Of a stretch of DNA of 64,000 nt, positions 1 through 64,000 are shown piece by piece. Under the pieces are notes generated by a model. That model was not told the DNA's origin and did no database searches. It saw only the letters and a list, made by a program, of their open reading frames with translations. The stretch is taken from positions 1 through 64,000 of the IMG/VR virus record IMGVR_UViG_3300048996_000137. The stretch is one strand, 5' to 3'. This stretch comes from a virus. Numbering within the stretch: position 1 is the stretch's first letter; each line of letters starts with the position of its first letter. Both the position numbers and the translations under genes were made by a program.

Positions 1-2
1 GT

Positions 3-51
<49 letters not shown>

Positions 52-166
52 GTGGTAAACGCAACGGTTCCGCATACTTAGATAGCCATTTCGGTAGAAG
101 TTCGGTTTATCCGGCGCCAGACACCGTTTCCGCCGCTCTGAGCGGCCAGCAGGGAGACCCGCCGAG

Positions 167-319
167 ATGACCAAGCCATACGTGAGATTCGAGTCGAAAC
201 AGTCGCGTCGCGGCAGGTGCCGCGTGTGCGGCTGCACGGACGCTCGGGCGTGCCCGGGCGGCTGCTTCTGGGTCGACGGAGCACACACACTTTGCAGCGT
301 CTGCTGGGGGTTCCAGTGA
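167..319 (+). CDS. Small Cys-rich (zinc-binding) protein
   Basis: A 50-residue protein with seven Cys spaced CxxCxC, then C and C, then CxxC (residues 18-46), including the string CPGGCFWV. Similar Cys-rich mini-proteins are common in phages of GC-rich hosts; their function is unknown, and zinc binding is inferred from the spacing. An ATG start follows AGGGAGA. The stop overlaps the next GTG start (GTGA), so the two are probably translationally coupled. It opens the left-hand operon of small genes. Confidence 0.7.
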   Translation: MTKPYVRFESKQSRRGRCRVCGCTDARACPGGCFWVDGAHTLCSVCWGFQ

Positions 320-657
320 AGCGCCCGAGCGCGCGGTTCAACGGCCCGGGTCACCTCGTGGCCGCGGTCGAAGCGCAAGAGCGCGTGACCTGCGAGCAGG
401 TGCGGGAGTACCTGCACGCGCGTTCGCTCGAGCGGGCGCAGCTTCGTCGGCAGCATCGACAGCTCGCGATCGAGTGGCTGCGCAACCACGACGAGGGATA
501 CAGCACGGACCTCGCTCGAGCGTTCGGCTGGCGCGACAGCTACGCAGCGGTCGTGCTGCGGGTGCTCGAGCGCGAGGGCGCGCTCACGAGCGAGCACCGG
601 CCCTCGCCGGTCTCGGGGAACGGTCGGCGCTACTTCCGGATGATGGCGGCGTCGTGA
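316..657 (+). CDS. Hypothetical protein, possible winged-helix
   Basis: 113 residues from a GTG that overlaps the preceding stop as GTGA. The C-terminal two thirds (roughly residues 45-105) read as three helices followed by a basic strand pair (STDLARAFGW, then VLRVLEREGAL). This resembles a winged helix that would bind DNA, but no family is recognised. The overlap on both sides places it inside a coupled operon. Confidence 0.6.
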   Translation: MKRPSARFNGPGHLVAAVEAQERVTCEQVREYLHARSLERAQLRRQHRQLAIEWLRNHDEGYSTDLARAFGWRDSYAAVVLRVLEREGALTSEHRPSPVSGNGRRYFRMMAAS

Positions 658-1052
658 GGACGCGCGACGACGTGCTCAAGCGGATCGGCGAGCTGCTCGC
701 GAGCCCCGAGCTCGAGCAAGTGCTGCGCGAGCACGACGAGCCGAAACCGAAGCCGAAGCCGCCGCCCGATCGTCGGCGCCGTCGCGGCTCACCGCCGGAA
801 CGGGACCGACGTTCCCTCGAGGAAAAACTTTTGCTGCAGTTCACACCCGCGAGCGCGTTCGAGTTCATCGTGGAGCGCACGGTCGCGCCAGCGACCGAAG
901 ACGGCCTGGTGCTGCTCGCCAGCTATCCCGAGCTGAGCGCGGCCGCGCCCGAGCTCGTCGCGGACATGGCCGTCGCGTTCCGCGTCAAGGAGCGCCACGA
1001 GTACCCGAAGTACTTCGCGCTCGTCGCGGCTCACCACGGGCTCGTGCCGTGA
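654..1052 (+). CDS. Hypothetical protein with Pro/Lys/Arg linker
   Basis: 132 residues from a GTG overlapping the previous stop. Residues about 30-50 are a KPKPKPPP-type linker followed by a run of Arg. The C-terminal half (about 60-130) is folded-looking and acidic. No family is recognised. It is in coupled tandem with the genes on both sides. Confidence 0.6.
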   Translation: MRTRDDVLKRIGELLASPELEQVLREHDEPKPKPKPPPDRRRRRGSPPERDRRSLEEKLLLQFTPASAFEFIVERTVAPATEDGLVLLASYPELSAAAPELVADMAVAFRVKERHEYPKYFALVAAHHGLVP

Positions 1053-1243
1053 GGCTGCCGTGGCAGCTCAACATGCGCTGCAAGGAGTGCGGCGCCGGCG
1101 GCGACATCGACGAAACGTCCTTTACCAAGTCGGTGGACGTCATCAGCCCGCAGAACACGATCGGGTTGCTGCTGTTCGTGCCGGACCGCTGTGCTCGCTG
1201 CAACAACATCCGAGCTGTGCCGCCGAGCAAGGAGCCCGGCTGA
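1049..1243 (+). CDS. Small zinc-finger-like protein
   Basis: 64 residues starting at a GTG inside the previous stop (GTGA). CKEC near residue 10 and CARC near residue 47 make a four-Cys zinc-ribbon pattern around a beta-rich middle. The function is unknown. Its TGA shares one base with the next ATG. Confidence 0.6.
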   Translation: MRLPWQLNMRCKECGAGGDIDETSFTKSVDVISPQNTIGLLLFVPDRCARCNNIRAVPPSKEPG

Positions 1244-1506
1244 TGGCATGCATCACGCTGCGCGACGCGAACGGCAACGTGATCGGGCACGCCTGCGGCG
1301 TGCGTGTGCCGCGCTGCAAGGAGTGCCGCGCACCGCGCGAGTTTTTGTGTGACTGGAAGCTTGCGGGCGAGAAGGCCGGCAAGACGTGCGACCGCAATCT
1401 GTGCGGCCGCTGCGCGCAGTCGCCCGCGCCGGAGAAGCACTTGTGCCCGGAGCATTGGCGAATGTGGCAGTCGCACCCGGCGCGAAAGCGGTCTGACGCG
1501 CGATAG
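1243..1506 (+). CDS. Cys-rich hypothetical phage protein
   Basis: 87 residues, ATG start overlapping the upstream stop by one base. Cys pairs occur at CKEC, a single C, then CGRC and C with a final HW motif (residues about 24-75). This suggests two zinc sites. The string CDRNLCGRC followed by HLCPEHW resembles small phage proteins of unknown role. No catalytic motif is visible. Confidence 0.65.
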   Translation: MACITLRDANGNVIGHACGVRVPRCKECRAPREFLCDWKLAGEKAGKTCDRNLCGRCAQSPAPEKHLCPEHWRMWQSHPARKRSDAR

Positions 1507-1525
1507 CCAAAGGAGGCGACTTGCC

Positions 1526-1963
1526 GTGTGCATTGCCTATTTGGTAGAGGACCCCGAAGTGAAGGATCTGTCGCCCGAGGCGGTCGTGGACATTGTGATC
1601 GCGCTCGGACGCCTCGACGTCCGCAGCCGCCGCGCAGCGCTGATGCGGCTGCGTGGAGCGTTGCTTGCAGATATCGCCCCCGAGCTCGGCGTCAGTCGCG
1701 CACGCGCGGGTCAGGTGATCGAGAGCGCGTTTACCAACATGGCACGGTATCTCACACGCAAGCCGCACGCGGGACTGGTGGCCGCGATCCTCGCTCATGC
1801 GCCCGCGAACGTGAACGCTCCAGCGCGCTTCGAAGCTCGAGCTCCGGTTCCGCGCGCGCCGACGTTCTGCGACTACGCATTTTGCCCGCGGCCGCGGCAG
1901 CCGATCCGCGAGGGACGAAAGCACCACCAGTGCCGCCTCGAGAGCGCACGACGGAGCCGATGA
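1526..1963 (+). CDS. Sigma-70 region 4-like HTH protein with C-terminal Cys cluster
   Basis: 145 residues. The GTG start is chosen because AAAGGAGG lies 9 bases upstream, one of the strongest ribosome sites in the left operon. The string LLADIAPELGVSRARAGQVI (about residues 47-66) fits the region-4 helix-turn-helix of sigma-70 factors, which contacts the -35 element. A Cys/His group (CDYAFC, later HHQC) near the C-terminus could bind zinc. There is no region 2, so it is not a full sigma factor. It may be an activator or a partial sigma decoy; regulatory function is inferred. Confidence 0.6.
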   Translation: MCIAYLVEDPEVKDLSPEAVVDIVIALGRLDVRSRRAALMRLRGALLADIAPELGVSRARAGQVIESAFTNMARYLTRKPHAGLVAAILAHAPANVNAPARFEARAPVPRAPTFCDYAFCPRPRQPIREGRKHHQCRLESARRSR

Positions 1964-2316
1964 TGGCATTCAAATGGGAACCGGAACTCAACAGGTGGGT
2001 CGACGCGAACACCGGCGCGACGGTGATCTGGTTCGAGCTGATTGGCACTGTGGAGCCCAACCAGAAGTACAAAGCGAGCTTCGATATCCGCGAAGACTCG
2101 AGTCGGTTCATGATCGTGCTCGACGAGCGCCGCGGCGAGCTCTCCGAACGCACGCAGGTGGGGCAGGGACTGATCTCGGTCGAGTTCGGAGTCCAGTTCG
2201 AAGGCGAGCCTGCGTCGGAGTTCATGCGGTCCGACAGGTGGTTCCTCGCCGGCCAGATGTACTACCAGTGGAGGCGCATGCGCGAACAGCTGCGGCTGCA
2301 AAGGCCGTCGGTATGA
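1960..2316 (+). CDS. Hypothetical protein
   Basis: 118 residues. ATG at 1960 overlaps the upstream stop (ATGA), and a second ATG follows at 1963. It is beta-rich with many Trp and Glu and no recognisable motif. It is coupled to both neighbours. Confidence 0.6.
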   Translation: MMAFKWEPELNRWVDANTGATVIWFELIGTVEPNQKYKASFDIREDSSRFMIVLDERRGELSERTQVGQGLISVEFGVQFEGEPASEFMRSDRWFLAGQMYYQWRRMREQLRLQRPSV

Positions 2317-2621
2317 ACAAGCTGCTCGACAAGTTCGCGATCGCGCAGGTGCTCTTGCAGCGCTGCCAGCGCGAGCTGATGAAGCGCGGCCCTGGCGCGG
2401 CCGAGCTCGGCGTGACGATCGTCGTGCACGCGGCCGTGCCCGATCCCGACAACATGCACATGGCGGTCGCCTCGATGCTGAGCGAGCGCAGTCAGATGCG
2501 CGCCGTCTTCGGCACCTGCATCGTGTCGTCGCTCGCAGCCGAAGGGGTGCCGGAGGACCAGCTCGCCGCGCTTGCGGCGGATGACTACACGCAGCTGTTT
2601 CGGCCGAAAGAGGACACATGA
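2313..2621 (+). CDS. Hypothetical protein
   Basis: 102 residues starting with ATG in an ATGA overlap. Mostly helical, with Met-rich stretches around residues 40-60 (DNMHMAVASMLSE). No family is recognised. Confidence 0.6.
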   Translation: MNKLLDKFAIAQVLLQRCQRELMKRGPGAAELGVTIVVHAAVPDPDNMHMAVASMLSERSQMRAVFGTCIVSSLAAEGVPEDQLAALAADDYTQLFRPKEDT

Positions 2622-2905
2622 GCGAACCCGCCGACCGCGAACACCACTCGCTCTACTGGAAGCCGCTGCCCAACGGCTTCGAAGTCATCGTGTACGCGAT
2701 CTTCGGCGGCGCGCGTGTGTGTTTTGGCCGGATGGACTCCTCCGCCATCGACGACGCGTACTACTACTCGGATCCTATGCTCGCGATCGTTGCCGCCGCG
2801 CTCTGGGAGGGCGACGGCGATCCGGTCGACGGGTGGTTTCGTCACCTCCGGAGCGGTCGCCGACGGCCCGACGGTGATGCAACCAAGGAATACGTGAGGC
2901 TGTGA
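2618..2905 (+). CDS. Hypothetical protein
   Basis: 95 residues, ATGA overlap with the previous gene. Aromatic-rich (LYWKPLP, DAYYYSDP), probably a small alpha/beta fold. No motif assigns a function. Confidence 0.6.
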   Translation: MSEPADREHHSLYWKPLPNGFEVIVYAIFGGARVCFGRMDSSAIDDAYYYSDPMLAIVAAALWEGDGDPVDGWFRHLRSGRRRPDGDATKEYVRL

Positions 2906-3468
2906 TGCACACCCCGCCGCGACGAGAGATCAAGATTCAAGAGCTGGATTTGCTACTCGACGAGATCCGCGATCACGAACGGGTGTTGAAGTTCATCCTC
3001 GCGCTCGCCGCCGAACAGTTTCGGTCGCAGCGCTCTCTCAACTGGCACGCGTACATCGTGCCGGGTGACGCTCAGCAAGGGATCACTTTGGCGTGGGTGG
3101 AACTCGAGGGCGAGCCGGCGGGCAACGCGGGCTATATCGATTTCCAGCACTGGCTCGTCAACAGCGTGCGTAATGTGTGCGACGGGCTGCGTGCGCAAGC
3201 GATCTACGCCGTCTCGGAATGCTGGATCGGCGCCGATCCCTACCGGGTCTCGGCTGGGGCGCTCCCCGAGCAAGACCCCGAGCGCAAAGAGGCCGTCCTT
3301 GTGGCGCGCGAGCTCGCCGGCGCCGTCCCGCCTGTCGAAACGTGGGTCGGGCTGATCGAGCGAGACAAGGGCCGACCGCACCTGAAGCCCTGGATCAAAG
3401 CGAACAAGCAGGGAGGTCCGCTTTCACATTTTTTGCCGGCGCACGTGCACCGAGGAGTCCGCGCGTGA
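2902..3468 (+). CDS. Hypothetical protein
   Basis: 188 residues from a GTG that overlaps the upstream stop (an ATG follows directly at 2905). The N-terminal 50 residues look helical and charged, the rest mixed alpha/beta. The protein is unknown and shows no catalytic or metal-binding motif. Confidence 0.6.
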   Translation: MMHTPPRREIKIQELDLLLDEIRDHERVLKFILALAAEQFRSQRSLNWHAYIVPGDAQQGITLAWVELEGEPAGNAGYIDFQHWLVNSVRNVCDGLRAQAIYAVSECWIGADPYRVSAGALPEQDPERKEAVLVARELAGAVPPVETWVGLIERDKGRPHLKPWIKANKQGGPLSHFLPAHVHRGVRA

Positions 3469-3489
3469 GCGGCACTGGAGATCTACAAA

Positions 3490-4008
3490 ATGCGTCCTGC
3501 TGACTTTGAGTTCACGCGCGAACCCAACGAACAGATCACGAGAATGGTTCTTGCCAGTGGGCTCGCGATCGATCCCCGCTCGCACCGCCGGCAGAGCTGG
3601 AAGCTCGAGCCCGTCGAAAACGGGATGGGAACGAGCCTCGGACGCTACCTCGTGTGCTGCCCAGGGCTGCACGCGGCGTGGGAATACTGGCTCATCGGTG
3701 TGGTCCACTTGCGGGACGAACCCGGTTTGCCGCCGGCCGACAACCACCACAGCCATGAGTTGATGGTCGCAGCAATCGAACCTCGCGACGGCATTGATCC
3801 GGACGTGCGCGAGACGCTGAAGATCATGCAGCCGCTCGACGTCGTGCACCAGTTCACGGTCGGCTCAGATGCGATCGCCGTCGGCCTGCTCGACGAGCTC
3901 GTGCGCATGGTGTGCCGCTTCGAGCTGCACCCCGACAGCGACTTTCGATCCACCTGGCCCGGCGCGGTGGACTACGCGTGCACGCTGTTGGGAAAGCTGG
4001 CGACATGA
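3490..4008 (+). CDS. Hypothetical protein
   Basis: 172 residues, ATG start 21 bases after the previous stop, so the strict overlap chain is briefly broken here. It is soluble, with a central His/Asp-rich segment (DNHHSHE around residue 87). No family is recognised. Confidence 0.6.
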   Translation: MRPADFEFTREPNEQITRMVLASGLAIDPRSHRRQSWKLEPVENGMGTSLGRYLVCCPGLHAAWEYWLIGVVHLRDEPGLPPADNHHSHELMVAAIEPRDGIDPDVRETLKIMQPLDVVHQFTVGSDAIAVGLLDELVRMVCRFELHPDSDFRSTWPGAVDYACTLLGKLAT

Positions 4009-4220
4009 TGGACCGGCGTTGCACCGGACCACTCAGTGAGGAGACTCGGTGCGGTAAGCCCGCAACGCTCATTTGCACCGACGCCAGCCGGTTGCAGTGG
4101 TTTGCGTGTGAAGCGCACAGAGACGACGACCACGGCGCAACGGACTGCCGCGGTGTGGTCGTGCACAGCGAGCCGATCTGCGACTGGCTCAAGCGCAACG
4201 GCTTGCTGCCCGACGAGTGA
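4005..4220 (+). CDS. Small Cys/His-rich protein
   Basis: 71 residues beginning MM at an ATGA overlap. Cys and His residues at RRC, RCGK, LIC, FACEAH and DC suggest one zinc site of a type common in small phage proteins. The role is unknown. Confidence 0.6.
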   Translation: MMDRRCTGPLSEETRCGKPATLICTDASRLQWFACEAHRDDDHGATDCRGVVVHSEPICDWLKRNGLLPDE

Positions 4221-4282
4221 AGCGCCGCCGTTAGCGGCACGACACAACCGTGCTAATGTTCGGGCATGAGTGGAGGTGTAAG

Positions 4283-4480
4283 ATGGTCACCATCACGGTC
4301 GTGCTCGAGCACCAGCCGCACAACGCCTGCGAGCTACGTTCGATCATGGAAGCGATCCGGCAGCTGCGCGGGGTGAGCGAGGTGCACGCCCAGATCGTGC
4401 GGCCTTCGAACAGCAACGACCCGGCGTTTACCGCGCGCGAGCGCCTGGCCCGCACGCGCGAGCTCGAGCTGACGGAATAG
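4283..4480 (+). CDS. Small hypothetical protein, last gene of the left operon
   Basis: 65 residues. ATG at 4283 is preferred over upstream starts because GGAGGTG lies 5 bases before it. The first half, TITVVLEHQ then a helix and SEVHAQIV, looks like a small ferredoxin-like beta-alpha-beta unit; the C-terminus is a charged helix. It is followed at once by the terminator hairpin. Confidence 0.6.
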   Translation: MVTITVVLEHQPHNACELRSIMEAIRQLRGVSEVHAQIVRPSNSNDPAFTARERLARTRELELTE

Positions 4481-4483
4481 CAA

Positions 4484-4521
4484 AAAGCCCGACCCCGCCG
4501 GTGAAGGCGAAGTCGGGCTTT
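4484..4521. terminator. Bidirectional hairpin terminator between converging operons
   Basis: AAAGCCCGAC (4484-4493) pairs perfectly with GTCGGGCTTT (4512-4521) over an 18-base loop. A-rich and T-rich flanks make it usable from both sides. It lies exactly where the left plus-strand operon meets the end of the minus-strand late region. Confidence 0.8.
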
Positions 4522-4572
4522 CGGGGGTCGTAAGAGCGAGAGGGTGTCAGTCTCTCTCAGAGGGAACCACGC

Positions 4573-4806
4573 TCATGGTACGCGCGGCCGCCGCGTCGGG
4601 CGAGTGCTTGGCCGCTGCCGCTCGCTCGAGCGCTCCGGTTCGGGCTCGAGCCGGCTCGAAACCCGGTCGTCACCGCCACGGCGGTAGACCTCGAGTAGGG
4701 CAAGCTGCAGCGCGAACTGCCGCTTTGGCGACATGTCCGCACCTGCGTCCCGGACGTTTTTGAGGATCAGCTCGAGCTGATCTTGGACGCGCGCACGGGG
4801 GTTCAT
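4573..4806 (-). CDS. Hypothetical protein at end of late operon
   Basis: 77 residues. A helical N-terminal half (DQLELILKNVRD) is followed by an Arg/Pro-rich tail. ATG overlaps the upstream stop (ATGA). Its place beside the membrane protein and endolysin hints at a lysis-related role, but the sequence itself does not show one. Confidence 0.55.
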   Translation of the reverse strand: MNPRARVQDQLELILKNVRDAGADMSPKRQFALQLALLEVYRRGGDDRVSSRLEPEPERSSERQRPSTRPTRRPRVP

Positions 4807-5258
4807 TGGTCGGGCCGCCAGGTGAGCCGCATCACGCGGCGCGCAGAAAAACTCGGGGGCTCGTTCTTGTTCTCTTCGCGATCGGTCTCGTACGCGTCAC
4901 CGTAGAACTTGCGCGCGCGCTCGAGCAGCGCTCCCTTGTCGGGCGCTTTCGAGTACCGCCGGTGCACCTCGAGCTCGGCATGCATGTACACGAGCTCGCG
5001 CCACACCAGGGCGAGCTCGGCCTGGTGGACGTTCGAAAGGCTCGATGCGTGATGGGCGTCCGCGGCCGCGCCCTGCGCCGCGAGCGACGTAGGCGCGATC
5101 ATCGTCGCGACCGCGGGCCCGTCGATGCGCGCAACGATCCACTGCCACGCGAGCGTGATGCCCGTCGCGCTCGCAGTGCCGAGCAACGCCAGCAGGCCAA
5201 GCACGACCCGTCCGATCGTCTTTTTGACGACTGAGGACGGAACGTGGATGGACTGCAT
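4803..5258 (-). CDS. Single-span membrane protein of the lysis cluster (spanin or holin candidate)
   Basis: 151 residues with a short basic N-terminus, one hydrophobic span (about residues 17-39, VVLGLLALLGTASATGITLA) and a long charged helical domain. N-terminal anchor plus soluble helix next to an endolysin is the layout of inner-membrane spanins or accessory lysis proteins. No matching overlapped Rz1-like lipoprotein is visible, so the assignment is tentative. Confidence 0.5.
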   Translation of the reverse strand: MQSIHVPSSVVKKTIGRVVLGLLALLGTASATGITLAWQWIVARIDGPAVATMIAPTSLAAQGAAADAHHASSLSNVHQAELALVWRELVYMHAELEVHRRYSKAPDKGALLERARKFYGDAYETDREENKNEPPSFSARRVMRLTWRPDQ

Positions 5259-5267
5259 GTCGCACGA

Positions 5268-5747
5268 TCACAACAGCGGCACGCCCGGCGGCCAGCGGTA
5301 CTCGAGCAAGCGGATCGCCGGGTAGTACTGCTCGCAGACCTCGTTGTGTTGGTTCGCGCCGAGTAGCAGCAGTCGCTCGGCCGAGCTCTTCACGTAGAAG
5401 CCGATGTGGCCGTCGCCGACCTGACCCCTCGGAGCGTCCTTGGTCGTGCGCCAGAGGATCACCAAGCAGCCGAGACGCGGCTCGGTGAGCGCCGAGCCGT
5501 AGTGGAGGAAGTTGCGCGCTTTCGCATAGCGCGGGTTCGGGAGCTTCTCTTGCTCGAGCACCCAGCACACGAACGCGGCGCAGTGCGCGGTCGCGTCGTG
5601 CCAGTACTTCTTGTCGAGGTTCGTCGTTCTCAGGTACTCGACGATCCGCGGATTGTCGGCGGTGCCGGGCGCTTCTTTCTGCCCGATCTCACCACGCGCG
5701 CGGACGTAGTGCGCTGGCTGCCGCGGTGGGGGTGTTTGCAGCGTCAT
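5268..5747 (-). CDS. Peptidoglycan-degrading endolysin, TIGR02594 / CHAP-NlpC-like
   Basis: 159 residues from an ATG overlapping the upstream stop. The region from RGEIGQKEAPG through NPRIVEYL to the end fits the TIGR02594 family of small cysteine peptidase-like phage lysins, which cut peptide bonds of cell-wall peptidoglycan. C56 in TAHCAAFVC is the likely nucleophile and H114 in GDGHIGFYV its partner. There is no signal peptide, so a holin or membrane partner is needed; the next gene downstream is a membrane protein. Confidence 0.75.
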   Translation of the reverse strand: MTLQTPPPRQPAHYVRARGEIGQKEAPGTADNPRIVEYLRTTNLDKKYWHDATAHCAAFVCWVLEQEKLPNPRYAKARNFLHYGSALTEPRLGCLVILWRTTKDAPRGQVGDGHIGFYVKSSAERLLLLGANQHNEVCEQYYPAIRLLEYRWPPGVPLL

Positions 5748-6316
5748 GCAATCTTGGTGACCTTCGCCACTGCGTCCTCGAGCTGGATCTGATCGCCGTC
5801 GGTGGACCCGGTCGCACCGTGCAGCTGCATTTTGAAGTGACACGCGCCCGCAGACAGCGCGGAGACCGCGATCCGCACCCACAAGTGCAGGATCACCGGC
5901 ACGACTGCTGCCGGAAGCGTGATGCCGGTCGAGCTGCCCGTCGAAGCCGTGGAACCGACGCGCGGCGTGCTCGCGCCGAAGTCGTAACCCCAGAAGTCGC
6001 CGAGCCATGTCATCGCGCCAGAAAGCACGGCCGGTGCGACCACGCAGCGCGCGGTCGTGTGCGACGGGTTGCGAATCGCGCGTCCCGTCAGCTCCAGCAA
6101 GTAGATGCCCGTCGATGAGACGGAGAGATCCGTCAAGCCGGGTATGTCCGCCGGCGTGGGGTACGTTGCGATCGCGGACCCGGACTGCGCTGCCGTGAGT
6201 GGTGCCGCGGCCGCCGCCGCCAAAATGCTGGCGAGCACACTCTCAGAAACGCCGTACAAGCCGTCGTCATCTTTCTCGAGCGTGTCGTTGAGTCTCGTGC
6301 TCAGTGGAATGCCCAT
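5744..6316 (-). CDS. Putative tail-fibre or tail-tip protein (first N-terminal tag type)
   Basis: 190 residues. The N-terminus, LSTRLNDTLEKDDDGLYGV, resembles the starts of the two glycine-rich proteins near 12-14 kb (LSxKxDATLRYxxG, then LYGV). This suggests a shared attachment segment. The remainder is Ser/Thr/Gly-rich and beta-like. Cell-surface contact is inferred from composition and position among fibre genes. The stop overlaps the lysin start. Confidence 0.55.
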   Translation of the reverse strand: MGIPLSTRLNDTLEKDDDGLYGVSESVLASILAAAAAAPLTAAQSGSAIATYPTPADIPGLTDLSVSSTGIYLLELTGRAIRNPSHTTARCVVAPAVLSGAMTWLGDFWGYDFGASTPRVGSTASTGSSTGITLPAAVVPVILHLWVRIAVSALSAGACHFKMQLHGATGSTDGDQIQLEDAVAKVTKIA

Positions 6317-6322
6317 GTTTTT

Positions 6323-6958
6323 TTACCCATCGACGAGAAAGTCATCGTCGTGCGTGAGCGGCTCCTCGCTGTCGTCGTCCACGAGCGCTTCGGCAGGCAC
6401 CGCCTCGAAGCGCGTGCGCGCGATCCAGCGCTGATCGGTCGGGTCCAAGAGCAGAGCCGCGGCCGACTGCGGCGCAACGGCACTCATGACCGAGCGCACC
6501 GAGCCCGCGACGACAGCGCCCTGGGGCGAGCTCAGCGAGACGTTGCTCGGGCCGTGGTTGATGATCGCCTTGCGCACGGCTGCCGCCGTCGGCGGCAGCC
6601 CGGTAATCACGATGATGTCGTCGGGGTTCGCGAGCGCAGTCTTGAGCTCAATGACTGACGCACTAGAAAAGTCGGCTCCGCGCCCGAACCAGTCGCCGGC
6701 GGTCATATCGTAGACGCGGTAGGCGAAGTCTCCACCGTCGCCACTGATCAGGATCGAACTCGACCAATCGCCGTCGCCGATCGTGGCGCTGAGCCGCGTG
6801 ACGACGCCGGGCACGCCGCCGGGCACGACGCGGGTGCGCTTACCGTCGTCGACAACGTCGGCATTCGCAAACGCCAGGCCGTGCCTGCGCGGCAGTGGAG
6901 CGCCGTGGTCGCGCAGCTCACACAGGCCGAGCATGTCGAACACGCTTTGCGTACTCAC
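6323..6958 (-). CDS. Hypothetical tail-associated structural protein
   Basis: 211 residues. The GTG start is chosen because it overlaps the upstream stop (GTGA). Beta-rich. The segment VRKAIINHGPSNVSL near residue 135 resembles VRKTLVNLGPSALLL in the next gene upstream, so the two share a module. It ends in a very acidic tail. A structural role is inferred from context. Confidence 0.55.
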   Translation of the reverse strand: MSTQSVFDMLGLCELRDHGAPLPRRHGLAFANADVVDDGKRTRVVPGGVPGVVTRLSATIGDGDWSSSILISGDGGDFAYRVYDMTAGDWFGRGADFSSASVIELKTALANPDDIIVITGLPPTAAAVRKAIINHGPSNVSLSSPQGAVVAGSVRSVMSAVAPQSAAALLLDPTDQRWIARTRFEAVPAEALVDDDSEEPLTHDDDFLVDG

Positions 6959-7461
6959 GCAACCGCTCGCCAGCCCGCGCTGATGCCCGTGCCCGCCGGC
7001 ACGTACACGAGCTCGACGCATTGATCGACCTGCAGCCACAGATCTTCTGAGCCCGGCAGCAGCAAGCGGTGCGCCGCGTCGGTTTCGCTCGCGTCGTGCA
7101 CCAAGAGCAGCGCGGACGGGCCGAGGTTCACGAGCGTTTTGCGCACCGTGAGTAACCCCGTCGTATCGAGCCCGCGGACCGCAGCCGGCCCGCCCTCGTC
7201 GTCCTGCGCGGCGATGCGCACGAGGTCTGCCGCCGCCAGCTCTGCGTGCGCGAGCAGGGACTCGTCGGTGCCGACCTCGACGTCGATCGCCTGCACCACC
7301 GCCCCGCCGCCTTCGAACGTCACCACGGTCTGCTCGTTCACCGGGTCGTCTGCAGCCGACACCGCGCCCTCGAAGCTGAGGGCTGCACGCTGCGGTACCG
7401 GCGCGCTACCGAGCGCGCGCACGGTTTTGATCCCGGGAAGGTCGTCGAGGTAGGGAGGCAT
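6955..7461 (-). CDS. Hypothetical tail-associated structural protein
   Basis: 168 residues, beta-rich, with an N-terminal DLPGIKTVRALGS segment and the module VRKTLVNLGPSALLL shared with its downstream neighbour. It starts at the base where the fibre gene stops. No enzyme motif is seen. It is probably a domain of the tail-tip or fibre network. Confidence 0.55.
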   Translation of the reverse strand: MPPYLDDLPGIKTVRALGSAPVPQRAALSFEGAVSAADDPVNEQTVVTFEGGGAVVQAIDVEVGTDESLLAHAELAAADLVRIAAQDDEGGPAAVRGLDTTGLLTVRKTLVNLGPSALLLVHDASETDAAHRLLLPGSEDLWLQVDQCVELVYVPAGTGISAGWRAVA

Positions 7462-8723
7462 CAGGTGTTACGTGGGCCGGGATTGATGATGCGCGCCTGA
7501 ACGGCTTCGATGAGGTTGCCCGCCGTGTTCATGGCGATGTCGAGCGTGATCACTTCGTTGTCAGCGACGACGCGGTTGTGGCCGTCGATCGACGTCACAA
7601 ACGACCCCGACTGCAGGTCCTTGAGCGCCGGCGCCGGGAGCAAGGGTTCGATGACCCAGAGTGTGGTCCCGACCGACCCGCCGCCCGTCCACGAGACGGT
7701 CTTACTGCGCAGCCGGAAGCTGTTCGCATCGCCGGCGTCGTCGGTGTCCTGCCGGTGCAGCACATCCACCGCGACGAGCGTCGCGCCTGCCGGCAGCCGC
7801 AAGCGCACCGTGGCGTGGCCAGGGCCACTGCAGTGCAAGGCGTCTTCGCTGGCTTCGTAGGTGACCTCGTGGGTGCCGGGGCTCAAGTGGTAGAGCTGCG
7901 CTTCGGACAGCGCCACTTGCAGCGTCGATGCGGTCGCGGCCGGGTACCGGAAATCGTCTGCTAGGACGTAGTCGTGCGACTTGATCGCGCCGACCGCTTC
8001 GATCACACCGTCGGCTTCGATGCGTCCGAACGACTTGACCTTGCAGTCGACAGTATTGCCCGTGTAGATGCTGTCGGTCGCGATCAGGTGGTGACCGCTC
8101 GTGATGTTGCCGCCGCTCGTGATCTCTGCGCCACTCGTGATGTTGCCGTCGGCATGGACGGTGCCGTCCGCGTCGATGTTGCCGTCCGCGTCGATGTTGC
8201 CGTCGGCATGGATGTCCGTGTCGGTATCGATGGCCTGGCCCGCGTGAATCCAGGCATCGACGGAGAGATGACCGCCCGCGGAGATGTGCGCGCCCGCTTC
8301 GAGGTGCGTGTCCGAGGACACCTTGCCGCCGGGGCCGGTGTAGATGCTGTCGCCCGCGATCAAGTGGTGACCGCTCGTGATGTCGCCGGTCGTAACGAGC
8401 GCGCCGTCGATGTGCTGGTTCTCGGTGAACTCGTTTTCTTGGTCTTTGAACGCCACGCGCGCATGCACGGCGGCGTTGACGACGCGCTCGTGCTCGATGT
8501 TGTCGGCCAGCTGCTGGAGCCCGACGAGGCTCGCGGCGTCTACAAGCTCGCCGTCTTCGGGCGTCGCGATCGTGGCGTGGTGCTCGTCGTTCGGGGTGTA
8601 TTCCATGGTTCTAACCGGAGATGTCGAACGCGCACCGGAGCCGGACCGCGGCGAACACGATGCATTGGCGGCGGCCGCGAGAGCGCCCCAGAGCAAAAAA
8701 CGACGACTGACGCGCGCGGCCAT
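7461..8723 (-). CDS. Tail fibre with hexapeptide-like repeats
   Basis: 420 residues from the ATG at 8723. A start at 8606 (MEYTPNDEHH) would remove a 39-residue extension that looks like a twin-Arg signal (VSRRFLLWGALAAA); neither start has a clear ribosome site. Residues about 110-250 repeat short units such as HADGNIDADGN and twice carry ITSGHHLIA then DSIYTG. This pattern is typical of beta-helical fibres. The C-terminal domain ends in ARIINPGP, echoing the two downstream proteins. A receptor-binding role is inferred. Confidence 0.65.
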   Translation of the reverse strand: MAARVSRRFLLWGALAAAANASCSPRSGSGARSTSPVRTMEYTPNDEHHATIATPEDGELVDAASLVGLQQLADNIEHERVVNAAVHARVAFKDQENEFTENQHIDGALVTTGDITSGHHLIAGDSIYTGPGGKVSSDTHLEAGAHISAGGHLSVDAWIHAGQAIDTDTDIHADGNIDADGNIDADGTVHADGNITSGAEITSGGNITSGHHLIATDSIYTGNTVDCKVKSFGRIEADGVIEAVGAIKSHDYVLADDFRYPAATASTLQVALSEAQLYHLSPGTHEVTYEASEDALHCSGPGHATVRLRLPAGATLVAVDVLHRQDTDDAGDANSFRLRSKTVSWTGGGSVGTTLWVIEPLLPAPALKDLQSGSFVTSIDGHNRVVADNEVITLDIAMNTAGNLIEAVQARIINPGPRNT

Positions 8724-8792
8724 CCCCGCCCATCAGTGTTCCAGTCTGGGGGCGCTCGGCAAATGGTCCCAATCGACTAGCCCCCGCACATG

Positions 8793-8805
8793 GCCAGATT
8801 GGTAG
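8793..8805. promoter_or_regulatory. Operator-like half palindrome upstream of fibre gene
   Basis: GCCAGATTGGTAG lies in the 92-base gap before the fibre gene. It matches one arm fully (TTGGTAG) and the other partly of the palindrome family found in other gaps of the element. Confidence 0.4.
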
Positions 8806-8815
8806 AGGTCCAGTT

Positions 8816-9499
8816 TCAGCCCGGAATGTACATCGCGGCTGGGTTGCGGTGACTGTGGACGTTCCAAGTGCCGTCGGGTTGCTGCAGGTCCCAGGCGGCC
8901 TGATCGAACACCACGATGATGTACTGACAGCGCACGTGACCCGGCTTCCACTGCCGCACCAAGCCGCGTAGCGCCAGGACTTCGTAGATCGTCATGTTGG
9001 AGCCGTACGTGACGAGCGGATCATGAAAGTGCTTGCCGTCGCCGGTGGGCGGCGCCCCGTAGCGATACGCGCGCACCCAGGGATGCGGCGGCTTGATCAC
9101 CACCCAAAACCGCGACCAGTCCGCGGCGTTGCCGTCCCAGTCCCAGTCGACCGGCTCGCGGATCTCCGCAGACAGCCCCATCGCGTCGAGCTGCTGCAAA
9201 ACGACGGTGCTCGTGCCGGCGTAGCGCCACGCCTCCCACGCGTTCATGAGCCGCAGCCGATAGCTGCTGGCAGACTCGTGCGGAAACCGCGGCATGCGCC
9301 GCTCGGTGCCGAGCAGCGCGAGCACGTCCTCGGCTTTGCCGTCGCCCATCGCGAGCGACGGCAGATACAGCGCTTGCTCCATCGCTTCGGAGCTCGAGTC
9401 GAGTAGCGATCCCCAGATGCCGACCGCGAAGCGCTGCGCGGCCTCGCCGGAGAGCGCCTTGTTCGAAAACTCCGCGATCCAATCGCGAAACCTGGTCAT
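8816..9499 (-). CDS. Baseplate/tail protein, P2 gpI / Mu gp48-like
   Basis: 227 residues. It follows the J-type baseplate gene directly, the conserved J-then-I order of contractile-tail phages. The segment ERRMPRFPHESASSYRLRLM followed by NAWEAWRYAGT resembles the core of phage tail proteins of the gp48/I group, which sit at the baseplate edge and help attach fibres. The C-terminus is Trp-rich. The assignment rests on motif and gene order. Confidence 0.65.
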   Translation of the reverse strand: MTRFRDWIAEFSNKALSGEAAQRFAVGIWGSLLDSSSEAMEQALYLPSLAMGDGKAEDVLALLGTERRMPRFPHESASSYRLRLMNAWEAWRYAGTSTVVLQQLDAMGLSAEIREPVDWDWDGNAADWSRFWVVIKPPHPWVRAYRYGAPPTGDGKHFHDPLVTYGSNMTIYEVLALRGLVRQWKPGHVRCQYIIVVFDQAAWDLQQPDGTWNVHSHRNPAAMYIPG

Positions 9500-10693
9500 T
9501 CAGACGCTCATCACGATCCGCGGCTCGATCGACAGGCTCGAGAGCACCGCGTACTCGTTTTGCTCGAGCAACTGATCGCCCTCGCCGGGGTCGTCCGGGC
9601 TCGGCGTCGTCGGCTTGAAGTTCACGACGCCCGGGACCTTCATGATCGCGCCGTAGATCGAGGACAGCGGCAGCATGCCCTGCTCCTCCGGACCGCTGCG
9701 AATCCCGCCGATCGGCAACGTCCGGTAGAGCTCCTTGATCGCTTTGTCCATCGCAGCGATCGCGGTGCTCTGGTAGTCCGCTGCGATGTACGCGACCCCT
9801 ACGACGGGCAGGTTTTTCGCGACCGCTTGGCCGACGCTCACGAGCGCGCCGATCGGCGGCCGCACGTGGCCATCGGTCGTGCCGTCCAAGAGCTGGACGA
9901 TCTTGCTGATGCTGCTCGACATGTCGACCGGGCCGTCGCTCGCGACCCACACCTTCAGCGTGCCAGGGCCGAGTGGATTATTGTCGTCGACCCAGACGCG
10001 TTTGACCGCCGGGTCCGCGCTGCGCGCCCAGTACTCGTAGGCTGCGCCCGGAGCGCCGACGGCGAGCGAAGCCCACTTCGTGCTGTTGCGCAGCCGCAGC
10101 TGCGGAGTCTCTTCGGCTTCGGCGCCGACCTGCGTGATCCACGAACCGGGGTTATTGACCGTGACGCCGGCGAGCGTCGTGTTCAGGACGCGGATCGTGT
10201 CAGTCGGCTGGTTGCCCTCGAAGCCCGCGAGCTCCGCTTCGAACAGCGCCGAGCGCGTCGCGTTCGGATTGCCCGCAGCCTCAAGCGCGATCGGAGCGAC
10301 GTTGCGGTAGGTGTACTTTCCGTCGAGCGTCGCTGCGACCACTTCGCTCGCGTCGAGGTTGTAAGGGATCGCGCCCGTGTTCGTGAGCACGAGCGTGCCG
10401 CGCGTACGCACCGCCGGCAGCCGGTCGTTGTCGTAGTGACTCTTTGAGAAGATCGTCGAGAACTCGGCTTCGGCCGTCTCGTTGAAACCCTGCCGAGACA
10501 TCGCGGCTGCGAGCCCGCGCATCTGCACCAAACATAGCGCCGGCAGCTCGACGCCGAGCGTGAGCGGCCAGCTTCCCGACTGCCAGCTGGCGGCGTTGCG
10601 GAACTTCAGCGACACGAGCATCGCGACGACCGTTTCGCGCGCCTCCTCGATCGTGAGCCCGTTCGCGAGCTGCGCGTACGTGTAGAAAGTCAT
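9500..10693 (-). CDS. Baseplate J-like protein
   Basis: 397 residues, normal length for the family. The region from RNSTKWASLAVGAPGAAYEY to WARSADPAVKRVWV (about residues 205-238) is the signature of baseplate wedge proteins of the J / Mu gp47 / T4 gp6 group, which form the ring around the baseplate hub. It lies between the W/gp25-type and I-type genes as in P2 and Mu. Confidence 0.85.
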   Translation of the reverse strand: MTFYTYAQLANGLTIEEARETVVAMLVSLKFRNAASWQSGSWPLTLGVELPALCLVQMRGLAAAMSRQGFNETAEAEFSTIFSKSHYDNDRLPAVRTRGTLVLTNTGAIPYNLDASEVVAATLDGKYTYRNVAPIALEAAGNPNATRSALFEAELAGFEGNQPTDTIRVLNTTLAGVTVNNPGSWITQVGAEAEETPQLRLRNSTKWASLAVGAPGAAYEYWARSADPAVKRVWVDDNNPLGPGTLKVWVASDGPVDMSSSISKIVQLLDGTTDGHVRPPIGALVSVGQAVAKNLPVVGVAYIAADYQSTAIAAMDKAIKELYRTLPIGGIRSGPEEQGMLPLSSIYGAIMKVPGVVNFKPTTPSPDDPGEGDQLLEQNEYAVLSSLSIEPRIVMSV

Positions 10694-10703
10694 GGATTTT
10701 TGT

Positions 10704-11105
10704 TCAGACCGCGATCGCGATTTTCGCCGCGGTCAGCTCCGAGACGGTGAGCGTCAGCGTCACCGGACCACGCACCGAAACGAGCGCGCCGGTGATCTTG
10801 AGCGTCCGGCCCTGCGGGAAAAAGGTGACGCGCACGCTGCACGACGCGACGCGCTCGTCCTTGAGTGCTTCTTGCTCGAGCTCGTTTTCGAGCATGCCGG
10901 GACTTGTGACGAACGCCGCGCCCAGGTGCTGCCCCACGCCGTAGCCGTAGTCCTGGTCGTACCAGAGCGAGCCGCGACGGGTGAGCCAGCGCCGCGCGAC
11001 CGCTTGCGCGACGCCGCGGAGCGGGTCGCGCACCGGCGAAAACTCGAAGTCGACGTCCTCGATCCCATCGAGGTCAACGCCAAAGATCTCGTCGTCGGTT
11101 GCCAT
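10704..11105 (-). CDS. Baseplate wedge protein, T4 gp25 / Mu gp46-like
   Basis: 133 residues. TRRGSLWYDQDYGYG followed by a short loop and helices is characteristic of the gp25-like (W/gp46) wedge protein, which links sheath and baseplate. Length and position immediately before the J gene agree. Confidence 0.8.
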   Translation of the reverse strand: MATDDEIFGVDLDGIEDVDFEFSPVRDPLRGVAQAVARRWLTRRGSLWYDQDYGYGVGQHLGAAFVTSPGMLENELEQEALKDERVASCSVRVTFFPQGRTLKITGALVSVRGPVTLTLTVSELTAAKIAIAV

Positions 11106-11122
11106 AACTAGCTAGACGCTAC

Positions 11123-11344
11123 TTATTCGCGGGCGGTGGGGGGGCACTGTTCGAGCTTCTGCTGCAGCGCGATGTTTGCGATCGCGAGCTTTTCCGCGCG
11201 CGCACGCACGGTCGTCGCGTCTTCGTCGAGCTTGTAGAGCGCCGTGGTCAGCCGCTCGCTCTTGTCGCGCTGCAGCTGCATTTCGGCTTCGGAGTAGCCG
11301 CACGCGCTGATCGTGATCAGCGCGCACATTGCGATGCTGTTCAT
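11123..11344 (-). CDS. Small predicted lipoprotein with coiled coil
   Basis: 73 residues. The short hydrophobic N-terminus ends in a lipobox (ISAC, Cys15), followed by a charged helical domain rich in Leu heptads. Small lipoproteins of this shape act as outer-membrane spanins in some phages, but this one lies in the baseplate cluster, away from the endolysin. Superinfection exclusion is another possibility. ATG overlaps the upstream stop (ATGA). Confidence 0.6.
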   Translation of the reverse strand: MNSIAMCALITISACGYSEAEMQLQRDKSERLTTALYKLDEDATTVRARAEKLAIANIALQQKLEQCPPTARE

Positions 11345-11670
11345 AGCTTGGGCACGACCGGCAGTTTTGCAGGGATCATGCGGAGCTCGCGGTCGTTGGC
11401 GGCGTCGATGATCCGCCACTCCACGAGCCACACGCTCGCTCGTTTGATTTTCGCGACTTCGTCCGGGCTGAAGTAGTACTCGGCGTAACCGGGCGACAGG
11501 AGCGTGGTCGGCTTGTTGTCGACGATGAGCTCGTGCGAATCCTCGTCCTGCACGCGGATCGTGCCGGTCATGCCCTCGAGCGAGACCAAGCGCCCGTTGC
11601 GCTTGATCTCGACTGTGATCGGCTCGAAGTTCGAGTCCGTCACGAGCGGATCGTAGATGAACACCGTCAT
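11341..11670 (-). CDS. Hypothetical tail-associated protein
   Basis: 109 residues, beta-strand-rich, beginning MTVFIYDPLV. The layout (short strands, then SPDEVAKIKRA and a WLVEWRI strand) recalls small immunoglobulin-like baseplate upper proteins, but the match is weak. Between fibre and baseplate genes a structural role is likely. Confidence 0.55.
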   Translation of the reverse strand: MTVFIYDPLVTDSNFEPITVEIKRNGRLVSLEGMTGTIRVQDEDSHELIVDNKPTTLLSPGYAEYYFSPDEVAKIKRASVWLVEWRIIDAANDRELRMIPAKLPVVPKL

Positions 11671-11679
11671 GGGCCGCGA

Positions 11680-11865
11680 TCATTCCTCTTCTTCGGGCGG
11701 CTCGGGCGGGTTTTGCACGAGCAGCAGAAGCCCCTGCAAAATGCAGTAGATCTCGGCGGTGTCTTGGTGCTCGGGCTGCTTGTTCGCGATGCACGTGTTC
11801 ATCACGCCGATGAGCGTGGCGCGCTGGTTTTCAGTGATCGGGGCTTCGGGGACCTGGAACTCCAT
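11680..11865 (-). CDS. Small acidic protein
   Basis: 61 residues with an acidic tail (PPEPPEEEE) after a helical core. No family is recognised. It lies just downstream of the glycine-rich fibre pair and may be a chaperone or assembly factor, a guess from position only. Confidence 0.5.
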   Translation of the reverse strand: MEFQVPEAPITENQRATLIGVMNTCIANKQPEHQDTAEIYCILQGLLLLVQNPPEPPEEEE

Positions 11866-11895
11866 GTGCGTTTCTCCGTTGTGGAAACCAAACTC

Positions 11896-12963
11896 TTACG
11901 CGGCCGCGAGCACGAGGATCACTGCGCCGTCGGAGCCTCTGCCGCCCGCGCCACCCGAGCCCGCGTTATTGGGCGAGCCAGTCGAACTCGCGCCACCACC
12001 ACCGCCACCACCACCACCACCACCGCCGCGGCCCATCGTGCCGACGGTACCGACGCTGCCGGTCCCGCCCGTAACTCCGGCGCCGGAATCATTGCCGGCG
12101 CCACCTGCACCACCGGCGCCGCCGACGCCGCTCGTAGCTGCAGGCAGCGCACCTAAAACGCTCGCACGCTCGTCCCCGGGGGATGACGAGCCGCCACCAC
12201 CACCACCGCCGCCACCGAAGCGCGTGCCGCCGGCACTCAGGGCGCCGGTTGCAGCTGCGAGCGGCACATCGACGTAGGCGTCATCGCCAAACGTCAGGAC
12301 ACTGCCAAGCACGGGCACTGTAGCGTCGGCGCCGCCCGCGCCACTGCCGCCCGCACCGGACGACATGCCGCTCGCGTTCGAAGGCCAGCGCACCATCCCC
12401 GCTGCGCCGGCGACGACAGCGCTATTGGTGGCGCCTGCGGTGATCCCCGCCGCAACGATCGGGGGCGTCGCGACGATCAGTGTCGCGCCGCCCGAGATCG
12501 CGATCGCAGTAATGCCGGGCGCCGGCGAAGCCTGCCCTTGTCCAGTGGCGCCCACGCCGCCGGCACCGCCCGCGCTTCCGAGGCCGACCGTTACAACCAA
12601 CGTCGAACCCGCGGGTGCTTCGACCGGAGCGTACCGGATCGAACACGAGCCGCCGGCTTTGCCACCGCCGCCGCCGCCGCCGCCATTCGGACTAACGCCG
12701 AAGTAACCGCCGCCGCCACCCCACCCGCCGTACGCGCCCGGCCGTAACCACGCACCGATCAGCTTGTAGCCGGTCGGAATCACGTACGCGGGGTCGCTCG
12801 CGGTGAAGCCCACCAGCAGCACCGGCGCTCCGATCATCTTCGCGTATGCGAGCGAGGCTGCCGCGAGCAGCGCACCACTGAGATTGGTCGCAACGCCGTA
12901 GAGCCCGGTGCCCGCGATGTAGCGCAGCGTCGCGTCGAACTTCGCGCTGAGATCGAAACTCAT
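11896..12963 (-). CDS. Glycine-rich tail fibre / tip protein, copy 1
   Basis: 355 residues. An N-terminal tag of about 75 residues (LSAKFDATLRYIAG, IPTGYKLIGAWLRPG) is followed by many poly-Gly runs separated by short spacers, and the protein ends in GAVILVLAAA. It is a close paralogue of the next gene upstream. Poly-Gly helices packed side by side form the receptor-binding tip of some myovirus adhesins (phage S16 gp38), and that fold is a plausible model here. Simple-sequence DNA in the Gly runs would favour length variation. Confidence 0.7.
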   Translation of the reverse strand: MSFDLSAKFDATLRYIAGTGLYGVATNLSGALLAAASLAYAKMIGAPVLLVGFTASDPAYVIPTGYKLIGAWLRPGAYGGWGGGGGYFGVSPNGGGGGGGGKAGGSCSIRYAPVEAPAGSTLVVTVGLGSAGGAGGVGATGQGQASPAPGITAIAISGGATLIVATPPIVAAGITAGATNSAVVAGAAGMVRWPSNASGMSSGAGGSGAGGADATVPVLGSVLTFGDDAYVDVPLAAATGALSAGGTRFGGGGGGGGGSSSPGDERASVLGALPAATSGVGGAGGAGGAGNDSGAGVTGGTGSVGTVGTMGRGGGGGGGGGGGGASSTGSPNNAGSGGAGGRGSDGAVILVLAAA

Positions 12964-12970
12964 GGTGTGA

Positions 12971-14059
12971 TCACGCGGCCGCGAGCACGAGGATCACTGC
13001 GCCCGCGGACCCGTTGCCGCCGTTGCCGCCCGCGCCACTTGCGCCACCCGTGACTGATCCGGCACCACCACCACCGCCGCCACCGCCGCCACCACCACCG
13101 CGGCCCATCGTGCCGTCGGTGCCGTTGCCGCCCGCGACGCCCGCGGCACCGACACCCGCGTTATTGCCATTGCCACCGGCGCCGCCGTTGCCCGCAGCGC
13201 CGCTCGTAGCTGCAGGCAGTGCGCCGAGCACGCTCGCACACTCATCACCCGGGGAGCTCGCGCCGCCGCCGCCACCACCGCCGCCGCCTTTTTGTGTGCC
13301 ACTTGCGGTGCCGTTGATGCCGAAGGACGGAACGTTGACGTAGGACTGCGCGCCGAACGGAAGCACAGTCAGCAGAGACGGATTCGCGACGCCCGCGCTC
13401 GCCCCGGTGTTGCCGTTGCCTCCACCGGATCCCGCGAGCCCGTTCGTGTTCGAGGGCCACCTTGGGGTCCCGGTGTTGCTGCCGCCGCCAGATCCGGCAA
13501 CTAGGCCGCCCGCAGAGGTGCTGCCCGGCCCGACGGACGACGGAAGACGCGACGCGGTGACGAGCGTCGCGCCACCTGAGATCGCAATCGAGGTGTCAGT
13601 CGGGACGACCGCCGCGGCGGACCCGGTGTTACCCGCGATGCCCGCGGCAGCGGACGCTCCGCCCGCACCACCGACACCACCGACACCGACCGTGATCACC
13701 AGCGTCGAACCGGCCGGTGCATCGACATCCGTGTACGCGATCGAGCACGAGCTGCCGCCGTGTCCGCCGGCGCCGCCGCCGCCACTCACCGTGCTTGCGC
13801 TGCTACCACCGGCACCACTGGCACCGCCGCACCCGCCCCACGCACCCGGCCGTAACCACGCACCGATCAGCTTGTAGCCAGCCGGAATCACGTACGCGGC
13901 ATTGGTCGCCGTGAAGCCCACGTGCAACACGGGCAGCCCGTCGAGCTTCGAATACGGCACCGAACCTGCGGCGAGCAGCGTCCCGTCGAGGTTTGGTGCA
14001 ACGCCGTACAGGCCCGCGAAGTAACGCAGGGTCGCGTCGAGTTTAGTGCTGAGATCCAT
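12971..14059 (-). CDS. Glycine-rich tail fibre / tip protein, copy 2
   Basis: 362 residues, same architecture as its neighbour: tag LSTKLDATLRYFAG then LYGV, the string IPAGYKLIGAWLRPG, Gly-rich body, and the identical C-terminal string GAVILVLAAA. The two copies differ in spacer residues, as expected if they diversified for different surface receptors after tandem duplication. Confidence 0.7.
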   Translation of the reverse strand: MDLSTKLDATLRYFAGLYGVAPNLDGTLLAAGSVPYSKLDGLPVLHVGFTATNAAYVIPAGYKLIGAWLRPGAWGGCGGASGAGGSSASTVSGGGGAGGHGGSSCSIAYTDVDAPAGSTLVITVGVGGVGGAGGASAAAGIAGNTGSAAAVVPTDTSIAISGGATLVTASRLPSSVGPGSTSAGGLVAGSGGGSNTGTPRWPSNTNGLAGSGGGNGNTGASAGVANPSLLTVLPFGAQSYVNVPSFGINGTASGTQKGGGGGGGGGASSPGDECASVLGALPAATSGAAGNGGAGGNGNNAGVGAAGVAGGNGTDGTMGRGGGGGGGGGGGGAGSVTGGASGAGGNGGNGSAGAVILVLAAA

Positions 14060-14068
14060 CGGACAAAC

Positions 14069-14533
14069 TCAGCCGTACGTGAGCACCGTCGTGTGGTCGC
14101 CGTCGTACAAGAAGTCGCTGTGATCGCCGTCGAAGCCGAGCGGGTCTGCGAGCGCGAGGAGTTTGCGGCCGAGCTCGAGCACCGCTTCGCCCGCAACGAC
14201 GCTCATCTCGTACGAGTACAGCGTGATCGCGCGCGCGGCGCTGCCGGCGTCGAGGTTCGCGAGGTCCGTGTCGCGGTAGCGCACGAAACCGCTTGCGATG
14301 ATCTGCACCGTTCGGCCGCCCGTCGCGTCTTGCCGCACTGCGATCGTGCCGCGTCTGCCGGCCGCAGGGTTTGCGAGCGTGACGATGAGGTTCCCCGTCA
14401 GCGCGCCGATCGCGAAGTCACTGCAGAGCGCAGTGTCGAGACTGAGCGCAGACGCGTACGCAACCGACAGCGGCGCGCACAGCTTCGGCGGCGGCACCGT
14501 GCCGTCGCGCATCTGCTTTCCGTCGAGCGGCAT
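14069..14533 (-). CDS. Putative tail-fibre component (second N-terminal tag type)
   Basis: 154 residues. It begins LDGKQMRDGTVPPPKL, nearly the same N-terminus as the next gene upstream (IDGKQLRDGTIAAAKL), then continues as a beta-rich domain. The shared start looks like an attachment tag for a fibre or its connector. Confidence 0.6.
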   Translation of the reverse strand: MPLDGKQMRDGTVPPPKLCAPLSVAYASALSLDTALCSDFAIGALTGNLIVTLANPAAGRRGTIAVRQDATGGRTVQIIASGFVRYRDTDLANLDAGSAARAITLYSYEMSVVAGEAVLELGRKLLALADPLGFDGDHSDFLYDGDHTTVLTYG

Positions 14534-14539
14534 TTCGCT

Positions 14540-15376
14540 TTACGCCGCGTACTCGAAGTCGATGATGTCGGTCGCCGCGAGCTGGTAGAGAGCCACGGTG
14601 CCGACCCAGTAACACAAGTCGCCGGCGGCGATGTTCGCGATCGTCTTCGCGGTCGTGCCACCGTCGCTCGAGAAATAACAGTCTTTGGTTTTGACGCCAT
14701 CGCCGAGCGTCGCGCCCAGGCCATTGACCGAGATGCGTACGTACGCGTCTTGCGCCGGAGTCGTCACGAGCGCCGTCGCGCACGCCACTTGAAAGTCGGT
14801 CGTGGTGACCGACGCAGTCATTCCCTTGTTGCTCGAGACGTCGAACGCAGCCTGCGTGCCGATGCCGAGGTCGACGATGGTAAGCGGCGTTGTGCCGAGC
14901 GTCACGCTGTCGGCGGTCTGCGCGAAGTCGTGGTTCGCGTAGAGCGTGCCCTGCTCGACGTGGACGTGGAAGCCGCGGACTTCGGCTGCGCTGTCCGCGT
15001 CGGCCGCGCGCGTCCAGGCGCCGACCGCCGCGTTGTAGATGCCGTTCTCGGCCCCCGCCGTATTCGCGCGCACCAAGATGCGATTGGTCGCGACCGGCGT
15101 GACGCCGTCGATTGCGGCAAGCCCCGACAGCGCGTGGTTACCCGTCGTCGCGCACAGACACTTGTCCTTCCACGGGATCGCGTAGATGTCCGCGAGCCGC
15201 GCCGCATCGGTGTCGAGTAGCGGAGCCCCGAGGCTCGTGATCCGCTGGCTGCCCGCGTTGACGGTGCCAGTCCAGGTGACCGAGCCGTCCGCGCGCAAAA
15301 TCGTCGCGAGAAATGCGCTCGCGAGTTTCGCGGCTGCGATCGTACCGTCGCGCAGCTGTTTGCCGTCGATCAACAT
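14540..15376 (-). CDS. Putative tail-fibre protein
   Basis: 278 residues: tag IDGKQLRDGT, then a fibre-type segment (SLGAPLLDTDAARLADI) resembling phage tail-collar repeats, a middle domain, and a C-terminal domain of about 100 residues. That last domain (SNKGM to DFEYAA, including CYFSSDGGTTA and DLCYWVGTVALY) is shared with the whole of the next protein. Confidence 0.6.
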   Translation of the reverse strand: MLIDGKQLRDGTIAAAKLASAFLATILRADGSVTWTGTVNAGSQRITSLGAPLLDTDAARLADIYAIPWKDKCLCATTGNHALSGLAAIDGVTPVATNRILVRANTAGAENGIYNAAVGAWTRAADADSAAEVRGFHVHVEQGTLYANHDFAQTADSVTLGTTPLTIVDLGIGTQAAFDVSSNKGMTASVTTTDFQVACATALVTTPAQDAYVRISVNGLGATLGDGVKTKDCYFSSDGGTTAKTIANIAAGDLCYWVGTVALYQLAATDIIDFEYAA

Positions 15377-15382
15377 TGGATC

Positions 15383-15757
15383 TCAACCTTCTTCGTAGAC
15401 AAAGTCGAACACGTCCGATGGCGCGCACTCATGCATCGCGACCGTGCCCTGCCAGTAGAGGAGGTCGCCGAGCGTCACCTCACTCCAAAAGAGCGCCGTC
15501 GCGCCGCCGTCGCGGCTGAAGTAGCAACTGGCCAGCGCGCGCGTGCCGTCGCCGAGGTCCGACTGCATGACGCCGTTGAAGCACACGCCAACAAACGCCG
15601 CCGGCATCGCGGTGATCGGGATCGCGCAGGCAAGCTGACCGTCGGCCGTCGTCAGCAGCGCCGGCATGCGCTTGTTCGAGCGGGTCAGCTCCGAGCGCGT
15701 CTCGAACGGCTCGCTCGTGGCCGCCAATAGCTCGCCCAGCGTTGTGAGCTCTGGCAT
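15383..15757 (-). CDS. Fibre-domain paralogue
   Basis: 124 residues. From about residue 27 it aligns with the C-terminus of the downstream 278-residue fibre: SNKRM, CYFSRDGGATA and DLLYWQGTVAMH match SNKGM, CYFSSDGGTTA and DLCYWVGTVALY. It appears to be a free-standing copy of the receptor-facing domain or its duplicated precursor. Confidence 0.6.
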   Translation of the reverse strand: MPELTTLGELLAATSEPFETRSELTRSNKRMPALLTTADGQLACAIPITAMPAAFVGVCFNGVMQSDLGDGTRALASCYFSRDGGATALFWSEVTLGDLLYWQGTVAMHECAPSDVFDFVYEEG

Positions 15758-15770
15758 CTGCTCTTTCCGT

Positions 15771-16142
15771 TTAGTCGCGAACGATCTCGATCACCTCGAC
15801 CCAAACAGGCTCGCCGTTGACGGTGACGACCTCGCCCAGGTGCGTGACGTACTCGATGCGGGTGCGCCAGATCGGCCACTGAGCCACGGTCACGCGCCAC
15901 AGCTTCTGCAGCTCGAAGCGGCTCGGCCGCAGCGCAATCTCGAGCGACAGGGCGCTGCGCTCGAGCGCGAACGTGAGCGCAGGCTGCGCAATCTCGGCAA
16001 TCGCGCGCGGCCGCGCGATCTCACAACGGTAGAAGCGCCGCGCGAGCTCGACCCGGAGCACCGCGGCACGGCACACGCCGAGCGGCCGTGACCCGAGCGT
16101 GACCCCGAGCGCTGAGCGGCGGTCAACGGCGTAGGTGGACAT
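15771..16142 (-). CDS. Hypothetical tail-associated protein
   Basis: 123 residues, Arg-rich and beta-like, ending VWVEVIEIVRD. No motif is recognised. It is the first gene below a strong palindrome, so it may head the fibre sub-operon. Confidence 0.55.
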   Translation of the reverse strand: MSTYAVDRRSALGVTLGSRPLGVCRAAVLRVELARRFYRCEIARPRAIAEIAQPALTFALERSALSLEIALRPSRFELQKLWRVTVAQWPIWRTRIEYVTHLGEVVTVNGEPVWVEVIEIVRD

Positions 16143-16157
16143 GGGGAAAGTCCGCAG

Positions 16158-16205
16158 CCAACGGCGGCGCCTGTAACTGCTAGCCCATGCGTGCGCCGCC
16201 GTTGG
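16158..16205. promoter_or_regulatory. 13-bp perfect stem-loop upstream of the fibre genes
   Basis: CCAACGGCGGCGC (16158-16170) pairs with GCGCCGCCGTTGG (16193-16205) around 22 unpaired bases. The outer ends CCAA and TTGG recall the element's operator half-sites. It lies in the 117-base gap between two minus-strand genes and could end the upstream message or bind a regulator. Confidence 0.55.
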
Positions 16206-16259
16206 CAGTTGTCGCGTTGCGGGGGCTAAGCCGGGAGCGCAACCGTGTTCTGCGGGGTG

Positions 16260-16694
16260 CTACTTTGTCGGTTTTTTCGAAGTCTCATCGGCGGCGACCA
16301 GCGGCAAGGCATCGCTCGCGAACCTAATGTCGTCGGCGTTGAAGTAGTGGCCGCCTTCGCGCAAACACTCGGGGCACTGCCAATCTGTGTGGTAGCCGTG
16401 CGGACAGTGAGTGCGAGTGCCTGCGGGCCTATCAAGCGCGCGCCACTCTTTCGCCTTGTGCTCGCTCACCGCGTGCTCGCACGTCTGGCACACGCCACTG
16501 ACCACGCGCTGCACCGCGCAGTTCAGCGCGCAACACGAACACCAGTTGTCGGGGCACGGCGAGAGTGGGAACACCGGCAGCGCGGGATCCGGCCCGCCGG
16601 GCAGCTTCTTGAACTGTTCGTAGAGCTTCGGCCCGACCATGATTTCGTCATCACGCATGTACGGATTGAGCGTGATTTTGATCGAGCCCTTCAC
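16260..16694 (-). CDS. Cys-rich hypothetical protein
   Basis: 144 residues from a GTG with GGAG about 8 bases upstream. Cys-dense segments (CPDNWCSCCALNC, CQTC, CPHGYHTDWQCPEC) suggest two or three zinc sites, the last resembling a zinc ribbon. The role is unknown. Confidence 0.6.
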   Translation of the reverse strand: MKGSIKITLNPYMRDDEIMVGPKLYEQFKKLPGGPDPALPVFPLSPCPDNWCSCCALNCAVQRVVSGVCQTCEHAVSEHKAKEWRALDRPAGTRTHCPHGYHTDWQCPECLREGGHYFNADDIRFASDALPLVAADETSKKPTK

Positions 16695-16696
16695 TG

Positions 16697-16906
16697 CTAG
16701 CTCCGCTCGGCGACACCTGCCGCGATCAGCGCATCGATCGCGGCGTTGAACTCGGCCGCGAGTTTTCGCACGTCGCGCAGGCTCATGTACGAGCCGTTGA
16801 GCCAGTGCTTCACGTAGATCGGCCGGTCGAGCGATTGGCCATCCGCAAGCTGCTGCGCCGAGACCCACTCGCCCGCGTACAGCTCTTTGACCTTGATGTT
16901 GCTCAT
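16697..16906 (-). CDS. Small hypothetical protein
   Basis: 69 residues beginning MSNIKVKELYAGEW. The second half is helical (SLRDVRKLAAEFNAAIDALI). It ends two bases before the next gene. No family is recognised. Confidence 0.55.
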   Translation of the reverse strand: MSNIKVKELYAGEWVSAQQLADGQSLDRPIYVKHWLNGSYMSLRDVRKLAAEFNAAIDALIAAGVAERS

Positions 16907-16942
16907 CGTGCGCGCTGTCGTCGCTTCCGTCTGCAGATGTAA

Positions 16943-16971
16943 CATCGGCGCGGGCATATCCCGAGCCGATG
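16943..16971. promoter_or_regulatory. Imperfect palindrome between HTH gene and downstream small gene
   Basis: CATCGGC (16943-16949) and GCCGATG (16965-16971), extended by CGGG/CCCG with one mismatch, form a hairpin or dyad in the 94-base gap below the HTH gene. It is a candidate terminator or binding site. Confidence 0.4.
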
Positions 16972-17000
16972 CAGCCGTGGGATGCCGAGCCGTAGGACCT

Positions 17001-17255
17001 TCACGCCGCGCGCTTCTGTGGACGCACGCGCGACTCACGGCCGGTGATGAGCCAATCGCACGACACGTTGAGGGCCTTCGCGATGATCGCGACCTGAGCC
17101 GGAGTCAGACCGCGCTTGCCGGTCTCGATGCGCCACCAGCTGTTTTGCGGTTTCGCGTATCCGAGTAAACGCGCGAGCATGGTCGCCGAAACAGGCGGGT
17201 CTGCTTTGTCGCGCGCGAGCTTGATGCGTTGTCCCATGCTGAGCGATGTCGACAT
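17001..17255 (-). CDS. XRE-type helix-turn-helix regulator
   Basis: 84 residues. The start MSTSLSMGQRIKLAR is chosen because the HTH begins there. The order RIKLARDK, then SATMLARLLGYAKPQNSWWRI, then GKRGLTPAQVAIIAKALNVS fits a Cro/C1-type five-helix domain, the family of phage repressors. It ends in a basic tail. Its place inside the tail region, between spike and fibre genes, is odd for a lysogeny repressor; a late or fibre-specific regulator, or a moron, is more likely. Confidence 0.7.
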   Translation of the reverse strand: MSTSLSMGQRIKLARDKADPPVSATMLARLLGYAKPQNSWWRIETGKRGLTPAQVAIIAKALNVSCDWLITGRESRVRPQKRAA

Positions 17256-17470
17256 AACGTTCGCCACTCTAGAGCGATCTGCGGGCGTTGCCAAATCGGC
17301 TTTGCGCTGAAGTGCACGCTTTGCGGGAACACGAAGACGAAGAGGAAAATCACCAAGCAGAGCAGCGCCGCTAGCCAATCCACACCGCTCGGCGGTAGAG
17401 GCCGCGCAGGGACGGCACGCACGAAGAGCAGCGCCGCCGAGATGATCAAGAACAATACGAGTGGGGTCAT
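17105..17470 (-). CDS. Possible small membrane protein overlapping the HTH gene
   Basis: Reading from ATG 17470 gives two hydrophobic stretches (LVLFLIISAALLFV and DWLAALLCLVIFLFVFVF, within residues 4-50) and then low-complexity residues. About 150 bases overlap the better-supported HTH gene in another frame. The N-terminal part may be real, since it fills an otherwise empty gap, but the C-terminal part probably is not. Confidence 0.3.
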   Translation of the reverse strand: MTPLVLFLIISAALLFVRAVPARPLPPSGVDWLAALLCLVIFLFVFVFPQSVHFSAKPIWQRPQIALEWRTLCRHRSAWDNASSSRATKQTRLFRRPCSRVYSDTRNRKTAGGASRPASAV

Positions 17471-17472
17471 AG

Positions 17473-18654
17473 TCAGGGTGGTGGTTGAGGGATCGGAGTG
17501 CCGGTTGGGTTACCGGGCGCCGTGCTTAGATGCACGTGCGTTTGGAGCGAGACCGCGGGCAACGGCACGGGCAGATCCGGCTGCGGCGCCGCGATGCAGT
17601 CGCTCGCAGTGACTGTGCCGCTGACCGTGAGGTCCCCGTCGATCTGTACCGTCGGTGCTTTCAACGTCAGCTTGGTATCGGCATCGATCGCAATCGACAG
17701 CACGCTCGAGCCGTCGGCCCACAGCCCCGCCGCGGGCTTACTCGGATCGCAGTCTTCGTAGAAGAGAATGCAGCGCGAGCCCGGCTTCACCTTCACCGTG
17801 CAGCCCGGTAGCCCGTGGCGCAGCGGCACACGCGAAATGCCGGTCCCGCGCATCAGCTCGTCGTCGGGGTACAGATCCACCGTGTCGTCGTCGACCTGCG
17901 CGACGACCTGCGCCGGGTACCACGCACCGAAGTCCATGCGGTGCCCGAAGAGCGATTCGACGATGCCCGTAAACGTCCGGCGCATGCGGTCGACGGCGGA
18001 CGCATCGTCGGCAAACGTCAGCGCTTGCGTGAGCTCGGAGCTGTTGACCCGAGTCACCACGGTGATGATCTTGCGCGCCACCCCGTCGATCGAGAGCGTC
18101 GTGCCGACCGTGATCAGGGGCTCTTCGACCGACACGACCATCGCCGTGTGGCTGCGCTCGAGCTCGTCGTACTTCGCGCTCGAGGCCGGCCAGCTGTCGG
18201 TGCCGAGCCAGAGCGTGCCGTCGCGTAAGAAGCGCCAGTTGGCTTTGGACTCGCGTGCGATCTGCGCGACCGACGCACCGATGGTTGCGCGTCTGCGCGT
18301 GTAGCGTGCGGTCGCGCGCTCGAGCACGCGCGCGTCAGTATCCTTCGAAAGTTTCTCGCCGCCGGCGGCCGTCACTTCGGTCAAATGCAACAGCGTGCGT
18401 GCGCGCAGATAGTGCTTCGCCGGCAGCTCTTTTCCGAGCGCGCCGTTACCGCCGACCACTTGCGCGTGAAAGCGGCCGCTCTCGAGCTCGCCGCGCGTGA
18501 CCGTCCCGAACCACGCAACCCCGTCGATGTCGATCGTCACGCGGCCGGAGATCTTCTCTTCGCTGTCGAGCTCGAGCTCGGCCGACCACGCGCCGGTGAC
18601 GGCCTCGGTGATCGTGGCCGCAAGCACGTCTTTGCCGTTGACGGAGGCGGTCAT
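17473..18654 (-). CDS. Baseplate spike/hub protein (P2 gpV / Mu gp45-like)
   Basis: 393 residues. The middle (about residues 245-310, RMDFGAWYPAQVVAQVDDDT followed by a Gly/Pro-rich barrel) fits the OB-fold found in contractile-tail spikes. A beta-helical segment follows (DTKLTLKAPTVQIDGDLTV). The end carries THVHLSTAPGNPTGTP, resembling the HxH metal-binding tip of gpV and VgrG spikes. The N-terminal 200 residues look like the hub domain usually made as a separate protein, so this may be a hub-spike fusion. Confidence 0.7.
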   Translation of the reverse strand: MTASVNGKDVLAATITEAVTGAWSAELELDSEEKISGRVTIDIDGVAWFGTVTRGELESGRFHAQVVGGNGALGKELPAKHYLRARTLLHLTEVTAAGGEKLSKDTDARVLERATARYTRRRATIGASVAQIARESKANWRFLRDGTLWLGTDSWPASSAKYDELERSHTAMVVSVEEPLITVGTTLSIDGVARKIITVVTRVNSSELTQALTFADDASAVDRMRRTFTGIVESLFGHRMDFGAWYPAQVVAQVDDDTVDLYPDDELMRGTGISRVPLRHGLPGCTVKVKPGSRCILFYEDCDPSKPAAGLWADGSSVLSIAIDADTKLTLKAPTVQIDGDLTVSGTVTASDCIAAPQPDLPVPLPAVSLQTHVHLSTAPGNPTGTPIPQPPP

Positions 18655-18664
18655 GTTTTTCGTG

Positions 18665-19435
18665 CTACTCGGTGGTCACGCGGCCGGGGAGCTTCGGAAG
18701 GAGCTTCCACTTTTCGTTGTATTTGCCGTACTCCTCGCTGAAGTTGGTGTCGGGCTTCGGCGGCGGCTCGTAGCCCTTCGCCGTGATCTTTTCCATTTCC
18801 GCCGCGCGCGTCTCGTCCAAAAACTGCTGCACCGGAGAGATGGGCAGCACACCCTCGAACGGCACTTCAATCCGCGTATTGCCGAGCTGCCAAACCGTCG
18901 GGAAGTCGTCGATCTTTTTCGGTGGCGACGGGATGAACTCGATCGCTTCGATCGTCATCTCCATGATGCCGTCTTCGATCTCGGGAGCCTTGATGCTCTT
19001 GACGTAGATGCGCGTGACACCCATCACGGCGAGTGACGGATGCGCCGCGGTCATGTCCTTGCGCTTGCCACCTTTTTTGCGCGGGTGGATGTCGGGCAAG
19101 ATCTGCTGCAGCGCCTGCCAATCGTCCTTCGACTCGAGCTTGCCGACGAACGAGACCTCCGCAGCGTCGTAGCCGCGATCCTTGATCTTCGCGCCGTCTT
19201 TGCCTTTGCCCTTCTTCTTGTCGATGTCGCGCGCACACACGCACGACACCTTCCAAATGCCGGGCATCACGTGCTTGCCGAGCTGCAAGCGATCCCAGAC
19301 GTGCTCGTCGTCGTCCTCGTACCACCACGGAATGCGCGCCGGCGCGGGGCCAAGCGCGCGCTTTGCGGCCGCGGGCAGGTCCGTCGGCCTCTTGTCGCGC
19401 GGAGGCTGCGCGGCGCGTTCGGTTTCGTCAGCCAT
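18665..19435 (-). CDS. Tail protein between tape measure and spike
   Basis: 256 residues with a Lys-rich loop (KKKGKGKDGAKIKDRGYDAA) and a central string SLAVMGVTRIYVKSIKAPEI. The position after the tape measure matches tail/baseplate hub-associated proteins of Mu-like myophages. No confident family is assigned. Its start overlaps the preceding small membrane gene. Confidence 0.55.
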   Translation of the reverse strand: MADETERAAQPPRDKRPTDLPAAAKRALGPAPARIPWWYEDDDEHVWDRLQLGKHVMPGIWKVSCVCARDIDKKKGKGKDGAKIKDRGYDAAEVSFVGKLESKDDWQALQQILPDIHPRKKGGKRKDMTAAHPSLAVMGVTRIYVKSIKAPEIEDGIMEMTIEAIEFIPSPPKKIDDFPTVWQLGNTRIEVPFEGVLPISPVQQFLDETRAAEMEKITAKGYEPPPKPDTNFSEEYGKYNEKWKLLPKLPGRVTTE

Positions 19436-19598
19436 GAGCGTGTAGCCACAAGTGCAGGATCAACACGCCCAGTGTTCCACCGACGATGAGCGCGACGCGC
19501 AACACGCGCCGCTCGAGCGCCTTGGTGCGCTGCTCGAGCTCGGTGATCCGGCGATGGGTCAGAGTGCGGCCGCGCGGGGTGGTCGCTTCGTCCGACAT
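19428..19598 (-). CDS. Small coiled-coil membrane protein
   Basis: 56 residues from MSDEATTPRGR. A heptad segment (ITELEQRTKALERRVLR) runs into one membrane span (VALIVGGTLGVLILHLWL). The layout resembles XhlA-type phage membrane proteins. The operator-like palindrome at 19621 lies just upstream. Confidence 0.55.
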   Translation of the reverse strand: MSDEATTPRGRTLTHRRITELEQRTKALERRVLRVALIVGGTLGVLILHLWLHAHG

Positions 19599-19620
19599 GT
19601 CCGAGTACCTACCACAAATA

Positions 19621-19633
19621 ACCAAGTTGGTAG
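19621..19633. promoter_or_regulatory. Operator-like palindrome
   Basis: ACCAAGTTGGTAG: the core ACCAAGTTGGT is a perfect 11-base palindrome. It sits in the 41-base gap between the tape measure and the small membrane gene, a few bases from CTACCACAAATA. Confidence 0.55.
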
Positions 19634-19639
19634 CCGCGC

Positions 19640-21886
19640 TCACGCGCCGCCAAGCTGCAGCCACATCGTGTCCAGAGCGGAAGATTCCGCGATGCCTGAA
19701 ACGACGCGTTCACCGGCGCGCTTCGGATCACCTTTGTGGTCCATGTCGGTGACGCTGACGTTGACCTCGTGGATGGTGAGGTTCGGTGACTTGCCGCCGT
19801 TGGCTGCAGCCGCGATTGCGGGGTTGAGCTGCGGTTTCGCGCGCCGCGCTTCGATGTCCGCGTTGACGTCGCGCTCTCCCTGCGTCGCGGCCTCGTCCTT
19901 TTCGAACGCGCGCGACAGGCCGAGCGTCGCCAGCCGCAGCCCCCACTTGAACACCCAGCCGATGAAGTCGTCGAGCGTTTGCTTCAGGTTGTCGAAGACG
20001 TGCGACATGCCCGCCTTGAGATCGTCCCAGTAGTGGTAGACCTCCCACGCCACGACGAGCCACGCGATCAGCGCCGCGGTCGTCGCGAGGATCACGCCGA
20101 CCGATGCGCCGATGACCGCCGCGCCGATGATCAGCAGCGCTTCTTTGACTGCGATCGCGGCCGTGACGAGCCAGCCCCACGCCACCCTGCCGCCGGCGAG
20201 GCCTGCGGCACCGAGCAAGCGCGATTGAGTGATCATCACGCGCACAAACGTCGTCATCGCGGCTCTGCCCACGCTGAAGCCTTCGGCGAGCGCCGGCCCG
20301 ATCGCTCGACCGAAGCGTGCGATCGCGCGGCCGCTCGCTTGCGCCGCGGTTTTCAGCGCGGTCGTGCCTGCGGTCCAACCCGACTTGATCGTGTTCCAGC
20401 TCGCGCGCGTGGTCTGCCGCATCCACGCCCAGCTCGAGCGCATGATGTCTTTCCAGCCGCGCGACTGCTTGGCGGGGCCGCCGCCACCGCCGCCACCGCC
20501 GCCACCTTCGAAGTCGAGCATGTCATCGCGGCCGATGAACTTCTCCGCGACGGCTTTGCCCACCTTGCCGGCGCCCTTGCCGCTCTTGAACGTCGTCAGC
20601 AGCGCTCGAACTGCAGCGATGGCCCCGACGATCTTCCAGATCGTGAAGAGCACGACCGTCAGCACGCCGAGCAGCTGTCCCGCCGGCGTCGACAAGAAGC
20701 TGATGATGCCCGCGATCGCTCCGATGACGATCAGCACGCCCTTACAAATGTTCGCGATGCCCAGGCCAATGTCGCGCGCGCGCCCGAGCGAGCTCGGCCC
20801 GATGAACAGCGACAGCGACGACATCGCATCCGCCATGCCGTCGCCGAAGCCGACGATCACTTCCTTCACGAGCGGCGCGAGCGTCGCCGCGAGCTCGAGC
20901 ACGCTCGTGACAAACCGCTCGAAGGGAGCGGTGTCCATCTTCGTGATCGCGTCGGTGATCGAGCGGATGGCGGTGTTGATCTTCGCGAGCGCGGCCGGCC
21001 CCATGTTGTCGGCCATGCGCAGGTACATCTGCGGGCCGAGGTTTTTCAGCCGCTGCACCGCGCCGGCGAACGTGTTCTCGAGAAAGCCCTTCGCGGCTTG
21101 GCCCGGAGCGGTCTCGCCGACCTTGTGCATGATCGCTTGTTTGATCGCCTTGATGCCCTGGTCGGCGGTGATCGCGCCCGTGCCGAGGAGCTTCTTGATC
21201 TCGTCCTGACTTTTGCCGAGATTCTTCGCCAACGCCTCGTACACGAGCACGGTCGAGACGCCGGTCTCTGCAAGCTGCCCGACGAGCTCCTCGGACTGCA
21301 GCTTTCCCTTCGCTTTGATCTGCGTGAGCGCGGTGAGCGCGCGGTTGGCTTGGTCCGAACTCGCGCCGATCGCCTGGAGATCTTGCGACAGCTTGATCAG
21401 GTCGGTCGCTTCGCCGACCTTGAACTGCATCGCGAGCATGTGCTGCAGCTGGTGGCCGACGTTTTCGACACCCATGCCGAACTCGTCTGCGAGCTTTGTC
21501 GCCGTCGAAAATGCCGCGTTGCCCTTCCCCTGATCGTGCAAGAGATAGCCGTACGCGCGCCGCGTGTTCTCCGCGAACATCGCCATGTGCACGACGCCCT
21601 GTACGAGCGTCTTGCCCACAAACGCGCCGAACGCGCTCGCGGCGGCAGTCGCACCCGCCGCGAGGAAGGCCATGCCCTTGCCGAGCACATCCATCCCGCG
21701 GCCGATGCCGCGCTTGGCCATCGCGGTCGCGACCGAGCCCATCTCGCGACTCGTGAGCGAGGCGAGCTTTTGGGTCTTTTTGAGCTTCTTCGCGATCAGG
21801 TCGATCTGACTCGCGGCGGCTTTGCCGGGATCAGTGACCCTGTCGACCAGCTCCAGGCCGAATCGCGCGAAGTCTTCAAGCCCCAT
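19640..21886 (-). CDS. Tail tape measure protein
   Basis: 748 residues. It has the usual tape-measure pattern: helical N-terminal half (LIAKKLKKTQKLASLTSREM), a conserved-looking segment around residues 140-290 (EFGMGVENVGHQLQHMLAM, then SEELVGQLAETG), hydrophobic spans near residues 375-430 and 570-650, and a run of nine Gly near 475. It follows the frameshifted chaperone gene and overlaps its end, the standard order. At about 1.5 angstrom per residue, family knowledge predicts a tail of roughly 110 nm. Confidence 0.85.
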   Translation of the reverse strand: MGLEDFARFGLELVDRVTDPGKAAASQIDLIAKKLKKTQKLASLTSREMGSVATAMAKRGIGRGMDVLGKGMAFLAAGATAAASAFGAFVGKTLVQGVVHMAMFAENTRRAYGYLLHDQGKGNAAFSTATKLADEFGMGVENVGHQLQHMLAMQFKVGEATDLIKLSQDLQAIGASSDQANRALTALTQIKAKGKLQSEELVGQLAETGVSTVLVYEALAKNLGKSQDEIKKLLGTGAITADQGIKAIKQAIMHKVGETAPGQAAKGFLENTFAGAVQRLKNLGPQMYLRMADNMGPAALAKINTAIRSITDAITKMDTAPFERFVTSVLELAATLAPLVKEVIVGFGDGMADAMSSLSLFIGPSSLGRARDIGLGIANICKGVLIVIGAIAGIISFLSTPAGQLLGVLTVVLFTIWKIVGAIAAVRALLTTFKSGKGAGKVGKAVAEKFIGRDDMLDFEGGGGGGGGGGPAKQSRGWKDIMRSSWAWMRQTTRASWNTIKSGWTAGTTALKTAAQASGRAIARFGRAIGPALAEGFSVGRAAMTTFVRVMITQSRLLGAAGLAGGRVAWGWLVTAAIAVKEALLIIGAAVIGASVGVILATTAALIAWLVVAWEVYHYWDDLKAGMSHVFDNLKQTLDDFIGWVFKWGLRLATLGLSRAFEKDEAATQGERDVNADIEARRAKPQLNPAIAAAANGGKSPNLTIHEVNVSVTDMDHKGDPKRAGERVVSGIAESSALDTMWLQLGGA

Positions 21887-22411
21887 CGTCGGCGTCTTCG
21901 TCTACCGCTACGGGCACGTCGTCGTCCTCTTTCACCATCACGCGCCGCAGCACGTGGATGTCGTCGAGGAACTGCACCAAAAGCAAAAGCCCGTCGAAGC
22001 GTAGATCTTCGTCCGGGCCATTGCTGAGTAGCTCGCGCACCGCACGAGCGGCGCCGAGTGGGTTGGCGAGCAGTTCCTCTACAGTTTTTTTACGTCCATC
22101 GCCGCGCGGTGACCGCAGAGCTCCCCGAGCTCGTCACCGATCGTCAGGCCAAGTCCCGGGTACTCCTCCAAGATCTGTTCGAACTTCTCGCCGTCCGGAT
22201 GCAGACAGCACGCGATGCACAAGCGCCGGTAGACCGCCTCGGTCTTGCCCTTCGCCTTCGACAAACCCTCGACGAACTCCGACCACACCGGGCGCGACGG
22301 CTTCCGGAAGATCATCGGGTACGGATCGTCGTAGCCGATGATCTTGTCGTACTCGCTCTTCCACGCAGCGATCTGCTCGCCGGTCAGTCCCGCAAAACCC
22401 TTGTCGCCCAT
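21876..22411 (-). CDS. Tail assembly chaperone, long product by -1 frameshift (G-T type)
   Basis: The first 109 codons match the short chaperone. At 22091-22085 the message reads seven A in the phase A AAA AAA, an ideal slippery site. Slipping back one base skips the stop at 22079 and continues for 69 codons (TVEELLANPLGAARAVRELL, ending DDGA). It stops at 21878-21876, just inside the tape-measure start. The new C-terminus is helical then acidic, as in the T part of other phages. The short and long forms together are known to coat the tape measure during tail building. Confidence 0.8.
22079..22411 (-). CDS. Tail assembly chaperone, short product (G type)
   Basis: 110 residues, helical, ending DVKKL. 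It lies between tail tube and tape measure genes, the fixed position of the G chaperone. The C-terminal Lys-Lys codons are the slippery run that makes the longer form. A Cys-rich turn (CIACCLHPDGE) is near residue 68. Confidence 0.75.
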   Translation of the reverse strand: MGDKGFAGLTGEQIAAWKSEYDKIIGYDDPYPMIFRKPSRPVWSEFVEGLSKAKGKTEAVYRRLCIACCLHPDGEKFEQILEEYPGLGLTIGDELGELCGHRAAMDVKKL

Positions 22412-22448
22412 GTCCGTGTCTCCCAGTGAGTGTCCCGCTGCGTCGAGC

Positions 22449-22952
22449 TTAGCCGACGAGCGTCAGATTCGGTTTCTTCGTGAGATCGACGGCGCTGAAG
22501 CCGTCGGTGATGATCTCCATGATGTCGAGGTCGACGCTCACGAACAGCGGATCGTTGCCTTCGGAGTACGACTGATCCTCGCTCACGATCCGGCAGCCGC
22601 GCAGCACGTCCTTGCTCGGCACGGTCGCGCCGAACTCGCGGTACGTCACGACGATCGGAAACGCCGCGCACATGTATCCGCCCATCCCCAGCAGCGCGAG
22701 CTTGCCCTTGAGCAGCACGTAGTCCTCTTTGTAGATCTCGAAGCTGCCGTCCGCCTCGTACGTGCCGCGGCTGCGCATGCGGAACTTCGATCCGGTGCCG
22801 CGGAACTTCCCAGGGTCGAGCGCGTGCTTGTATTTGATCGACTTGATGTTGACGATCAGGCCGCCCATCGCGGAGAACTCGATCGAGCTGTAGTCGTACG
22901 CGCGACCATTGATCCGCTGCCCAATCTCACCAACGATCTTCGCGATACCCAT
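22449..22952 (-). CDS. Major tail tube protein
   Basis: 167 residues directly downstream of the sheath gene, typical length and order for a contractile-tail tube protein. Beta-rich, with SFEIYKEDYVLLKGKLALLG near the middle and SYSEGNDPLFVSVDLDIMEI near the end. These resemble the tube-fold strands of Mu-like myophages. Assignment rests mainly on context. Confidence 0.7.
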   Translation of the reverse strand: MGIAKIVGEIGQRINGRAYDYSSIEFSAMGGLIVNIKSIKYKHALDPGKFRGTGSKFRMRSRGTYEADGSFEIYKEDYVLLKGKLALLGMGGYMCAAFPIVVTYREFGATVPSKDVLRGCRIVSEDQSYSEGNDPLFVSVDLDIMEIITDGFSAVDLTKKPNLTLVG

Positions 22953-23053
22953 TTTGTTGTCTCCTGACGGCGGTGCTTTGCGGACGCGGGTCGGCGATCA
23001 CGCGACGCCGCAGCGCCGCGAAAAACCCTAGAAAACTAGAACGGCAGCTACGT

Positions 23054-24517
23054 CTAACCGAGCGTGTAGCCGAGCTCGGTTTCGATGTTGTCGGTGTAGC
23101 CGAGCTGCACAAGCGACACCTTGGTGCGCAGGCTGCGCGTGACGGCGATGTTGGTGCTGCGGACGATCGTGTACGTGACTTCGCTCACGTGGCCCGGCGT
23201 GCCCTCGGCATTGTCGGGTTCCAACAGCGCCGCGTTGAGGCTGTCGAGCACGGGCTCTTCGAGCCGGATCGCGTCGCGATCATCGATCGTGCCGGTGCCG
23301 TCCGGCGTGAGGCGTACCGAGCCGCCCTGCATACGCATCTGCGCTTTGCGCGTGGTCGCACATGCGAGGTCCATGACGCGGCCGAGGTGCCAGAACTTGT
23401 AGTCGCTGTCTTCGCCGGCCATCAGCCGGCCCTGCGTGGTGAAATAGCCGCGCTCTCCGACGTGCGAGCGCAACGTCGTGAAGCGCGCTTGGTCCATGAC
23501 TTCGTTGAGCGCTTCGTCGTGGTCGAGCTTGATGACCTCTTCGAGCGCACCTTCAGCGAAGCGCGCGAGGCTGGTCGAAACGAGCACCGCCGCGCAGCGC
23601 GCTGCGACGAGGTCTCCGTCGGGGCGACGCGGGTAGGCCCAGCCTGCCATGGGCTTGCGCGTGCGCGACCAGTTGTGGCCGAAGCACGCGTTGACGCGGT
23701 CGTTGACGAAGTTCAGGTAGCGGAGCCGGCCTTCGGTCGTGTCGTCGACTGGGCCGCCCGCGTTCACGATCGCGCGCACGTAGCGGTACTCGTTGAAGAG
23801 CTCTTCGGCATAGCCGCCGATCGAACCGTTCACGAGCGCGCCGGCTTGCGCCGAGACTGCTTCACCGCTCGCGTAGATGAAGCCGAAGATGGTGCCGCCG
23901 ACTTTCGCCGCGGCGAGCGCTGCGCCGAAGCTGGCGCCGTCGTAGTGCGGCATCTTCGTCGTGAACGAAAACGTGTCGCCCGCCTCGAACTCGACCAGGT
24001 CGTCGTCGGTGTTCGGCACAAACGTCAGCACGACGTTGGTGCCGGGCAAATCCGCAACGCTCGGCGTCGCAGACGGAACGATGCGCGAGGGGCTCCAGCT
24101 CGAGCCGCCGTCGAGCGTGTAACGCCACTCGGCCGTGCCCTTGGGACCGCTCTTCGTGATCTCGACGATCGCTTCGTACGCGTCGTACGCGATGCCGGCG
24201 ATCGTGAGCGTGCCGGTCGACTCGTCGAAGCGGTCGACAGCCACCGTCAATGCGGACGCGTTGAGCGGGCTCACCGCGGCCGCGCGCACCACGTAGATCG
24301 GACCGCCGCCGCCCGGGTGCACAAGGCCCGTGCAGACGGCTTCGACGACCGGCCCCTCGCCGAGCTCGTCCACGCAGTCGCTCGGGTTTGCGAACGCGTA
24401 CAGATGGTTGAGGAGCCCCTTCGAGCTGCAGCCGATGTAGAGCGGCGCTTTGTCACTCGGGGGTGCAGACGGCAACCCCGGATCGCGCACCTTCAAAGTC
24501 TGTTTGGGGATCGACAT
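23054..24517 (-). CDS. Tail sheath protein
   Basis: 487 residues. The N-terminal half includes GGGGPIYVVRAAAV and a variable insertion. The C-terminal part (about residues 290-487) has the conserved sheath core with WAYPRRPDGDL and TRSLRTKVSLVQLGYTDNIE, ending in the extended strand that hooks into neighbouring subunits. The contractile sheath shows the virion is a myovirus. Confidence 0.85.
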   Translation of the reverse strand: MSIPKQTLKVRDPGLPSAPPSDKAPLYIGCSSKGLLNHLYAFANPSDCVDELGEGPVVEAVCTGLVHPGGGGPIYVVRAAAVSPLNASALTVAVDRFDESTGTLTIAGIAYDAYEAIVEITKSGPKGTAEWRYTLDGGSSWSPSRIVPSATPSVADLPGTNVVLTFVPNTDDDLVEFEAGDTFSFTTKMPHYDGASFGAALAAAKVGGTIFGFIYASGEAVSAQAGALVNGSIGGYAEELFNEYRYVRAIVNAGGPVDDTTEGRLRYLNFVNDRVNACFGHNWSRTRKPMAGWAYPRRPDGDLVAARCAAVLVSTSLARFAEGALEEVIKLDHDEALNEVMDQARFTTLRSHVGERGYFTTQGRLMAGEDSDYKFWHLGRVMDLACATTRKAQMRMQGGSVRLTPDGTGTIDDRDAIRLEEPVLDSLNAALLEPDNAEGTPGHVSEVTYTIVRSTNIAVTRSLRTKVSLVQLGYTDNIETELGYTLG

Positions 24518-24593
24518 GTCTCAGCAGCTCCGTGTTGTGCGTTTCGGGGTTGTGCGGGGCGGACGGATTGTGCGTTCGTGAAAACGCGGATCA

Positions 24594-24914
24594 CTACGCG
24601 CGCGGCTTGCCGTCGGGCTCGTAGTCGCCGAGCGCCGGCTCGTGCGCGTGGTACTCACCGGCTTTGTCGGGGACGCGCGCGGCTTTGATCGCTTCCTCGT
24701 ACTCGGCTTTCGTCAGCCGCTTTTCGCCGTTCGCGTGCGCCTTGTGGATGCCCCAGTGATGCAAGAGCTCCGCGGGTGCGAACGCGTAGCGCGGCGTGCC
24801 GAGCGCGTCGCGCCACTGCTCCGGACCCTTCTTGCCGTCGCTCTTTGGCTTGGGCTCGGGTGCGGGTGCGGGCGCCGCGGGCGGCTGCGTGTCTTGGTCT
24901 TCAGGATCAAGCAT
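24594..24914 (-). CDS. Small Pro-rich protein upstream of sheath
   Basis: 106 residues. An N-terminal Pro/Ala/Lys-rich linker (about residues 10-30) leads to a short folded segment (HHWGIHKAHANGEKRLTKAE). Its start overlaps the end of the preceding gene by eight bases. No family is recognised; probably head-tail or tail assembly. Confidence 0.55.
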   Translation of the reverse strand: MLDPEDQDTQPPAAPAPAPEPKPKSDGKKGPEQWRDALGTPRYAFAPAELLHHWGIHKAHANGEKRLTKAEYEEAIKAARVPDKAGEYHAHEPALGDYEPDGKPRA

Positions 24915-25422
24915 CGTCGTCTCCTTGTGGCGGCGGGAATGGCCCCACCTCGATCTCGGGGTCGTTCTCGAGCTCGACCTGCGGCGGCAGCGGGTCTTCG
25001 AACAGTTCGAGGTCCCACTGCATGCGCATGCGAGCGATCTCGGCGCCGCCGGAACTGACGCGCGCTTCGCTCGCACCTTGGGTCGGCCAGTTGCCACCCA
25101 TGAACCTGCACGCGGTCCCGAACATCGGCCGAATGACCGAGATGATTCTGCGCCGCACGCGCTCGGTGTCGTCGCGCCTGTCACCGAAGATGACGCACTC
25201 GACTGTCCACGTCTCGGTGAGGATCGCGTGCACGAGCGAGCCGTTTTGCGTGATGCGCGGCCCGGTGCCGACGTTACTGCGCGGCTCAAAATCCGTCGGC
25301 ACGAACACGACACGCGTGCGTGCGCTGTTTTCCGACTCGGCGGTCCGGTACGCCGACACCGGCACAGCCGGCATCTTCATCGCCGTCGCGATCTGCTCGA
25401 CGATCTCTTCGAACTCGTCCAT
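24907..25422 (-). CDS. Tail terminator / minor tail protein candidate
   Basis: 171 residues just after the virion-morphogenesis gene and before the sheath. The N-terminal helix, then paired strands (RTRVVFVPTDF, TETWTVECVIFG) and RRRIISVIRPMFG resemble Mu gp37-type or tail-terminator folds. The acidic Pro-rich tail is unusual. Function is from context. Confidence 0.55.
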   Translation of the reverse strand: MDEFEEIVEQIATAMKMPAVPVSAYRTAESENSARTRVVFVPTDFEPRSNVGTGPRITQNGSLVHAILTETWTVECVIFGDRRDDTERVRRRIISVIRPMFGTACRFMGGNWPTQGASEARVSSGGAEIARMRMQWDLELFEDPLPPQVELENDPEIEVGPFPPPQGDDDA

Positions 25423-25434
25423 CTGTGTAAACAG

Positions 25435-25860
25435 TCAGAGCCGGCCGCGGATGTGCGCGATGAAACCTTCGATTGCGGCGCGCATCAGGCGAGCTCGCCA
25501 GCGCAGCGGGAGCTTGCGGTTTCCATACGGGACCATCGCGCGTCGAGGCCTTCGGTTGTGTCTGGGAGCCTGGTGCGCCGCGGCGTAGGGCACGTTCGGC
25601 TGCACCAGGAATCTGCGCGCACCGAGGAAGAGCTTGTGCCAGCCGGGGCGCAGCCGATGCGTCGGGCCGTGCAAGATCGCGTAGCCGTTGGGGCGTTTCT
25701 TCGGCGCCCAGGGGTTTTCGTACGGGTCTTTCTGCCGTTCGAAACCGCGGTCGATCAGCTTCAACACTTCATCGGCCATGCGCGAGCGGATCACGCCGAT
25801 CGCCACATCGCCCGAACGCATCAGCTTCGCCCAGTTCTTGAGCTTGCCGTAGTCGTCCAT
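25435..25860 (-). CDS. Virion morphogenesis protein (P2 gpS / Mu gpG-like)
   Basis: 141 residues. FERQKDPYENPWAPKKRPNG, then ILHGPTHRLRPGWH and VPYAAAHQ, is the conserved core of the phage virion morphogenesis family, needed to complete the tail for joining to the head. Length and order before the terminator and sheath genes agree. Confidence 0.75.
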   Translation of the reverse strand: MDDYGKLKNWAKLMRSGDVAIGVIRSRMADEVLKLIDRGFERQKDPYENPWAPKKRPNGYAILHGPTHRLRPGWHKLFLGARRFLVQPNVPYAAAHQAPRHNRRPRRAMVPYGNRKLPLRWRARLMRAAIEGFIAHIRGRL

Positions 25861-25867
25861 ACCTGAC

Positions 25868-25888
25868 CGTTGCTTTTCAAAAGCAACG
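25868..25888. promoter_or_regulatory. Palindrome within the late operon
   Basis: CGTTGCTTTT and AAAAGCAACG flank a single C, giving an 8-bp stem with a five-base loop. TGACCGT just before it and ACGGTCA at 25916-25922 form a second, outer pairing. It lies in the 128-base gap below the holin-like gene and may be a partial terminator or processing site. Confidence 0.5.
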
Positions 25889-25988
25889 CTGCGGCCGTTG
25901 ACTTTACTGCACCCAGACGGTCAGCGGACCGCGGCGGCAATCGCGCGTCTGTAGCCTCCAGCAGGGCTCAGCCACGCGAGTGCGAACA

Positions 25989-26273
25989 TCAGCTCGCCGG
26001 CGGCGCCTGGCTGAAATGCTTGTCGACCGCGGCGCGCATCAGCACCGCTTCGGTCTCGGTCGGTTTCTTCACGCTGACAAGACCCTTCGCGCGCCGCACG
26101 GCTTGCACCGGCGAGTTGTACGCGATCGCTCCGTACGCCGCCCCGAGCGTGCCGACGATCGCGACCAGCGTCTCGATGTTGCTCTTGAGCAGCCACACGA
26201 GCAGGGCGATCAGCGCGCCGAAGATGGCGAAGCCACCGAGTTTGATCAGCTTGTCGATGGCAGCGTCACTCAT
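25989..26273 (-). CDS. Small membrane protein, holin candidate
   Basis: 94 residues. The start MSDAAIDKL overlaps the upstream stop (ATGA). Two hydrophobic spans, FAIFGALIALLVWLL and LVAIVGTLGAAYGAIAY, are separated by a short polar turn, followed by a basic C-terminus. This is holin-like, but it is far from the endolysin, so a holin role is uncertain. Confidence 0.55.
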   Translation of the reverse strand: MSDAAIDKLIKLGGFAIFGALIALLVWLLKSNIETLVAIVGTLGAAYGAIAYNSPVQAVRRAKGLVSVKKPTETEAVLMRAAVDKHFSQAPPAS

Positions 26274-26491
26274 TTTTTGTCTCGCAGTGGGCCGGGGCAC
26301 TCCGCCGTCGCGTCCACATCAGGCCGCGAACAGATCACGCACGAGCCGTCGGAGAGCAGGATGTGCTGCTTACTCCACAAGAGCGCGGCCGCGCGCTCTT
26401 CGCGCGGCGTCTTCTTGCGCGAAAACTTCGCGATTCTTTGTCCGAGTCCTAACAGCACGTCTGCCACGAACCCCGCTGGATCGACTGCCAT
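26270..26491 (-). CDS. Small hypothetical protein with Cys pair
   Basis: 73 residues: helical basic N-terminal half, then SCVIC and a later C that could form a partial zinc site. It overlaps both neighbours by one to four bases. Confidence 0.5.
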   Translation of the reverse strand: MAVDPAGFVADVLLGLGQRIAKFSRKKTPREERAAALLWSKQHILLSDGSCVICSRPDVDATAECPGPLRDKK

Positions 26492-27207
26492 TAGCGATGC
26501 GCCCAGCCGCGTGCGGGCCGGCTCACCATGAAAGACTCTTGCGCGCTCTCACCCGGAGTGGAGTCCTCGATCGTCGGGTCGTTCGCGGCGCCTGGGCCAG
26601 CCAGCCACTTGAGCGCGTCGTCGTAACCCATCCGGATGATCTTGTCGTTGTCAGGGTCGAAGCCGCGCCGCTTCATCACGTGGTACGCGATCATGTTCGC
26701 GACGTGCATCCGCATCGCGCCGCCCCAGCTCACGAGCGGCATCGTGCGGCCCTTCGCTGCAAGACTCGCTGCTTCGTCGGTCGCGACGAGACTCACCTCG
26801 CCGAGCACTTCCGGCGACACGCCCTCGAGCGTGACTTGCGGAAGCGACAGGTTTTTGACGTCTTGCCCGGTCGCGTACAGCTGGTGGCTCACGCCGGCGA
26901 GCTCGAAGCTCGAGCTCACTCCGAGCGGGAACGTCCACTTCGCTTTGAGCAGTCGGCCGCAGCGCGCGAGCTTGATCTCCTGCGCGCCGGGGCCTTGCAC
27001 CTTCGTGTAGAAGATCTCGGTCCAAGCTCCCGCGAGCGTGGTCGCAGTGAGAATGCGCAGCTCGAACGCGCTGTCGTCGCTGAGGCTGTCGACGTCGAGG
27101 CTCAGCACCGCATAGCTACGGTCTGGCGCGAGCACGACGGGCAGGCCTTCGCCGCTCGCGTTCGAGACGGCGCGCGCCGCAAGCACGATGGGTTTCGGGT
27201 CGGCCAT
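26491..27207 (-). CDS. Head-tail connector, Gp36 (DUF1320)-like with extra N-terminal domain
   Basis: 238 residues. The C-terminal half (AYHVMKRRGFDPDNDKIIRM, GYDDALKWLAGPG) fits the Mu Gp36 / DUF1320 connector family, usually about 140 residues long. The first 95 residues form a separate beta domain whose layout parallels the next protein upstream (strands ending in an ATTLAGAWTEI-like segment). This looks like a fusion of the two neighbouring late proteins. Confidence 0.6.
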   Translation of the reverse strand: MADPKPIVLAARAVSNASGEGLPVVLAPDRSYAVLSLDVDSLSDDSAFELRILTATTLAGAWTEIFYTKVQGPGAQEIKLARCGRLLKAKWTFPLGVSSSFELAGVSHQLYATGQDVKNLSLPQVTLEGVSPEVLGEVSLVATDEAASLAAKGRTMPLVSWGGAMRMHVANMIAYHVMKRRGFDPDNDKIIRMGYDDALKWLAGPGAANDPTIEDSTPGESAQESFMVSRPARGWAHR

Positions 27208-27235
27208 GTCGTCAGCGTCGTGATCTCGGGGGAGC

Positions 27236-27589
27236 TCACACGAACTCGCCGGTGATCGAGCGCGTGACCGTCGGCGTCGCGCTTCCGCCGAGCACTTCGT
27301 GTGCGCGCACGAATCGATCGCAGCCCGAAAAGCACTTGCGCTCGCGCGTCACACCAGTGGCTTGCGTGAACGCGGCAAGGTTACGCCACGTCACTTTGTC
27401 CTCGCTCGTCTGGATCGTCACATCGAGCGTGGGGTCGGTGCCGCTGACGGCGGTGACTGCGAGCGCGAGCCGCACCGTGCCGCGGTCGGTTTCGATCGCG
27501 TCGCTGTCGCGGTTCGCGAGCAGGACGCCGTCACCGAAGTGCGCTTCATCGGCGTCCGCGAACTCACCGTTGTCTTTGAAGTAGCCCAT
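27236..27589 (-). CDS. Small structural protein
   Basis: 117 residues. ATG at 27589 is preferred because AAAGGA lies 6 bases upstream; a GTG overlapping the previous stop at 27604 is the alternative. A beta-sandwich-like segment (TVRLALAVTAVSG, LDVTIQTSEDKVTW) suggests a decoration or connector domain. Confidence 0.55.
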   Translation of the reverse strand: MGYFKDNGEFADADEAHFGDGVLLANRDSDAIETDRGTVRLALAVTAVSGTDPTLDVTIQTSEDKVTWRNLAAFTQATGVTRERKCFSGCDRFVRAHEVLGGSATPTVTRSITGEFV

Positions 27590-27600
27590 GTGCAGTCCTT

Positions 27601-27927
27601 TCACTCGGTCACCAGTGGGAGCGGTATCGGCAGCGTGACGGCTTTTGCGAGCGCCGCGAGCACTTCGCGCGCTTCAGTGGGCGTGAGGCCCGCGACGTAG
27701 ACAAGCTCGAGTTCGTCGGCGCTCGAGCGGTCGGACACGAGGTCCTCGAGCACGTCGTAGCCGGCGGCGCGCAGCTGCGCGACGTAAGGCAGGGCCGGCA
27801 GCGGCGTTGCCGGCGTGCACCGTTCTTGTTTGGATCGCCATACGCCCTCGAGCTCGTAATCACCCCGTTCGCGCGCGTTCAAACGCTCACGGTGGTAATA
27901 ACGCCGCGGCGAGCCGTACAGGGCCAT
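27601..27927 (-). CDS. Hypothetical head-region protein
   Basis: 108 residues. A basic Arg/Tyr-rich N-terminus (YGSPRRYYHRERL) precedes a helical C-terminal half containing AGLTPTEAREVLAALAKA, which looks like a helix-hairpin-helix-type turn. Head assembly is assumed from position. Confidence 0.5.
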   Translation of the reverse strand: MALYGSPRRYYHRERLNARERGDYELEGVWRSKQERCTPATPLPALPYVAQLRAAGYDVLEDLVSDRSSADELELVYVAGLTPTEAREVLAALAKAVTLPIPLPLVTE

Positions 27928-27930
27928 GGC

Positions 27931-28278
27931 CTACTTCTTCGCGTGCTTCTTGTCGTGCTCGGGCTTTTCGATCGGCGGCAACGCTTCGCCCGAGCCGTCC
28001 CCGCTCACTTCGTTGCCCGCCGCCGCTTTCCGTTGCGCGCGCTCTTCGGAGCGCACGCGCGGATCGTTTTGCTTCGCTGCTTCGACGTTGACCTCGGGAG
28101 TCTTGCCTCTCGCGATGTCTTCTGGCTTGTCCATCTGCGCCTCCTGGTTCGGTTGCGTCACGCGGCTGCTGTCACGAACAGCCGCCAACTCGAACTTCGC
28201 GTTGTACTCGCGAGCCTCCGCCGCAAGCACTGCACGACGCTGCTTCGCAGCAGCGTTGTGACGGCGGTAAACCGTCAC
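27931..28278 (-). CDS. Hypothetical head-region protein, highly charged
   Basis: 115 residues from a GTG overlapping the upstream stop. Almost entirely charged and helical, with no hydrophobic core; the end is HDKKHAKK. It may be a DNA-binding or head-internal protein, without direct evidence. Confidence 0.5.
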   Translation of the reverse strand: MTVYRRHNAAAKQRRAVLAAEAREYNAKFELAAVRDSSRVTQPNQEAQMDKPEDIARGKTPEVNVEAAKQNDPRVRSEERAQRKAAAGNEVSGDGSGEALPPIEKPEHDKKHAKK

Positions 28279-28763
28279 CGGATCGACCGGCCGATGATGT
28301 GCACGTAGCCCGCGCCCGCCGTGAACGCCGAGGTGATCCGGTCGAACCGGATCTCGGTGTCCTCGTCGAGCACGACCAACTTCGGATCGGCACTGAAGCT
28401 CACGCCGAGCGTACCGGCACGCACCCCAGCGACGAGCGTCGCAGCCACATCGCCGGCCGCACCACCCAAGAGATCACCCTTGGTCGTGTGCGGAGCGACG
28501 CTCGCGGAAAGCCCGATCGCCGAACTCGTTCCACCGGTAAAGCCGGTGACGATCTCCCAGAAGATCTGCTCGACGAGCAAGCGCAGGCCCTTTTCGATCT
28601 TGTACAGGACCGCCGCATCGGCGAGGTCCTTGCTGATCGCGAGCGGGATGTCGATGGTCTCGCCGCCCACGCTGCCCGTGAACTCGCTGTTGCGCTCCCA
28701 GACGCCCGTAACTGGATTCATTCGGCCCTTGGGATGGCCAAGCGGCGAAAGACTATCACTCAT
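28275..28763 (-). CDS. Capsid-associated protein (decoration or cement candidate)
   Basis: 162 residues immediately downstream of the major capsid gene. A helical middle (KIEKGLRLLVEQIFWEIV) is followed by Gly/Ala-rich strands. Position and size fit a head decoration protein; no recognisable family motif. Confidence 0.5.
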   Translation of the reverse strand: MSDSLSPLGHPKGRMNPVTGVWERNSEFTGSVGGETIDIPLAISKDLADAAVLYKIEKGLRLLVEQIFWEIVTGFTGGTSSAIGLSASVAPHTTKGDLLGGAAGDVAATLVAGVRAGTLGVSFSADPKLVVLDEDTEIRFDRITSAFTAGAGYVHIIGRSIR

Positions 28764-28865
28764 GGTTTTGTCTCCTGACGGTCCGTGCCCTGACGACTCG
28801 CGTATCCGATTGTTGTGTGTGGCCTCGCGGGCGCCGCAAGCGCACCCGCGTCAGCCGGACGGTAT

Positions 28866-29735
28866 CTACTTGGTCGTGATCTTGATCACGCCCGGCTTGG
28901 TCGAGCCGCGCACGCGACGGTAGCGGTGCGCCGCCCAGTACGTGTGCATCGCGATCAAGTCGGTGTCCGCGAGCGCGTCGTAGTCGGTGACGACCTTCGG
29001 CGGCGCCTGCCACCAGTACGCGAGCGCGGCTTCTTTCATCAGCAGCATCTCGTACTTCTGCGCGCCGTCGTTGAACGTCTTCATCTTGTCCGACACGACG
29101 ACCGGGATCCCGTTGAACATCGGGATCGGCTCGGCGCGCGTCGGCGTCGTCATCAACTGCTTTCCCGTCGAGTCCTTCAACTTCATCAGGTCGCGATACA
29201 GCTTCGAGTGCATCGCGAGCAGACGGATCGCGTCCTGCTGATCGCCCCACAGGCCCGTCGCGTCGATGATGACGTCGATGTCGATCTTGCCGCTGCCGAT
29301 GCCGCTCACATCGAGAGTGAACTCGGCCGGCACGCCGGTGTTCGCGACTTCGATCAAGGCCTTGTCGACGCGCCGCGTGTTGATCACGCGGAACTGTCGT
29401 CCGGCTTCCGCGTACGGATCGCCGAGCGAAGCCATGCGCGCCCACTCGGTGATCTCGAACGCTTTGCCCGAGTGCCTCACCGTCGCGGTATCCGCGTCCA
29501 TGCTGATGCTTTCGGGCGTCAGCGCATCGCCTTCGTTGACGATGTCCTCCATCTCACCGAGCGTGCCGAAGTAGGGCACCGTGACGGTGTCGCCACCGCG
29601 CTTGTCCATCGGCAGCGTGTTGCTCATGACGGCAACGCCGCTGCCGACGAGCACGTTTTGTCCCTCGAACTCGCCCTGTACTGCGTCGACGAGGATCTCT
29701 GGAATGACGAGGTCACTACGTTTGGTCAATGCCAT
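28866..29735 (-). CDS. Major capsid protein (HK97 fold)
   Basis: 289 residues preceded by a strong ribosome site (AGGAGAAGG). It has the HK97-type order: an extended N-arm region (DTVTVPYFGTLGEMEDI), a helical spine after AGRQFRVINTRRVDKAL, then the P-domain strands RLLAMHSKLYRDLMKLKD and MFNGIPVVVSDKM. It follows the protease-scaffold gene as in Mu-like heads. Confidence 0.8.
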   Translation of the reverse strand: MALTKRSDLVIPEILVDAVQGEFEGQNVLVGSGVAVMSNTLPMDKRGGDTVTVPYFGTLGEMEDIVNEGDALTPESISMDADTATVRHSGKAFEITEWARMASLGDPYAEAGRQFRVINTRRVDKALIEVANTGVPAEFTLDVSGIGSGKIDIDVIIDATGLWGDQQDAIRLLAMHSKLYRDLMKLKDSTGKQLMTTPTRAEPIPMFNGIPVVVSDKMKTFNDGAQKYEMLLMKEAALAYWWQAPPKVVTDYDALADTDLIAMHTYWAAHRYRRVRGSTKPGVIKITTK

Positions 29736-29791
29736 TGCCGCGGCCCTTCTCCTTGGATGTCAGTGTGATCAGCCCAGTGAGCGGGGCGCGG

Positions 29792-30379
29792 TTAGCGCTG
29801 CTCCTGTTGCGCTCGCATCGCGGCGTACTGCTCGCGATTGTCGACGTAGAGCTCGTGGCGCTCCTGAGGCTTCAGCTCGCCCCACTTCTTGCCCTTCCAC
29901 TTCAGCTCGATCTCGGAGTCGTCGTTGCCGCCGCCGCCGCCATCCGCGGCAACCGTCTTGGGCTGCTTGACGGGTTTGCCGTCGATCGACAGCACGTGCG
30001 GCGCGACCTGCAGAAAGGCCTCGAGCTCGCTGACGGAGCGGCTCTCGTAGTGCTTCTCGAGCGCCGGCGTGAGCTTGCGACCCTTCGGATCGGCCTTGTC
30101 GGCGGCGAGCAGCGTCACGCGCTTTTGCGCGTCGAGCGCAGCTGCATGCGAGCTCGCGTCGGACAGGAGCTTCGGCACCTGCGCCGCGGCTTCGGCCATG
30201 CCGCGCAGCGCCCCGAGTACTTCCTCGTCGTTGTCGCGCTTGGTGATCGCTCGCAGCTCGACCATCAAGCTGGTCGAGCGCTGGTGCTGCTGCTTCATGC
30301 GGTCGATCGCGTGAAGCACTGCCGATTCGTCTGCGTTTCCGTTCGCGCCGAGCGCGAGCGCAATGGCCGTGAGACTCAT
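29792..30379 (-). CDS. Nested scaffold protein from internal start (Mu gpZ-like)
   Basis: The ATG at 30379, in frame inside the protease gene, has AAAGGAC about 8 bases upstream, a better ribosome site than most full genes here. It would give a 195-residue scaffold without the protease domain, as with Mu Z and lambda Nu3. Confidence 0.65.
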   Translation of the reverse strand: MSLTAIALALGANGNADESAVLHAIDRMKQQHQRSTSLMVELRAITKRDNDEEVLGALRGMAEAAAQVPKLLSDASSHAAALDAQKRVTLLAADKADPKGRKLTPALEKHYESRSVSELEAFLQVAPHVLSIDGKPVKQPKTVAADGGGGGNDDSEIELKWKGKKWGELKPQERHELYVDNREQYAAMRAQQEQR

Positions 30380-31102
30380 GTCGTCTGTCCTTTCGTTGTC
30401 GTCGTCGTGCAGCGAGCCGTGGTCGCCGCGCTCGTCGTCTTCCGCGCCGCTGCGCAACAGAAATGCGCTTCGGCACGCGTGCATCACATCGGCCGGCACG
30501 TGCTCGTAGCCGTAGCGACCGAGATCGAAGTGCAGTCGCACCGACTTCGGCGCCGTCACGTTCTTGCCGCGCACGACTTCATCGACGAGGCCTCGCTCGA
30601 GCGCCTGGTCGGGCGTGAGCCACGTCTCAGCCCGCATCAGCTCGAGCATTTCTTCTTTGGGCTTGCCGCAGCGCTGCGCGTACAGCAGCGCCGCTTCATC
30701 GCTGATCGCGCGGAGCCGATTGATCGACTTCTGATGCGCGACGTCGTCACCGAACGTGTTGCCGCGCGCGGTGTGCATCATGTAGCTCGAGCCCTGATGC
30801 ATCCGGACGCGGTCGGCCGCGGTGCACAGCACGCTCGCGACGCTCGCGGCGAGGCCTTCGACGTCGATTTCGACTTTCGCCGGATGCGAGGCGAGCATCG
30901 AGCGCATCGTCATGCCGTCAAACGCGTTGCCGCCCGCCGACGACAGCTTGATGTTGATCAGCTCAACGTTCGGGTTTTCCTTCAACCGCTCCGCGAGCCA
31001 GGTCGGCCCGATGCCGTCGCGGAAAATGAAGTGCTCGCCGATGTCGCCGTACATCTGCAGTTGCAGCTGTGCGCCGCCCGCGAGAAGGAGGGCCTTGTGC
31101 AT
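29792..31102 (-). CDS. ClpP-like prohead protease fused to scaffold (Mu gpI-like)
   Basis: 436 residues from MHKALLLAGG. The N-terminal 235 residues are a ClpP/S14-type serine protease: SSAGGNAFDG forms the oxyanion region, S87 in GLAASVASVL is the nucleophile and H110 in SYMMHTA the base. A hinge rich in Asp/Arg leads to a scaffold domain beginning at residue 242 (SLTAIALALG), mostly helical and charged. In Mu and lambda this arrangement makes the protease and scaffold from one gene, and the protease removes the scaffold from the prohead. Confidence 0.8.
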   Translation of the reverse strand: MHKALLLAGGAQLQLQMYGDIGEHFIFRDGIGPTWLAERLKENPNVELINIKLSSAGGNAFDGMTMRSMLASHPAKVEIDVEGLAASVASVLCTAADRVRMHQGSSYMMHTARGNTFGDDVAHQKSINRLRAISDEAALLYAQRCGKPKEEMLELMRAETWLTPDQALERGLVDEVVRGKNVTAPKSVRLHFDLGRYGYEHVPADVMHACRSAFLLRSGAEDDERGDHGSLHDDDNERTDDMSLTAIALALGANGNADESAVLHAIDRMKQQHQRSTSLMVELRAITKRDNDEEVLGALRGMAEAAAQVPKLLSDASSHAAALDAQKRVTLLAADKADPKGRKLTPALEKHYESRSVSELEAFLQVAPHVLSIDGKPVKQPKTVAADGGGGGNDDSEIELKWKGKKWGELKPQERHELYVDNREQYAAMRAQQEQR

Positions 31103-31127
31103 TGGGGAGCCTTCGGTGAAGTGCCGC

Positions 31128-31826
31128 TTACGGCTGCAGCGTCTTTTTGCGGCGCGCGCGCTGCTTCTGTTCGTGCTGCGCGAGCGCAGTGGGGTCGTAC
31201 GAGCTGCGGTCGAGCTCGAGCTCGGCGCGCACCGGAGGCGCGTAGCCAAAGCCCGGCTGCGGTTGGTGCTTACTCTTGATGTGCGCGCTCACTCCGTGCC
31301 GCGAAGCGGTGCTCGCGCTCACGCCGCGAACCCCCAACCGGCAGCCGTGATGCAGTGGCGGCCACATCAGCAGAAGCCCGGGGTTGTTCGCGCGCACCAC
31401 CGTGCGATGGAGCGAGCGGCACAGCTTGGTCGTGCCGCTATCGAGCACGGCCCAGTACATCCGAAAGGGCTTCTGCCCGAGCTCGAGCTGCTCCCAGCGC
31501 CCCACGTTGAGCGCGGTCTGCGTCTGCGTCTGAAACGTCGTCTTGAGCCGGTGGCTATCCACCTGCGCGAAGTCGTCGCGAAGCTTCTTTTTGAGGTGCG
31601 CCTGAAAGCCGGCGAAGTCGTCGCCCTTTTTCACTGCCGCGGCGAGCGCGTTGAGCGCGGCTTGCACGACGTTGAGCTGCGTGACGCCGCTGATCGTGAA
31701 TGCGGTCAGCTTCGCGCGCCGCTCGAGCGCGGCGTACTGAGCGTCAGTCACGGCCGTGCGCGAACGAAACCACTTCACCGCCGCGCGTCGCTCGAGCGGG
31801 CTCGTCGGGACTTTGCGCCAGGCCAC
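31128..31826 (-). CDS. Phage head morphogenesis protein, MuF / SPP1 gp7-like
   Basis: 232 residues. TTFQTQTQTALNVGRWEQL, then YWAVLDSGTTKLCRSLH and WPPLHHGCRLGV, match the MuF domain, a minor head protein attached to portal. The gene follows portal as in Mu. There is no extra toxin domain at the C-terminus, which is short and basic. Confidence 0.8.
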   Translation of the reverse strand: MAWRKVPTSPLERRAAVKWFRSRTAVTDAQYAALERRAKLTAFTISGVTQLNVVQAALNALAAAVKKGDDFAGFQAHLKKKLRDDFAQVDSHRLKTTFQTQTQTALNVGRWEQLELGQKPFRMYWAVLDSGTTKLCRSLHRTVVRANNPGLLLMWPPLHHGCRLGVRGVSASTASRHGVSAHIKSKHQPQPGFGYAPPVRAELELDRSSYDPTALAQHEQKQRARRKKTLQP

Positions 31827-31829
31827 CGA

Positions 31830-32084
31830 TCACTCCAGCGCGTCGTCGTCATCGTCTTCGCGCACGAAGTAGTAGGTGCCGCTGAGAGCTCGATCTACGG
31901 CTGCGTAATACGCTGCGCCGTTGGCGGGCGTCAGCAGCCCCGCGCCCGTGACGATGGTCTTGATGTGCGGGTAGAGATCCAGCGTCGCGGGCGGATCGAC
32001 GACAACTTGCCCGCCCACGAGCTCGAACGTGCACAGCGTCTCGTGTTCGAGGCTGTCCGGATCAACTTGGATGAGGCGTTTCAC
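31830..32084 (-). CDS. Small acidic protein between portal-kinase and MuF genes
   Basis: 84 residues, ATGA overlap with the portal-kinase stop. The end is strongly acidic (REDDDDDALE). The middle (YPHIKTIVTGAGLLTPANGA) is a compact alpha/beta segment. It could be a partner of the kinase domain, an idea based only on coupling. Confidence 0.5.
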   Translation of the reverse strand: MKRLIQVDPDSLEHETLCTFELVGGQVVVDPPATLDLYPHIKTIVTGAGLLTPANGAAYYAAVDRALSGTYYFVREDDDDDALE

Positions 32085-34963
32085 TTGGTCTTCCGCGAAA
32101 GCCGCGTGATCTCTTCGAGGTCTTTCTTCGAGAGCTCGTCTCTGCGAAACCGCTCTTCGGGAATCGCGTTGATCCAGTGGTGAACCGACTCGGCTGCGTC
32201 GTGCGCCGCGCTCCAGCGATAGCCATCCTGAAACTGGCGCGGCTCGTGCTGCAGCGAACGCACGCGCGCGAGCGTGGATGCGATCTGGTGCTCGGTGATG
32301 CCGTGGTCGTGCAGCATCGAGGCCACGTGCTCGAGCTTGAGGCTCTGGAGCGCCGAGACGTGCTCGGGCTGAAACTTCACAACTTCCTCGGCGAACGAAG
32401 GTGTTTGCTCGATCGCAAACAGGAACCGCGCCGGCCTCTCCGGAAATGTCAGGCCATGGTCGATCGCGACTGGGCGAAACGGATGCGCGTCGGGACCGTC
32501 CTCATGCCACAACGTGTTTTGCGGGTTGCGATCGTCGTTGCCGGCGATGAGGTCGAGCATCAGCATCCGCTTCGAGGCCGGATGCGCGCCGAGCTTGGCG
32601 AGCTCGGCGTCCCTGGAATCACGCGGATCTGCCGACGACCGCTGCTCAGCTCGCCCGATCGAATCGAAGTACACATTCATGCTCGACTTCGCGTTGGGCT
32701 CCCACGCCTGCAGCGAGCCGTCCTTGCCGTCGTGCTCGCGGTGCACGGTGTGCGGCACCATCTTGTCGCCGGCCAACATCTGATCGAGCTTGTGAAACGC
32801 CTGTTCGCGACGACCCATCGAGCCATTCGCAAGACCCGCGCGGTACTCCTCCATCTGCGGGATCGGCGGGTTGGCCTTCCAGATCGCGTGCTGCTCGTGG
32901 CCGTTTTTGTCGCGCAGCGTGAGGCGCTTCGAACCGAAGTTGCCCGTGTTCACATCGGTGGTGCTGACAACGTTGAGCTTCTCAGCCGTCATCCACTCGG
33001 GAGCCGCAGAAGCACCGCCGGGGGCTTTCTTGTCGGCAGCAGTCTTGCGCGATTTGCCGCTACGAGCTGGTTTGTCGCCATGCTCGGTCCCGCTTGCCGC
33101 TTTCTTCGTCTTCGTCGTCCTGGCGGCCGCTGGCTTCGCCGCGCGCGCCTTCACCTTTGCGATCCGCTCACGTGATGCTTTGCCGCGCTTGGCTGCAGCG
33201 CCGCCCGGACGCGATGCGAACCGCCCACCCTTGCCGTGGTTCGGGTTGAACAGCTCGGGCTCGAGCGACAGCCCAGGCTCGAGCTCTTCGTCGTCTTCGT
33301 CCTCTTCGTCGTCCTCGTCGACCGCGTGACGGCCCGCGAGGTTCGCCATCACGATGCCCGCTTCCAGAATCTCAGCGAGCGTGTCGGGATCCTGCTCGTC
33401 CGCGAAGGCCTTCAAGATCGCCGCGCGAGCACTCACGTAGTCCGTTGCGCCATCGACGGCCGCAACCAAGCGATCGACGAGCGGCTGCAGCGCCTGCGCA
33501 CCCTGCGCGACCGAAGCGTCCGCGACGTCGTCCACGTAGAGCTGACCGTTTACGAAGCCGGTGCTCGACTCTTCTTCTTCGTCGTCGTCGGCCGCGAGCC
33601 TGGCGCCCGGCTTGCGGGTCGGCTTGGTGCTACTGGGGAGTTTTTTTTTCAGGCCGCCACCGCCGCCGCCACCAGCTGCGCCCGGTGGAACGGGTGGAGG
33701 ATTGGCCGCGTCCTTCTCGGCCTGGCTCATCTCAGTGAGCTTGACGCCGTACTGCTCTTCGATCTCCGCGGCGGTGAGCTTGAAGCCCGCTTGCTGGATC
33801 GCGCCGAGCGCGGTGCCGAGTGTCGCGAGCGTTTCGACCTTCGCGCCTTTGTCCTCGGGCGGGTCGGTGTTGTAGCGAGGGAACGGCGCGAGGCCGCGAT
33901 CGCCGAAGTTGTACTCAGCCCACCACGGCAAGCTCTGCTCTTGCAGAATCCGTCCGAGCTTCTTCGACATGTACCTGAACACGCGGAGCTCTTTGCGCTC
34001 ATGCGTGTTCGCGGCGGCGTAGCTGCCGCCCTCCACTTCGGTCGTGAGGTTTTGCCCGACGAGCGCAAGCGTGAAGCCCATGTTCGCGGCTTCGATCTGC
34101 GCCTTGTAAATCGACTCGGTGCCGGCGGTCAGCTCGACGAGCTCGAGCGTGAACCCCTGCGGCAAACTGATGACCGCGTCCTTCGCGAGGTTGAAGATCT
34201 CGTTCGCGAGCGCGCGCCGGTCTTCGGGCAGCGCGCCTTCATTTGAGTTGAGGACGAGCTTCGAAGCTTTCTCCGAATGCACGCCCCAGTCGCTCATCGC
34301 GTAGCGCTTGAGCATCCACCACGGCGAGCAGCCTCGCCATTTGCCGTTCGACCACGGCCGGTAGTCACCCTTGAGCGTGCCGATGATCCATTCGCCGTCG
34401 CCGGCGACGATGGGCGTGTCGCGACCGCTCTCGTCGCGGAACAGCCACGTGTTGTGCTCCCAGTCCCAGCGAAAGTGTTTCGGGTGGTACGTCTTGAAGA
34501 CGGGCAAGACGCGTCCGCCAGACTTCGAGGGAAGCCACTGCACGTGCCGCCCGAACGCCAGGCCCACGATCTCGAGCCAATCGAGAAAGCTCGCGAGCTC
34601 GTCTTCGCCGTACGCGAGCGGCCAGTCTTCCTCGAGCTCGGCGGCTTTCTCCGCATCGCCGAGTGTCGAGCGCGCGTCCTTCTCGAACGACAGATCACAG
34701 CCGAGCACGCCGCCGCTGACGTCATCGAGCAGCTTGTTGATCCGATCGTCGGCGATCATCTGATCGCCGAGATCACCGAGCCGAATCAGATCGCCGCTGT
34801 CCGCAGTCGCAGTGAGCGTTTGCAGCGAGCGCGGCGTCCAGTGGAGATAGCTCCGAATGGACGGCTGACTGAGAACCTGCCCCTTGCCACCCTGAATGAG
34901 CTGCAGGTGGCCGCGCCGGTTTTTCTCCGGCGTGCCCGCAGTGGGTGGTCTACGGATGGCCAT
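32081..34963 (-). CDS. Portal protein (Mu gp29 / DUF935-like) fused to PI3/4K- or HipA-like kinase domain
   Basis: 960 residues from MAIRRPPTAG. Residues 1-440 are a DUF935-type portal: an ADDRINKLLDD segment, FGRHVQWLPSKSGGRVLPVF, and LVGQNLTTEVEGGSYAAAN typical of Mu-like portals. Residues 440-650 are a Gly/Lys/Asp-rich linker with FNPNHGKGGRFAS. Residues 654-910 look like an atypical kinase: Lys696 in HAIWKANPP, a catalytic-type loop LIAGNDDRNPQN (D811, N816) and a metal-binding AIDHG (D835). This order matches bacterial PI3/4-kinase-like and HipA-like enzymes. Portals are normally 400-550 residues, so the kinase is an addition. All core residues seem present; substrate unknown. Confidence 0.75.
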   Translation of the reverse strand: MAIRRPPTAGTPEKNRRGHLQLIQGGKGQVLSQPSIRSYLHWTPRSLQTLTATADSGDLIRLGDLGDQMIADDRINKLLDDVSGGVLGCDLSFEKDARSTLGDAEKAAELEEDWPLAYGEDELASFLDWLEIVGLAFGRHVQWLPSKSGGRVLPVFKTYHPKHFRWDWEHNTWLFRDESGRDTPIVAGDGEWIIGTLKGDYRPWSNGKWRGCSPWWMLKRYAMSDWGVHSEKASKLVLNSNEGALPEDRRALANEIFNLAKDAVISLPQGFTLELVELTAGTESIYKAQIEAANMGFTLALVGQNLTTEVEGGSYAAANTHERKELRVFRYMSKKLGRILQEQSLPWWAEYNFGDRGLAPFPRYNTDPPEDKGAKVETLATLGTALGAIQQAGFKLTAAEIEEQYGVKLTEMSQAEKDAANPPPVPPGAAGGGGGGGLKKKLPSSTKPTRKPGARLAADDDEEEESSTGFVNGQLYVDDVADASVAQGAQALQPLVDRLVAAVDGATDYVSARAAILKAFADEQDPDTLAEILEAGIVMANLAGRHAVDEDDEEDEDDEELEPGLSLEPELFNPNHGKGGRFASRPGGAAAKRGKASRERIAKVKARAAKPAAARTTKTKKAASGTEHGDKPARSGKSRKTAADKKAPGGASAAPEWMTAEKLNVVSTTDVNTGNFGSKRLTLRDKNGHEQHAIWKANPPIPQMEEYRAGLANGSMGRREQAFHKLDQMLAGDKMVPHTVHREHDGKDGSLQAWEPNAKSSMNVYFDSIGRAEQRSSADPRDSRDAELAKLGAHPASKRMLMLDLIAGNDDRNPQNTLWHEDGPDAHPFRPVAIDHGLTFPERPARFLFAIEQTPSFAEEVVKFQPEHVSALQSLKLEHVASMLHDHGITEHQIASTLARVRSLQHEPRQFQDGYRWSAAHDAAESVHHWINAIPEERFRRDELSKKDLEEITRLSRKTK

Positions 34964-34971
34964 GTTGGTAG
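34959..34971. promoter_or_regulatory. Operator-like site at portal start and plus-strand island
   Basis: GCCATGTTGGTAG overlaps the portal ATG on the minus strand and lies 20 bases before the start of the plus-strand island. The reverse reading, CTACCAACATGG, is the same as in the full palindrome at 53307-53321. Confidence 0.5.
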
Positions 34972-34990
34972 AAGGGCGGGGGAGGCAGAC

Positions 34991-35374
34991 GTGACGAAAA
35001 TCACTGACGAAGAAGCCATCGCCGCGGGTGCAGAGCCGGAGGACACCGACTCGCTGCACGCCGCGCGGCTGCAAGAAGAGAAAGCGCAGCTGCTCGAGCG
35101 CGACCTGGTCACCGCCCGCATCGACGTTCAAAACCGGACACAGTGTCTGCAGCGTGCGGTGCGGGTGCTGCAGACCTTCAAGAGCAATGCCGAGCTCGCG
35201 CAAGCGAAAGCGGCCGATGTGGAAAAGATGCTGAGCGAGCGCGCAATCGACGCCGGCGACGAATACACCGAGGGCACGAGCTGGAAAGAGCTTGGGCTAA
35301 AGCACGCTGCCGCCGCGGAAGCGTGGACCAAGGCGGCGCAGCTGCTGCGCGAAGCGCTACAGGCTTACGTATGA
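34991..35374 (+). CDS. Coiled-coil hypothetical protein of plus-strand island
   Basis: 127 residues from a GTG preceded by GGGGGAGG at 5 bases. Nearly all helix with heptads (residues about 20-90). It runs against the direction of the late operon, between large terminase and portal, which marks it as a moron-type insertion. Function is unknown. Confidence 0.6.
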   Translation: MTKITDEEAIAAGAEPEDTDSLHAARLQEEKAQLLERDLVTARIDVQNRTQCLQRAVRVLQTFKSNAELAQAKAADVEKMLSERAIDAGDEYTEGTSWKELGLKHAAAAEAWTKAAQLLREALQAYV

Positions 35375-35390
35375 ACGACGGGCGCTACGA

Positions 35391-35582
35391 ATGAACGTGC
35401 AACTCGAACTGTTCCCGTTACCGGCGACGACCTGTCGCTGCGGGCGCGCCCTGACGGCTTTCATCAACTGCTACCGCGAGCGTTGCGATCACTGCATCTT
35501 GCGCGAGGGTCCGCCGCCGGCCGGCGAAGATCCGGAGGCCAAGCGCGTCGCCCTCAAGCGTTGGCTGAACGCTCAGGTGTAG
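35391..35582 (+). CDS. Small zinc-finger-like protein of plus-strand island
   Basis: 63 residues. CRCGRA, then C and CDHC, give a four- to five-Cys zinc site. The start is in an ATGA overlap with a possible 7-residue reading frame (35371-35394). Its last ten bases overlap the end of the large terminase gene on the other strand. Confidence 0.55.
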   Translation: MNVQLELFPLPATTCRCGRALTAFINCYRERCDHCILREGPPPAGEDPEAKRVALKRWLNAQV

Positions 35583-37051
35583 CGACCGCCGCCGCCGAGC
35601 ACTCCGTAATCGTCGAGGTACAACAGCGCCGCATCGACACCGCTGACAATCGCATCCGTTTGATCGGACACGTCCTGCTCTGCGCCGGTGAAGCTCGTCA
35701 GCTCATCGACGAACACCGGCTGCCACGGGTGCGCCTCGATGTCTTCGGGCACAAGAATGCGGCCGAGGTTCCAGAGCTCGCTCGAGGTGAGCGAGCGCGT
35801 CAGCTTGTCGCGACCCTTCGGGTCCATCACGACGAGCGGGATGCCCTTTTCGCGAATGAACGAAGCGCAGCCCGCTTCAGTGCCCGACGCGTACCAGTAG
35901 AACTTCGCGCGACGTGTCGAAAACGCTGCCTTGAGCGTCAGCGTGAAGCTCGGCGCCTCGACCTGCTTGCGCTGCACATCCACGACGTAGAACAGATAAT
36001 CTTCTTTGCGCTGCTTCTCGCCGCGTTTGGTCTTCGCCGGCGGCACAACCCACAGCGTCACGAGCACGCTCCAGTCCGCGCGCGTTTTCGCGGTGTACGC
36101 GAGGTCTACGCCGTACACGACGCGGAAGCCCTCGGTGGGCAACTCGCGATAGTACGTCGGCGTCTTGAAGAGCGTTCCGCCGCGAGGCTGCGGCTGGCCC
36201 TGATACAGACTCGCGAAGTTCCACTGGTTGGCGAGCTGCCGCTCGAGCAGCATCGACAGTGGCCGGTGCGCTTCCCACAGCGCTTCGCCAACCGCCCGCT
36301 CGTCGCCGGCGGGCATGTCCTCGCCGTCGCAAATCGCTTTGAGGTTGATGTACTCGAACCCCTGCTCGCGCACGAGGTAGCCGGACAGATCGTCCGGATG
36401 CCAGCGCGTCGCCATCACGATCACGCTCGAGCCCGGATGAAGCCGCGACTCGACGGTGCCGTGGTACCAGTCCTGCTGGTACGCGCGCGTCGCTTGAGAT
36501 TCCGCTGCGCCGCGATCCTTGAGCGGATCGTCGACCATCATCACGCCGTCGATCGGCTCTCCGGTGAGCCCGCCGCCGACCGAGGTCCACACCACTTGGC
36601 CGAGCTCTTCGTTGAGCCACAGGCCACCGTTCGCGACGGTCAGCGGCACGCGCGCGCGCTGCGCCGTTACGAGCGCTTTGCGCGAGACGCGTCGCGCGCG
36701 ATCGTCGTTGTACGTCGCGTACGCGAATCGCAGCGCGGGCCACTTGCGCAGCCAGAAGCAAATCGCGTGGACAACCGTTTCGGTCTTGCCGTGCTGCGGC
36801 GGAGCCGCGAACACGATCCGCAAGTTCGCGCCCGGCGCCCGCTCGAGCACATCGACGTAGGGCTTGAGATGGAGCGGCGGTTCCCAGCGCGGTGTGATCC
36901 GCGGGATCCACTCCATCAGCGCGTCAGTGAACTGAGTTGGGTCCTGACTTAGGTCCGCGAGCAGCAGGCGCTGGCGGACTTTCTCTTCGAGCGAGGTATG
37001 CCGAGCAGAGTGCGCGGAAAACTTCTGGCTCAAGTAGCCCTTGGGCAACAT
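35573..37051 (-). CDS. terL: Terminase large subunit
   Basis: 492 residues. ATPase: Walker A PPQHGKT (84-90), Walker B VMMVDDP (D174, D175). Nuclease: VVYGVDLAYT (D316) with ADWSV (D326), and a C-terminal acidic patch (SDQTDAIVSGVDA). It packages DNA into the prohead and cuts it. The start lies 128 bases inside the small-subunit gene in another frame, an unusually long overlap; a later start near residue 46 (MEWIPRI) would remove most but not all of it. Confidence 0.9.
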   Translation of the reverse strand: MLPKGYLSQKFSAHSARHTSLEEKVRQRLLLADLSQDPTQFTDALMEWIPRITPRWEPPLHLKPYVDVLERAPGANLRIVFAAPPQHGKTETVVHAICFWLRKWPALRFAYATYNDDRARRVSRKALVTAQRARVPLTVANGGLWLNEELGQVVWTSVGGGLTGEPIDGVMMVDDPLKDRGAAESQATRAYQQDWYHGTVESRLHPGSSVIVMATRWHPDDLSGYLVREQGFEYINLKAICDGEDMPAGDERAVGEALWEAHRPLSMLLERQLANQWNFASLYQGQPQPRGGTLFKTPTYYRELPTEGFRVVYGVDLAYTAKTRADWSVLVTLWVVPPAKTKRGEKQRKEDYLFYVVDVQRKQVEAPSFTLTLKAAFSTRRAKFYWYASGTEAGCASFIREKGIPLVVMDPKGRDKLTRSLTSSELWNLGRILVPEDIEAHPWQPVFVDELTSFTGAEQDVSDQTDAIVSGVDAALLYLDDYGVLGGGGRYT

Positions 37052-37526
37052 CGAGGAACTCGTTGAGCTGGTCGTCGATCGTGTGAACGACGCGTGGCGA
37101 CCAGTGCTGCGGGTTGCGGAGCGCCAGGCGTTGGAACGCGACCATCGCGGCCGATTCCTTCACCTTCTGCGCGGCGCCCATCTCGCCGGCGAGCTGCAAC
37201 ATCTCATCGGTTGTGATCGCGTAGCGGTGCCCGCAGCGCTCGCACGCGACCGGCTTGTGGTCGAGGTTCGCCGCGCGCGCGGTCGTGATCACGTCGTTGA
37301 CTTCGCCCTCGTCGGACGCCTTCTGCGCCTCTTCGAGAAAGAGCGTGTACTTGTTGCGTTTGCCCGCGGCCGCGGCCGCACGCCACTCGTGCAGCCGCTG
37401 GCGGCGGATGCCGCACGCAGACAGCGCGGTGGAAAGCGTATTGCCGCCTCGGACCAGCAGAAGCACGCGCTCTCGAACTTCTTCGAGGCGCTTGGGCGCT
37501 TCAGACTTCTTCTTCGGCGGCAGCAC
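36924..37526 (-). CDS. Terminase small subunit candidate
   Basis: 200 residues with an N-terminal HTH (GGNTLSTALSACGIRRQRLHE, about residues 28-50) for DNA recognition, a central CERCGHRY half zinc finger, and a helical C-terminus. It lies directly before and overlaps the large subunit. The HTH and position fit TerS of Mu-like and other phages. Confidence 0.7.
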   Translation of the reverse strand: MLPPKKKSEAPKRLEEVRERVLLLVRGGNTLSTALSACGIRRQRLHEWRAAAAAGKRNKYTLFLEEAQKASDEGEVNDVITTARAANLDHKPVACERCGHRYAITTDEMLQLAGEMGAAQKVKESAAMVAFQRLALRNPQHWSPRVVHTIDDQLNEFLDVAQGLLEPEVFRALCSAYLARRESPPAPAARGPKSGPNSVH

Positions 37527-38616
37527 GCGCTACGTCCGTCAGCGGTTCTTCGTCTGCTTTTTCTTCGTCTTCTTGGCCGACTTCTTCGCTGCCTTCGCCG
37601 GTGCGCTCGGCGCTTTCTGTGCCGTTCTCTTCGTCATGCTCGTCTCCAACAACGGGGTGCTCTTCGTCCTGTTCGAGCTCGGGTAGTTCGCGGTCGACGA
37701 TCGGGATCGCCACGAGCGCATCGCGCGCCATCGCGGCCTCGCGCTCAGTCATCTGCGTGATCTCACGGGCGGCGGCTTCGCGCGACTGCTCCGCGATGCG
37801 GGTCTGCTCGGCGCGCTGCTGCTGGTAGAGCGGCTCGAGCAGCGCATGCAGGCGCTTGCCGTCCTGGAATGTGTTGATCTCGAGGCCGAGCGTTGTCATG
37901 AACTTCTCGCTGTCCTCGACGTCCTTGAACACCACCACGATGTAGAAGTGCTCGCGATCGCGGCCCGCGTTCAGGTTCGCAGTCACCGCGTCGATCGCAC
38001 CGCTCACATCGCGCTGCGCCTGCGCGAGCGCTTGCAGCTCCACGCCATGCTCGAGCGCAAAGGGGCTCTCCCCCAGCACGTGCATGATGTCCGCCATGTC
38101 GAAGCCGGTGGCTTCGAGGCGCAAACCCTCGGTCCGCAGCGCCGCATCGAGCTTTTCGAGATCGAACAGCCCGTGCGTCTCGGGGTTGTTCAGCAGGATG
38201 TTCGCCTCGACCTCTTCGGCGAACGTGAGATCGACCTCCGCAACCTGCAGCGCGTACGCGGGCTTGCCGCCCGCGAGCTTGTCGAGCAGAGCGAGGCGCT
38301 GATGGCCGCCGACGAGCGTGCCACTGCGCCCGTTCCATACGAGCGGCTGGAGCAAGCCCAGCTTCTCGAGCCCGCCGCGCAGCTTCTTACGAGACTGGTC
38401 GCTGATCACGCGCGGGTTGTATTCGGCGTTCTTGATGTCCGCGCGCCAGATCGTGCGAGCTCGGTACTTCTGAAGCGGATGCACGTGCGCCAGCAGGTCG
38501 GCGCCGACGTCGCGTTCGGCTCCCCCTCCCACTGCAGCCATTCTCGGTGCATCCCCTGCTACCGCAGCACTTAGCGGGGAGACCGGGTCGTCGGTGGGCT
38601 CAGATGCCGACGCCAT
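37501..38616 (-). CDS. ParB/Srx-like domain protein (IbrB-like)
   Basis: 371 residues. Residues about 55-170 form a ParB N-terminal-type domain: AEYNPRVISDQSRKKLRGGL, then LGLLQPLVWN and TLVGGHQRL. The GGHQR string is the phosphate/nucleotide-binding box. The C-terminal 100 residues are acidic repeats. Next to a PAPS-reductase-like gene it recalls the IbrB-IbrA pair of enterobacterial prophages. No partition partner is present, so plasmid-type segregation is unlikely. Confidence 0.7.
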   Translation of the reverse strand: MASASEPTDDPVSPLSAAVAGDAPRMAAVGGGAERDVGADLLAHVHPLQKYRARTIWRADIKNAEYNPRVISDQSRKKLRGGLEKLGLLQPLVWNGRSGTLVGGHQRLALLDKLAGGKPAYALQVAEVDLTFAEEVEANILLNNPETHGLFDLEKLDAALRTEGLRLEATGFDMADIMHVLGESPFALEHGVELQALAQAQRDVSGAIDAVTANLNAGRDREHFYIVVVFKDVEDSEKFMTTLGLEINTFQDGKRLHALLEPLYQQQRAEQTRIAEQSREAAAREITQMTEREAAMARDALVAIPIVDRELPELEQDEEHPVVGDEHDEENGTESAERTGEGSEEVGQEDEEKADEEPLTDVARAAAEEEV

Positions 38617-39271
38617 AAAACTCTCGTCGCTTCACGATCGCGTGCACGAAGGGAAACACCGCGCGCAGCTTCGCGTAGTCGTTCGGAAACTTGTCGTGCA
38701 GCCAAAGCACATCGGGCGTCGCAAGCCCGATGCCCGTCATCGCTCCGCCGCTCGACTCGGGCAGCGGGATCTTGTGCACCGCCAAGTAGCCGAGCACGTC
38801 GGCTTTGCCCCAGCCGACGAGCGGATGCATCACGTCGGTGTAGTGAGCGGTGTTAGCGAGGTTGCGCTTGCGCCAGAGCGAATCGCCGCGGCGCGCGCCC
38901 GTCGCGATCATCTTGATGCCCGTGCGATCGATCATCAGGTTGTAGATGTCGCGCAGCTTCACCTCGGGCAGGTCTTCGAGCTTCCAGCTCGGGAACATGT
39001 AGAAGCCGTACTTGAGCGAGCGCGCCACCGTCCAGTGCGGCACCTGATGGATCGTGACGCCGTAGCGACTGCGCGCGAGCTCGAGCCGCCGCTCGATCAC
39101 CTCGAGCCCCGGGATGAAGTACATGAAGAACGCTTCGACCCGCGCGAACGTGCGCACGCACATGTCGAGGACGCACAGCGAATCCTTGCCCGCGCTGAAC
39201 GACACGAGGCACGCGTCGCTGCGCTCCTTGGCCTTGTTCAGGATCCCGAACGTTTCCTGCAGCGGGTCCAT
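38600..39271 (-). CDS. PP-loop ATPase / PAPS-reductase-like protein (IbrA-like)
   Basis: 223 residues. VSFSAGKDSL (24-33) is the PP-loop that adenylates a substrate; RTGIKMIATGARRGDS is the second conserved block of PAPS-reductase-fold proteins. There is no C-terminal ECGLH motif, so it is not a true PAPS reductase. Phage members may act in DNA or tRNA modification; the substrate cannot be read from sequence. It overlaps the ParB-like gene by 17 bases. Confidence 0.7.
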   Translation of the reverse strand: MDPLQETFGILNKAKERSDACLVSFSAGKDSLCVLDMCVRTFARVEAFFMYFIPGLEVIERRLELARSRYGVTIHQVPHWTVARSLKYGFYMFPSWKLEDLPEVKLRDIYNLMIDRTGIKMIATGARRGDSLWRKRNLANTAHYTDVMHPLVGWGKADVLGYLAVHKIPLPESSGGAMTGIGLATPDVLWLHDKFPNDYAKLRAVFPFVHAIVKRREFYGVGI

Positions 39272-39280
39272 CGGCGCGGA

Positions 39281-39517
39281 TCAGCCCGCGCCGCCGCGCG
39301 AGAACTTGCCGCCCTTCTCGTGGCGGTAGTCGCCTTTGCCACCGCCGCCGCCGCCGCCGCCGCCGCCAAAAAGACGACGAAGAGCCGCGCCCGCTGCAGC
39401 GGCCGCCGTCTTGATCGAGAACGTGCGGCCGCTCTTCTTCTTCTTGCGCGAGCCCGAGGAGCGCCTCAGCGCGGCTGTGCCGCCGCCGAATCGACCACCA
39501 ACGTTTGTCGTCGCCAT
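39281..39517 (-). CDS. Small basic Gly-rich protein, copy 1
   Basis: 78 residues from MATTNVGG; an upstream ATG would fall inside the terminator hairpin. Lys/Arg and Gly rich (GSRKKKKSGR, a run of Gly) and ending KGDYRHEKGGKFSRGGAG. The last 18 residues are identical to those of the neighbouring small gene. It is possibly a nucleic-acid-binding or head-internal protein. Confidence 0.6.
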   Translation of the reverse strand: MATTNVGGRFGGGTAALRRSSGSRKKKKSGRTFSIKTAAAAAGAALRRLFGGGGGGGGGGKGDYRHEKGGKFSRGGAG

Positions 39518-39550
39518 CGTCGAAGCCCCTCGGTTGAAAGTCCAAAACGA

Positions 39551-39582
39551 GAAAGAGGGCACGCGGCTGCGTGCCCTCTTTC
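39551..39582. terminator. 14-bp perfect hairpin terminator
   Basis: GAAAGAGGGCACGC (39551-39564) pairs with GCGTGCCCTCTTTC (39569-39582) around GGCT. It lies between the two related small basic genes and could separate the first from the rest of the late operon. Confidence 0.75.
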
Positions 39583-39593
39583 GGAACTCGGGA

Positions 39594-39740
39594 TCAGCCC
39601 GCGCCGCCGCGCGAGAACTTGCCGCCCTTTTCGTGGCGGTAGTCGCCCTTGCCGCCTTTGCCGCGGCCTTTCTTCGACTTGCCCGCGCCCGCCGCAGCGC
39701 CCGCCGTTTTCACTGCCATCGTTACGTTTTTGCGTGCCAT
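39594..39740 (-). CDS. Small basic Gly-rich protein, copy 2
   Basis: 48 residues: MARKNVTMAVKT, a Gly/Ala/Lys middle, then the same KGDYRHEKGGKFSRGGAG tail as the next gene. A GGAGAGACTCC leader precedes ATG. About 55 bases of DNA at the 3' end are nearly identical to those at 39281-39335, so this is a recent duplication. It is the first gene of the leftward late region. Confidence 0.6.
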   Translation of the reverse strand: MARKNVTMAVKTAGAAAGAGKSKKGRGKGGKGDYRHEKGGKFSRGGAG

Positions 39741-39894
39741 GGAGTCTCTCCTCGCGCGCGTGCGCGTCTGTGTCCGGTTGTCCGGCTCAAGCGCGGCTCG
39801 AACTGCCGGTCAATCTCGTCCTCGACTGCTGACGACACAACCCCAGTGACATGCACCGAGGCTGCGCGAGCCCTATGAATGGGTGCTGCGCCAG

Positions 39895-39934
39895 CCGTCG
39901 CCCGTTGTCGCTGGCTGTCGCTCGCTGTCGCTCC
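39895..39934. repeat. Four 10-bp direct repeats in divergent promoter region
   Basis: CCGTCGCCCG, TTGTCGCTGG, CTGTCGCTCG and CTGTCGCTCC follow without gap. The TGTCGCT heptamer recurs at 39906, 39916 and 39926, exactly one helical turn apart. They sit between the divergent starts at 39740 (minus) and 39960 (plus), a good place for an activator of late or accessory genes. The rest of the 219-base gap shows no other clear signal. Confidence 0.65.
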
Positions 39935-39959
39935 AATCGTCGTCTAGTGTGCGGCTGCG

Positions 39960-40190
39960 ATGGACCAAAACCCTACAGACGACGAAGACCACGTGCCGAC
40001 GGGCCCAAGCGCAGCGCTGCTCGGTCTCGACGGCGAAGACCTGTTCACCGAGATCGTCGAGCTCGTGCGCGACAAGGACGCGTGGCTCGCGTTCATCGCG
40101 AGCAAAGAAGCCGAAATCCGCGCGATGGCGCTCGATGACGAGGCCGCGGAGCTGATTTTGCGACGGTTGCGCGGCGAAACGGACGAGTGA
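39960..40190 (+). CDS. Small acidic hypothetical protein
   Basis: 76 residues, acidic N-terminus (DQNPTDDEDH) then helices (EIVELVRDKDAWLAFIASK). Its stop overlaps the next start (GTGA). No family is recognised. Confidence 0.55.
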   Translation: MDQNPTDDEDHVPTGPSAALLGLDGEDLFTEIVELVRDKDAWLAFIASKEAEIRAMALDDEAAELILRRLRGETDE

Positions 40191-40612
40191 TGGTCCGCAA
40201 GCGCAAACGAGGCCGTGTGGTCAAAGCTGTGCCGCCCGAGCTCGCGCTGCCGACGCCGGTCTCGCCCCTGGTCGCGATCGGCATGGCCGACCACCTCGGC
40301 AAGTTCATGGCGCTGCCGTCGCGCATCCGGACCGCCGGCGAGCTCGTCCACGAAGCCGACGTCGGCGACGTCTCCGTGAGCGGAACCCGCAACGCACTCA
40401 AGCTCGCGAAGGCGTTGCTCGAGCAAGCGGCGCGCGACGTGGACAAGCGGCTGGCCACGCTCGAAGAGAAGCTCGAGCGCGCCGTCAACGAAAAACTGAC
40501 GAGCGTCGAAACGACCGCGACAAACGACGCCGCGCGGCAAAATTCAAAAGCGAAAGCGAAACCCCTTCGGGGTTCGAAGGGGAAGAGGGGCCGGGGGCGC
40601 GAGCCGTTCTGA
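40187..40612 (+). CDS. Basic hypothetical protein
   Basis: 141 residues. The GTG overlaps the previous stop and an ATG follows at 40190. Basic ends (VRKRKRGR and SKGKRGRGREPF) flank a helical middle with a coiled-coil segment (EQAARDVDKRLATLEEKLER). It is possibly a nucleic-acid-associated protein. Confidence 0.5.
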   Translation: MMVRKRKRGRVVKAVPPELALPTPVSPLVAIGMADHLGKFMALPSRIRTAGELVHEADVGDVSVSGTRNALKLAKALLEQAARDVDKRLATLEEKLERAVNEKLTSVETTATNDAARQNSKAKAKPLRGSKGKRGRGREPF

Positions 40613-40661
40613 AGCCGGAAAACTCCCGCACTCTGCACGGACGTTTGCGCGAGTTTCGCGC

Positions 40662-40673
40662 GTTGGTATGCTC
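40662..40673. promoter_or_regulatory. GAGCATACCAAC element (reverse orientation) before RHH gene
   Basis: GTTGGTATGCTC lies 11 bases before the RHH gene start. The reverse complement, GAGCATACCAAC, recurs at 41308 and, with one or two changes, at 41552, 43947 and 45371. Confidence 0.5.
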
Positions 40674-40683
40674 GCCGGCCGAG

Positions 40684-41103
40684 ATGGCGAACACGCGACC
40701 CGTCACCTACACGACCCGCGTCTCGGTCCCGATCACGGCCGGACACCGCGAGGCGCTGCGACAGTGGTGCTCCGAACACGACACCGGCATGGGAATGCTG
40801 CTGCGCGAGAGCGCGCTCGAGTTCATCGGACGCGCGGACCTGAGCCGCGCCGGCGACGCCCCGCCCATCACGGTCGGTCAGATGCTGCAGCGCCAGCCGT
40901 ACACCCGGCAGGCCAAGCGCCACGGCCCCCGAATCGTCGTGCACTTCACGAAGCAGCAGCGCGCCGCGCTCGAGCACGCCGCGCTCGAGCGGAACGTGTC
41001 GCTCGCCAGCCTCATCCGAGACGCCTCGCTCGCCGCCATCGGCCTCAAGCCCGCGCCGCCCCTCGGGCGTGGTCGCCCGCTCGGCAGCCGGGCCGCCTCC
41101 TGA
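40684..41103 (+). CDS. Tandem ribbon-helix-helix-like DNA-binding protein
   Basis: 139 residues. Two similar halves: TTRVSVPITAGHREALRQWC with helices to about residue 45, and RIVVHFTKQQRAALEHAALE with NVSLASLIRDASLAAIG to about residue 120. Each is strand-helix-helix, so one chain could fold as a single RHH dimer. The Pro-rich linker and Arg-rich tail fit DNA binding. It lies beside the CpG-poor structured block. Confidence 0.6.
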   Translation: MANTRPVTYTTRVSVPITAGHREALRQWCSEHDTGMGMLLRESALEFIGRADLSRAGDAPPITVGQMLQRQPYTRQAKRHGPRIVVHFTKQQRAALEHAALERNVSLASLIRDASLAAIGLKPAPPLGRGRPLGSRAAS

Positions 41104-41109
41104 GCTCTG

Positions 41110-41440
41110 TGTGTGTGGCAGGCCCTCCCTGTTGTGGGGGGCGCTCCCCCCAGTGAGGGGTGCAAGTGGCCTTGCAGACAGGCCCCAGGCCCCCCCAGGG
41201 CCCCAGGCCCCTCAGGCCCCCCAGGCAGGCCCCAGGGCCCTCAGGCCCCAGGCAGGGCCCCAGGCAGGCCCCAGGGGGCCCTGTTGACACCATCCCAGGA
41301 CCATGCCAGCATACCAACTCCCCCCTCACTGGGGGGCGCAAGGGGCCCCTCAGGGGGCCTGGAATGCTCCCACATGCCCCCTCCTGAGGGGGGCCAGCTG
41401 GACAGCTGCCTAGGCCCCCCACAGGGGGGAAACCTGGCGC
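41110..41440. repeat. CpG-depleted GGCCCC/CCAGG-rich structured block
   Basis: About 330 bases made of runs such as GGCCCCAGG and CCCCTGGGG with only two CpG before 41436, in an element where CpG is everywhere. AGTGAGGGG after six C (41145-41160) pairs with CCCCTCACT before six G (41322-41336), so the block can close as one large hairpin. Smaller palindromes (CCCCTCCTGAGGGG) lie to the right. G-runs on the minus strand could form quadruplexes. The whole gap 41104-41561 has no convincing gene. Candidate roles are a replication origin, packaging site or structured RNA; none is proven. Confidence 0.6.
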
Positions 41441-41508
41441 CGTTCTCTGAAAACTGAATCAGCCCAGACAGCTCGACGCCCCCTGGGGGGGCTCCTAGCC
41501 GGTCTCGT

Positions 41509-41537
41509 TCAACGCCGCGCAACACGCGCGGCGTTGA
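41509..41537. promoter_or_regulatory. 12-bp hairpin before Ala/Pro/Lys-rich gene
   Basis: TCAACGCCGCGC pairs perfectly with GCGCGGCGTTGA around AACAC, ending 14 bases before the GGAGCATACCAATG start element. It is terminator-like or a leader structure. Confidence 0.6.
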
Positions 41538-41550
41538 TAAGGCCGGAATA

Positions 41551-41561
41551 GGAGCATACCA
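41551..41561 (+). promoter_or_regulatory. GGAGCATACCA start element
   Basis: GGAGCATACCA directly precedes ATG at 41562. The GGAG serves as ribosome site at 7 bases. The identical string precedes the ATG at 43957. Confidence 0.6.
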
Positions 41562-41948
41562 ATGTCGTCGAAGCATCATCAGCACCAACAGAGTCGGCAG
41601 CAGCCGGCTCAGCCTGCCGCAACGACGGTCGTCGCAATCGCGCCGCCTGCCGCTGCACCGGGGGCCAAGCCTGTAGAGGCAACGCCGCCGGCGGAGGCCA
41701 AACCTGAAGCCAAGCCAGAAGCGAAGCCGGAGGGGAAGCCTGCGAAGCGGGCCGTGGTGCTGGGGGAACACGAGACGAAGATGCTGGAGATCAATCCCAA
41801 CGACATCCTGTTGTTGGTCAAGAGCTACGCGTTGACGCTCGGGTGCACTGCAGACCAGATCGCGGCGATCAACGCCGCACTGGTCAAAAAGCACGGCGAC
41901 GCACTGGAAGCGATCGCTGCGGTGTTTCCCCCAGTACCTGCGGACTGA
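41562..41948 (+). CDS. Ala/Pro/Lys-rich hypothetical protein
   Basis: 128 residues. His/Gln-rich start (SKHHQHQQSRQQ), then a repeated PEAKPEAKPE linker, then a folded helical C-terminal half from about residue 65 (HETKMLEINPNDILLLVKSY). It stands alone with hairpins on both sides. Confidence 0.55.
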   Translation: MSSKHHQHQQSRQQPAQPAATTVVAIAPPAAAPGAKPVEATPPAEAKPEAKPEAKPEGKPAKRAVVLGEHETKMLEINPNDILLLVKSYALTLGCTADQIAAINAALVKKHGDALEAIAAVFPPVPAD

Positions 41949-41955
41949 CATCCCT

Positions 41956-41989
41956 GTGGGGGCGCGCACTGCGCGTGCGCGCTCCCCAC
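41956..41989. terminator. Near-perfect hairpin after Ala/Pro/Lys-rich gene
   Basis: GTGGGGGCGCGCAC (41956-41969) pairs with GTGCGCGCTCCCCAC (41975-41989) with one interruption. Two smaller stem-loops (CACGA..TCGTG and GGCGGC..GCCGCC) follow before the next gene. Confidence 0.5.
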
Positions 41990-42061
41990 GCCCCACGCCA
42001 CGAGATGTTTCGTGACGTGAGGCGTGTGGCGGCAAGTCGCCGCCCACGGGGAGTTGTTCCG

Positions 42062-42295
42062 ATGAAGTACGACGTTGTTGTGCATCGCACCGGTCACGTG
42101 TGGCCGGCGCAGACCGAAGCTGAAGCGATTGCGACTGCTCGCACCGTTTCACGCAACGAGCTCGGCCCAGTGTTCACGTTCGTGAACGGCCAGCAGGATC
42201 GCGAGTACACGAACGGCAAGTGCGTGGCGCGTTACTACCGCCACAGCACCCCGGCGAAGAAAGCGGTCAAGAACCGAAGCCGCAAGGCTGCTTAG
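42062..42295 (+). CDS. Small basic hypothetical protein
   Basis: 77 residues from ATG after GGGGAG. MKYDVVVHRTGHVW and AEAIATARTVSRNE give a small beta-alpha fold, then a basic tail (KKAVKNRSRKAA). It is flanked by hairpins. No family is assigned. Confidence 0.55.
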   Translation: MKYDVVVHRTGHVWPAQTEAEAIATARTVSRNELGPVFTFVNGQQDREYTNGKCVARYYRHSTPAKKAVKNRSRKAA

Positions 42296-42307
42296 TCCCG
42301 ACGGCTT

Positions 42308-42327
42308 GGCGCGCACGGATGCGCGCC
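42308..42327. terminator. Hairpin after small basic gene
   Basis: GGCGCGCA and TGCGCGCC close on CGGA, a perfect 8-bp stem 13 bases after the stop codon. Confidence 0.5.
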
Positions 42328-42397
42328 GCTTGTCGCCAGGCACTCACAACGGTGGGCGCTTGGCGCAAGGCAATCCGCCGAAACGAAAGGGACGTGA

Positions 42398-42598
42398 ATG
42401 ACTCTGACTCGAGACCAGCTCGAGGCTGGCAATCACGAATGCGTGCGAGCGCAGTCGTGGTGGGAACACGACGCGCAAGGCATTCCGCTCTGCCGCGTGT
42501 GTGACGAGTGCCGCGAAGCAAAGCTGTCGCGGTACAGGCCGGAGATTCTCACCGGCTACGACCAGAGCGATGTGAACGAGCCGATCGAGGCCGATTGA
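42398..42598 (+). CDS. Small Cys-containing phage/ICE protein
   Basis: 66 residues, ribosome site GAAAGG. The C-terminal half, CRVCDECREAKLSRYRPEIL then GYDQSDVNEPIE, is a segment that recurs in small proteins of mobile elements; its role is unknown. Cys/His spacing suggests a zinc knuckle. Confidence 0.65.
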   Translation: MTLTRDQLEAGNHECVRAQSWWEHDAQGIPLCRVCDECREAKLSRYRPEILTGYDQSDVNEPIEAD

Positions 42599-42801
42599 TG
42601 ATCTGGGCGCACCCCTCGCCGAACGTGTGGACGCACGGTGACTGGAGCATCGAGCGCGTCGGTCATGGCTTCCAAGTCTGGCGCGTGCTCGACCCCAGGA
42701 CGCGCCTGAGAAAGAAGCGCGGCAGCTACGCGTCGCTGGACGACGCGAAGCAGGCCGTCGCTGAAATGATCGCGGCGCTCTACGCACTCGGAGAGCCGTG
42801 A
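42598..42801 (+). CDS. Small hypothetical protein
   Basis: 67 residues; ATG shares one base with the previous stop. A beta hairpin (GDWSIERVGHGFQVWRV) precedes an amphipathic helix (DDAKQAVAEMIAALYAL). It is paired with the preceding gene. Confidence 0.55.
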   Translation: MIWAHPSPNVWTHGDWSIERVGHGFQVWRVLDPRTRLRKKRGSYASLDDAKQAVAEMIAALYALGEP

Positions 42802-42822
42802 ACGCCCCGCGTACCTCCCGGT

Positions 42823-42867
42823 ACGCGGCAGCAGCTGACGCATGGCCGCCGTCAGCTGCTGCCGCGT
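42823..42867. terminator. 18-bp perfect hairpin
   Basis: ACGCGGCAGCAGCTGACG (42823-42840) pairs perfectly with 42850-42867 over a nine-base loop. It is the longest perfect stem I noted in the window. An overlapping smaller dyad (GCGTACC..GGTACGC, 42809-42826) could compete with it. Confidence 0.7.
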
Positions 42868-42897
42868 GCTGAACCCAGCACGGGAAAGGAGGCAAAA

Positions 42898-43188
42898 ATG
42901 AACTACCGCAAAGTCGCGACCAAGTTCCCCCTCGGGCGCGTGGTCACGACGCCGAACGCCGCGAACGAGGTCGCTCAACCGACCCTGCTCGCGGCGCTCG
43001 CGCGTCATGCCAACGGCGACTGGGGTGAAGTGCACGCAGACGATGTCGGTGCCAATGACCGCGCGCTCAAGGCTGGCGATCGGCTCCTGTCGGTCTACCC
43101 GATCACACCCGAGTCGTCGGAGCGCTTCTGGATCATCACCGAAGCCGACCGCAGCTCCACCACGATCTTGCTGCCCGAAGACTACTGA
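42898..43188 (+). CDS. Conserved mobile-element hypothetical protein
   Basis: 96 residues with a very strong ribosome site (AAAGGAGG). ARHANGDWGEVHADDVGAND, then RLLSVYPI and FWIITEADRSSTTILLPEDY, are the conserved blocks of a family found on plasmids, ICEs and phages. I know of no demonstrated function. Confidence 0.75.
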   Translation: MNYRKVATKFPLGRVVTTPNAANEVAQPTLLAALARHANGDWGEVHADDVGANDRALKAGDRLLSVYPITPESSERFWIITEADRSSTTILLPEDY

Positions 43189-43211
43189 CAGCTGACGCAC
43201 GGGGCGTCGAA

Positions 43212-43278
43212 ACGCGTCCGCCGCACAAGCGCGCGATGCCAGCGGCGACGGACGCGTCCGCACGGAATGGACCGTGCG
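43212..43278. promoter_or_regulatory. Two consecutive hairpins before DUF4120-like gene
   Basis: ACGCGTCCG (43212-43220) pairs with CGGACGCGT (43249-43257). Then CGCACGG (43259-43265) pairs with CCGTGCG (43272-43278), nine bases before the next ATG, close enough to affect translation. Confidence 0.5.
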
Positions 43279-43286
43279 CTGATGAG

Positions 43287-43718
43287 ATGGAGTTCCCCGT
43301 GTTGATCATTGAAAACCAAAACTACTTCGAGAAGGTGCTGCGCTTCGCGCGCGCGACCGACCAGTTGCCGAAGCTACTCAAAGAGCTTTGGCGCCTGCAC
43401 ACGTTCGGGCAAGCACGCGAAGTTCCCGACCAGCCGCCCGCATTCGCCGAGGGCTGCGGACAGTTTCCGCCACCCGAATGGACGAAGTACGGCGACCAAA
43501 CGCAGTGCTTTCTACACTCGGACTTCGCGCCGGCGAGCTTTTACTTTGTGCTCGAGAAGGGCGGCCAGCGCTGGTTCAACGGCGGGCTCATCTACCACGG
43601 CAAACAAGCGGGCTGGACGATGCCCAACGGCCAAGTCATCCCCGAAGGCTTCGGTGTCGAGACCTTCAACGTGCAGCTCGTGAGCTCTCCCGAAAACCCC
43701 TGGAGCATCAACACATGA
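43287..43718 (+). CDS. DUF4120-like mobile-element protein
   Basis: 143 residues from MEFPVLIIENQNYF. NYFEKVLRFARATDQLPKLL, HTFG, CFLHSDFAPASFYFV, WFNGGLIYHG and the end ENPWSINT follow the conserved order of DUF4120 proteins carried by mobilisable elements and phages. Function unknown. It is coupled to the next gene by ATGA. Confidence 0.7.
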   Translation: MEFPVLIIENQNYFEKVLRFARATDQLPKLLKELWRLHTFGQAREVPDQPPAFAEGCGQFPPPEWTKYGDQTQCFLHSDFAPASFYFVLEKGGQRWFNGGLIYHGKQAGWTMPNGQVIPEGFGVETFNVQLVSSPENPWSINT

Positions 43719-43888
43719 GCCGGCCCGACAGCTATCCGGAGCCCACAGACGAAGAGCCGAGCCACGATCAGCTCCAAGAGTGGGTGTGCGACAGCATGTG
43801 CGAAGCGACCGACGGTTGCTGCATCGAACCCGATGGCATCTGCGAGCACGGTCACCCGAGCTGGCTCATTCACTACGGCTTGATCTAG
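43715..43888 (+). CDS. Small Cys-rich mobile-element protein
   Basis: 57 residues. CEATDGCCIEPDGICEHGHP followed by SWLIHYGLI is a pattern common to short proteins on mobile elements. Likely zinc-binding, role unknown. Confidence 0.7.
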   Translation: MSRPDSYPEPTDEEPSHDQLQEWVCDSMCEATDGCCIEPDGICEHGHPSWLIHYGLI

Positions 43889-43894
43889 GTCGAA

Positions 43895-43931
43895 ACGCGC
43901 GGAGCTCCGCGCGTCGCGCCGTATACGGCGC
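43895..43931. terminator. Two adjacent perfect palindromes
   Basis: ACGCGCGGAGCTCCGCGCGT (43895-43914) is followed by GCGCCGTATACGGCGC (43916-43931). They lie between the stop of one gene pair and the GGAGCATACCA element of the next. Confidence 0.6.
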
Positions 43932-43945
43932 CTGATGAGACCAAC

Positions 43946-43956
43946 GGAGCATACCA
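43946..43956 (+). promoter_or_regulatory. GGAGCATACCA start element
   Basis: Same 11 bases as at 41551, again directly before an ATG (43957). Confidence 0.6.
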
Positions 43957-44199
43957 ATGATGTTACGACGTGACGAATATCTGTACGTGGCCATGCCGAA
44001 CGACACGCTCGTTCGCGTGGCCGCGATTTTCCCGACGGTTGCGGCTGCGAACGCGCACTTGCACGAGCATCCGCACCACATGGTGGCCGCGCGCTTCGAG
44101 AAAATGATCGTGCTGTGCGCGGTGCGCGACTCGGGCTTCCATCCGCCGAGCGAGCTCCTGCGCAAGCGCAAGGCCAAGCGACGCAAGAGCCCCAAGTGA
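43957..44199 (+). CDS. Small hypothetical protein, paralogue A
   Basis: 80 residues. EYLYVAMPNDTLVRVAAIFP, AANAHLHEH and CAVRDSGF parallel EIYIRSGLGRMLRVTAIFTD, QANEHMLEH and AEVADKGF in the gene at 45135, so the two descend from one ancestor. The C-terminus is a Lys/Arg-rich tail. Confidence 0.6.
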   Translation: MMLRRDEYLYVAMPNDTLVRVAAIFPTVAAANAHLHEHPHHMVAARFEKMIVLCAVRDSGFHPPSELLRKRKAKRRKSPK

Positions 44200-44513
44200 C
44201 GACGCACATCACAGACAATCACAAGCGCGCGCTCGACTGGATCATCGAATGTCCGGACAACGTTGCCCTCGTGTCGTGTTTCGTGGACGGCAAACCGACC
44301 GCGGCGATCGTCGCAGTCAGCGACGATCGGGCCGGACCCGTGCTGCAAGCGCTGTTCATCGCGCCGACCGACGAGATGGTGCTCACCGAGCACCACGAGG
44401 CGCGAACGCCCGCTGAGCAACGTGTCTGGGAGTTGCTCGAGAAAGCCCAGATGGCCGAGGCGAACATCGAGCCCGACGAGCTCTTGCGCGCGCTGCGAGG
44501 AGGTGACTCGTGA
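44196..44513 (+). CDS. Hypothetical protein
   Basis: 105 residues from a GTG overlapping the previous stop. A beta-rich N-terminal half (VALVSCFVDGKPTAAIVAV) is followed by a helical acidic C-terminal half. No family assigned. First of four genes joined by GTGA/ATGA overlaps. Confidence 0.55.
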   Translation: MTTHITDNHKRALDWIIECPDNVALVSCFVDGKPTAAIVAVSDDRAGPVLQALFIAPTDEMVLTEHHEARTPAEQRVWELLEKAQMAEANIEPDELLRALRGGDS

Positions 44514-44899
44514 CGCCCGAATCGTTCGGCCACGTCTACTGGCTGCCTCGGCTCGGAAACTGGTCCGACGACAAGTTGCCGCGCCGTCGCGGCAACCTCG
44601 TTCTGCAGCGCTGGATCTGCGCCGGCAAACACCATCGTCCGATGGTCGTTCGCGAGAGCGTGCTGCGCGCGGTCTTGCGATCGGTGCGCAAGCGCAACCC
44701 CTCGGTCGTCGTGCGCTCGCACGCGATCGAGGTGCAGTACGACCGGGGCCGCATCTGCCTGCACTTGCACGACGCGACCGAAGTGCTCGGCAAGCTGTTT
44801 CACTTTCACCTGCAGCAACAGCCCGCACTCACGCCGCCGACCGTCCATCCGCTCGAGCTCGCCGAGGTTGAGGAACTAAAACAAAGGACAACGCCATGA
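44510..44899 (+). CDS. Hypothetical protein
   Basis: 129 residues, GTGA overlap start. Arg/Trp-rich with two strands around HAIEVQYDRGRICLHLHD. No motif is recognised. Confidence 0.55.
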   Translation: MTPESFGHVYWLPRLGNWSDDKLPRRRGNLVLQRWICAGKHHRPMVVRESVLRAVLRSVRKRNPSVVVRSHAIEVQYDRGRICLHLHDATEVLGKLFHFHLQQQPALTPPTVHPLELAEVEELKQRTTP

Positions 44900-45138
44900 A
44901 CCGTGATTACGAAGACGGCTACATGCCTCGCTTCGAAGACGACTACGACCCCGACGACTACGACCCCGAGTTCGCGCACCCCGGCGGCGAAAGCGCGCTG
45001 CGCGCAGCAGGCCCCGACAACCCGCGCAACCTCCCATGCCCCAACTGCGGCGAGCCCGATCGGCTCACGCCCAAGGACAGGTCGCTCGGCTATCAGTGCG
45101 ATGCGTGTGCGCGCGCGGCTGAAGGCTGGGGACCGTGA
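44896..45138 (+). CDS. Small zinc-ribbon protein
   Basis: 80 residues. The very acidic first 35 residues (Asp/Tyr repeats) precede a clear zinc ribbon, CPNCGEPDRL then GYQCDACARAAEGWGP. It resembles small phage zinc-ribbon proteins. ATGA overlap. Confidence 0.65.
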   Translation: MNRDYEDGYMPRFEDDYDPDDYDPEFAHPGGESALRAAGPDNPRNLPCPNCGEPDRLTPKDRSLGYQCDACARAAEGWGP

Positions 45139-45371
45139 CAACGCTCCTCGGCCACGAGATCTACATCCGCTCCGGCCTCGGGCGCATGCTGCGCGTCACC
45201 GCGATCTTCACCGACGCCGAGCAAGCCAACGAGCACATGCTCGAGCACGCCGGTCAAAGCGTCATCGCAGTGATCGGCCCAACCTCCGACCCCGCGTTCA
45301 TCCTGCTCGCCGAGGTGGCTGACAAGGGCTTCGCGCTCCGCCGGCCTGCAGTGGACACAACGCCCAAATAG
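45135..45371 (+). CDS. Small hypothetical protein, paralogue B
   Basis: 78 residues, GTGA overlap start, homologous to the protein at 43957 through the LRVTAIF, NEHMLEH and VADKGF blocks but without its basic tail. It closes the four-gene chain. Confidence 0.6.
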   Translation: MTTLLGHEIYIRSGLGRMLRVTAIFTDAEQANEHMLEHAGQSVIAVIGPTSDPAFILLAEVADKGFALRRPAVDTTPK

Positions 45372-45382
45372 AGCATACCATT
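45371..45382 (+). promoter_or_regulatory. GAGCATACCA element without adjacent start
   Basis: GAGCATACCATT lies at the stop of the preceding gene and 39 bases before the DUF488 gene. Here it cannot serve as a ribosome site, so the element probably has another role. Confidence 0.5.
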
Positions 45383-45420
45383 CGCCCTCACCCACACCCC
45401 CCAAGGAGCACGGTCCAAAC

Positions 45421-45864
45421 ATGCTCTACTCGATTGGATATTCAGGGCTGAGCCCTCAGGAGCTCAAGCGCATGCTCGATCGGCTCGGCGTCGATGTACT
45501 CGTCGATGTTCGTGCCAAGCCGATGTCGCGCAAGCCCGGGTTCAGCAAAAAGGCGCTGCAGACTCAGCTCGGCGCGCGCTACGCATGGCATGGCGATGTG
45601 CTCGGTGGTCCAGGCGGCGGCGGCGCCGTGCAACCGCGCGGCCTCGCACTGCTCAAGCGTCTTCACGACTCCGGCAAGACCGTCATGATCATGTGCCTCG
45701 AACACAAACCTGAGCACTGCCATCGCCACACCGACATCGCGGCCAAGCTCTTGCCCGCGATCGAGGTCGAGCACGTGTTCGAAGACTCGATCGTGCTTGC
45801 GAGCGAGCTGCAGCACGCGCTCGACACCGACGTCGCTGCGAAGCTCTACGACTTGCCGGAGTGA
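45421..45864 (+). CDS. DUF488 family protein
   Basis: 147 residues. SIGYSGLSPQELKRML, VLVDVRAKPMSRKPGFSKKA, LGG, MIMCLEHKPEHCHRH and VEHVF follow the DUF488 pattern exactly. The conserved Cys of the CLE and CHRH strings point to a thiol-based or metal site, but the family has no settled activity. Preceded by AAGGAGC. Confidence 0.8.
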   Translation: MLYSIGYSGLSPQELKRMLDRLGVDVLVDVRAKPMSRKPGFSKKALQTQLGARYAWHGDVLGGPGGGGAVQPRGLALLKRLHDSGKTVMIMCLEHKPEHCHRHTDIAAKLLPAIEVEHVFEDSIVLASELQHALDTDVAAKLYDLPE

Positions 45865-46163
45865 ATCGAACTGCTGCAAGATTCGATAAGATGAAACGCG
45901 TTTACAAATACCAGCTCGGCATGCGCGGCACGTCGCAAATCATCGACATGCCCGCCGGCGCCGAGCTGCTAGCGGTTCAAGTGCAACACGATGTGCCGTG
46001 CATCTGGGCGCTGGTGAACCTCGACAATCCGATGACGCAACGAGAGTTCCTGATCGTCGGCACCGGGCACAATCTTCCCGAGCGTTACGGCGGACACGTC
46101 GGCACGTTTCAGCTGGACGGCGGCAGCTTTGTCTTTCACGTGTTCGAGTGTTCGAGGTTGTGA
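45861..46163 (+). CDS. DUF7352-like phage protein
   Basis: 100 residues from GTG in a GTGA overlap; ATG at 45891 (MKRVYKYQLG) is the likelier true start because homology seems to begin there. VYKYQLGMRGTSQIIDMPAG, AVQVQHDVPCIWALVN, FLIVGTGHNLP and FVFHVFE follow the order of the DUF7352 family, small beta-rich phage proteins of unknown role. It ends five bases before a converging gene. Confidence 0.65.
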   Translation: MNRTAARFDKMKRVYKYQLGMRGTSQIIDMPAGAELLAVQVQHDVPCIWALVNLDNPMTQREFLIVGTGHNLPERYGGHVGTFQLDGGSFVFHVFECSRL

Positions 46164-46167
46164 TGAG

Positions 46168-46386
46168 CTACTCGGGCAACCCCGCGATCACCTCGTCGGC
46201 GGCATGCGGGAATGCATGCCGCAGCTGATCGCGACACGTGTAGTAATACCGACCACGCTGCGTGCACGCGCCCTCGCGCTTGAGCCAGCGGCGCACGCGC
46301 CAACTTGGCCAGCCGAGCACCTCCGCCACTTCGGCGATGGTCCATACCACCCGCCCCGGCGGCGCTGCGTTGACTCCCCTGCGCAT
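46168..46386 (-). CDS. MerR/excisionase-like HTH protein
   Basis: 72 residues. TIAEVAEVLGWPSWRVRRWL (about residues 16-35) is a winged-helix HTH of the MerR/Xis type, followed by a wing (RGRYYYTCRDQ). It may be an excisionase or regulator, but it is 17 kb from the integrase, which argues for a regulatory role. Confidence 0.65.
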   Translation of the reverse strand: MRRGVNAAPPGRVVWTIAEVAEVLGWPSWRVRRWLKREGACTQRGRYYYTCRDQLRHAFPHAADEVIAGLPE

Positions 46387-46472
46387 GGCGGCGTAGTCTC
46401 CGGCCTACCTGTTCGGGGTTAGCCCTCGGTCGCAAGTGCTCGGCACTACGGCCGGGGGTTTTGCGTTTCTAC

Positions 46473-47117
46473 TCACGCCGCGATGCGGCCGCCGGCGACG
46501 GCTCGCCACGCACCGCGCGCCTGCCGCTCGAGCAGCTTCGCTTGCGCCGCGCAGTACGCGAGCGCTTGGCCGCGCTCGCGCCGCGGCTGCGCGCGCTGCA
46601 CCTTCACGATCACTTCGATCTGCTCCTCGTCGCTGAGCTCGAGCCGCGAATCCTTGCGCGCCTTGGCGATGAGCGCGCGGCCCTTCACCGTGACGTGAAA
46701 GAGTGCGCCTTGCCGTCCGTACGGCTGATCGAGTCCGTCTTGCGTGGCCCAGCGCTGGCCCATGTCGCCGTACCAGAGCTCGAGCACGAGCACGCTGATC
46801 GGGCTGAGGCGCTCGAGCCGTTTCAGCTTCGCGCTGACGGTCGCGTACGTTTCCATCTGCGCTTCGTTCGGCACGTAGCCGCCGATGCTCCGCAGCTCGG
46901 CCGTCGGTCGTGCATCGAGCACGTCTCGCCAACCGATCACTTGCCCGTGCTTGCCGAACACCGGCGCGCGCTCGACCGCGTACTCGCGAGCGATCGAGTA
47001 CATCTCTGCGCGCTCGAACATGCCGCCGCTTGTACTGCGCTCAAATGCCGTCTGACCACGTGAGAAAAACCACTCCAAATGCTGCTCGTCTTGGACTGAG
47101 ATCGGCTCATCGCGCAT
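46473..47117 (-). CDS. Putative phage regulator
   Basis: 214 residues from MRDEPISVQDEQ. An N-terminal segment (LEWFFSRGQTAFERS) is followed by a long helical region with LSPISVLVLELWYGDMGQRW, YGRQGALFHVTVKGRALI and a basic C-terminal helix. The helical layout recalls RinA/ArpU-type late activators, but the match is loose. Confidence 0.5.
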   Translation of the reverse strand: MRDEPISVQDEQHLEWFFSRGQTAFERSTSGGMFERAEMYSIAREYAVERAPVFGKHGQVIGWRDVLDARPTAELRSIGGYVPNEAQMETYATVSAKLKRLERLSPISVLVLELWYGDMGQRWATQDGLDQPYGRQGALFHVTVKGRALIAKARKDSRLELSDEEQIEVIVKVQRAQPRRERGQALAYCAAQAKLLERQARGAWRAVAGGRIAA

Positions 47118-47170
47118 GCACGGCGGCTCCCGGTTTTTGTCGGTATGGACGACTGCATGACCAGCCTGCC

Positions 47171-47275
47171 TCAAACGACGTAGCGCACACAAGCGAGCGC
47201 GAGCAGACCGAGCGCCGCCGCCCACAGCGTCAAGACGATGACGGTCGGCACATCGGGGTCCGCCGGCCTAAACAT
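47171..47275 (-). CDS. Very small membrane protein
   Basis: 34 residues: MFRPADPDVP followed by one membrane span (TVIVLTLWAAALGLLALACV). AAGGA lies 8 bases before ATG. The operator-like palindrome at 47293 is directly upstream, so this could be the first gene of a repressor-controlled unit. Confidence 0.5.
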   Translation of the reverse strand: MFRPADPDVPTVIVLTLWAAALGLLALACVRYVV

Positions 47276-47292
47276 GAGGTAGGTCCTTCGGT

Positions 47293-47305
47293 TGCCAAGT
47301 TGGCA
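47293..47305. promoter_or_regulatory. Operator-like perfect palindrome
   Basis: TGCCAAGTTGGCA is a perfect palindrome around a central G, in the 31-base gap between the methylase stop and the small membrane gene. It is the cleanest copy of the operator family. Confidence 0.65.
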
Positions 47306-47306
47306 G

Positions 47307-47915
47307 TCAGCCCACAAGCCGAAGCCCTTGCGGACGGGGCTCGAGCGCTTTCGCCTGTGGTTTCGTGGCGTCCCACAGCAGCGCCGGGTCGTTTCCGAGC
47401 ACCTGCCAACCTGGCCGCGGGGCTCGGCCGAAGAGCTCGGTGTAGGGGCCGCGGCACAAGCGCCGCGCGATCGCGAAGATCTCGTCCGGCTTTTCTGAGT
47501 GTTTGCGCACCACGGCTTTGAACTTCGTGCGGATCGAATGGTTGCGCACGGCGGGCCGACCGCGCACCGCGATCAGACACGTCTCGTGGCTGGCGCGTAG
47601 GATGCGGCCCTGGCCGAAGTGGTCTTTGCCGTTTTTCGTGATCTTGTCCCAGACGAGCTCGGTCTTCACTTCGAAGCCCCATGCATCGAGCACGGCGAAG
47701 GCCTCTTTCTGCATGCTCGAGACGCGCCAGAAGAACATCAGGCAATCGTCGTGCATCGGCGGCAGTTCGATCAGCTCGAGCTCTTCGACCGTCATGCACG
47801 GGTAGCGATGGGCCGCGCCCTTCTTGCCGAGCGGATCGTCATGCTTCCACGGGCAATCGACGTGCAGCACGCGCGCGCGTCGGAGCGGGACACAACCGAA
47901 ACGAATCTTTGTCAC
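47307..47915 (-). CDS. MT-A70-like DNA adenine methyltransferase
   Basis: 202 residues from a GTG overlapping the upstream stop. LHVDCPWKHDD (D20-W23) is the catalytic DPPW-type motif in the variant form DCPW. MFFWRVSSMQKEAFAVLDAW, then TELVWDKITKN and HETCLIAVRG, follow the MT-A70 order of N6-adenine methylases. It likely modifies phage or host DNA against restriction. No partner nuclease is seen. Confidence 0.75.
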   Translation of the reverse strand: MTKIRFGCVPLRRARVLHVDCPWKHDDPLGKKGAAHRYPCMTVEELELIELPPMHDDCLMFFWRVSSMQKEAFAVLDAWGFEVKTELVWDKITKNGKDHFGQGRILRASHETCLIAVRGRPAVRNHSIRTKFKAVVRKHSEKPDEIFAIARRLCRGPYTELFGRAPRPGWQVLGNDPALLWDATKPQAKALEPRPQGLRLVG

Positions 47916-48511
47916 GCGGCCTCCCGAACGCTCTTTGGAAAGCGCGAGAGCACGCGCGCCGAAAAGCTCGCCCACAAGCCGATCAAGATGGCTTCGGCCT
48001 GGTCGTCGCTGTTTACGGCGCCCGGAAAGAGCGCTCGAGCTCGAGCGACCGCGAGCGCTTTCCACTGCTCGCGCGTGAGCCCGCGTGCAGCGCCGAGAAT
48101 GCGCGCGCGCCACGTCATCGCGTGCACGCGCTCGATGCGACGCTCGCTGCCGCCGGCGAGCACCCACTGCCGCCGCCAGACGCCGATCGCACCGCCGAGC
48201 CCCACGGCCGCGCTCATGTGCCCACTGTTCCAGGGCTTTTCGATCACCATCACCGTCGAGCGCATCCGCGCTTTGTCGCGGTCCGGCCCGCCGAGCGCGA
48301 GCTCGACCACGGCATCGATGTCGTGCGAATGCAGGTCGACCGTCCCGCTCGAGAGCAGTTTTCCCGCGAAATAGACCGCCCAGCCGCTCGAGCGCGCGCC
48401 ATCGATGGCGAGCAGCCAGCCCGCCGCGGGTGTGTAGAGCGCCACGAAGGGGCTGCGCCGGAGGCCGCTCGAGCGCGCAGCCATGCGCTTCGCGAAGCGT
48501 CGCGCTCTCAT
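47912..48511 (-). CDS. RuvC-like Holliday junction resolvase
   Basis: 199 residues; the start MRARRFAK overlaps the upstream stop (ATGA). RNase-H-like fold with LLAIDGARSSGWAVY (D37), VMVIEKPWNSG (E91) and NSDDQAEAILIGLW (D169, D170), the acidic residues that bind two metal ions. It would resolve branched DNA before packaging. Confidence 0.75.
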   Translation of the reverse strand: MRARRFAKRMAARSSGLRRSPFVALYTPAAGWLLAIDGARSSGWAVYFAGKLLSSGTVDLHSHDIDAVVELALGGPDRDKARMRSTVMVIEKPWNSGHMSAAVGLGGAIGVWRRQWVLAGGSERRIERVHAMTWRARILGAARGLTREQWKALAVARARALFPGAVNSDDQAEAILIGLWASFSARVLSRFPKSVREAA

Positions 48512-48696
48512 TCGAGCACCCGGCCATCTGCGCTCAGGCACAACGGGTCACCGCTCGGCTGCACCCGCACGTGACCGCCGCGACGTTTGCAGTCCTGTTC
48601 GTGCTGATGCCAGCAGTTGGCGAGCGCGTAGAACGCGACGATGAAGCAGGCGAAGGCGCAGCCCATCGTGACCAGCGCAAGCATGCCGCGCTTCAT
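48508..48696 (-). CDS. Small membrane protein
   Basis: 62 residues. One hydrophobic span (LALVTMGCAFACFIVAFYAL) is followed by a Cys/His-containing polar tail (CWHQHEQDC). ATGA overlaps on both sides put it between helicase loader and resolvase genes. Role unknown. Confidence 0.55.
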   Translation of the reverse strand: MKRGMLALVTMGCAFACFIVAFYALANCWHQHEQDCKRRGGHVRVQPSGDPLCLSADGRVLE

Positions 48697-49367
48697 CGTG
48701 CGGCCCCGTACTTGATCCGCAGGTCCGGCCCGGTGTCGGTCACGAACACCGCCTGCTGCCCCAGGCGCGACGTGATGCGCGGGTCCGAGTAGCGCCGCGC
48801 GAAGTCGGAATCGGGCATGTTGAACGTCACGACCGTGCGGCAGTCGGTGTTCTTGCGTGCCTCGAGGAGGCGCACGAGCGACGGCTGCAGCTTCGCGCTC
48901 GAGCGTTCGGTCCCGAGGTCGTCGATCACGAGCAGCGAGCACTCCATCGCGCGTTCCTGCATGTCTGCGAGTGGGCCAAACCCCGCCGCGAACGAGCGCT
49001 CGAGCGCTTGGGCTGAAAACCACGCGACGGGGCCGGGCCCGTTCGCGATCGCGTAGGCCGAAGCGACGCTCTTGCCGCAGCCCGTGCCGCCCCGCAGAAA
49101 GAGCCACGGCGGGACGTCGGTCTTGCGTAGCCATCTGCGGACGGCCTCGAGGGAAGTGCCGACGTGCGGCATGGCCGCGCCCGCGATGATGGCTTTGCGG
49201 CAGTGCTCGACGAGGGGGACGCGCTCGGCATCGAGCCGCTGCTTGCGGCCGGCGCGCGCTTGGGCCTCGGCGGACTCGCGGTTATTGCGTTCGATGCGGG
49301 CCGCACCCTCGTCGTCGATGATCAGGGGTTCTAGGCGCGCCAGGACGGCTCGTAGTCGCTCGGTCAT
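48693..49367 (-). CDS. DnaC-like helicase loader ATPase
   Basis: 224 residues from MTERLRAVLARL. AAA+ core with Walker A GGTGCGKS (93-100), Walker B LLVIDDLG (D149, D150) and a sensor segment VVTFNMPDSDFARRYSDPRI. It follows an initiator-like gene, the O-P order of lambdoid phages; it would load the host DnaB helicase at the phage origin. Confidence 0.8.
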   Translation of the reverse strand: MTERLRAVLARLEPLIIDDEGAARIERNNRESAEAQARAGRKQRLDAERVPLVEHCRKAIIAGAAMPHVGTSLEAVRRWLRKTDVPPWLFLRGGTGCGKSVASAYAIANGPGPVAWFSAQALERSFAAGFGPLADMQERAMECSLLVIDDLGTERSSAKLQPSLVRLLEARKNTDCRTVVTFNMPDSDFARRYSDPRITSRLGQQAVFVTDTGPDLRIKYGAAR

Positions 49368-50371
49368 CGGGGGTCTCCCATCCACTCCGGGTTCTGTTGC
49401 GCCGCGTCTGTGAACTCCTGCTCGGTGCCGACGCGGCCCATCGATGCGTCGCCCGCCGCGACCGTCGTGAACCAGCGACCGGGATCGTTGGCCCACGCCC
49501 AAAACGGCCAGCCGCCGGCCTTGCCCTCTTTGTCGCCGCGCGAGAATTCCAAAAAGTTTTTGATGCTCACCCGGCACGCCGCGAGCGGTTCTTTCGGGTC
49601 CTCCTCGAGGGCCCACGCGACAGCGGACTGCGCGCGGTCGTAGTCGGTGCGTTTCTGCTGGAAGCTGCCGCCGCCAGCTTCACGGCGCAGGTCTGAGAAC
49701 GCTCCGATGATCACGCTCGAATCAAACAACCTGATGTGAGTCACCCCTGGGGGTGACTCTTCGTGCGCGCGCACGCGCGTCTGGGTTCCAGTTCCAGTTC
49801 TAGATCCAATTCCCTTCCCTTCCCTTCCCCCGGTGTCTGCCGGGGTAGGAGCGGCACGGGTGATTTCGGCCGCGCCGACCGTCGCCGGCCCCGATTCCAC
49901 GCGTGCCGACGCGTGACCCACGCGTGACCCACGCGTCACTGACGCGAGTTTCTCGGCTGCCTGCGCGATGCCCGGCGCGACGGGTACGGGCTCGGGCAGC
50001 GATTGGCCGTTGTCGTTGGCCGCGATGGCGCTCGGCGGCGGCGGCGGCAGCTTCGACTGCTGCTCCTTCGGGTTGATGACCTGGTGCTTTTTGAACGTCC
50101 GCACCCAGCCGTACGAGCGACCCTCGAACTCGTAGCGGACGATGAACTTCGGGGCGAGCGTGTCCATCGCCGCCGCGAAGTCGCCCTCCCACCACGGCAA
50201 GATCACGGTCTTGAGCCGCCGCGGCCGCCACTCGAAACGCCCGTCCCGATCGCTGTAGTTCCACAGGCCCGTGAACAGGCGGTAGAGCGGCATGCCGCTC
50301 TGCTCTTCGAGATCCCACAGCTCCTCGTCCAAATGCACTTCGGGTTTGATGCTGCGGATGCGCGGGATCAT
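49364..50371 (-). CDS. Phage replication initiator, O-like
   Basis: 335 residues. The N-terminal 110 residues form a winged helix seen in phage replisome organisers: RIRSIKPEVHLDEELWDLEE, RLFTGLWNYSDRDGRFEW and WVRTFKKHQVINPKEQQ. A long Pro/Gly-rich linker (about 110-210) leads to a helical C-terminal domain likely to contact the loader. The phage origin often lies within such a gene, and 49741-49935 holds short repeats of GTGACCCACGC. Confidence 0.7.
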   Translation of the reverse strand: MIPRIRSIKPEVHLDEELWDLEEQSGMPLYRLFTGLWNYSDRDGRFEWRPRRLKTVILPWWEGDFAAAMDTLAPKFIVRYEFEGRSYGWVRTFKKHQVINPKEQQSKLPPPPPSAIAANDNGQSLPEPVPVAPGIAQAAEKLASVTRGSRVGHASARVESGPATVGAAEITRAAPTPADTGGREGKGIGSRTGTGTQTRVRAHEESPPGVTHIRLFDSSVIIGAFSDLRREAGGGSFQQKRTDYDRAQSAVAWALEEDPKEPLAACRVSIKNFLEFSRGDKEGKAGGWPFWAWANDPGRWFTTVAAGDASMGRVGTEQEFTDAAQQNPEWMGDPR

Positions 50372-51255
50372 GCCGTCTCCTGCTCGGGTTCGGTGTCGTT
50401 GACTGCAGCCAGGAGCGGCAGCGGCGGCGGGGGCGAAGAAAGCGGAAGCCTCACCTGCGAGAGCTCGGTGTGCGCCGCGCGCAGCTGCTTCGCGGAGTGC
50501 TCGAGCTGCTGCGCGTAGATCACGAGCTGCTTGTCGCCGAGCTCGAGCGCGACCCCGACCGCCGCGCCCATCTTGCCGTGGTTCCAGCCGTCGATGCGCA
50601 CGCCCGACTTGCGCTCGAACTCGTCGGTGATCTCGTTACGACGCGTCAGCTCGCGCCGCACGTCTTCGAGCGCGTACTCCATGCGCCGCAGCTGATCGCG
50701 CAGCACTTCGGCGTCGGCACTGACGGGCTCCGCGTTCTGCAGCTTGAGCTCGTCGAGCACGCGCTGTCTGAGCCCGCTCTCGTAGTCGGCGCGATTGCGC
50801 AGCACGGCCGCGACGAAATCCGTGCGCAGCGGCTCGGCTTTGCGCCGCGGCGCCTCTTTGACCACGTCGCACTTGTTCCGGGTCACCTCGATCAGGCCCC
50901 ACGCGACCGGCAGCTCGTGCAGCTTCACGATGCCCGGCGGCGTCGCGACCCACTGGTACTCGCAGTACTTGCTGATCGCTTCGGCCTTTTCGGGCTGCAC
51001 GAGCTCGCGCAGCCAATCGCTGCGCGAGACCTTCACCTCGACCGCCGCAAACCAGATGCCGCGCGACGGCCACAGCGACACGACCAGCGCGTCGGCCGTG
51101 CGCGCGAAGCTCGCGTAGCCGGTCGCGTTGCGGACCTCGCTCAGCATCGCGTGCCCCGGCGCCTTGAACTTCGACAGGCTCAGCCGCCGCAGCACCTCGC
51201 CGGCGTTCGTGATCTCAGGCTGTTTTTTGCCGACGGGTTTGCTTTTCGCGTTCAT
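50368..51255 (-). CDS. PD-(D/E)XK nuclease-like protein (MmcB-type)
   Basis: 295 residues. Residues about 20-135 fit an MmcB-like endonuclease fold: SKFKAPGHAMLSEVRNATGY, RTADALVVSLW (D of PD), AAVEVKVSRSDWL (ExK) and a late QWVATP strand. The C-terminal half is coiled coil ending in a Pro-rich tail. A DNA repair or degradation role is inferred; it lies at the head of the replication operon. Confidence 0.65.
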   Translation of the reverse strand: MNAKSKPVGKKQPEITNAGEVLRRLSLSKFKAPGHAMLSEVRNATGYASFARTADALVVSLWPSRGIWFAAVEVKVSRSDWLRELVQPEKAEAISKYCEYQWVATPPGIVKLHELPVAWGLIEVTRNKCDVVKEAPRRKAEPLRTDFVAAVLRNRADYESGLRQRVLDELKLQNAEPVSADAEVLRDQLRRMEYALEDVRRELTRRNEITDEFERKSGVRIDGWNHGKMGAAVGVALELGDKQLVIYAQQLEHSAKQLRAAHTELSQVRLPLSSPPPPLPLLAAVNDTEPEQETA

Positions 51256-51632
51256 GACACGCCTCCAATCCAAAAGACGTCGACCGGCTTGCTGCACATG
51301 CCGCCGGGAAGCTTCCGGTGGTTTGCGCGCGTGGTGATGACGAGCAGCTGCATCACGCGCTCGTCGCCGGCGATCGTGCGCGCGCGCAAAAACACTTCGT
51401 CGAAGCTCTCGCGCTGCGCGACGATCACCGCGTAGCCGAGCTGCGAAAGAAAATCGATGTGGCCCGCGTTATAAGGAAGCTGCACGTGCGCCGTCAGCGC
51501 GATGCCCGAGTGCATCAGACACTTGTGAAGTCGCGCCCGCATCTCGGCCTCGTTCTGCGTCGAGACCAGATGCGCCCTCATGCAGCCGAAGATGACGAGC
51601 TTTTCTACGTCGATCGCATCGGTTGCGCTCAT
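51252..51632 (-). CDS. Possible decayed PD-(D/E)XK-like protein
   Basis: 126 residues. NAGHIDFLSQLGYAVIVAQR, then FLRARTIAG and LLVITTRANHRKLPGGM, parallel a phage/ICE nuclease-like family in which the strand after IDFL normally reads like IEVK. Here that position is IVAQ, so the catalytic Glu and Lys seem lost. It is the first gene of the leftward replication operon. Confidence 0.5.
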   Translation of the reverse strand: MSATDAIDVEKLVIFGCMRAHLVSTQNEAEMRARLHKCLMHSGIALTAHVQLPYNAGHIDFLSQLGYAVIVAQRESFDEVFLRARTIAGDERVMQLLVITTRANHRKLPGGMCSKPVDVFWIGGVS

Positions 51633-51633
51633 T

Positions 51634-51662
51634 CCGAGTTTTGGTGGTATCTACCAACTCGG
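51634..51662. promoter_or_regulatory. Double operator palindrome at head of replication operon
   Basis: CCGAGTT (51634-51640) mirrors AACTCGG (51656-51662). Inside, TGGTA and TACCA face each other across TC. It begins two bases upstream of the ATG of the leftward operon, so binding would block its expression. Confidence 0.65.
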
Positions 51663-51688
51663 ATGTAGGCGTCAATGGCCGTCGCTAG

Positions 51689-51700
51689 CCAGTTTGGTAG
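51689..51700. promoter_or_regulatory. Operator-like half palindrome
   Basis: CCAGTTTGGTAG, 26 bases beyond the double operator. Together they give a two-site array. The rest of the 254-base gap has a small GACGGG..CCCGTC hairpin at 51820-51833. Confidence 0.5.
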
Positions 51701-51886
51701 AACATGCGGAGGTCCTCGAGTCCCGCCGTTGACTGTTGATCCCGGACGGCTCGACGCTGCATGGTTGTGCCGGAACGTGCCGGTCGGCCGTAGACAGTCC
51801 AAACCGTCCGTCGGCAGAAGACGGGTTCCCGTCGTGAAAATACGGGCGCCGGTCACTTTTTTCCCGGGTAACTTCGGTTCGCGACC

Positions 51887-52588
51887 ATGAACAGCACACG
51901 CGGTAACGGCGGCAAAAAGAAGAGCTCTCGCAAGGAACGGCTCGCGCGCATGCGCAAAGAGCAGGGAGCGCGCGCCACTGAAGCGCGCAAGCACGCGAAC
52001 ATCAGTCAAATCGAAATGGGCCGAATGCTCGCGCACGAGTTCAAGCTCAAAGCGCCGCAGATGTATTTTCGGCAAGAGACCGGCATTCGCGGTCTGTCTG
52101 CGGATCAGTTGAAGTTCATCGCGCGGCACTGCGGCGTGCGTCTCGACTGGCTGACGTTCGGCGAAGGCTCGATGCTCGCCGATGGCCTCAAGCCTCTGGC
52201 GCGTGCCGGCGGCGTCAACGATGCGCACGAGCTCGAGCAGCCGATCATGGATCTGTGGAACGACGGCTGCTGCAATCCGATTTCACCGGCGGACGTGGCG
52301 TGGTTGCGTTGGGAGCTCGAGCGGGGCATCGGACCCGACGTCGAGAGCCTCGAGCTCTCGCTCAAGGGCCATCGCTGCGCCGACAATCCGAGCGAGGAAA
52401 ACCTGCGCGTGTTCAACGAGGCCTGCGACCGCCGCCGCCGTGAGCAAGGCATGCACAACTACCATTCGAGCGCGCCGCCGCCGAGCTCGGGTTTTCCCGA
52501 CCACGAGGACGAGGACCTGCCGATTCTGAAGGCGCCGCCGGCGCCGCGGCTGCCGGCCGGAATGACCGAGCGCCGCAAGCGCGACTGA
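51887..52588 (+). CDS. HTH repressor candidate
   Basis: 233 residues. A basic N-terminus is followed by an XRE-like segment (ATEARKHANISQIEMGRML, then FRQETGIRGLSADQLKFIAR and VRLDWLTFGEGSM, about residues 25-105), as in Cro/C1-type regulators. The C-terminal half has no LexA-type Ser-Lys protease motif, so induction would not be by self-cleavage. It sits between operator-like arrays and is the best candidate for the lysogeny repressor. Confidence 0.65.
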   Translation: MNSTRGNGGKKKSSRKERLARMRKEQGARATEARKHANISQIEMGRMLAHEFKLKAPQMYFRQETGIRGLSADQLKFIARHCGVRLDWLTFGEGSMLADGLKPLARAGGVNDAHELEQPIMDLWNDGCCNPISPADVAWLRWELERGIGPDVESLELSLKGHRCADNPSEENLRVFNEACDRRRREQGMHNYHSSAPPPSSGFPDHEDEDLPILKAPPAPRLPAGMTERRKRD

Positions 52589-52589
52589 C

Positions 52590-53117
52590 TCAAGCGCGCG
52601 CGGCGCGCACGACCGACAGCCGCGTCCGGTCCGACAGGTCTTCGATGCGCCGCTCGATGAAATCGCGCCGCGCGAACGGATAAAGCTTCATCAGCGTCTC
52701 GACATCGTGAACCGTGCGAATGTCGCGGGCGAAAAACTCCGCCGGTAGCGCGAGCGCGCGCGCCACATGTTCGACGTGCGCGGGGCCAAAACTCTCGTCG
52801 GCCGCCATCAACATCGAACGCCCGATGCAGCGCACCACATCGCTTTCGCGATCGCGCTCGCACAAGTCGAAGTTGATCGGCACAAACAGCATGCCGCGCA
52901 CCTGCTTGGTCGATAGGCGCACCGGACGATCCGCCCATGGCAACACGGTGAAGCCGAGCGCGACCGCGTAGAAAGTTCCGCGCGCTCGGCGCGGATTGGG
53001 CCGAAGTCGATGCAGCAAAACGCGCACGCGGTGTTCGATCTGGCCGGCAGTGGGCATGGGTCCGGAAGTTTCCGGACGCGTGCAGAGTTCTGCAACGGAG
53101 ATCGTCGTCTCCGTCAC
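52590..53117 (-). CDS. ImmA/IrrE-like protein lacking HExxH
   Basis: 175 residues from GTG at 53117, chosen because GGAAAG precedes it and the operator at 53132 then lies outside the gene (ATG 53180 and ATG 53057 are alternatives). VEHVARALALPAEFFARDI, then LYPFARRDFIERRIEDL, resembles the C-terminal part of ImmA/IrrE metallopeptidases. Where HExxH should be the protein reads RCIGRSMLMA. ImmA normally cleaves a phage repressor; this one may bind without cutting. It converges on the HTH gene with a one-base gap. Confidence 0.5.
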   Translation of the reverse strand: MTETTISVAELCTRPETSGPMPTAGQIEHRVRVLLHRLRPNPRRARGTFYAVALGFTVLPWADRPVRLSTKQVRGMLFVPINFDLCERDRESDVVRCIGRSMLMAADESFGPAHVEHVARALALPAEFFARDIRTVHDVETLMKLYPFARRDFIERRIEDLSDRTRLSVVRAARA

Positions 53118-53131
53118 AACTTTCCACACTA

Positions 53132-53143
53132 CTACCAACTCGG
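53132..53143. promoter_or_regulatory. Operator-like half palindrome upstream of ImmA-like gene
   Basis: CTACCAACTCGG, the same 12 bases as 51651-51662 in the double operator, 15 bases upstream of the proposed GTG. Confidence 0.55.
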
Positions 53144-53306
53144 CTAGCGGCAGCCACACCCCACGAATGGAAGCGCGCACACGCGTTCAGACATCCATCT
53201 CACGAACGTCGGGCGTCGAGGAGATCGCTGGACCGAAAAGTTTTTATCACCCCGTGGGGTGACAAGACTGTCGATTTCCCCCGGTCAACCCCCGCTTGTG
53301 GACCCT

Positions 53307-53344
53307 CTACCAACATGGTAGAAACCACAGTCCACCAATGGACT
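53307..53344. promoter_or_regulatory. Operator palindrome before the recombination operon
   Basis: CTACCAACATGGTAG (53307-53321) is a full dyad with CTACCA/TGGTAG arms. It is followed by AGTCCACCAATGGACT (53329-53344), a second dyad. Both lie within 61 bases of the annealase-like gene start, so they probably control the rightward early operon. Confidence 0.65.
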
Positions 53345-53367
53345 GAAACATACCACAGAGGTTGCGG

Positions 53368-54627
53368 ATGGGTTATCAGGACAAGGGTCGCAGCGCCCGG
53401 ACGGCTGCGGAGCGGGAGCGGGACCCGCAGCACGGGGAGGACTTCAGAACGAATCCCGACCCGCAGCCCTCCGCTGCGCTCGCGCAAGTGACCGGCAGCT
53501 TTTCGGACGCGCGCGTTGCAAACGAGCGCCTAGCGTTCGCGAACGCGAACTTCCATCTCGTCTCGCCCTCGAGCAACTGCGGCACGCTGCAAGTCGGCTG
53601 CGAGCTCGCGCTCTCGGCCGTGATGATCGACATCAAGGAGGAGACCTACGACGTGGGCCTCGGCAAGCGGGCGCTGCACAAGGCTCCGCTCGAGAAGATC
53701 GCGGCTGCGATTGGCCTGTCGTGGATTCGCAACGGCTGCCATCGGCTCGATGACGGCTCAGACCCGCACTACGCGCACTTCTGCGTTGCGGGCGCCTACA
53801 AGTCGTTCGACGGCCAGATGCTCGTCGTCACGGGCGAAAAGGAAATGGACCTGCGCGAAGGCAGCGTCCGCGTGCTCGAGATCAACCGCCGAGCGGATCT
53901 CTACAACAAGAAAAACCGTCGCAGAGAGGACTTCAAGCAGCGCTACCCGGACGACCAAATCCGCATGGAACGGATGAACATCCTGTCGCACGCCGAGACC
54001 AAGGCGAAGCTGCGCGCGATCCGCTCGCTTGGCCTGCGCGCAGCGTACAAGCCGGAGGCTCTTGCGAAACCGTTCGTGTGCGCGCGCGTGATGTTCACGG
54101 GCCGCACCGACGATCCCGAGCTCGCGAAGCTGTTCGCGGGCGCGATCGCGAGCTCGTACCTCAACTCCCAAGTTGTCGGGTACGGCTCGCAGCTTCCGGC
54201 ACTGCCCGCCGCAGCGCCCTCAGGCAACGACAACCGCGATCGCGAGCCACCCGTCACGGTGAACGCCGAAGTGATCGAGCGCCACGCGCCTCCGAAGGTC
54301 GGCGAGCGTGTGTCGCCGACCGAACGCGAGGACGACGAGCTCGACCCGGACGACGACGGTGACGACTACGGGAGTGGGCCGCGCAGCGACCCACCGCCGC
54401 CACCAGCAGCAGCCGCAAGGCGCGCGCGGCCGCGGCAACAGCCGGAGCACCTCATGCCCGCCGGTCCGGAACGCGACATGCCGCTGTCGAAGGCCTCGAA
54501 CGCGCAGTTGCAGTTCTGGAGTAACCGCCTGCGCGATGACCTCGACGCGGGCAACAGCCGCGACCCCGAAGCCGACGAAGACCTGTTCGAGGCGATGCTC
54601 GACGAGCTCAAGGTCAAGGACCGGTGA
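53368..54627 (+). CDS. Putative single-strand annealing / recombination protein
   Basis: 419 residues, ATG after AGAGG. The central region (about 85-270) has KAPLEKIAAAIGLSWIRNGC, HRLDDGSDPHYAHFCVAGAY, VVTGEKEMDLREGS, SHAETKAKLRAIRSLGLRAA and YKPEALAKPFVCARVMFTG. I recall similar blocks in phage proteins beside exonucleases, but cannot name the family with confidence. The C-terminal 150 residues are acidic and Pro-rich, as in SSB-like tails. Position before SbcD-SbcC supports a recombinase. Confidence 0.5.
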   Translation: MGYQDKGRSARTAAERERDPQHGEDFRTNPDPQPSAALAQVTGSFSDARVANERLAFANANFHLVSPSSNCGTLQVGCELALSAVMIDIKEETYDVGLGKRALHKAPLEKIAAAIGLSWIRNGCHRLDDGSDPHYAHFCVAGAYKSFDGQMLVVTGEKEMDLREGSVRVLEINRRADLYNKKNRRREDFKQRYPDDQIRMERMNILSHAETKAKLRAIRSLGLRAAYKPEALAKPFVCARVMFTGRTDDPELAKLFAGAIASSYLNSQVVGYGSQLPALPAAAPSGNDNRDREPPVTVNAEVIERHAPPKVGERVSPTEREDDELDPDDDGDDYGSGPRSDPPPPPAAAARRARPRQQPEHLMPAGPERDMPLSKASNAQLQFWSNRLRDDLDAGNSRDPEADEDLFEAMLDELKVKDR

Positions 54628-55844
54628 AGTTCCTCGGCCTGGGTGACCTGCACTGGCTCGAGCGTTCGCGCTTGGGCGAGTGCAGGCGCATCCACGACTA
54701 CATCCTCGAGCTCGTGCGCGCACACCGCCCCGATGGCGTCTTGTGCGGAGGTGACGTCTACGACGGGGCTTCGACTCCGTACGAGCGGTCGCTGGTCGCG
54801 CAGTTCTGGCAGGCCGTCGCGGAGGTCTGCCCGGTCATCATCGCGAAGGGCAACCACGACCGCCTGCTCGACTGCGCGCTGCTCGCGCGCCTCAAGTCGA
54901 AACACCCGATCATGGTCCAGGAAGCCGCGGGCATCCATCGGATCGGGGACGCGCTGATCGCAGTCGTCGCGTGGCCGGAGCGCCAGTCGATCCTCAGCTG
55001 GTCGCGCGCGCACAAGCTCGAGCCGGACGCGCTCGAGCAGACCGTGCTGCAAAACATCCTGCGAGGCTTGGGCGCCGAGCTCGCGAAGCACAACGGCCCG
55101 AAGCTCGCGCTCGGCCACTTCATGGTGTCGGGCGCGTCTGTGAGCACGGGCCAGCCGCTGCTCGGTCAACCGATGACGGTGTCGCTCGCGGACCTGTCGC
55201 TCTTGCAAGCGCCCGTCGTGCTGATGAGTCACATCCACAAGCCGCAGACGTTCGAGTTTGGCGATCAGCGGTTTTTGTACATGGGTTCGCCGTACCGCAC
55301 GAGCTACGGAGAGACCGAGGACAAGAGCGTCACCCTCGTCGAGTTTGATGACGACGACGACATCACTCCAGGCAGAGTCCTCCTTGGTGGTTTGCGCCCG
55401 GGTGCTGCACCCAGCTGCGCGCGCCTGATCCTGCCGTGCGCGCACATGTACCTGATCGATGCGGAGTGGGAGCACGACGTCTTAGCCGACGGATACGCGC
55501 TGCGGTCGGAGGACCGATGGCTGTCGACCCTTTCAACATTCCCTGGCGACGTGAGCAACGCCGAGATTCGCTTGCGCTACACCGTCGACCCCGATCGACG
55601 TGAAGCCGCGGCCGCCGTGGCCGCAGCCTTGGAGCAGAAGTGGTACGAGCGCGGGGCCGCGGACGTGAAGCTCGACCCGTGCGTGCGTACGAGCGTGCGC
55701 GCGCGAGCGCCCGAAGTCGCGCAAGCGACGACGCTACCGGACAAGCTGAGCGCGCTCTGGAACGCGCGCAACGCAATGCCCGACGACGCGCGAAAAGAAC
55801 GCCTTTTTGAGCTGGCTTCTGAGCTCGAACGCAGTACGGAGTGA
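54624..55844 (+). CDS. sbcD: SbcD/Mre11-like nuclease
   Basis: 406 residues from a GTG overlapping the previous stop. Calcineurin-like metal motifs in order: GLGDLH (D8, H10), CGGDVYD (D44), AKGNHDR (N77, H78), LGHFMVSG and MSHIHKP. The enzyme would use manganese to resect DNA ends together with the SbcC/Rad50 ATPase encoded next. Its C-terminal 150 residues differ from bacterial SbcD and may bind its partner. Confidence 0.85.
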   Translation: MKFLGLGDLHWLERSRLGECRRIHDYILELVRAHRPDGVLCGGDVYDGASTPYERSLVAQFWQAVAEVCPVIIAKGNHDRLLDCALLARLKSKHPIMVQEAAGIHRIGDALIAVVAWPERQSILSWSRAHKLEPDALEQTVLQNILRGLGAELAKHNGPKLALGHFMVSGASVSTGQPLLGQPMTVSLADLSLLQAPVVLMSHIHKPQTFEFGDQRFLYMGSPYRTSYGETEDKSVTLVEFDDDDDITPGRVLLGGLRPGAAPSCARLILPCAHMYLIDAEWEHDVLADGYALRSEDRWLSTLSTFPGDVSNAEIRLRYTVDPDRREAAAAVAAALEQKWYERGAADVKLDPCVRTSVRARAPEVAQATTLPDKLSALWNARNAMPDDARKERLFELASELERSTE

Positions 55845-55845
55845 C

Positions 55846-58266
55846 ATGCGCTACGACCATTTGACGATCCGAGACTTGGGGCCGTTCAAACACGTCGACC
55901 TCGACTTCGCCGCCATCAGCGGCAAGCTCGTCGCCGTCTGCGGAGACAACGGCTCGGGCAAAACCACGCTGCTCGAGCTCTTGCCCGGAGCGCTCTACCG
56001 CAACTGCCCGACGCGCGGCAGCCTCACTGACCTTGCGACCAGCCGCAACGCATTCGTGGAGGTCGCGGCCGCGAACGGCAAGGCCTGGACGATCCGACAG
56101 AGCGCCGACGGCACGTCCGGCAAGAGCGAGGCCCTCATCCTGAACTCGGCCGGTGCGCCCGTGCTCGAAAGCGCGAAGGTGCGCGATGCGGACGCGTGGG
56201 TCGCGCGACACCTGCCACCGCCCGAAGTGATGTACGCGTCGAGTTTCCTCGCGCAGCAGTCGACCGGGTTTTTGGAGCTGTCCGCAGCCGAGCGTAAGCG
56301 CGTGCTCTTGCGGCTGCTTCGCATCGAGCGCTACGAGCGCATGGCGGAGCGTGCACGCGAAAAGTCGCGCGGCAGCAAGGCCGAGTGCGAGACGCTTCGC
56401 GCGCGCATCGAGGAAGCCCGCGGTGAGGACGTCGAAGCGCTCACGACCGCGCGCGCCGAGCTCGTGGTCCAACAGTCAGAGCTCGCGCTCGAGTGCACCG
56501 AGCTCGAGCAGCGGCTTGCGACGGTGCGGCAAGAGCTCGCGACCGTCAACGCCACCGTGACCCAGTCGCAGAAGCGACTGCCGCTCGAAGCGCACCTGGG
56601 CGAGCTCGAGCGCGATCACAAGCTCGCGCGCGATCGCATCGCGAATAACCGCCGGCTGATCGCGGACGAGGTCAAGATCCGAGCGCGGGCCACGCAGCAG
56701 CGCGAGCTCACGAAAGAGCGCGACGAAAACGCAAACGAACGAACCACCATGCAGCCCGCGATCGCAGGCAAGCTCGAGGAGTCGCGCGCGGCTACGGCTC
56801 GGCGTGATCGCGCGCTCGAGCGGGTGCACGAATCTGAAGCGGAGATCGAGAGCCGCAAGGCGCAAAAGGCCGCGGCTGCCAAAGCCGAAACCGCGCGCGC
56901 GAAGCTGCCCGCTGCGCGTGCGGCGCACGAAGCCGCGAGAACCAAGCTGCGCGAGATCGACGAAAAGCTGAGCGAGGCGCGCAAGCTCCTGGTCGACGGT
57001 CGCGACGCGCGGATCGGCAAGCTGCGCACGGGCCTGGTCGTGATCGGCAAGGGCACCGCCAATCCGAAGCGCACCGCGTCGAGCACGCTCGAGGACGACG
57101 ACGGGCTCGTGCGCGCACAGCGCGCTGCGCCCGCGACGATCAAGCGCCTGGAAGCCTCGCGCGACGCGGCCGACACCGGCTGCGACGAAGCGAATGAAGC
57201 GCTCGCAGAGCTTCGCGAGCTCGCGAACGCCAAGGACGGCAAGGATGCGGAGCGCGCGCTCGCGACGGCTCAAACGGCCCTCGCGCGAGCCGAAGCTGAA
57301 GCGGAGACCGAAGGCAACGCCGCCGTCGTCGCGAGCCTCGAAATGAAGAAACTGCGCGGGCAAGCGAACAAGCTCGACAAGCGGCTCGCGTTTCTCAACA
57401 CGTCACTGATGCAACCGGACGTGGCTGGCGCGCTCGAGCTCGAAAAAAAGCTCGAAGGTGCGCATGCCCGAATCGAAGAGCTCGAGCCATCCGAAAAGCG
57501 CATGGCCGCCGAGCTCGAGCGGCTGCGCGCGGAGATCGCGTCGCTGCCTGCCGCACCCGGCCCGCGCCTGGTCGAGCTCGATGGAGTCATTCGGCTGGTG
57601 CAGACCACGCTCGAGCAAAAGCGTGGTCGCAGCGGCCAGCTGGTGCAGAACATCGCTGCACTGGCGCAGCGGATCACGACTGCCGAAGCCGCGGACGTGC
57701 GTGCACGGACGTTTGAGACTTCGCTCGAGCTCGCCGAACGTGAACTCGCCGACTACACGCGCCTCGGCCAGGACCTCGGCAAGGACGGTTTGCAAGCGCT
57801 CGAGATCGACGCGAGCATTCCCGAGCTCAACACGCTGGCGAACGACCTCTTGCACACGTGTCACGGTGGGCGCTTCACGGTCGAGCTCCGGACCGACCGC
57901 GTTGCGGCCGACGGCAAGCGCATGTTGGAGGACCTCGAGGTGCGGGTGATCGACACCGAGCACGGCCGCGATGCGCCCGTCGAGACGTATTCGGGGGGCG
58001 AAAAGGTGATCGTCGGGGAAGCGATCAGCCTCGCGCTCACGATGGTTGCGTGCCATCGCGCGGGACTGACCGCGCCTACGCTCGTGCGCGACGAATCCGG
58101 CGCCGCGCTCGACCCCGGTAACGGGCGCTCGTACATCGCGATGCTTCGCCGAGCCGCGGAGCTCGTCGGTGCGGACAAGGTGCTGTTCGTGACCCACGAC
58201 CCCGAGCTGCAAGCGCTTGCGGACGCACGGATCGATGTGGGTGACGGAACTGCTGTGATTGCATGA
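55846..58266 (+). CDS. sbcC: SbcC/Rad50-like ATPase
   Basis: 806 residues, ATG one base after the previous stop. N-lobe GDNGSGKTT (33-41), Q-loop region YASSFLAQQ (near 130), a coiled coil of about 500 residues, then signature YSGGEK (716), Walker B-like VRDESG (D749, E750) and VTHD. The middle of the coil has no CxxC zinc hook, unlike most Rad50/SbcC. The Walker B strand reads LVRDES instead of a hydrophobic run. Confidence 0.85.
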   Translation: MRYDHLTIRDLGPFKHVDLDFAAISGKLVAVCGDNGSGKTTLLELLPGALYRNCPTRGSLTDLATSRNAFVEVAAANGKAWTIRQSADGTSGKSEALILNSAGAPVLESAKVRDADAWVARHLPPPEVMYASSFLAQQSTGFLELSAAERKRVLLRLLRIERYERMAERAREKSRGSKAECETLRARIEEARGEDVEALTTARAELVVQQSELALECTELEQRLATVRQELATVNATVTQSQKRLPLEAHLGELERDHKLARDRIANNRRLIADEVKIRARATQQRELTKERDENANERTTMQPAIAGKLEESRAATARRDRALERVHESEAEIESRKAQKAAAAKAETARAKLPAARAAHEAARTKLREIDEKLSEARKLLVDGRDARIGKLRTGLVVIGKGTANPKRTASSTLEDDDGLVRAQRAAPATIKRLEASRDAADTGCDEANEALAELRELANAKDGKDAERALATAQTALARAEAEAETEGNAAVVASLEMKKLRGQANKLDKRLAFLNTSLMQPDVAGALELEKKLEGAHARIEELEPSEKRMAAELERLRAEIASLPAAPGPRLVELDGVIRLVQTTLEQKRGRSGQLVQNIAALAQRITTAEAADVRARTFETSLELAERELADYTRLGQDLGKDGLQALEIDASIPELNTLANDLLHTCHGGRFTVELRTDRVAADGKRMLEDLEVRVIDTEHGRDAPVETYSGGEKVIVGEAISLALTMVACHRAGLTAPTLVRDESGAALDPGNGRSYIAMLRRAAELVGADKVLFVTHDPELQALADARIDVGDGTAVIA

Positions 58267-58292
58267 CGGACCTCTCCGACTAGGGTGACGAA

Positions 58293-60155
58293 ATGACGAA
58301 ACATGCTCTGGCGCTGTCGAAGGACCTGACACTACCGGCCGACGCAGCGACGCAGACGTTTGCGTTCCTCGGACGGAAGGGTAGCGGCAAAACTTACGCC
58401 GCGGGCAAGCTCGTCGAACTTTTGCTCCAAGCGCAGACGCAAGTCGTGATCTTGGACACGGTCGGCAACTGGTACGGGTTGCGCCTCTCCGCCGACGGCA
58501 AGAAGCGCGCGTTCGACATTCCGGTGATCGGTGGACTGCGCGGAGATGTGCCGCTCGAAGCCGAAGGCGGGGCGCTCATCGCAGACACGCTGATGGACAC
58601 CGGTCGCAGCGCGATCGTGGACATCTCGCAGTTTTCGAAGGCCGCGCGGCAGCGTTTTGCGACGGCGTTCGGTGAGCGGCTGTGGCAGCGAAAAAAAGCC
58701 GACCACCATCCGGTACCGCTGACGTTGGTGATCGAAGAGGCTCAGCTCATCGTGCCGCAGGCGGTCGCCGGCGACACCGCGCGCATGGTGGGCATCTACG
58801 AGGAGATCATTCGGCTCGGCCGCAACTACGGCATCGGCGTCGTGATGATCTCCCAGCGCCCGCAGTCGGTGAACAAAGAAGTCCTCAATCAAACCGAGTG
58901 TCTGTGCGTGTTTCAGACGTCGGGCGCGCAGGAACGCGACGCGCTCAAAAAGTGGATCGTGGATCAGGGCGGCAGCGTCGACCTGATCAAGGAGCTGCCG
59001 AGCTTGCCGATCGGCACGGGCTACTTGTGGAGCCCGCAGTGGTTGCAGGTGTTCAAGCGGATCACGATCGCGCCGAAGACGACGTACGACTCGACCGCAA
59101 CGCCCAAGCCCGGCCAGAAGCGCGCGACCGCGAAGCTCGCGCCGCTCGACTTGGATGACCTGGCCACGCGCATGAAAGAGGTAGTCGAGCGCGCGAAGCA
59201 GGACGATCCGAAGGCCTTGCGCAAGCGCATCGCCGAGCTCGAGCGGGACGCCGAACAGCGCCGGCTGGTCAGCGAGAAGTGGGCGCAGCGAGAGCACGAG
59301 CTCCTTCTGAAGCTCGACAAAAAGAAGCCGGGTAAGCCCGTCGAGATCAAGGCGCCGGTGCTCGACCCAAAGGCGCGCGCGATGCTCGACACGTTGGTGA
59401 AAGCCGGACGGCAGGCCTCGACCCAGCTCGAAGCGTTGCAAAAGCGCGTCCTCGCGGCCGCAACTCAACCGCCGCACGACCCGCGGCAGCTGTCGATCGA
59501 GCAGCTCGCGGGTGCGGTGATCTCTCCGCCGCCGCGGCACGGCAAGAGGATTGCGATGCAGGCGATCGCGAACCTGCAGAACGCCCGACCCATCACGCTC
59601 GCCGACTTCGAGGCAACGGCGAAGGCTCAAACCCAATCGACGACGCGGGCTTTCTTCGGCATCGATCACGCAGCGAAGGACGGCAACGGACACGCCGATG
59701 CGCACGTGGGCGACGGGGAGCGAAAAATCCTCACCGCGGCAGCGCAAAATCCAGACGGCGCGTCGCGCGAGCAGCTGACGCTGTTCACCGGCTACAAGCG
59801 CTCGACGCGCGATCGCTACATCCAGCGCTTGCGCCAGAAGGACCTCGTGCTCGAACAGGGCGGGCAGATCGTTGCGAGCCCGGCCGGAGTTGCGTGGCTC
59901 GGCGACGACTATGTGCCGCTGCCGCGCGGAGCGGCACTCCTGCATCACTGGATGGGGCGCTTGCCCGAAGGCGAGCGCGCAGTGCTTCAGGTCGTGGTGC
60001 ATCACCACCCGCAGGCCGTACCGCGCGATGAGATCAGCGAAGCGACGGGCTACAAACGTTCGACGCGCGATCGCTACTTGCAGCGCCTCGCACTTCGCAA
60101 GCTCGTGAGCAACGCCGACCGCGACGGCATCGTCGCGAGCAAAGAGCTGTTTTGA
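58293..60155 (+). CDS. HerA-type DNA-translocating ATPase with two C-terminal winged helices
   Basis: 620 residues. FtsK/HerA-type core: Walker A GRKGSGKT (27-34), Walker B LTLVIEEAQ (near 145), and IRLGRNYGIGVVMISQRPQS with a Gln as in HerA. A charged linker (about 280-400) leads to a C-terminus where GYKRSTRDRYIQRL (near 499) recurs as GYKRSTRDRYLQRL (near 585), two near-copies of a winged helix. In archaea HerA pumps DNA for resection with Mre11-Rad50 and NurA. No NurA is present here. Confidence 0.75.
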   Translation: MTKHALALSKDLTLPADAATQTFAFLGRKGSGKTYAAGKLVELLLQAQTQVVILDTVGNWYGLRLSADGKKRAFDIPVIGGLRGDVPLEAEGGALIADTLMDTGRSAIVDISQFSKAARQRFATAFGERLWQRKKADHHPVPLTLVIEEAQLIVPQAVAGDTARMVGIYEEIIRLGRNYGIGVVMISQRPQSVNKEVLNQTECLCVFQTSGAQERDALKKWIVDQGGSVDLIKELPSLPIGTGYLWSPQWLQVFKRITIAPKTTYDSTATPKPGQKRATAKLAPLDLDDLATRMKEVVERAKQDDPKALRKRIAELERDAEQRRLVSEKWAQREHELLLKLDKKKPGKPVEIKAPVLDPKARAMLDTLVKAGRQASTQLEALQKRVLAAATQPPHDPRQLSIEQLAGAVISPPPRHGKRIAMQAIANLQNARPITLADFEATAKAQTQSTTRAFFGIDHAAKDGNGHADAHVGDGERKILTAAAQNPDGASREQLTLFTGYKRSTRDRYIQRLRQKDLVLEQGGQIVASPAGVAWLGDDYVPLPRGAALLHHWMGRLPEGERAVLQVVVHHHPQAVPRDEISEATGYKRSTRDRYLQRLALRKLVSNADRDGIVASKELF

Positions 60156-60156
60156 A

Positions 60157-60510
60157 ATGACGTGTCCGCGCTGCGACAAGCCGCTCGGCCCGAACGACGC
60201 GCCGATCATCGACGTCGCCGGCGGCAAGCTCTTGTGCCCGCACTGCCATAAGTCGCTGCAGGTCACGCGGGCGCCGCCGCCGCGGACGCGCGCCGAGACC
60301 GATGCGATCGTCGTGCGCAGCATCATTCCGCGCTGCAAGACGTGCGCCCACCATGCGCACGTTCCGAACCCTGAGGTCCCATGGGGCCACTGCACGTTGC
60401 TCGAGCGAGACGTTTCTTTGCTCGTGAACGCGGGCGGCGGGCCGGAGTACTTCGAAATCGAAACGCACGAGAACTTTGGCTGCGTCGAACACAAGCCGGA
60501 GGGAACATGA
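60157..60510 (+). CDS. Two-zinc-finger hypothetical protein
   Basis: 117 residues starting one base after the HerA stop. MTCPRCDKPLG with LLCPHCHKSL makes one zinc ribbon. CKTCAHHAHV with WGHC and FGCVEH could form a second. A role in the same DNA-processing operon is suggested only by spacing. Confidence 0.6.
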   Translation: MTCPRCDKPLGPNDAPIIDVAGGKLLCPHCHKSLQVTRAPPPRTRAETDAIVVRSIIPRCKTCAHHAHVPNPEVPWGHCTLLERDVSLLVNAGGGPEYFEIETHENFGCVEHKPEGT

Positions 60511-60767
60511 TCTTTTGGGTCTGGGTCGAGGCCGTGCACAGCGACAGCGTCCGCGGCGATCGCATCGCCGCAGACAGCCACAAACAAGCTGCGGAGCACT
60601 GGTGCGAGCTGCACTACCAGTGCACCGAGCTCAGCGCCGCCGCGTTCCGCATCCCGCAAGTGCGTGTCAGCGAGGAGGGACCCGCAGCCACCGTCAAACA
60701 CTTCGCCGTCCAAGGCATCGTCGTCATGAACTTCCACGCAACCGAAGTCGTCGAGGTCAAACTGTGA
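60507..60767 (+). CDS. Small hypothetical protein
   Basis: 86 residues, ATGA overlap. Alpha/beta with FWVWVEAVHSDSVRGDR and a final strand IVVMNFHATEVVEV. No family assigned. Confidence 0.55.
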   Translation: MIFWVWVEAVHSDSVRGDRIAADSHKQAAEHWCELHYQCTELSAAAFRIPQVRVSEEGPAATVKHFAVQGIVVMNFHATEVVEVKL

Positions 60768-60931
60768 AAGCGAACGACTCAGAAGAAACGCGCGCGCTGC
60801 GCGAAGCGATCAGCGCCGAGATCAAGACGTTGACCGCGCAGTGGCGTAAGCCCGTCGGCAGTGAGATCTGCCAACCGGCCCGCGAGCGCTGCGCCAAAGA
60901 TCTCGAAGAGCTCCTCGGGAAGTTCGCATGA
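60764..60931 (+). CDS. Very small helical protein
   Basis: 55 residues from a GTG overlapping the previous stop. One long charged helix pair. No recognisable motif. Confidence 0.5.
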   Translation: MKANDSEETRALREAISAEIKTLTAQWRKPVGSEICQPARERCAKDLEELLGKFA

Positions 60932-61137
60932 CGTACGCGCAAGCGATCGCGCTGTTGCAAGCGGGCCTCGCGCACAACGATCTCGTCGCTGCGATCGAGG
61001 CGGAGCACGACCGGCTCACCGGCATTCTTGCCCGCTGCAGCGAGCTCCACAACCGCAGCAACTGCGCCGCGTCGTACTGCCAGCTGTGCCACGAGCTCGA
61101 GCCCCACGGCCAGGTCGAGCGGAGCATGCCGTCATGA
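60928..61137 (+). CDS. Small Cys-containing protein
   Basis: 69 residues, ATGA overlap. A helical start (TYAQAIALLQAGLAHNDLVA) is followed by several Cys (ARCSEL, NCAASYCQLCHE) that could bind one zinc. Confidence 0.55.
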   Translation: MTYAQAIALLQAGLAHNDLVAAIEAEHDRLTGILARCSELHNRSNCAASYCQLCHELEPHGQVERSMPS

Positions 61138-62051
61138 GCGAGCTCGAGCGCATCATCGCGGCGTCCGGCGAGCGCGCCGACTCGCTCAAGCTGGTGTGCG
61201 ACGAGGTGATTGCCGTACGCCGCGAGCGCGACGCGCTGAAGGCGGACTTGGAGGCGGAGCAGAAGCTGACCGCAGACGTCGACCGACTGACGGGTGAGAA
61301 TCTGCGCCTGAAGGCGGAGTTGGAGGCGGAGCGCCAGGAGGTGGAACTGAAGCGTGCCGCGATGAACGGCATGCAGGCGGAGCAGGCCGAGTTGAAGGCC
61401 AAGCACACCAACATCCTGGCTACCGACGAGCTGGTCGTGGCTGCACTGCGCGGCGACTACGAGCGGCTGCGGACGGAGTGCGACGCCTGGAAGGTTCTGC
61501 ACGCGGGCCTCGATCGACAGAGTGCTGCTGAGGTCGCGCAGCTGCGCGCGGAGTTGGAAGAGTCGAGGCTTGGACCGCACACCGAAGCGGTCGACAAGGC
61601 CATGTTCCATTTTCACCGCAAGCGCAGCGAAGTGCTCTTCACCCAACTCCACGAGGTGCGCGAGGCGGCGGAGGCGCTGGCTGCAACATGGCGCGAGGCT
61701 GCCGAGAACTACCCAAAACAGAGCGTCGTCCTACTCGACTGCGCGAACAAGGTCGCCGTGCTCGCCAAGACGAGGCCGCTCGCCGAGCCGAAGCCGGACG
61801 AACAGGCGCGGCCGCCACGGAGCTTCGAAATCAACGTCGGCTTGCCGGACGGCCGGTCGATGCGCGCCGTCATCGACATCGACGCGGAACTGATCGGCAG
61901 GCTGCGGCTGTGCGAGTTGAGCGACTACGTGAAACTCCGCGATGAGGCTGAGAGCATGCACGCGGTGCTCGGTCGCTACTACGACAGGGACCTGGACGCG
62001 AAGGCTGCATGGGATGAGGCAAACGCCGTGCTCGCCAAGGTGAGATCGTGA
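61134..62051 (+). CDS. Coiled-coil protein
   Basis: 305 residues, ATGA overlap. Residues about 20-110 are an uninterrupted heptad coil (ADLEAEQKLTADVDRLTGEN and similar); a shorter coil follows, then a small beta domain (FEINVGLPDGRSMRAVIDID). No enzyme motif. Phage proteins of this kind are often encoded upstream of integrase without known role. Confidence 0.55.
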   Translation: MSELERIIAASGERADSLKLVCDEVIAVRRERDALKADLEAEQKLTADVDRLTGENLRLKAELEAERQEVELKRAAMNGMQAEQAELKAKHTNILATDELVVAALRGDYERLRTECDAWKVLHAGLDRQSAAEVAQLRAELEESRLGPHTEAVDKAMFHFHRKRSEVLFTQLHEVREAAEALAATWREAAENYPKQSVVLLDCANKVAVLAKTRPLAEPKPDEQARPPRSFEINVGLPDGRSMRAVIDIDAELIGRLRLCELSDYVKLRDEAESMHAVLGRYYDRDLDAKAAWDEANAVLAKVRS

Positions 62052-62248
62052 GCCGCGGCTACGGCGTGGTGCTCGCCAACTCGTTTTCGTACGACGAGGT
62101 GAAGGCGCTGCTCGACCTGCACAGCTCGGTGCTGCGCGGGGCCAACGAGCACGCGTGCGTCGTCGCAGCGAGCCCCGAGCTCGTGAAGGTCGTCCAAAAG
62201 TTTCGGCGCATGCGAACGAAGTACGAAGACGCGAGGCCAGACAAATGA
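62048..62248 (+). CDS. Small hypothetical protein
   Basis: 66 residues from a GTG overlapping the previous stop. Small alpha/beta fold (GYGVVLANSFSYDEVKALLD). No family assigned. Confidence 0.5.
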   Translation: MSRGYGVVLANSFSYDEVKALLDLHSSVLRGANEHACVVAASPELVKVVQKFRRMRTKYEDARPDK

Positions 62249-62487
62249 AACTCGATGAAAGCAGTGCGGACCTCGTCAGCGTCGGCTTGGCCGTTGCGGT
62301 CTCGCTGCACATCACGGGCCGCGACGACGTGCTCCGGCGCTTGAAAAACCGCAGCTTTCGGCTGCGTGCGTGCGAGCTTATCCTCGAGCAGCTGCGCAAG
62401 GAGCTCGCGGACGTGGCGTGGCAACCGCCGCCCGACTCCGAATACCGCGAGCTGCTCGACAAGATCATCGCGGCCGCGCACGACTGA
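62245..62487 (+). CDS. Small helical protein
   Basis: 80 residues, ATGA overlap. All-helical (ADLVSVGLAVAVSLHITG, LRACELILEQLRKELADV). No motif. Confidence 0.5.
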   Translation: MKLDESSADLVSVGLAVAVSLHITGRDDVLRRLKNRSFRLRACELILEQLRKELADVAWQPPPDSEYRELLDKIIAAAHD

Positions 62488-62705
62488 TGGATAACGCGCT
62501 CGAGTGCCCGCACTGCGGTCGCGCCATGTTCTGGGCGCAGACTCGGCGCGGCACCAAGCTCGAGCTCGACGCGGAGCCGGACCCGGACGGTAAAATCGCA
62601 GTCACGATCGAAGACGGTGGCTACGTCGCGTTCGTGCACCGTGCGGAGTGGCCCGCCCACGCGCTGCGCTTCTCGAGTCACCTCAAGACGTGTCCGGGCA
62701 GGTAG
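62487..62705 (+). CDS. Small zinc-site protein
   Basis: 72 residues; ATG shares one base with the previous stop. CPHCGRAMFWAQTRRG then ELDAEPDPDGKIAV is a pattern of small phage and plasmid proteins; HLKTC at the end completes a possible CxxC..HxxxC site. Confidence 0.6.
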   Translation: MDNALECPHCGRAMFWAQTRRGTKLELDAEPDPDGKIAVTIEDGGYVAFVHRAEWPAHALRFSSHLKTCPGR

Positions 62706-62712
62706 CCACATC

Positions 62713-62838
62713 TACCAACTTGGCAAGAACCCGGAAGGCCGGTAAAACGTTCTGGCAGAAGTCAAAAAACTCGCGGTGACGCTCGTCGGGTATTGGCAAA
62801 GCGCCTCTGCTGGTTTACCAACCTCTACCTAGTTGGCA
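62713..62838. promoter_or_regulatory. Operator cluster upstream of the integrase pair
   Basis: TACCAACTTGGCA (62713-62725) is a full copy of the palindrome. TATTGGCAAAG follows at 62791, then TACCAAC (62816-62822) facing GTTGGCA (62832-62838), five bases before the next ATG. The 137-base gap therefore holds one full and up to three half sites, the densest group in the element. Confidence 0.65.
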
Positions 62839-62842
62839 ATCG

Positions 62843-63052
62843 ATGGACCTCGATAAAGCTGCGTTGCTCAAGAAGCTGCGGAAGATGGAAGAGACCGCCT
62901 CCAAGCAGCAACGCGACATCAACGAGCTCATCGTCCAACTCGACGATCCGAAGACCAAGGCCGAGCTCCGCAAGCATTTGCGGGATACGTGCAAGGCGCG
63001 GCCGGAAGATCTCGAGCGGGAAGCCAAACGCATACGCGAGAAAGGTTGGTAA
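62843..63052 (+). CDS. Small coiled-coil protein before integrase
   Basis: 69 residues, helical and charged (KKLRKMEETASKQQRDINEL). ATG five bases after the last operator half-site. It ends 4 bases before the integrase start, so it may be a recombination directionality factor or co-regulator; no HTH is visible. Confidence 0.55.
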   Translation: MDLDKAALLKKLRKMEETASKQQRDINELIVQLDDPKTKAELRKHLRDTCKARPEDLEREAKRIREKGW

Positions 63053-63056
63053 CCGA

Positions 63057-64000
63057 ATGGGTCGTAAACTTGAGGGATCGGTGTTGGAGTACCGGGGCCG
63101 CCACAAGGCGAGCGTCGGCGAGAAGTACTTAGGCATTTTCAATACAGCTGCGGACGGCTGGCGCGCAGTCGACGCGTATCTCATCAACAAGCGCGCGCGT
63201 GAAGCCGAAGCGGGCCTGACGACGCTGCGGCTCTGGGGCGAGGTGTTCTTCGAGGAGCGCGAGCTCGCCGGCGTCGTGCGCAACACCGACAAAGAACGCA
63301 GCGTGTGGAACCGGCACGTCATCGGGAGCGAGAAGTCGCCCGGGGCGGTCTTCATCGATTGGCCGATGACGAAGATCCAGCCGATTCTGTGCAAGCAGTT
63401 TCTCGAAGGGCTGCTCCGGAAAAAAGTCACGAACGCGCACGTCACCAAGGACGGCGAGATCGTCTACAAGAAAAACAAACGCACGCTCAGCCGCAAGGTC
63501 GTCACCAACGTGCGCACGCTGCTCAAAGCCTGCTTCGGGCAGGCCGTCCTCAACAAACAACGCACGCGCCTGGCCGCCAACCCGATCACCGAGGACGTGG
63601 TCGTGCCGGAGATCGCCCGCGTCGTCGAAAACGAAGAGCTGATCAATCACCTCGAGCTCGAGGAGATCACCAAGCTCTTCGCAATCTTGCCGGACGCGCG
63701 TCGCAAGGCGTACTTCGGCATCGCGATCTACGCGGGGCTACGCGATGGCGAGATCATCGGGCTGCGCTGGCGCGACATCTTGCTCGATGCGAAGCGGCCG
63801 ACGATCGAAGTGCGTCGCAGCTACGACGGTGCGACCAAAACGAAGAACAGCCGTCGCAACGTTCCGATCCTGAACGAGCTGCGGCCGTACTTGCGCGCGT
63901 GGCGGACCGAGCTGCTCACCGGAACGACCGAGGAGACGCGACGCGGAGCGGTGGTGCCGGTGAAGTTCGGAACCCGCGACGTGCAGCTCGACTCGGTGGT
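63057..64000 (+). CDS. int: Tyrosine-type integrase, cut by window end
   Basis: At least 314 residues, still open at the window edge. ATG follows AAAGG at a slightly long distance. The arm and core-binding part (to about residue 195) contains a helical SAM-like segment (LKACFGQAVLNKQRTRL, then NPI). The catalytic domain starts with AIYAGLRDGEIIGLRWRDI, carrying the first catalytic Arg, then the TKTKNSRRNVP beta turn with the Lys. The HxxR and Tyr boxes lie beyond 64000. It would recombine phage and tRNA-fMet sites. Confidence 0.85.
   Translation, partial: MGRKLEGSVLEYRGRHKASVGEKYLGIFNTAADGWRAVDAYLINKRAREAEAGLTTLRLWGEVFFEERELAGVVRNTDKERSVWNRHVIGSEKSPGAVFIDWPMTKIQPILCKQFLEGLLRKKVTNAHVTKDGEIVYKKNKRTLSRKVVTNVRTLLKACFGQAVLNKQRTRLAANPITEDVVVPEIARVVENEELINHLELEEITKLFAILPDARRKAYFGIAIYAGLRDGEIIGLRWRDILLDAKRPTIEVRRSYDGATKTKNSRRNVPILNELRPYLRAWRTELLTGTTEETRRGAVVPVKFGTRDVQLDSV

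Follow-up and report, generated by a model that had tools for sequence, protein, structure and literature searches.

Does the portal protein of a phage carry a kinase at its C-terminus, and what could such an enzyme do there? This question is raised by an open reading frame at positions 32081-34963 (minus strand) of the window, the 64,000-nucleotide stretch of DNA analysed here, which is nearly all of a 64,626-base IMG/VR record. The frame encodes 960 amino acids and comprises a Mu gp29-type portal followed by a kinase domain in the last ~305 residues. A preliminary description had proposed a portal fused to a complete-looking kinase; a single frame, the motifs in the order described, the predicted fold and the conserved residues all bear this out. 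The features of the region are as follows.

35573-37051, minus strand: terminase large subunit (phrog_38, E 8e-57)
33305-34963, minus strand: Mu gp29-type portal part, residues 1-553 (PF06074 at residues 65-407, positions 33743-34771)
33002-33304, minus strand: linker, residues 554-654, without counterpart in portal relatives
32084-33001, minus strand: putative kinase domain, residues 655-960, starting at PEWMTA, with a predicted type II PI4K-like fold (from profiles, AlphaFold (AF2) and residues)
31830-32084, minus strand: companion gene, 84 residues; it starts with a GTG that overlaps the stop codon of the portal-kinase gene (GTGA)
31128-31826, minus strand: MuF head protein, 232 residues, without effector extension (PF04233, E 9.7e-11, residues 59-163)
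29792-31102, minus strand: ClpP-type prohead protease with a Mu I-like part (PF00574, E 3e-19; PF10123, E 7e-5)
28866-29735, minus strand: major capsid protein (PF05065, E 3e-8)

These genes belong to a minus-strand module for the head and a contractile tail (terminase, portal, the 84-residue gene, MuF, ClpP-type protease, capsid, sheath and tape measure), in which the portal-kinase frame lies between the terminase gene upstream and the MuF, protease and capsid genes downstream. Upstream of the terminase is a ParB-like protein with matches to DNA-methyltransferase families (37501-38616, minus strand). Elsewhere in the window, on the plus strand, we observed a tRNA-Asp gene (49978-50071), an SbcC-like nuclease subunit (55807-58266; phrog_77, E 1e-50) and a second terminase-like match (58293-60155; phrog_2666, residues 4-222, E 1e-22).

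The portal part is unambiguous. PF06074 matched residues 65-407 with an E-value of 6.7e-41 (141 bits against a curated cut-off of 23.9), and the alignment with the portals of Meiothermus phage MMP7, Thermus phage Riverbug and Myxococcus phage Mx4 reaches their very ends, with homology up to about residue 553. Therefore, the unconserved linker is about 100 residues long (554-654) and not 200, as first supposed. It consists of an acidic stretch, followed by FNPNHGKGGRFAS and then by an 80-residue basic stretch of Lys, Arg, Ala, Gly and Ser; residues 586-665 contain 21 K+R, 6 D+E and 39 A/G/P/S. The frame from portal to kinase is uninterrupted, and GC3 stays at 0.76-0.87 along the whole ORF, even over the join. 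The portal is the sole structural domain of the protein, MuF being encoded by its own gene. A single effector domain is present, whereas polyvalent proteins, which are delivered with the virion, have two or more (PMC5512222).

From the analysis of the C-terminal part, we observed that the kinase motifs, K696 (HAIWK), G808-N809-D810-D811-R812-N813 and A833-I834-D835-H836-G837, are in frame with the portal. The domain extends to the stop codon (32084) and is best started at PEWMTA, residue 655 (33001), and the bounds 32234-33004 given earlier are revised accordingly. The ATP lysine (K696), the αC glutamate (E720), the catalytic aspartate (D811) and the metal-binding residues (N816 and D835) are all present, and the same positions are kept in 83 relatives (K, D811, N816 and D835 in 83/83, E in 82/83). 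As the D/R/N and ID motifs served to recruit these relatives and K and E did not, the latter two residues provide an independent test of conservation.

Among curated families, the best match was the SCO1664 family (TIGR03843, E 6e-10); its 38.9 bits compare with an equivalog cut-off of 172.4, and hence the window kinase is not a member of that family. PF00454 matched with E 6e-6, reaching 27.1 bits in the genome search, exactly at its curated cut-off of 27.1, and 24.8-26.7 bits in a second search. A profile made from a seven-member alignment matched solved PI4K-IIα by sequence (E 3e-7). The preliminary description had named structure prediction as a check of the fold. The AlphaFold model of the kinase, built from the seven-member alignment, has a pTM of 0.83 and a mean pLDDT of 78.6, and in the comparison with the PDB its best match was PI4K-IIβ (Z 20.1, rmsd 3.5, 239 residues). 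PI4K-IIβ and PI4K-IIα stood alone at Z 19-20 (rmsd 3.5, 239-243 residues), followed by the HipA-like CtkA (Z 13.5), FAM20 (13.3) and mTOR (12.6). Thus, of the two affinities proposed earlier, the PI3/4-kinase-like one stands and the HipA-like one is more distant; HipA as the closest fold was dropped on this ranking. The HipA profiles PF07804 and PF20613 gave no match to the window protein at E-values up to 1, and three family members (L133, L124 and L134) match HipA profiles weakly to clearly. The agreement among the profiles, the PI4K-IIα match and the predicted fold exceeds chance, and together they support the assignment of the second domain as a complete-looking kinase of the PI3/4-kinase superfamily, with type II PI4K as the nearest predicted fold. 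The modelled fold does not discriminate between a protein, a lipid and a small molecule, and the target cannot be told from it.

One residue could point to a domain that is catalytically dead and uses its fold for binding alone. Position 813 is Asn in the window kinase and His in 83/83 relatives, so that the change is peculiar to this protein. However, K696, E720, D811, N816 and D835 are intact, and in solved PI4K-II the residue corresponding to N813 is Gly (DRGNDN). We consider a dead decoration improbable.

Next, we asked whether the kinase occurs elsewhere. Single-sequence searches with the window kinase gave no match in IMG/VR, GTDB genomes, phages or plasmids, whereas motif patterns and profiles recovered a family of at least 147 ORFs on IMG/VR viral contigs. 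All of them were recruited by iterative motif and profile scans starting from the window kinase, some are near-duplicates, and mostly the kinase is C-terminal to a virion protein. Among 74 non-redundant pre-kinase parts (carriers), 30 have MuF (PF04233) and three others have a portal-family domain. One of the latter, L150, has the portal (PF04860, E 1e-59), MuF and the kinase in a single frame. The portal matches of the other two, L141 (E 2e-5) and L266 (E 0.002), are below the Pfam cut-off; in L266 a 2H domain separates portal and kinase. As to the search of portal families suggested in the preliminary description, the kinase domain is present in 0/107 portal relatives, but it does recur on these portal-type carriers.

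In a 100-row tree, the window kinase is nested among MuF-labelled kinases: together with five of these it makes up a set of six, supported by SH-aLRT (95) and without bootstrap values. L152 received its MuF label by sequence reading and not from Pfam. The nearest kinases (L236, L237, L238 and L239) are 35-40% identical to it; Pfam gives clear support for MuF in L238, weak support in L236 and L239, and no support in L237. The MuF-fused nearest relatives begin the kinase domain at the same PxWMTA-type stretch.

Relatives are also present in isolated viruses, namely Myxococcus phage Mx1, HSTV-2 and HCTV-6. The kinase of L150 as a query found Mx1 and haloviruses, and the profile matched the Mx1 kinase with E 2e-29 and that of HSTV-2 with E 4e-23. 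tblastn with three MuF-borne family kinases as queries matched no isolated phage, and protein searches of 288 Myxococcota-linked genomes gave four weak partial matches only. In the archaeal virus HSTV-2 (genes 16-17; L272:5491-7183), the kinase gene has head genes on one side and tail genes on the other, and is overlapped downstream by a 76-residue gene with a weak likeness to the companion (E 0.003). In HHTV-1 (genes 13-14; L271:9436-13022), a 1100-residue protein contains a family kinase (E 2e-14) and is directly followed by a 95-residue gene and then by gpF; the 95-residue gene has no convincing match to the companion profile.

The family also includes other combinations. A single protein carries MuF, a Zeta toxin and the kinase (L136:6244-9084, minus strand), and in another one the kinase is joined to the C-terminal domain of an Fe/Mn superoxide dismutase and to a part that is a putative metallopeptidase (L206:4714-7293, minus strand). 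Pfam reported an intein splicing domain in two carriers, and by sequence reading intein/HINT-like inserts are present in L194 and in the ORF (L266:6696-8243, plus strand) that follows the portal-2H-kinase protein of L266.

Directly behind the portal-kinase gene is the 84-residue companion gene. We searched iteratively for its homologues among 33,782 ORFs, ignoring position, and almost all of them turned out to be directly behind kinase genes. Of 144 kinase loci, 59 have a match to the companion profile directly downstream of the kinase, and seven further matches are located elsewhere in such loci; the companion follows kinase ORFs whatever the chassis. Among the portal carriers, L150 has it, as does L141 weakly. 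The closest companions (39-43% identity) belong to the closest kinases, those of L236, L237, L238 and L239. We found no homologue in the kinase-free portal loci (L002-L109), many of which have MuF-like ORFs, and the idea that the companion is a general neighbour of MuF was dropped on this ground. Since the companion follows kinases on differing chassis and has no homologue in kinase-free portal loci, kinase and companion appear from these sequence comparisons to form a mobile two-gene cassette, placed in frame at the portal/MuF boundary. A MuF-like ORF follows the portal in 69 portal relatives, and in 52 of these it starts at most 8 nt past the portal stop, so that the cassette is located at an ordinary gene border. 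The simplest history, judged from the sequences, would be that the cassette came from another phage, in which it was attached to a MuF gene, and settled at the boundary between portal and MuF. The preliminary description had noticed neither the cassette nature of the kinase, nor its usual carriage by MuF, nor the dedicated companion gene downstream.

These results bear on whether the fusion is an assembly chimera or the product of a lost stop codon. The exact join is known from one contig, and the kinase domain is missing from all 107 portal relatives. On the other hand, the frame is clean, with even GC3 over the join, the coupled companion and then MuF follow at once, and unrelated contigs have a portal-type protein with the same kinase and the companion. 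A frameshift or an assembly join, which was to count against the fusion, is unlikely because other contigs have the kinase-companion pair too, with MuF or a further portal-type protein as the carrier; we would give a chimera hardly any credence. The view of a unique fusion or artefact was dropped once the family and the companion had been found. We concluded that, on the evidence to date, the fusion of portal and kinase is real and recurs in other portal-type proteins.

The AF2 model of the companion is confident (pLDDT 92); the comparison with the PDB gave no convincing match (best Z 2.3), the sequence has no Pfam match and the window copy has no PHROG match. It is a separate small gene in most loci, whereas in L133, L200, L205 and L194 a companion-like domain forms the N-terminus of a longer protein. 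In L133 a 2H-like stretch comes next; L205 and L200 have an HPR...GGxF linker at this place, as in other virion effectors. The fusion to the next large protein suits docking at least as well as inhibition, and the companion might be a docking or co-packaging partner that anchors the kinase, or else the virion protein encoded next, in the head, rather than an inhibitor. Two observations argue against this role: the separate small gene in most loci, and the position on the opposite strand, convergent with the kinase, in L237, owing to which expression of the companion is not necessarily coupled to that of the head operon. Docking is therefore a possible role, though one that we regard as rather unlikely.

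How, then, might the cassette work? The portal would form a dodecameric ring at the vertex of the head, and portal C-termini point into the head interior. Therefore, about twelve kinases per particle would be located beside the packaged DNA on basic tethers. No portal is known to leave the head or to be ejected, and release of the kinase would thus probably require cleavage of the linker. A candidate for this cleavage is the ClpP-type protease, whose gene is the second one after that of the companion. Once released, the kinase would most likely exit with the DNA and phosphorylate a host target early in infection, while in the producing cell the companion would most likely bind it and keep it inactive. 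The kinase ends a portal and travels with a partner gene that other phages carry beside it, usually on MuF; hence, by analogy, the phage probably packs the kinase in the particle to act on the next host.

Alternatively, the kinase could be an enzyme of virion assembly that stays at the portal vertex, is never delivered, and phosphorylates head or packaging proteins in morphogenesis or genome exit. This would agree with the portal being a fixed part of the virion and with kinase genes lying within head modules or, in HSTV-2, between head and tail genes. However, kinase-free portals are the rule in the same family, so the domain is dispensable for assembly, and in the kinase family there are combinations with domains of effector type (Zeta toxin, 2H and GNAT). 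An assembly role appears unlikely to us.

Effector fusions to MuF and portal proteins are established, and packaging and injection have been proposed for them (PMC5512222, PMC9503650). In the MuF polymorphic toxins of temperate phages, small ORFs lie downstream of 89%, and an immunity function has been proposed for these small genes (PMC5576092). On the strength of these parallels, the kinase is most likely an effector that the companion restrains in the producing cell. As a whole, we lean slightly towards a working portal with a two-gene effector cassette, whose virion-packaged kinase would be delivered to the next host under restraint by its companion. More tentatively, and with somewhat less than even confidence, we propose that this is one instance of an undescribed, widespread system, in which a PI4K-II-like kinase and a cognate ~80-residue inhibitor of unrecognised fold would move between chassis (MuF, portal and possibly neck) in bacterial and archaeal tailed viruses, the portal version loading about twelve copies for release into the next host. 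Were this so, phages would deliver a type of kinase best known from eukaryotic signalling, built into the DNA gateway of the particle, and portal C-termini would be interchangeable carriers for effectors. Kinase and companion make a compact, testable pair.

The nearest known enzymes are the type II PI4-kinases (PI4K2A/PI4K2B; PDB 4hnd, 4pla and 9hhm), which share the fold (Z ~20 over 239 residues) at 17-19% identity to the window kinase, and share GSxQxF, DxIxxNxDRxxxN and AIDNGLxFP with the family. Type II PI4-kinases have a palmitoylated CCPCC motif; in contrast, residues 655-960 of the window protein contain no cysteine and hence lack it. HSTV-2 gene 16 and HCTV-6 gp16, which are haloarchaeal phosphatidylinositol kinase genes, and the Mx1 kinase belong to the same family and to virion gene blocks but, unlike the window kinase, are not fused to a portal. 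The MuF polymorphic toxins resemble the present fusion in having an effector C-terminal on a head protein and a small gene directly downstream; there the chassis is MuF and here it is the portal, and the word kinase is absent from that paper (PMC5576092). Portal fusions to PBECR, 2H and Nudix also place an enzymatic domain on the portal, but of other enzyme classes and, in the passages of PMC5512222 and PMC9503650 consulted, without mention of a companion gene. Kinases of polyvalent proteins likewise occur in virion-linked multidomain proteins, but are of the Ser/Thr/Tyr type without a C-lobe (PMC5512222), whereas the fold here is PI4K-II-like. Like the preliminary description, which knew of no portal-kinase fusion, our literature search, covering open-access journal papers, found no portal fused to a PI4K-II-like kinase and no description of the companion. 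As far as we found, this type of enzyme is new to portals and its companion is undescribed. The fusion itself falls into an already known class, that of effectors carried by virions.
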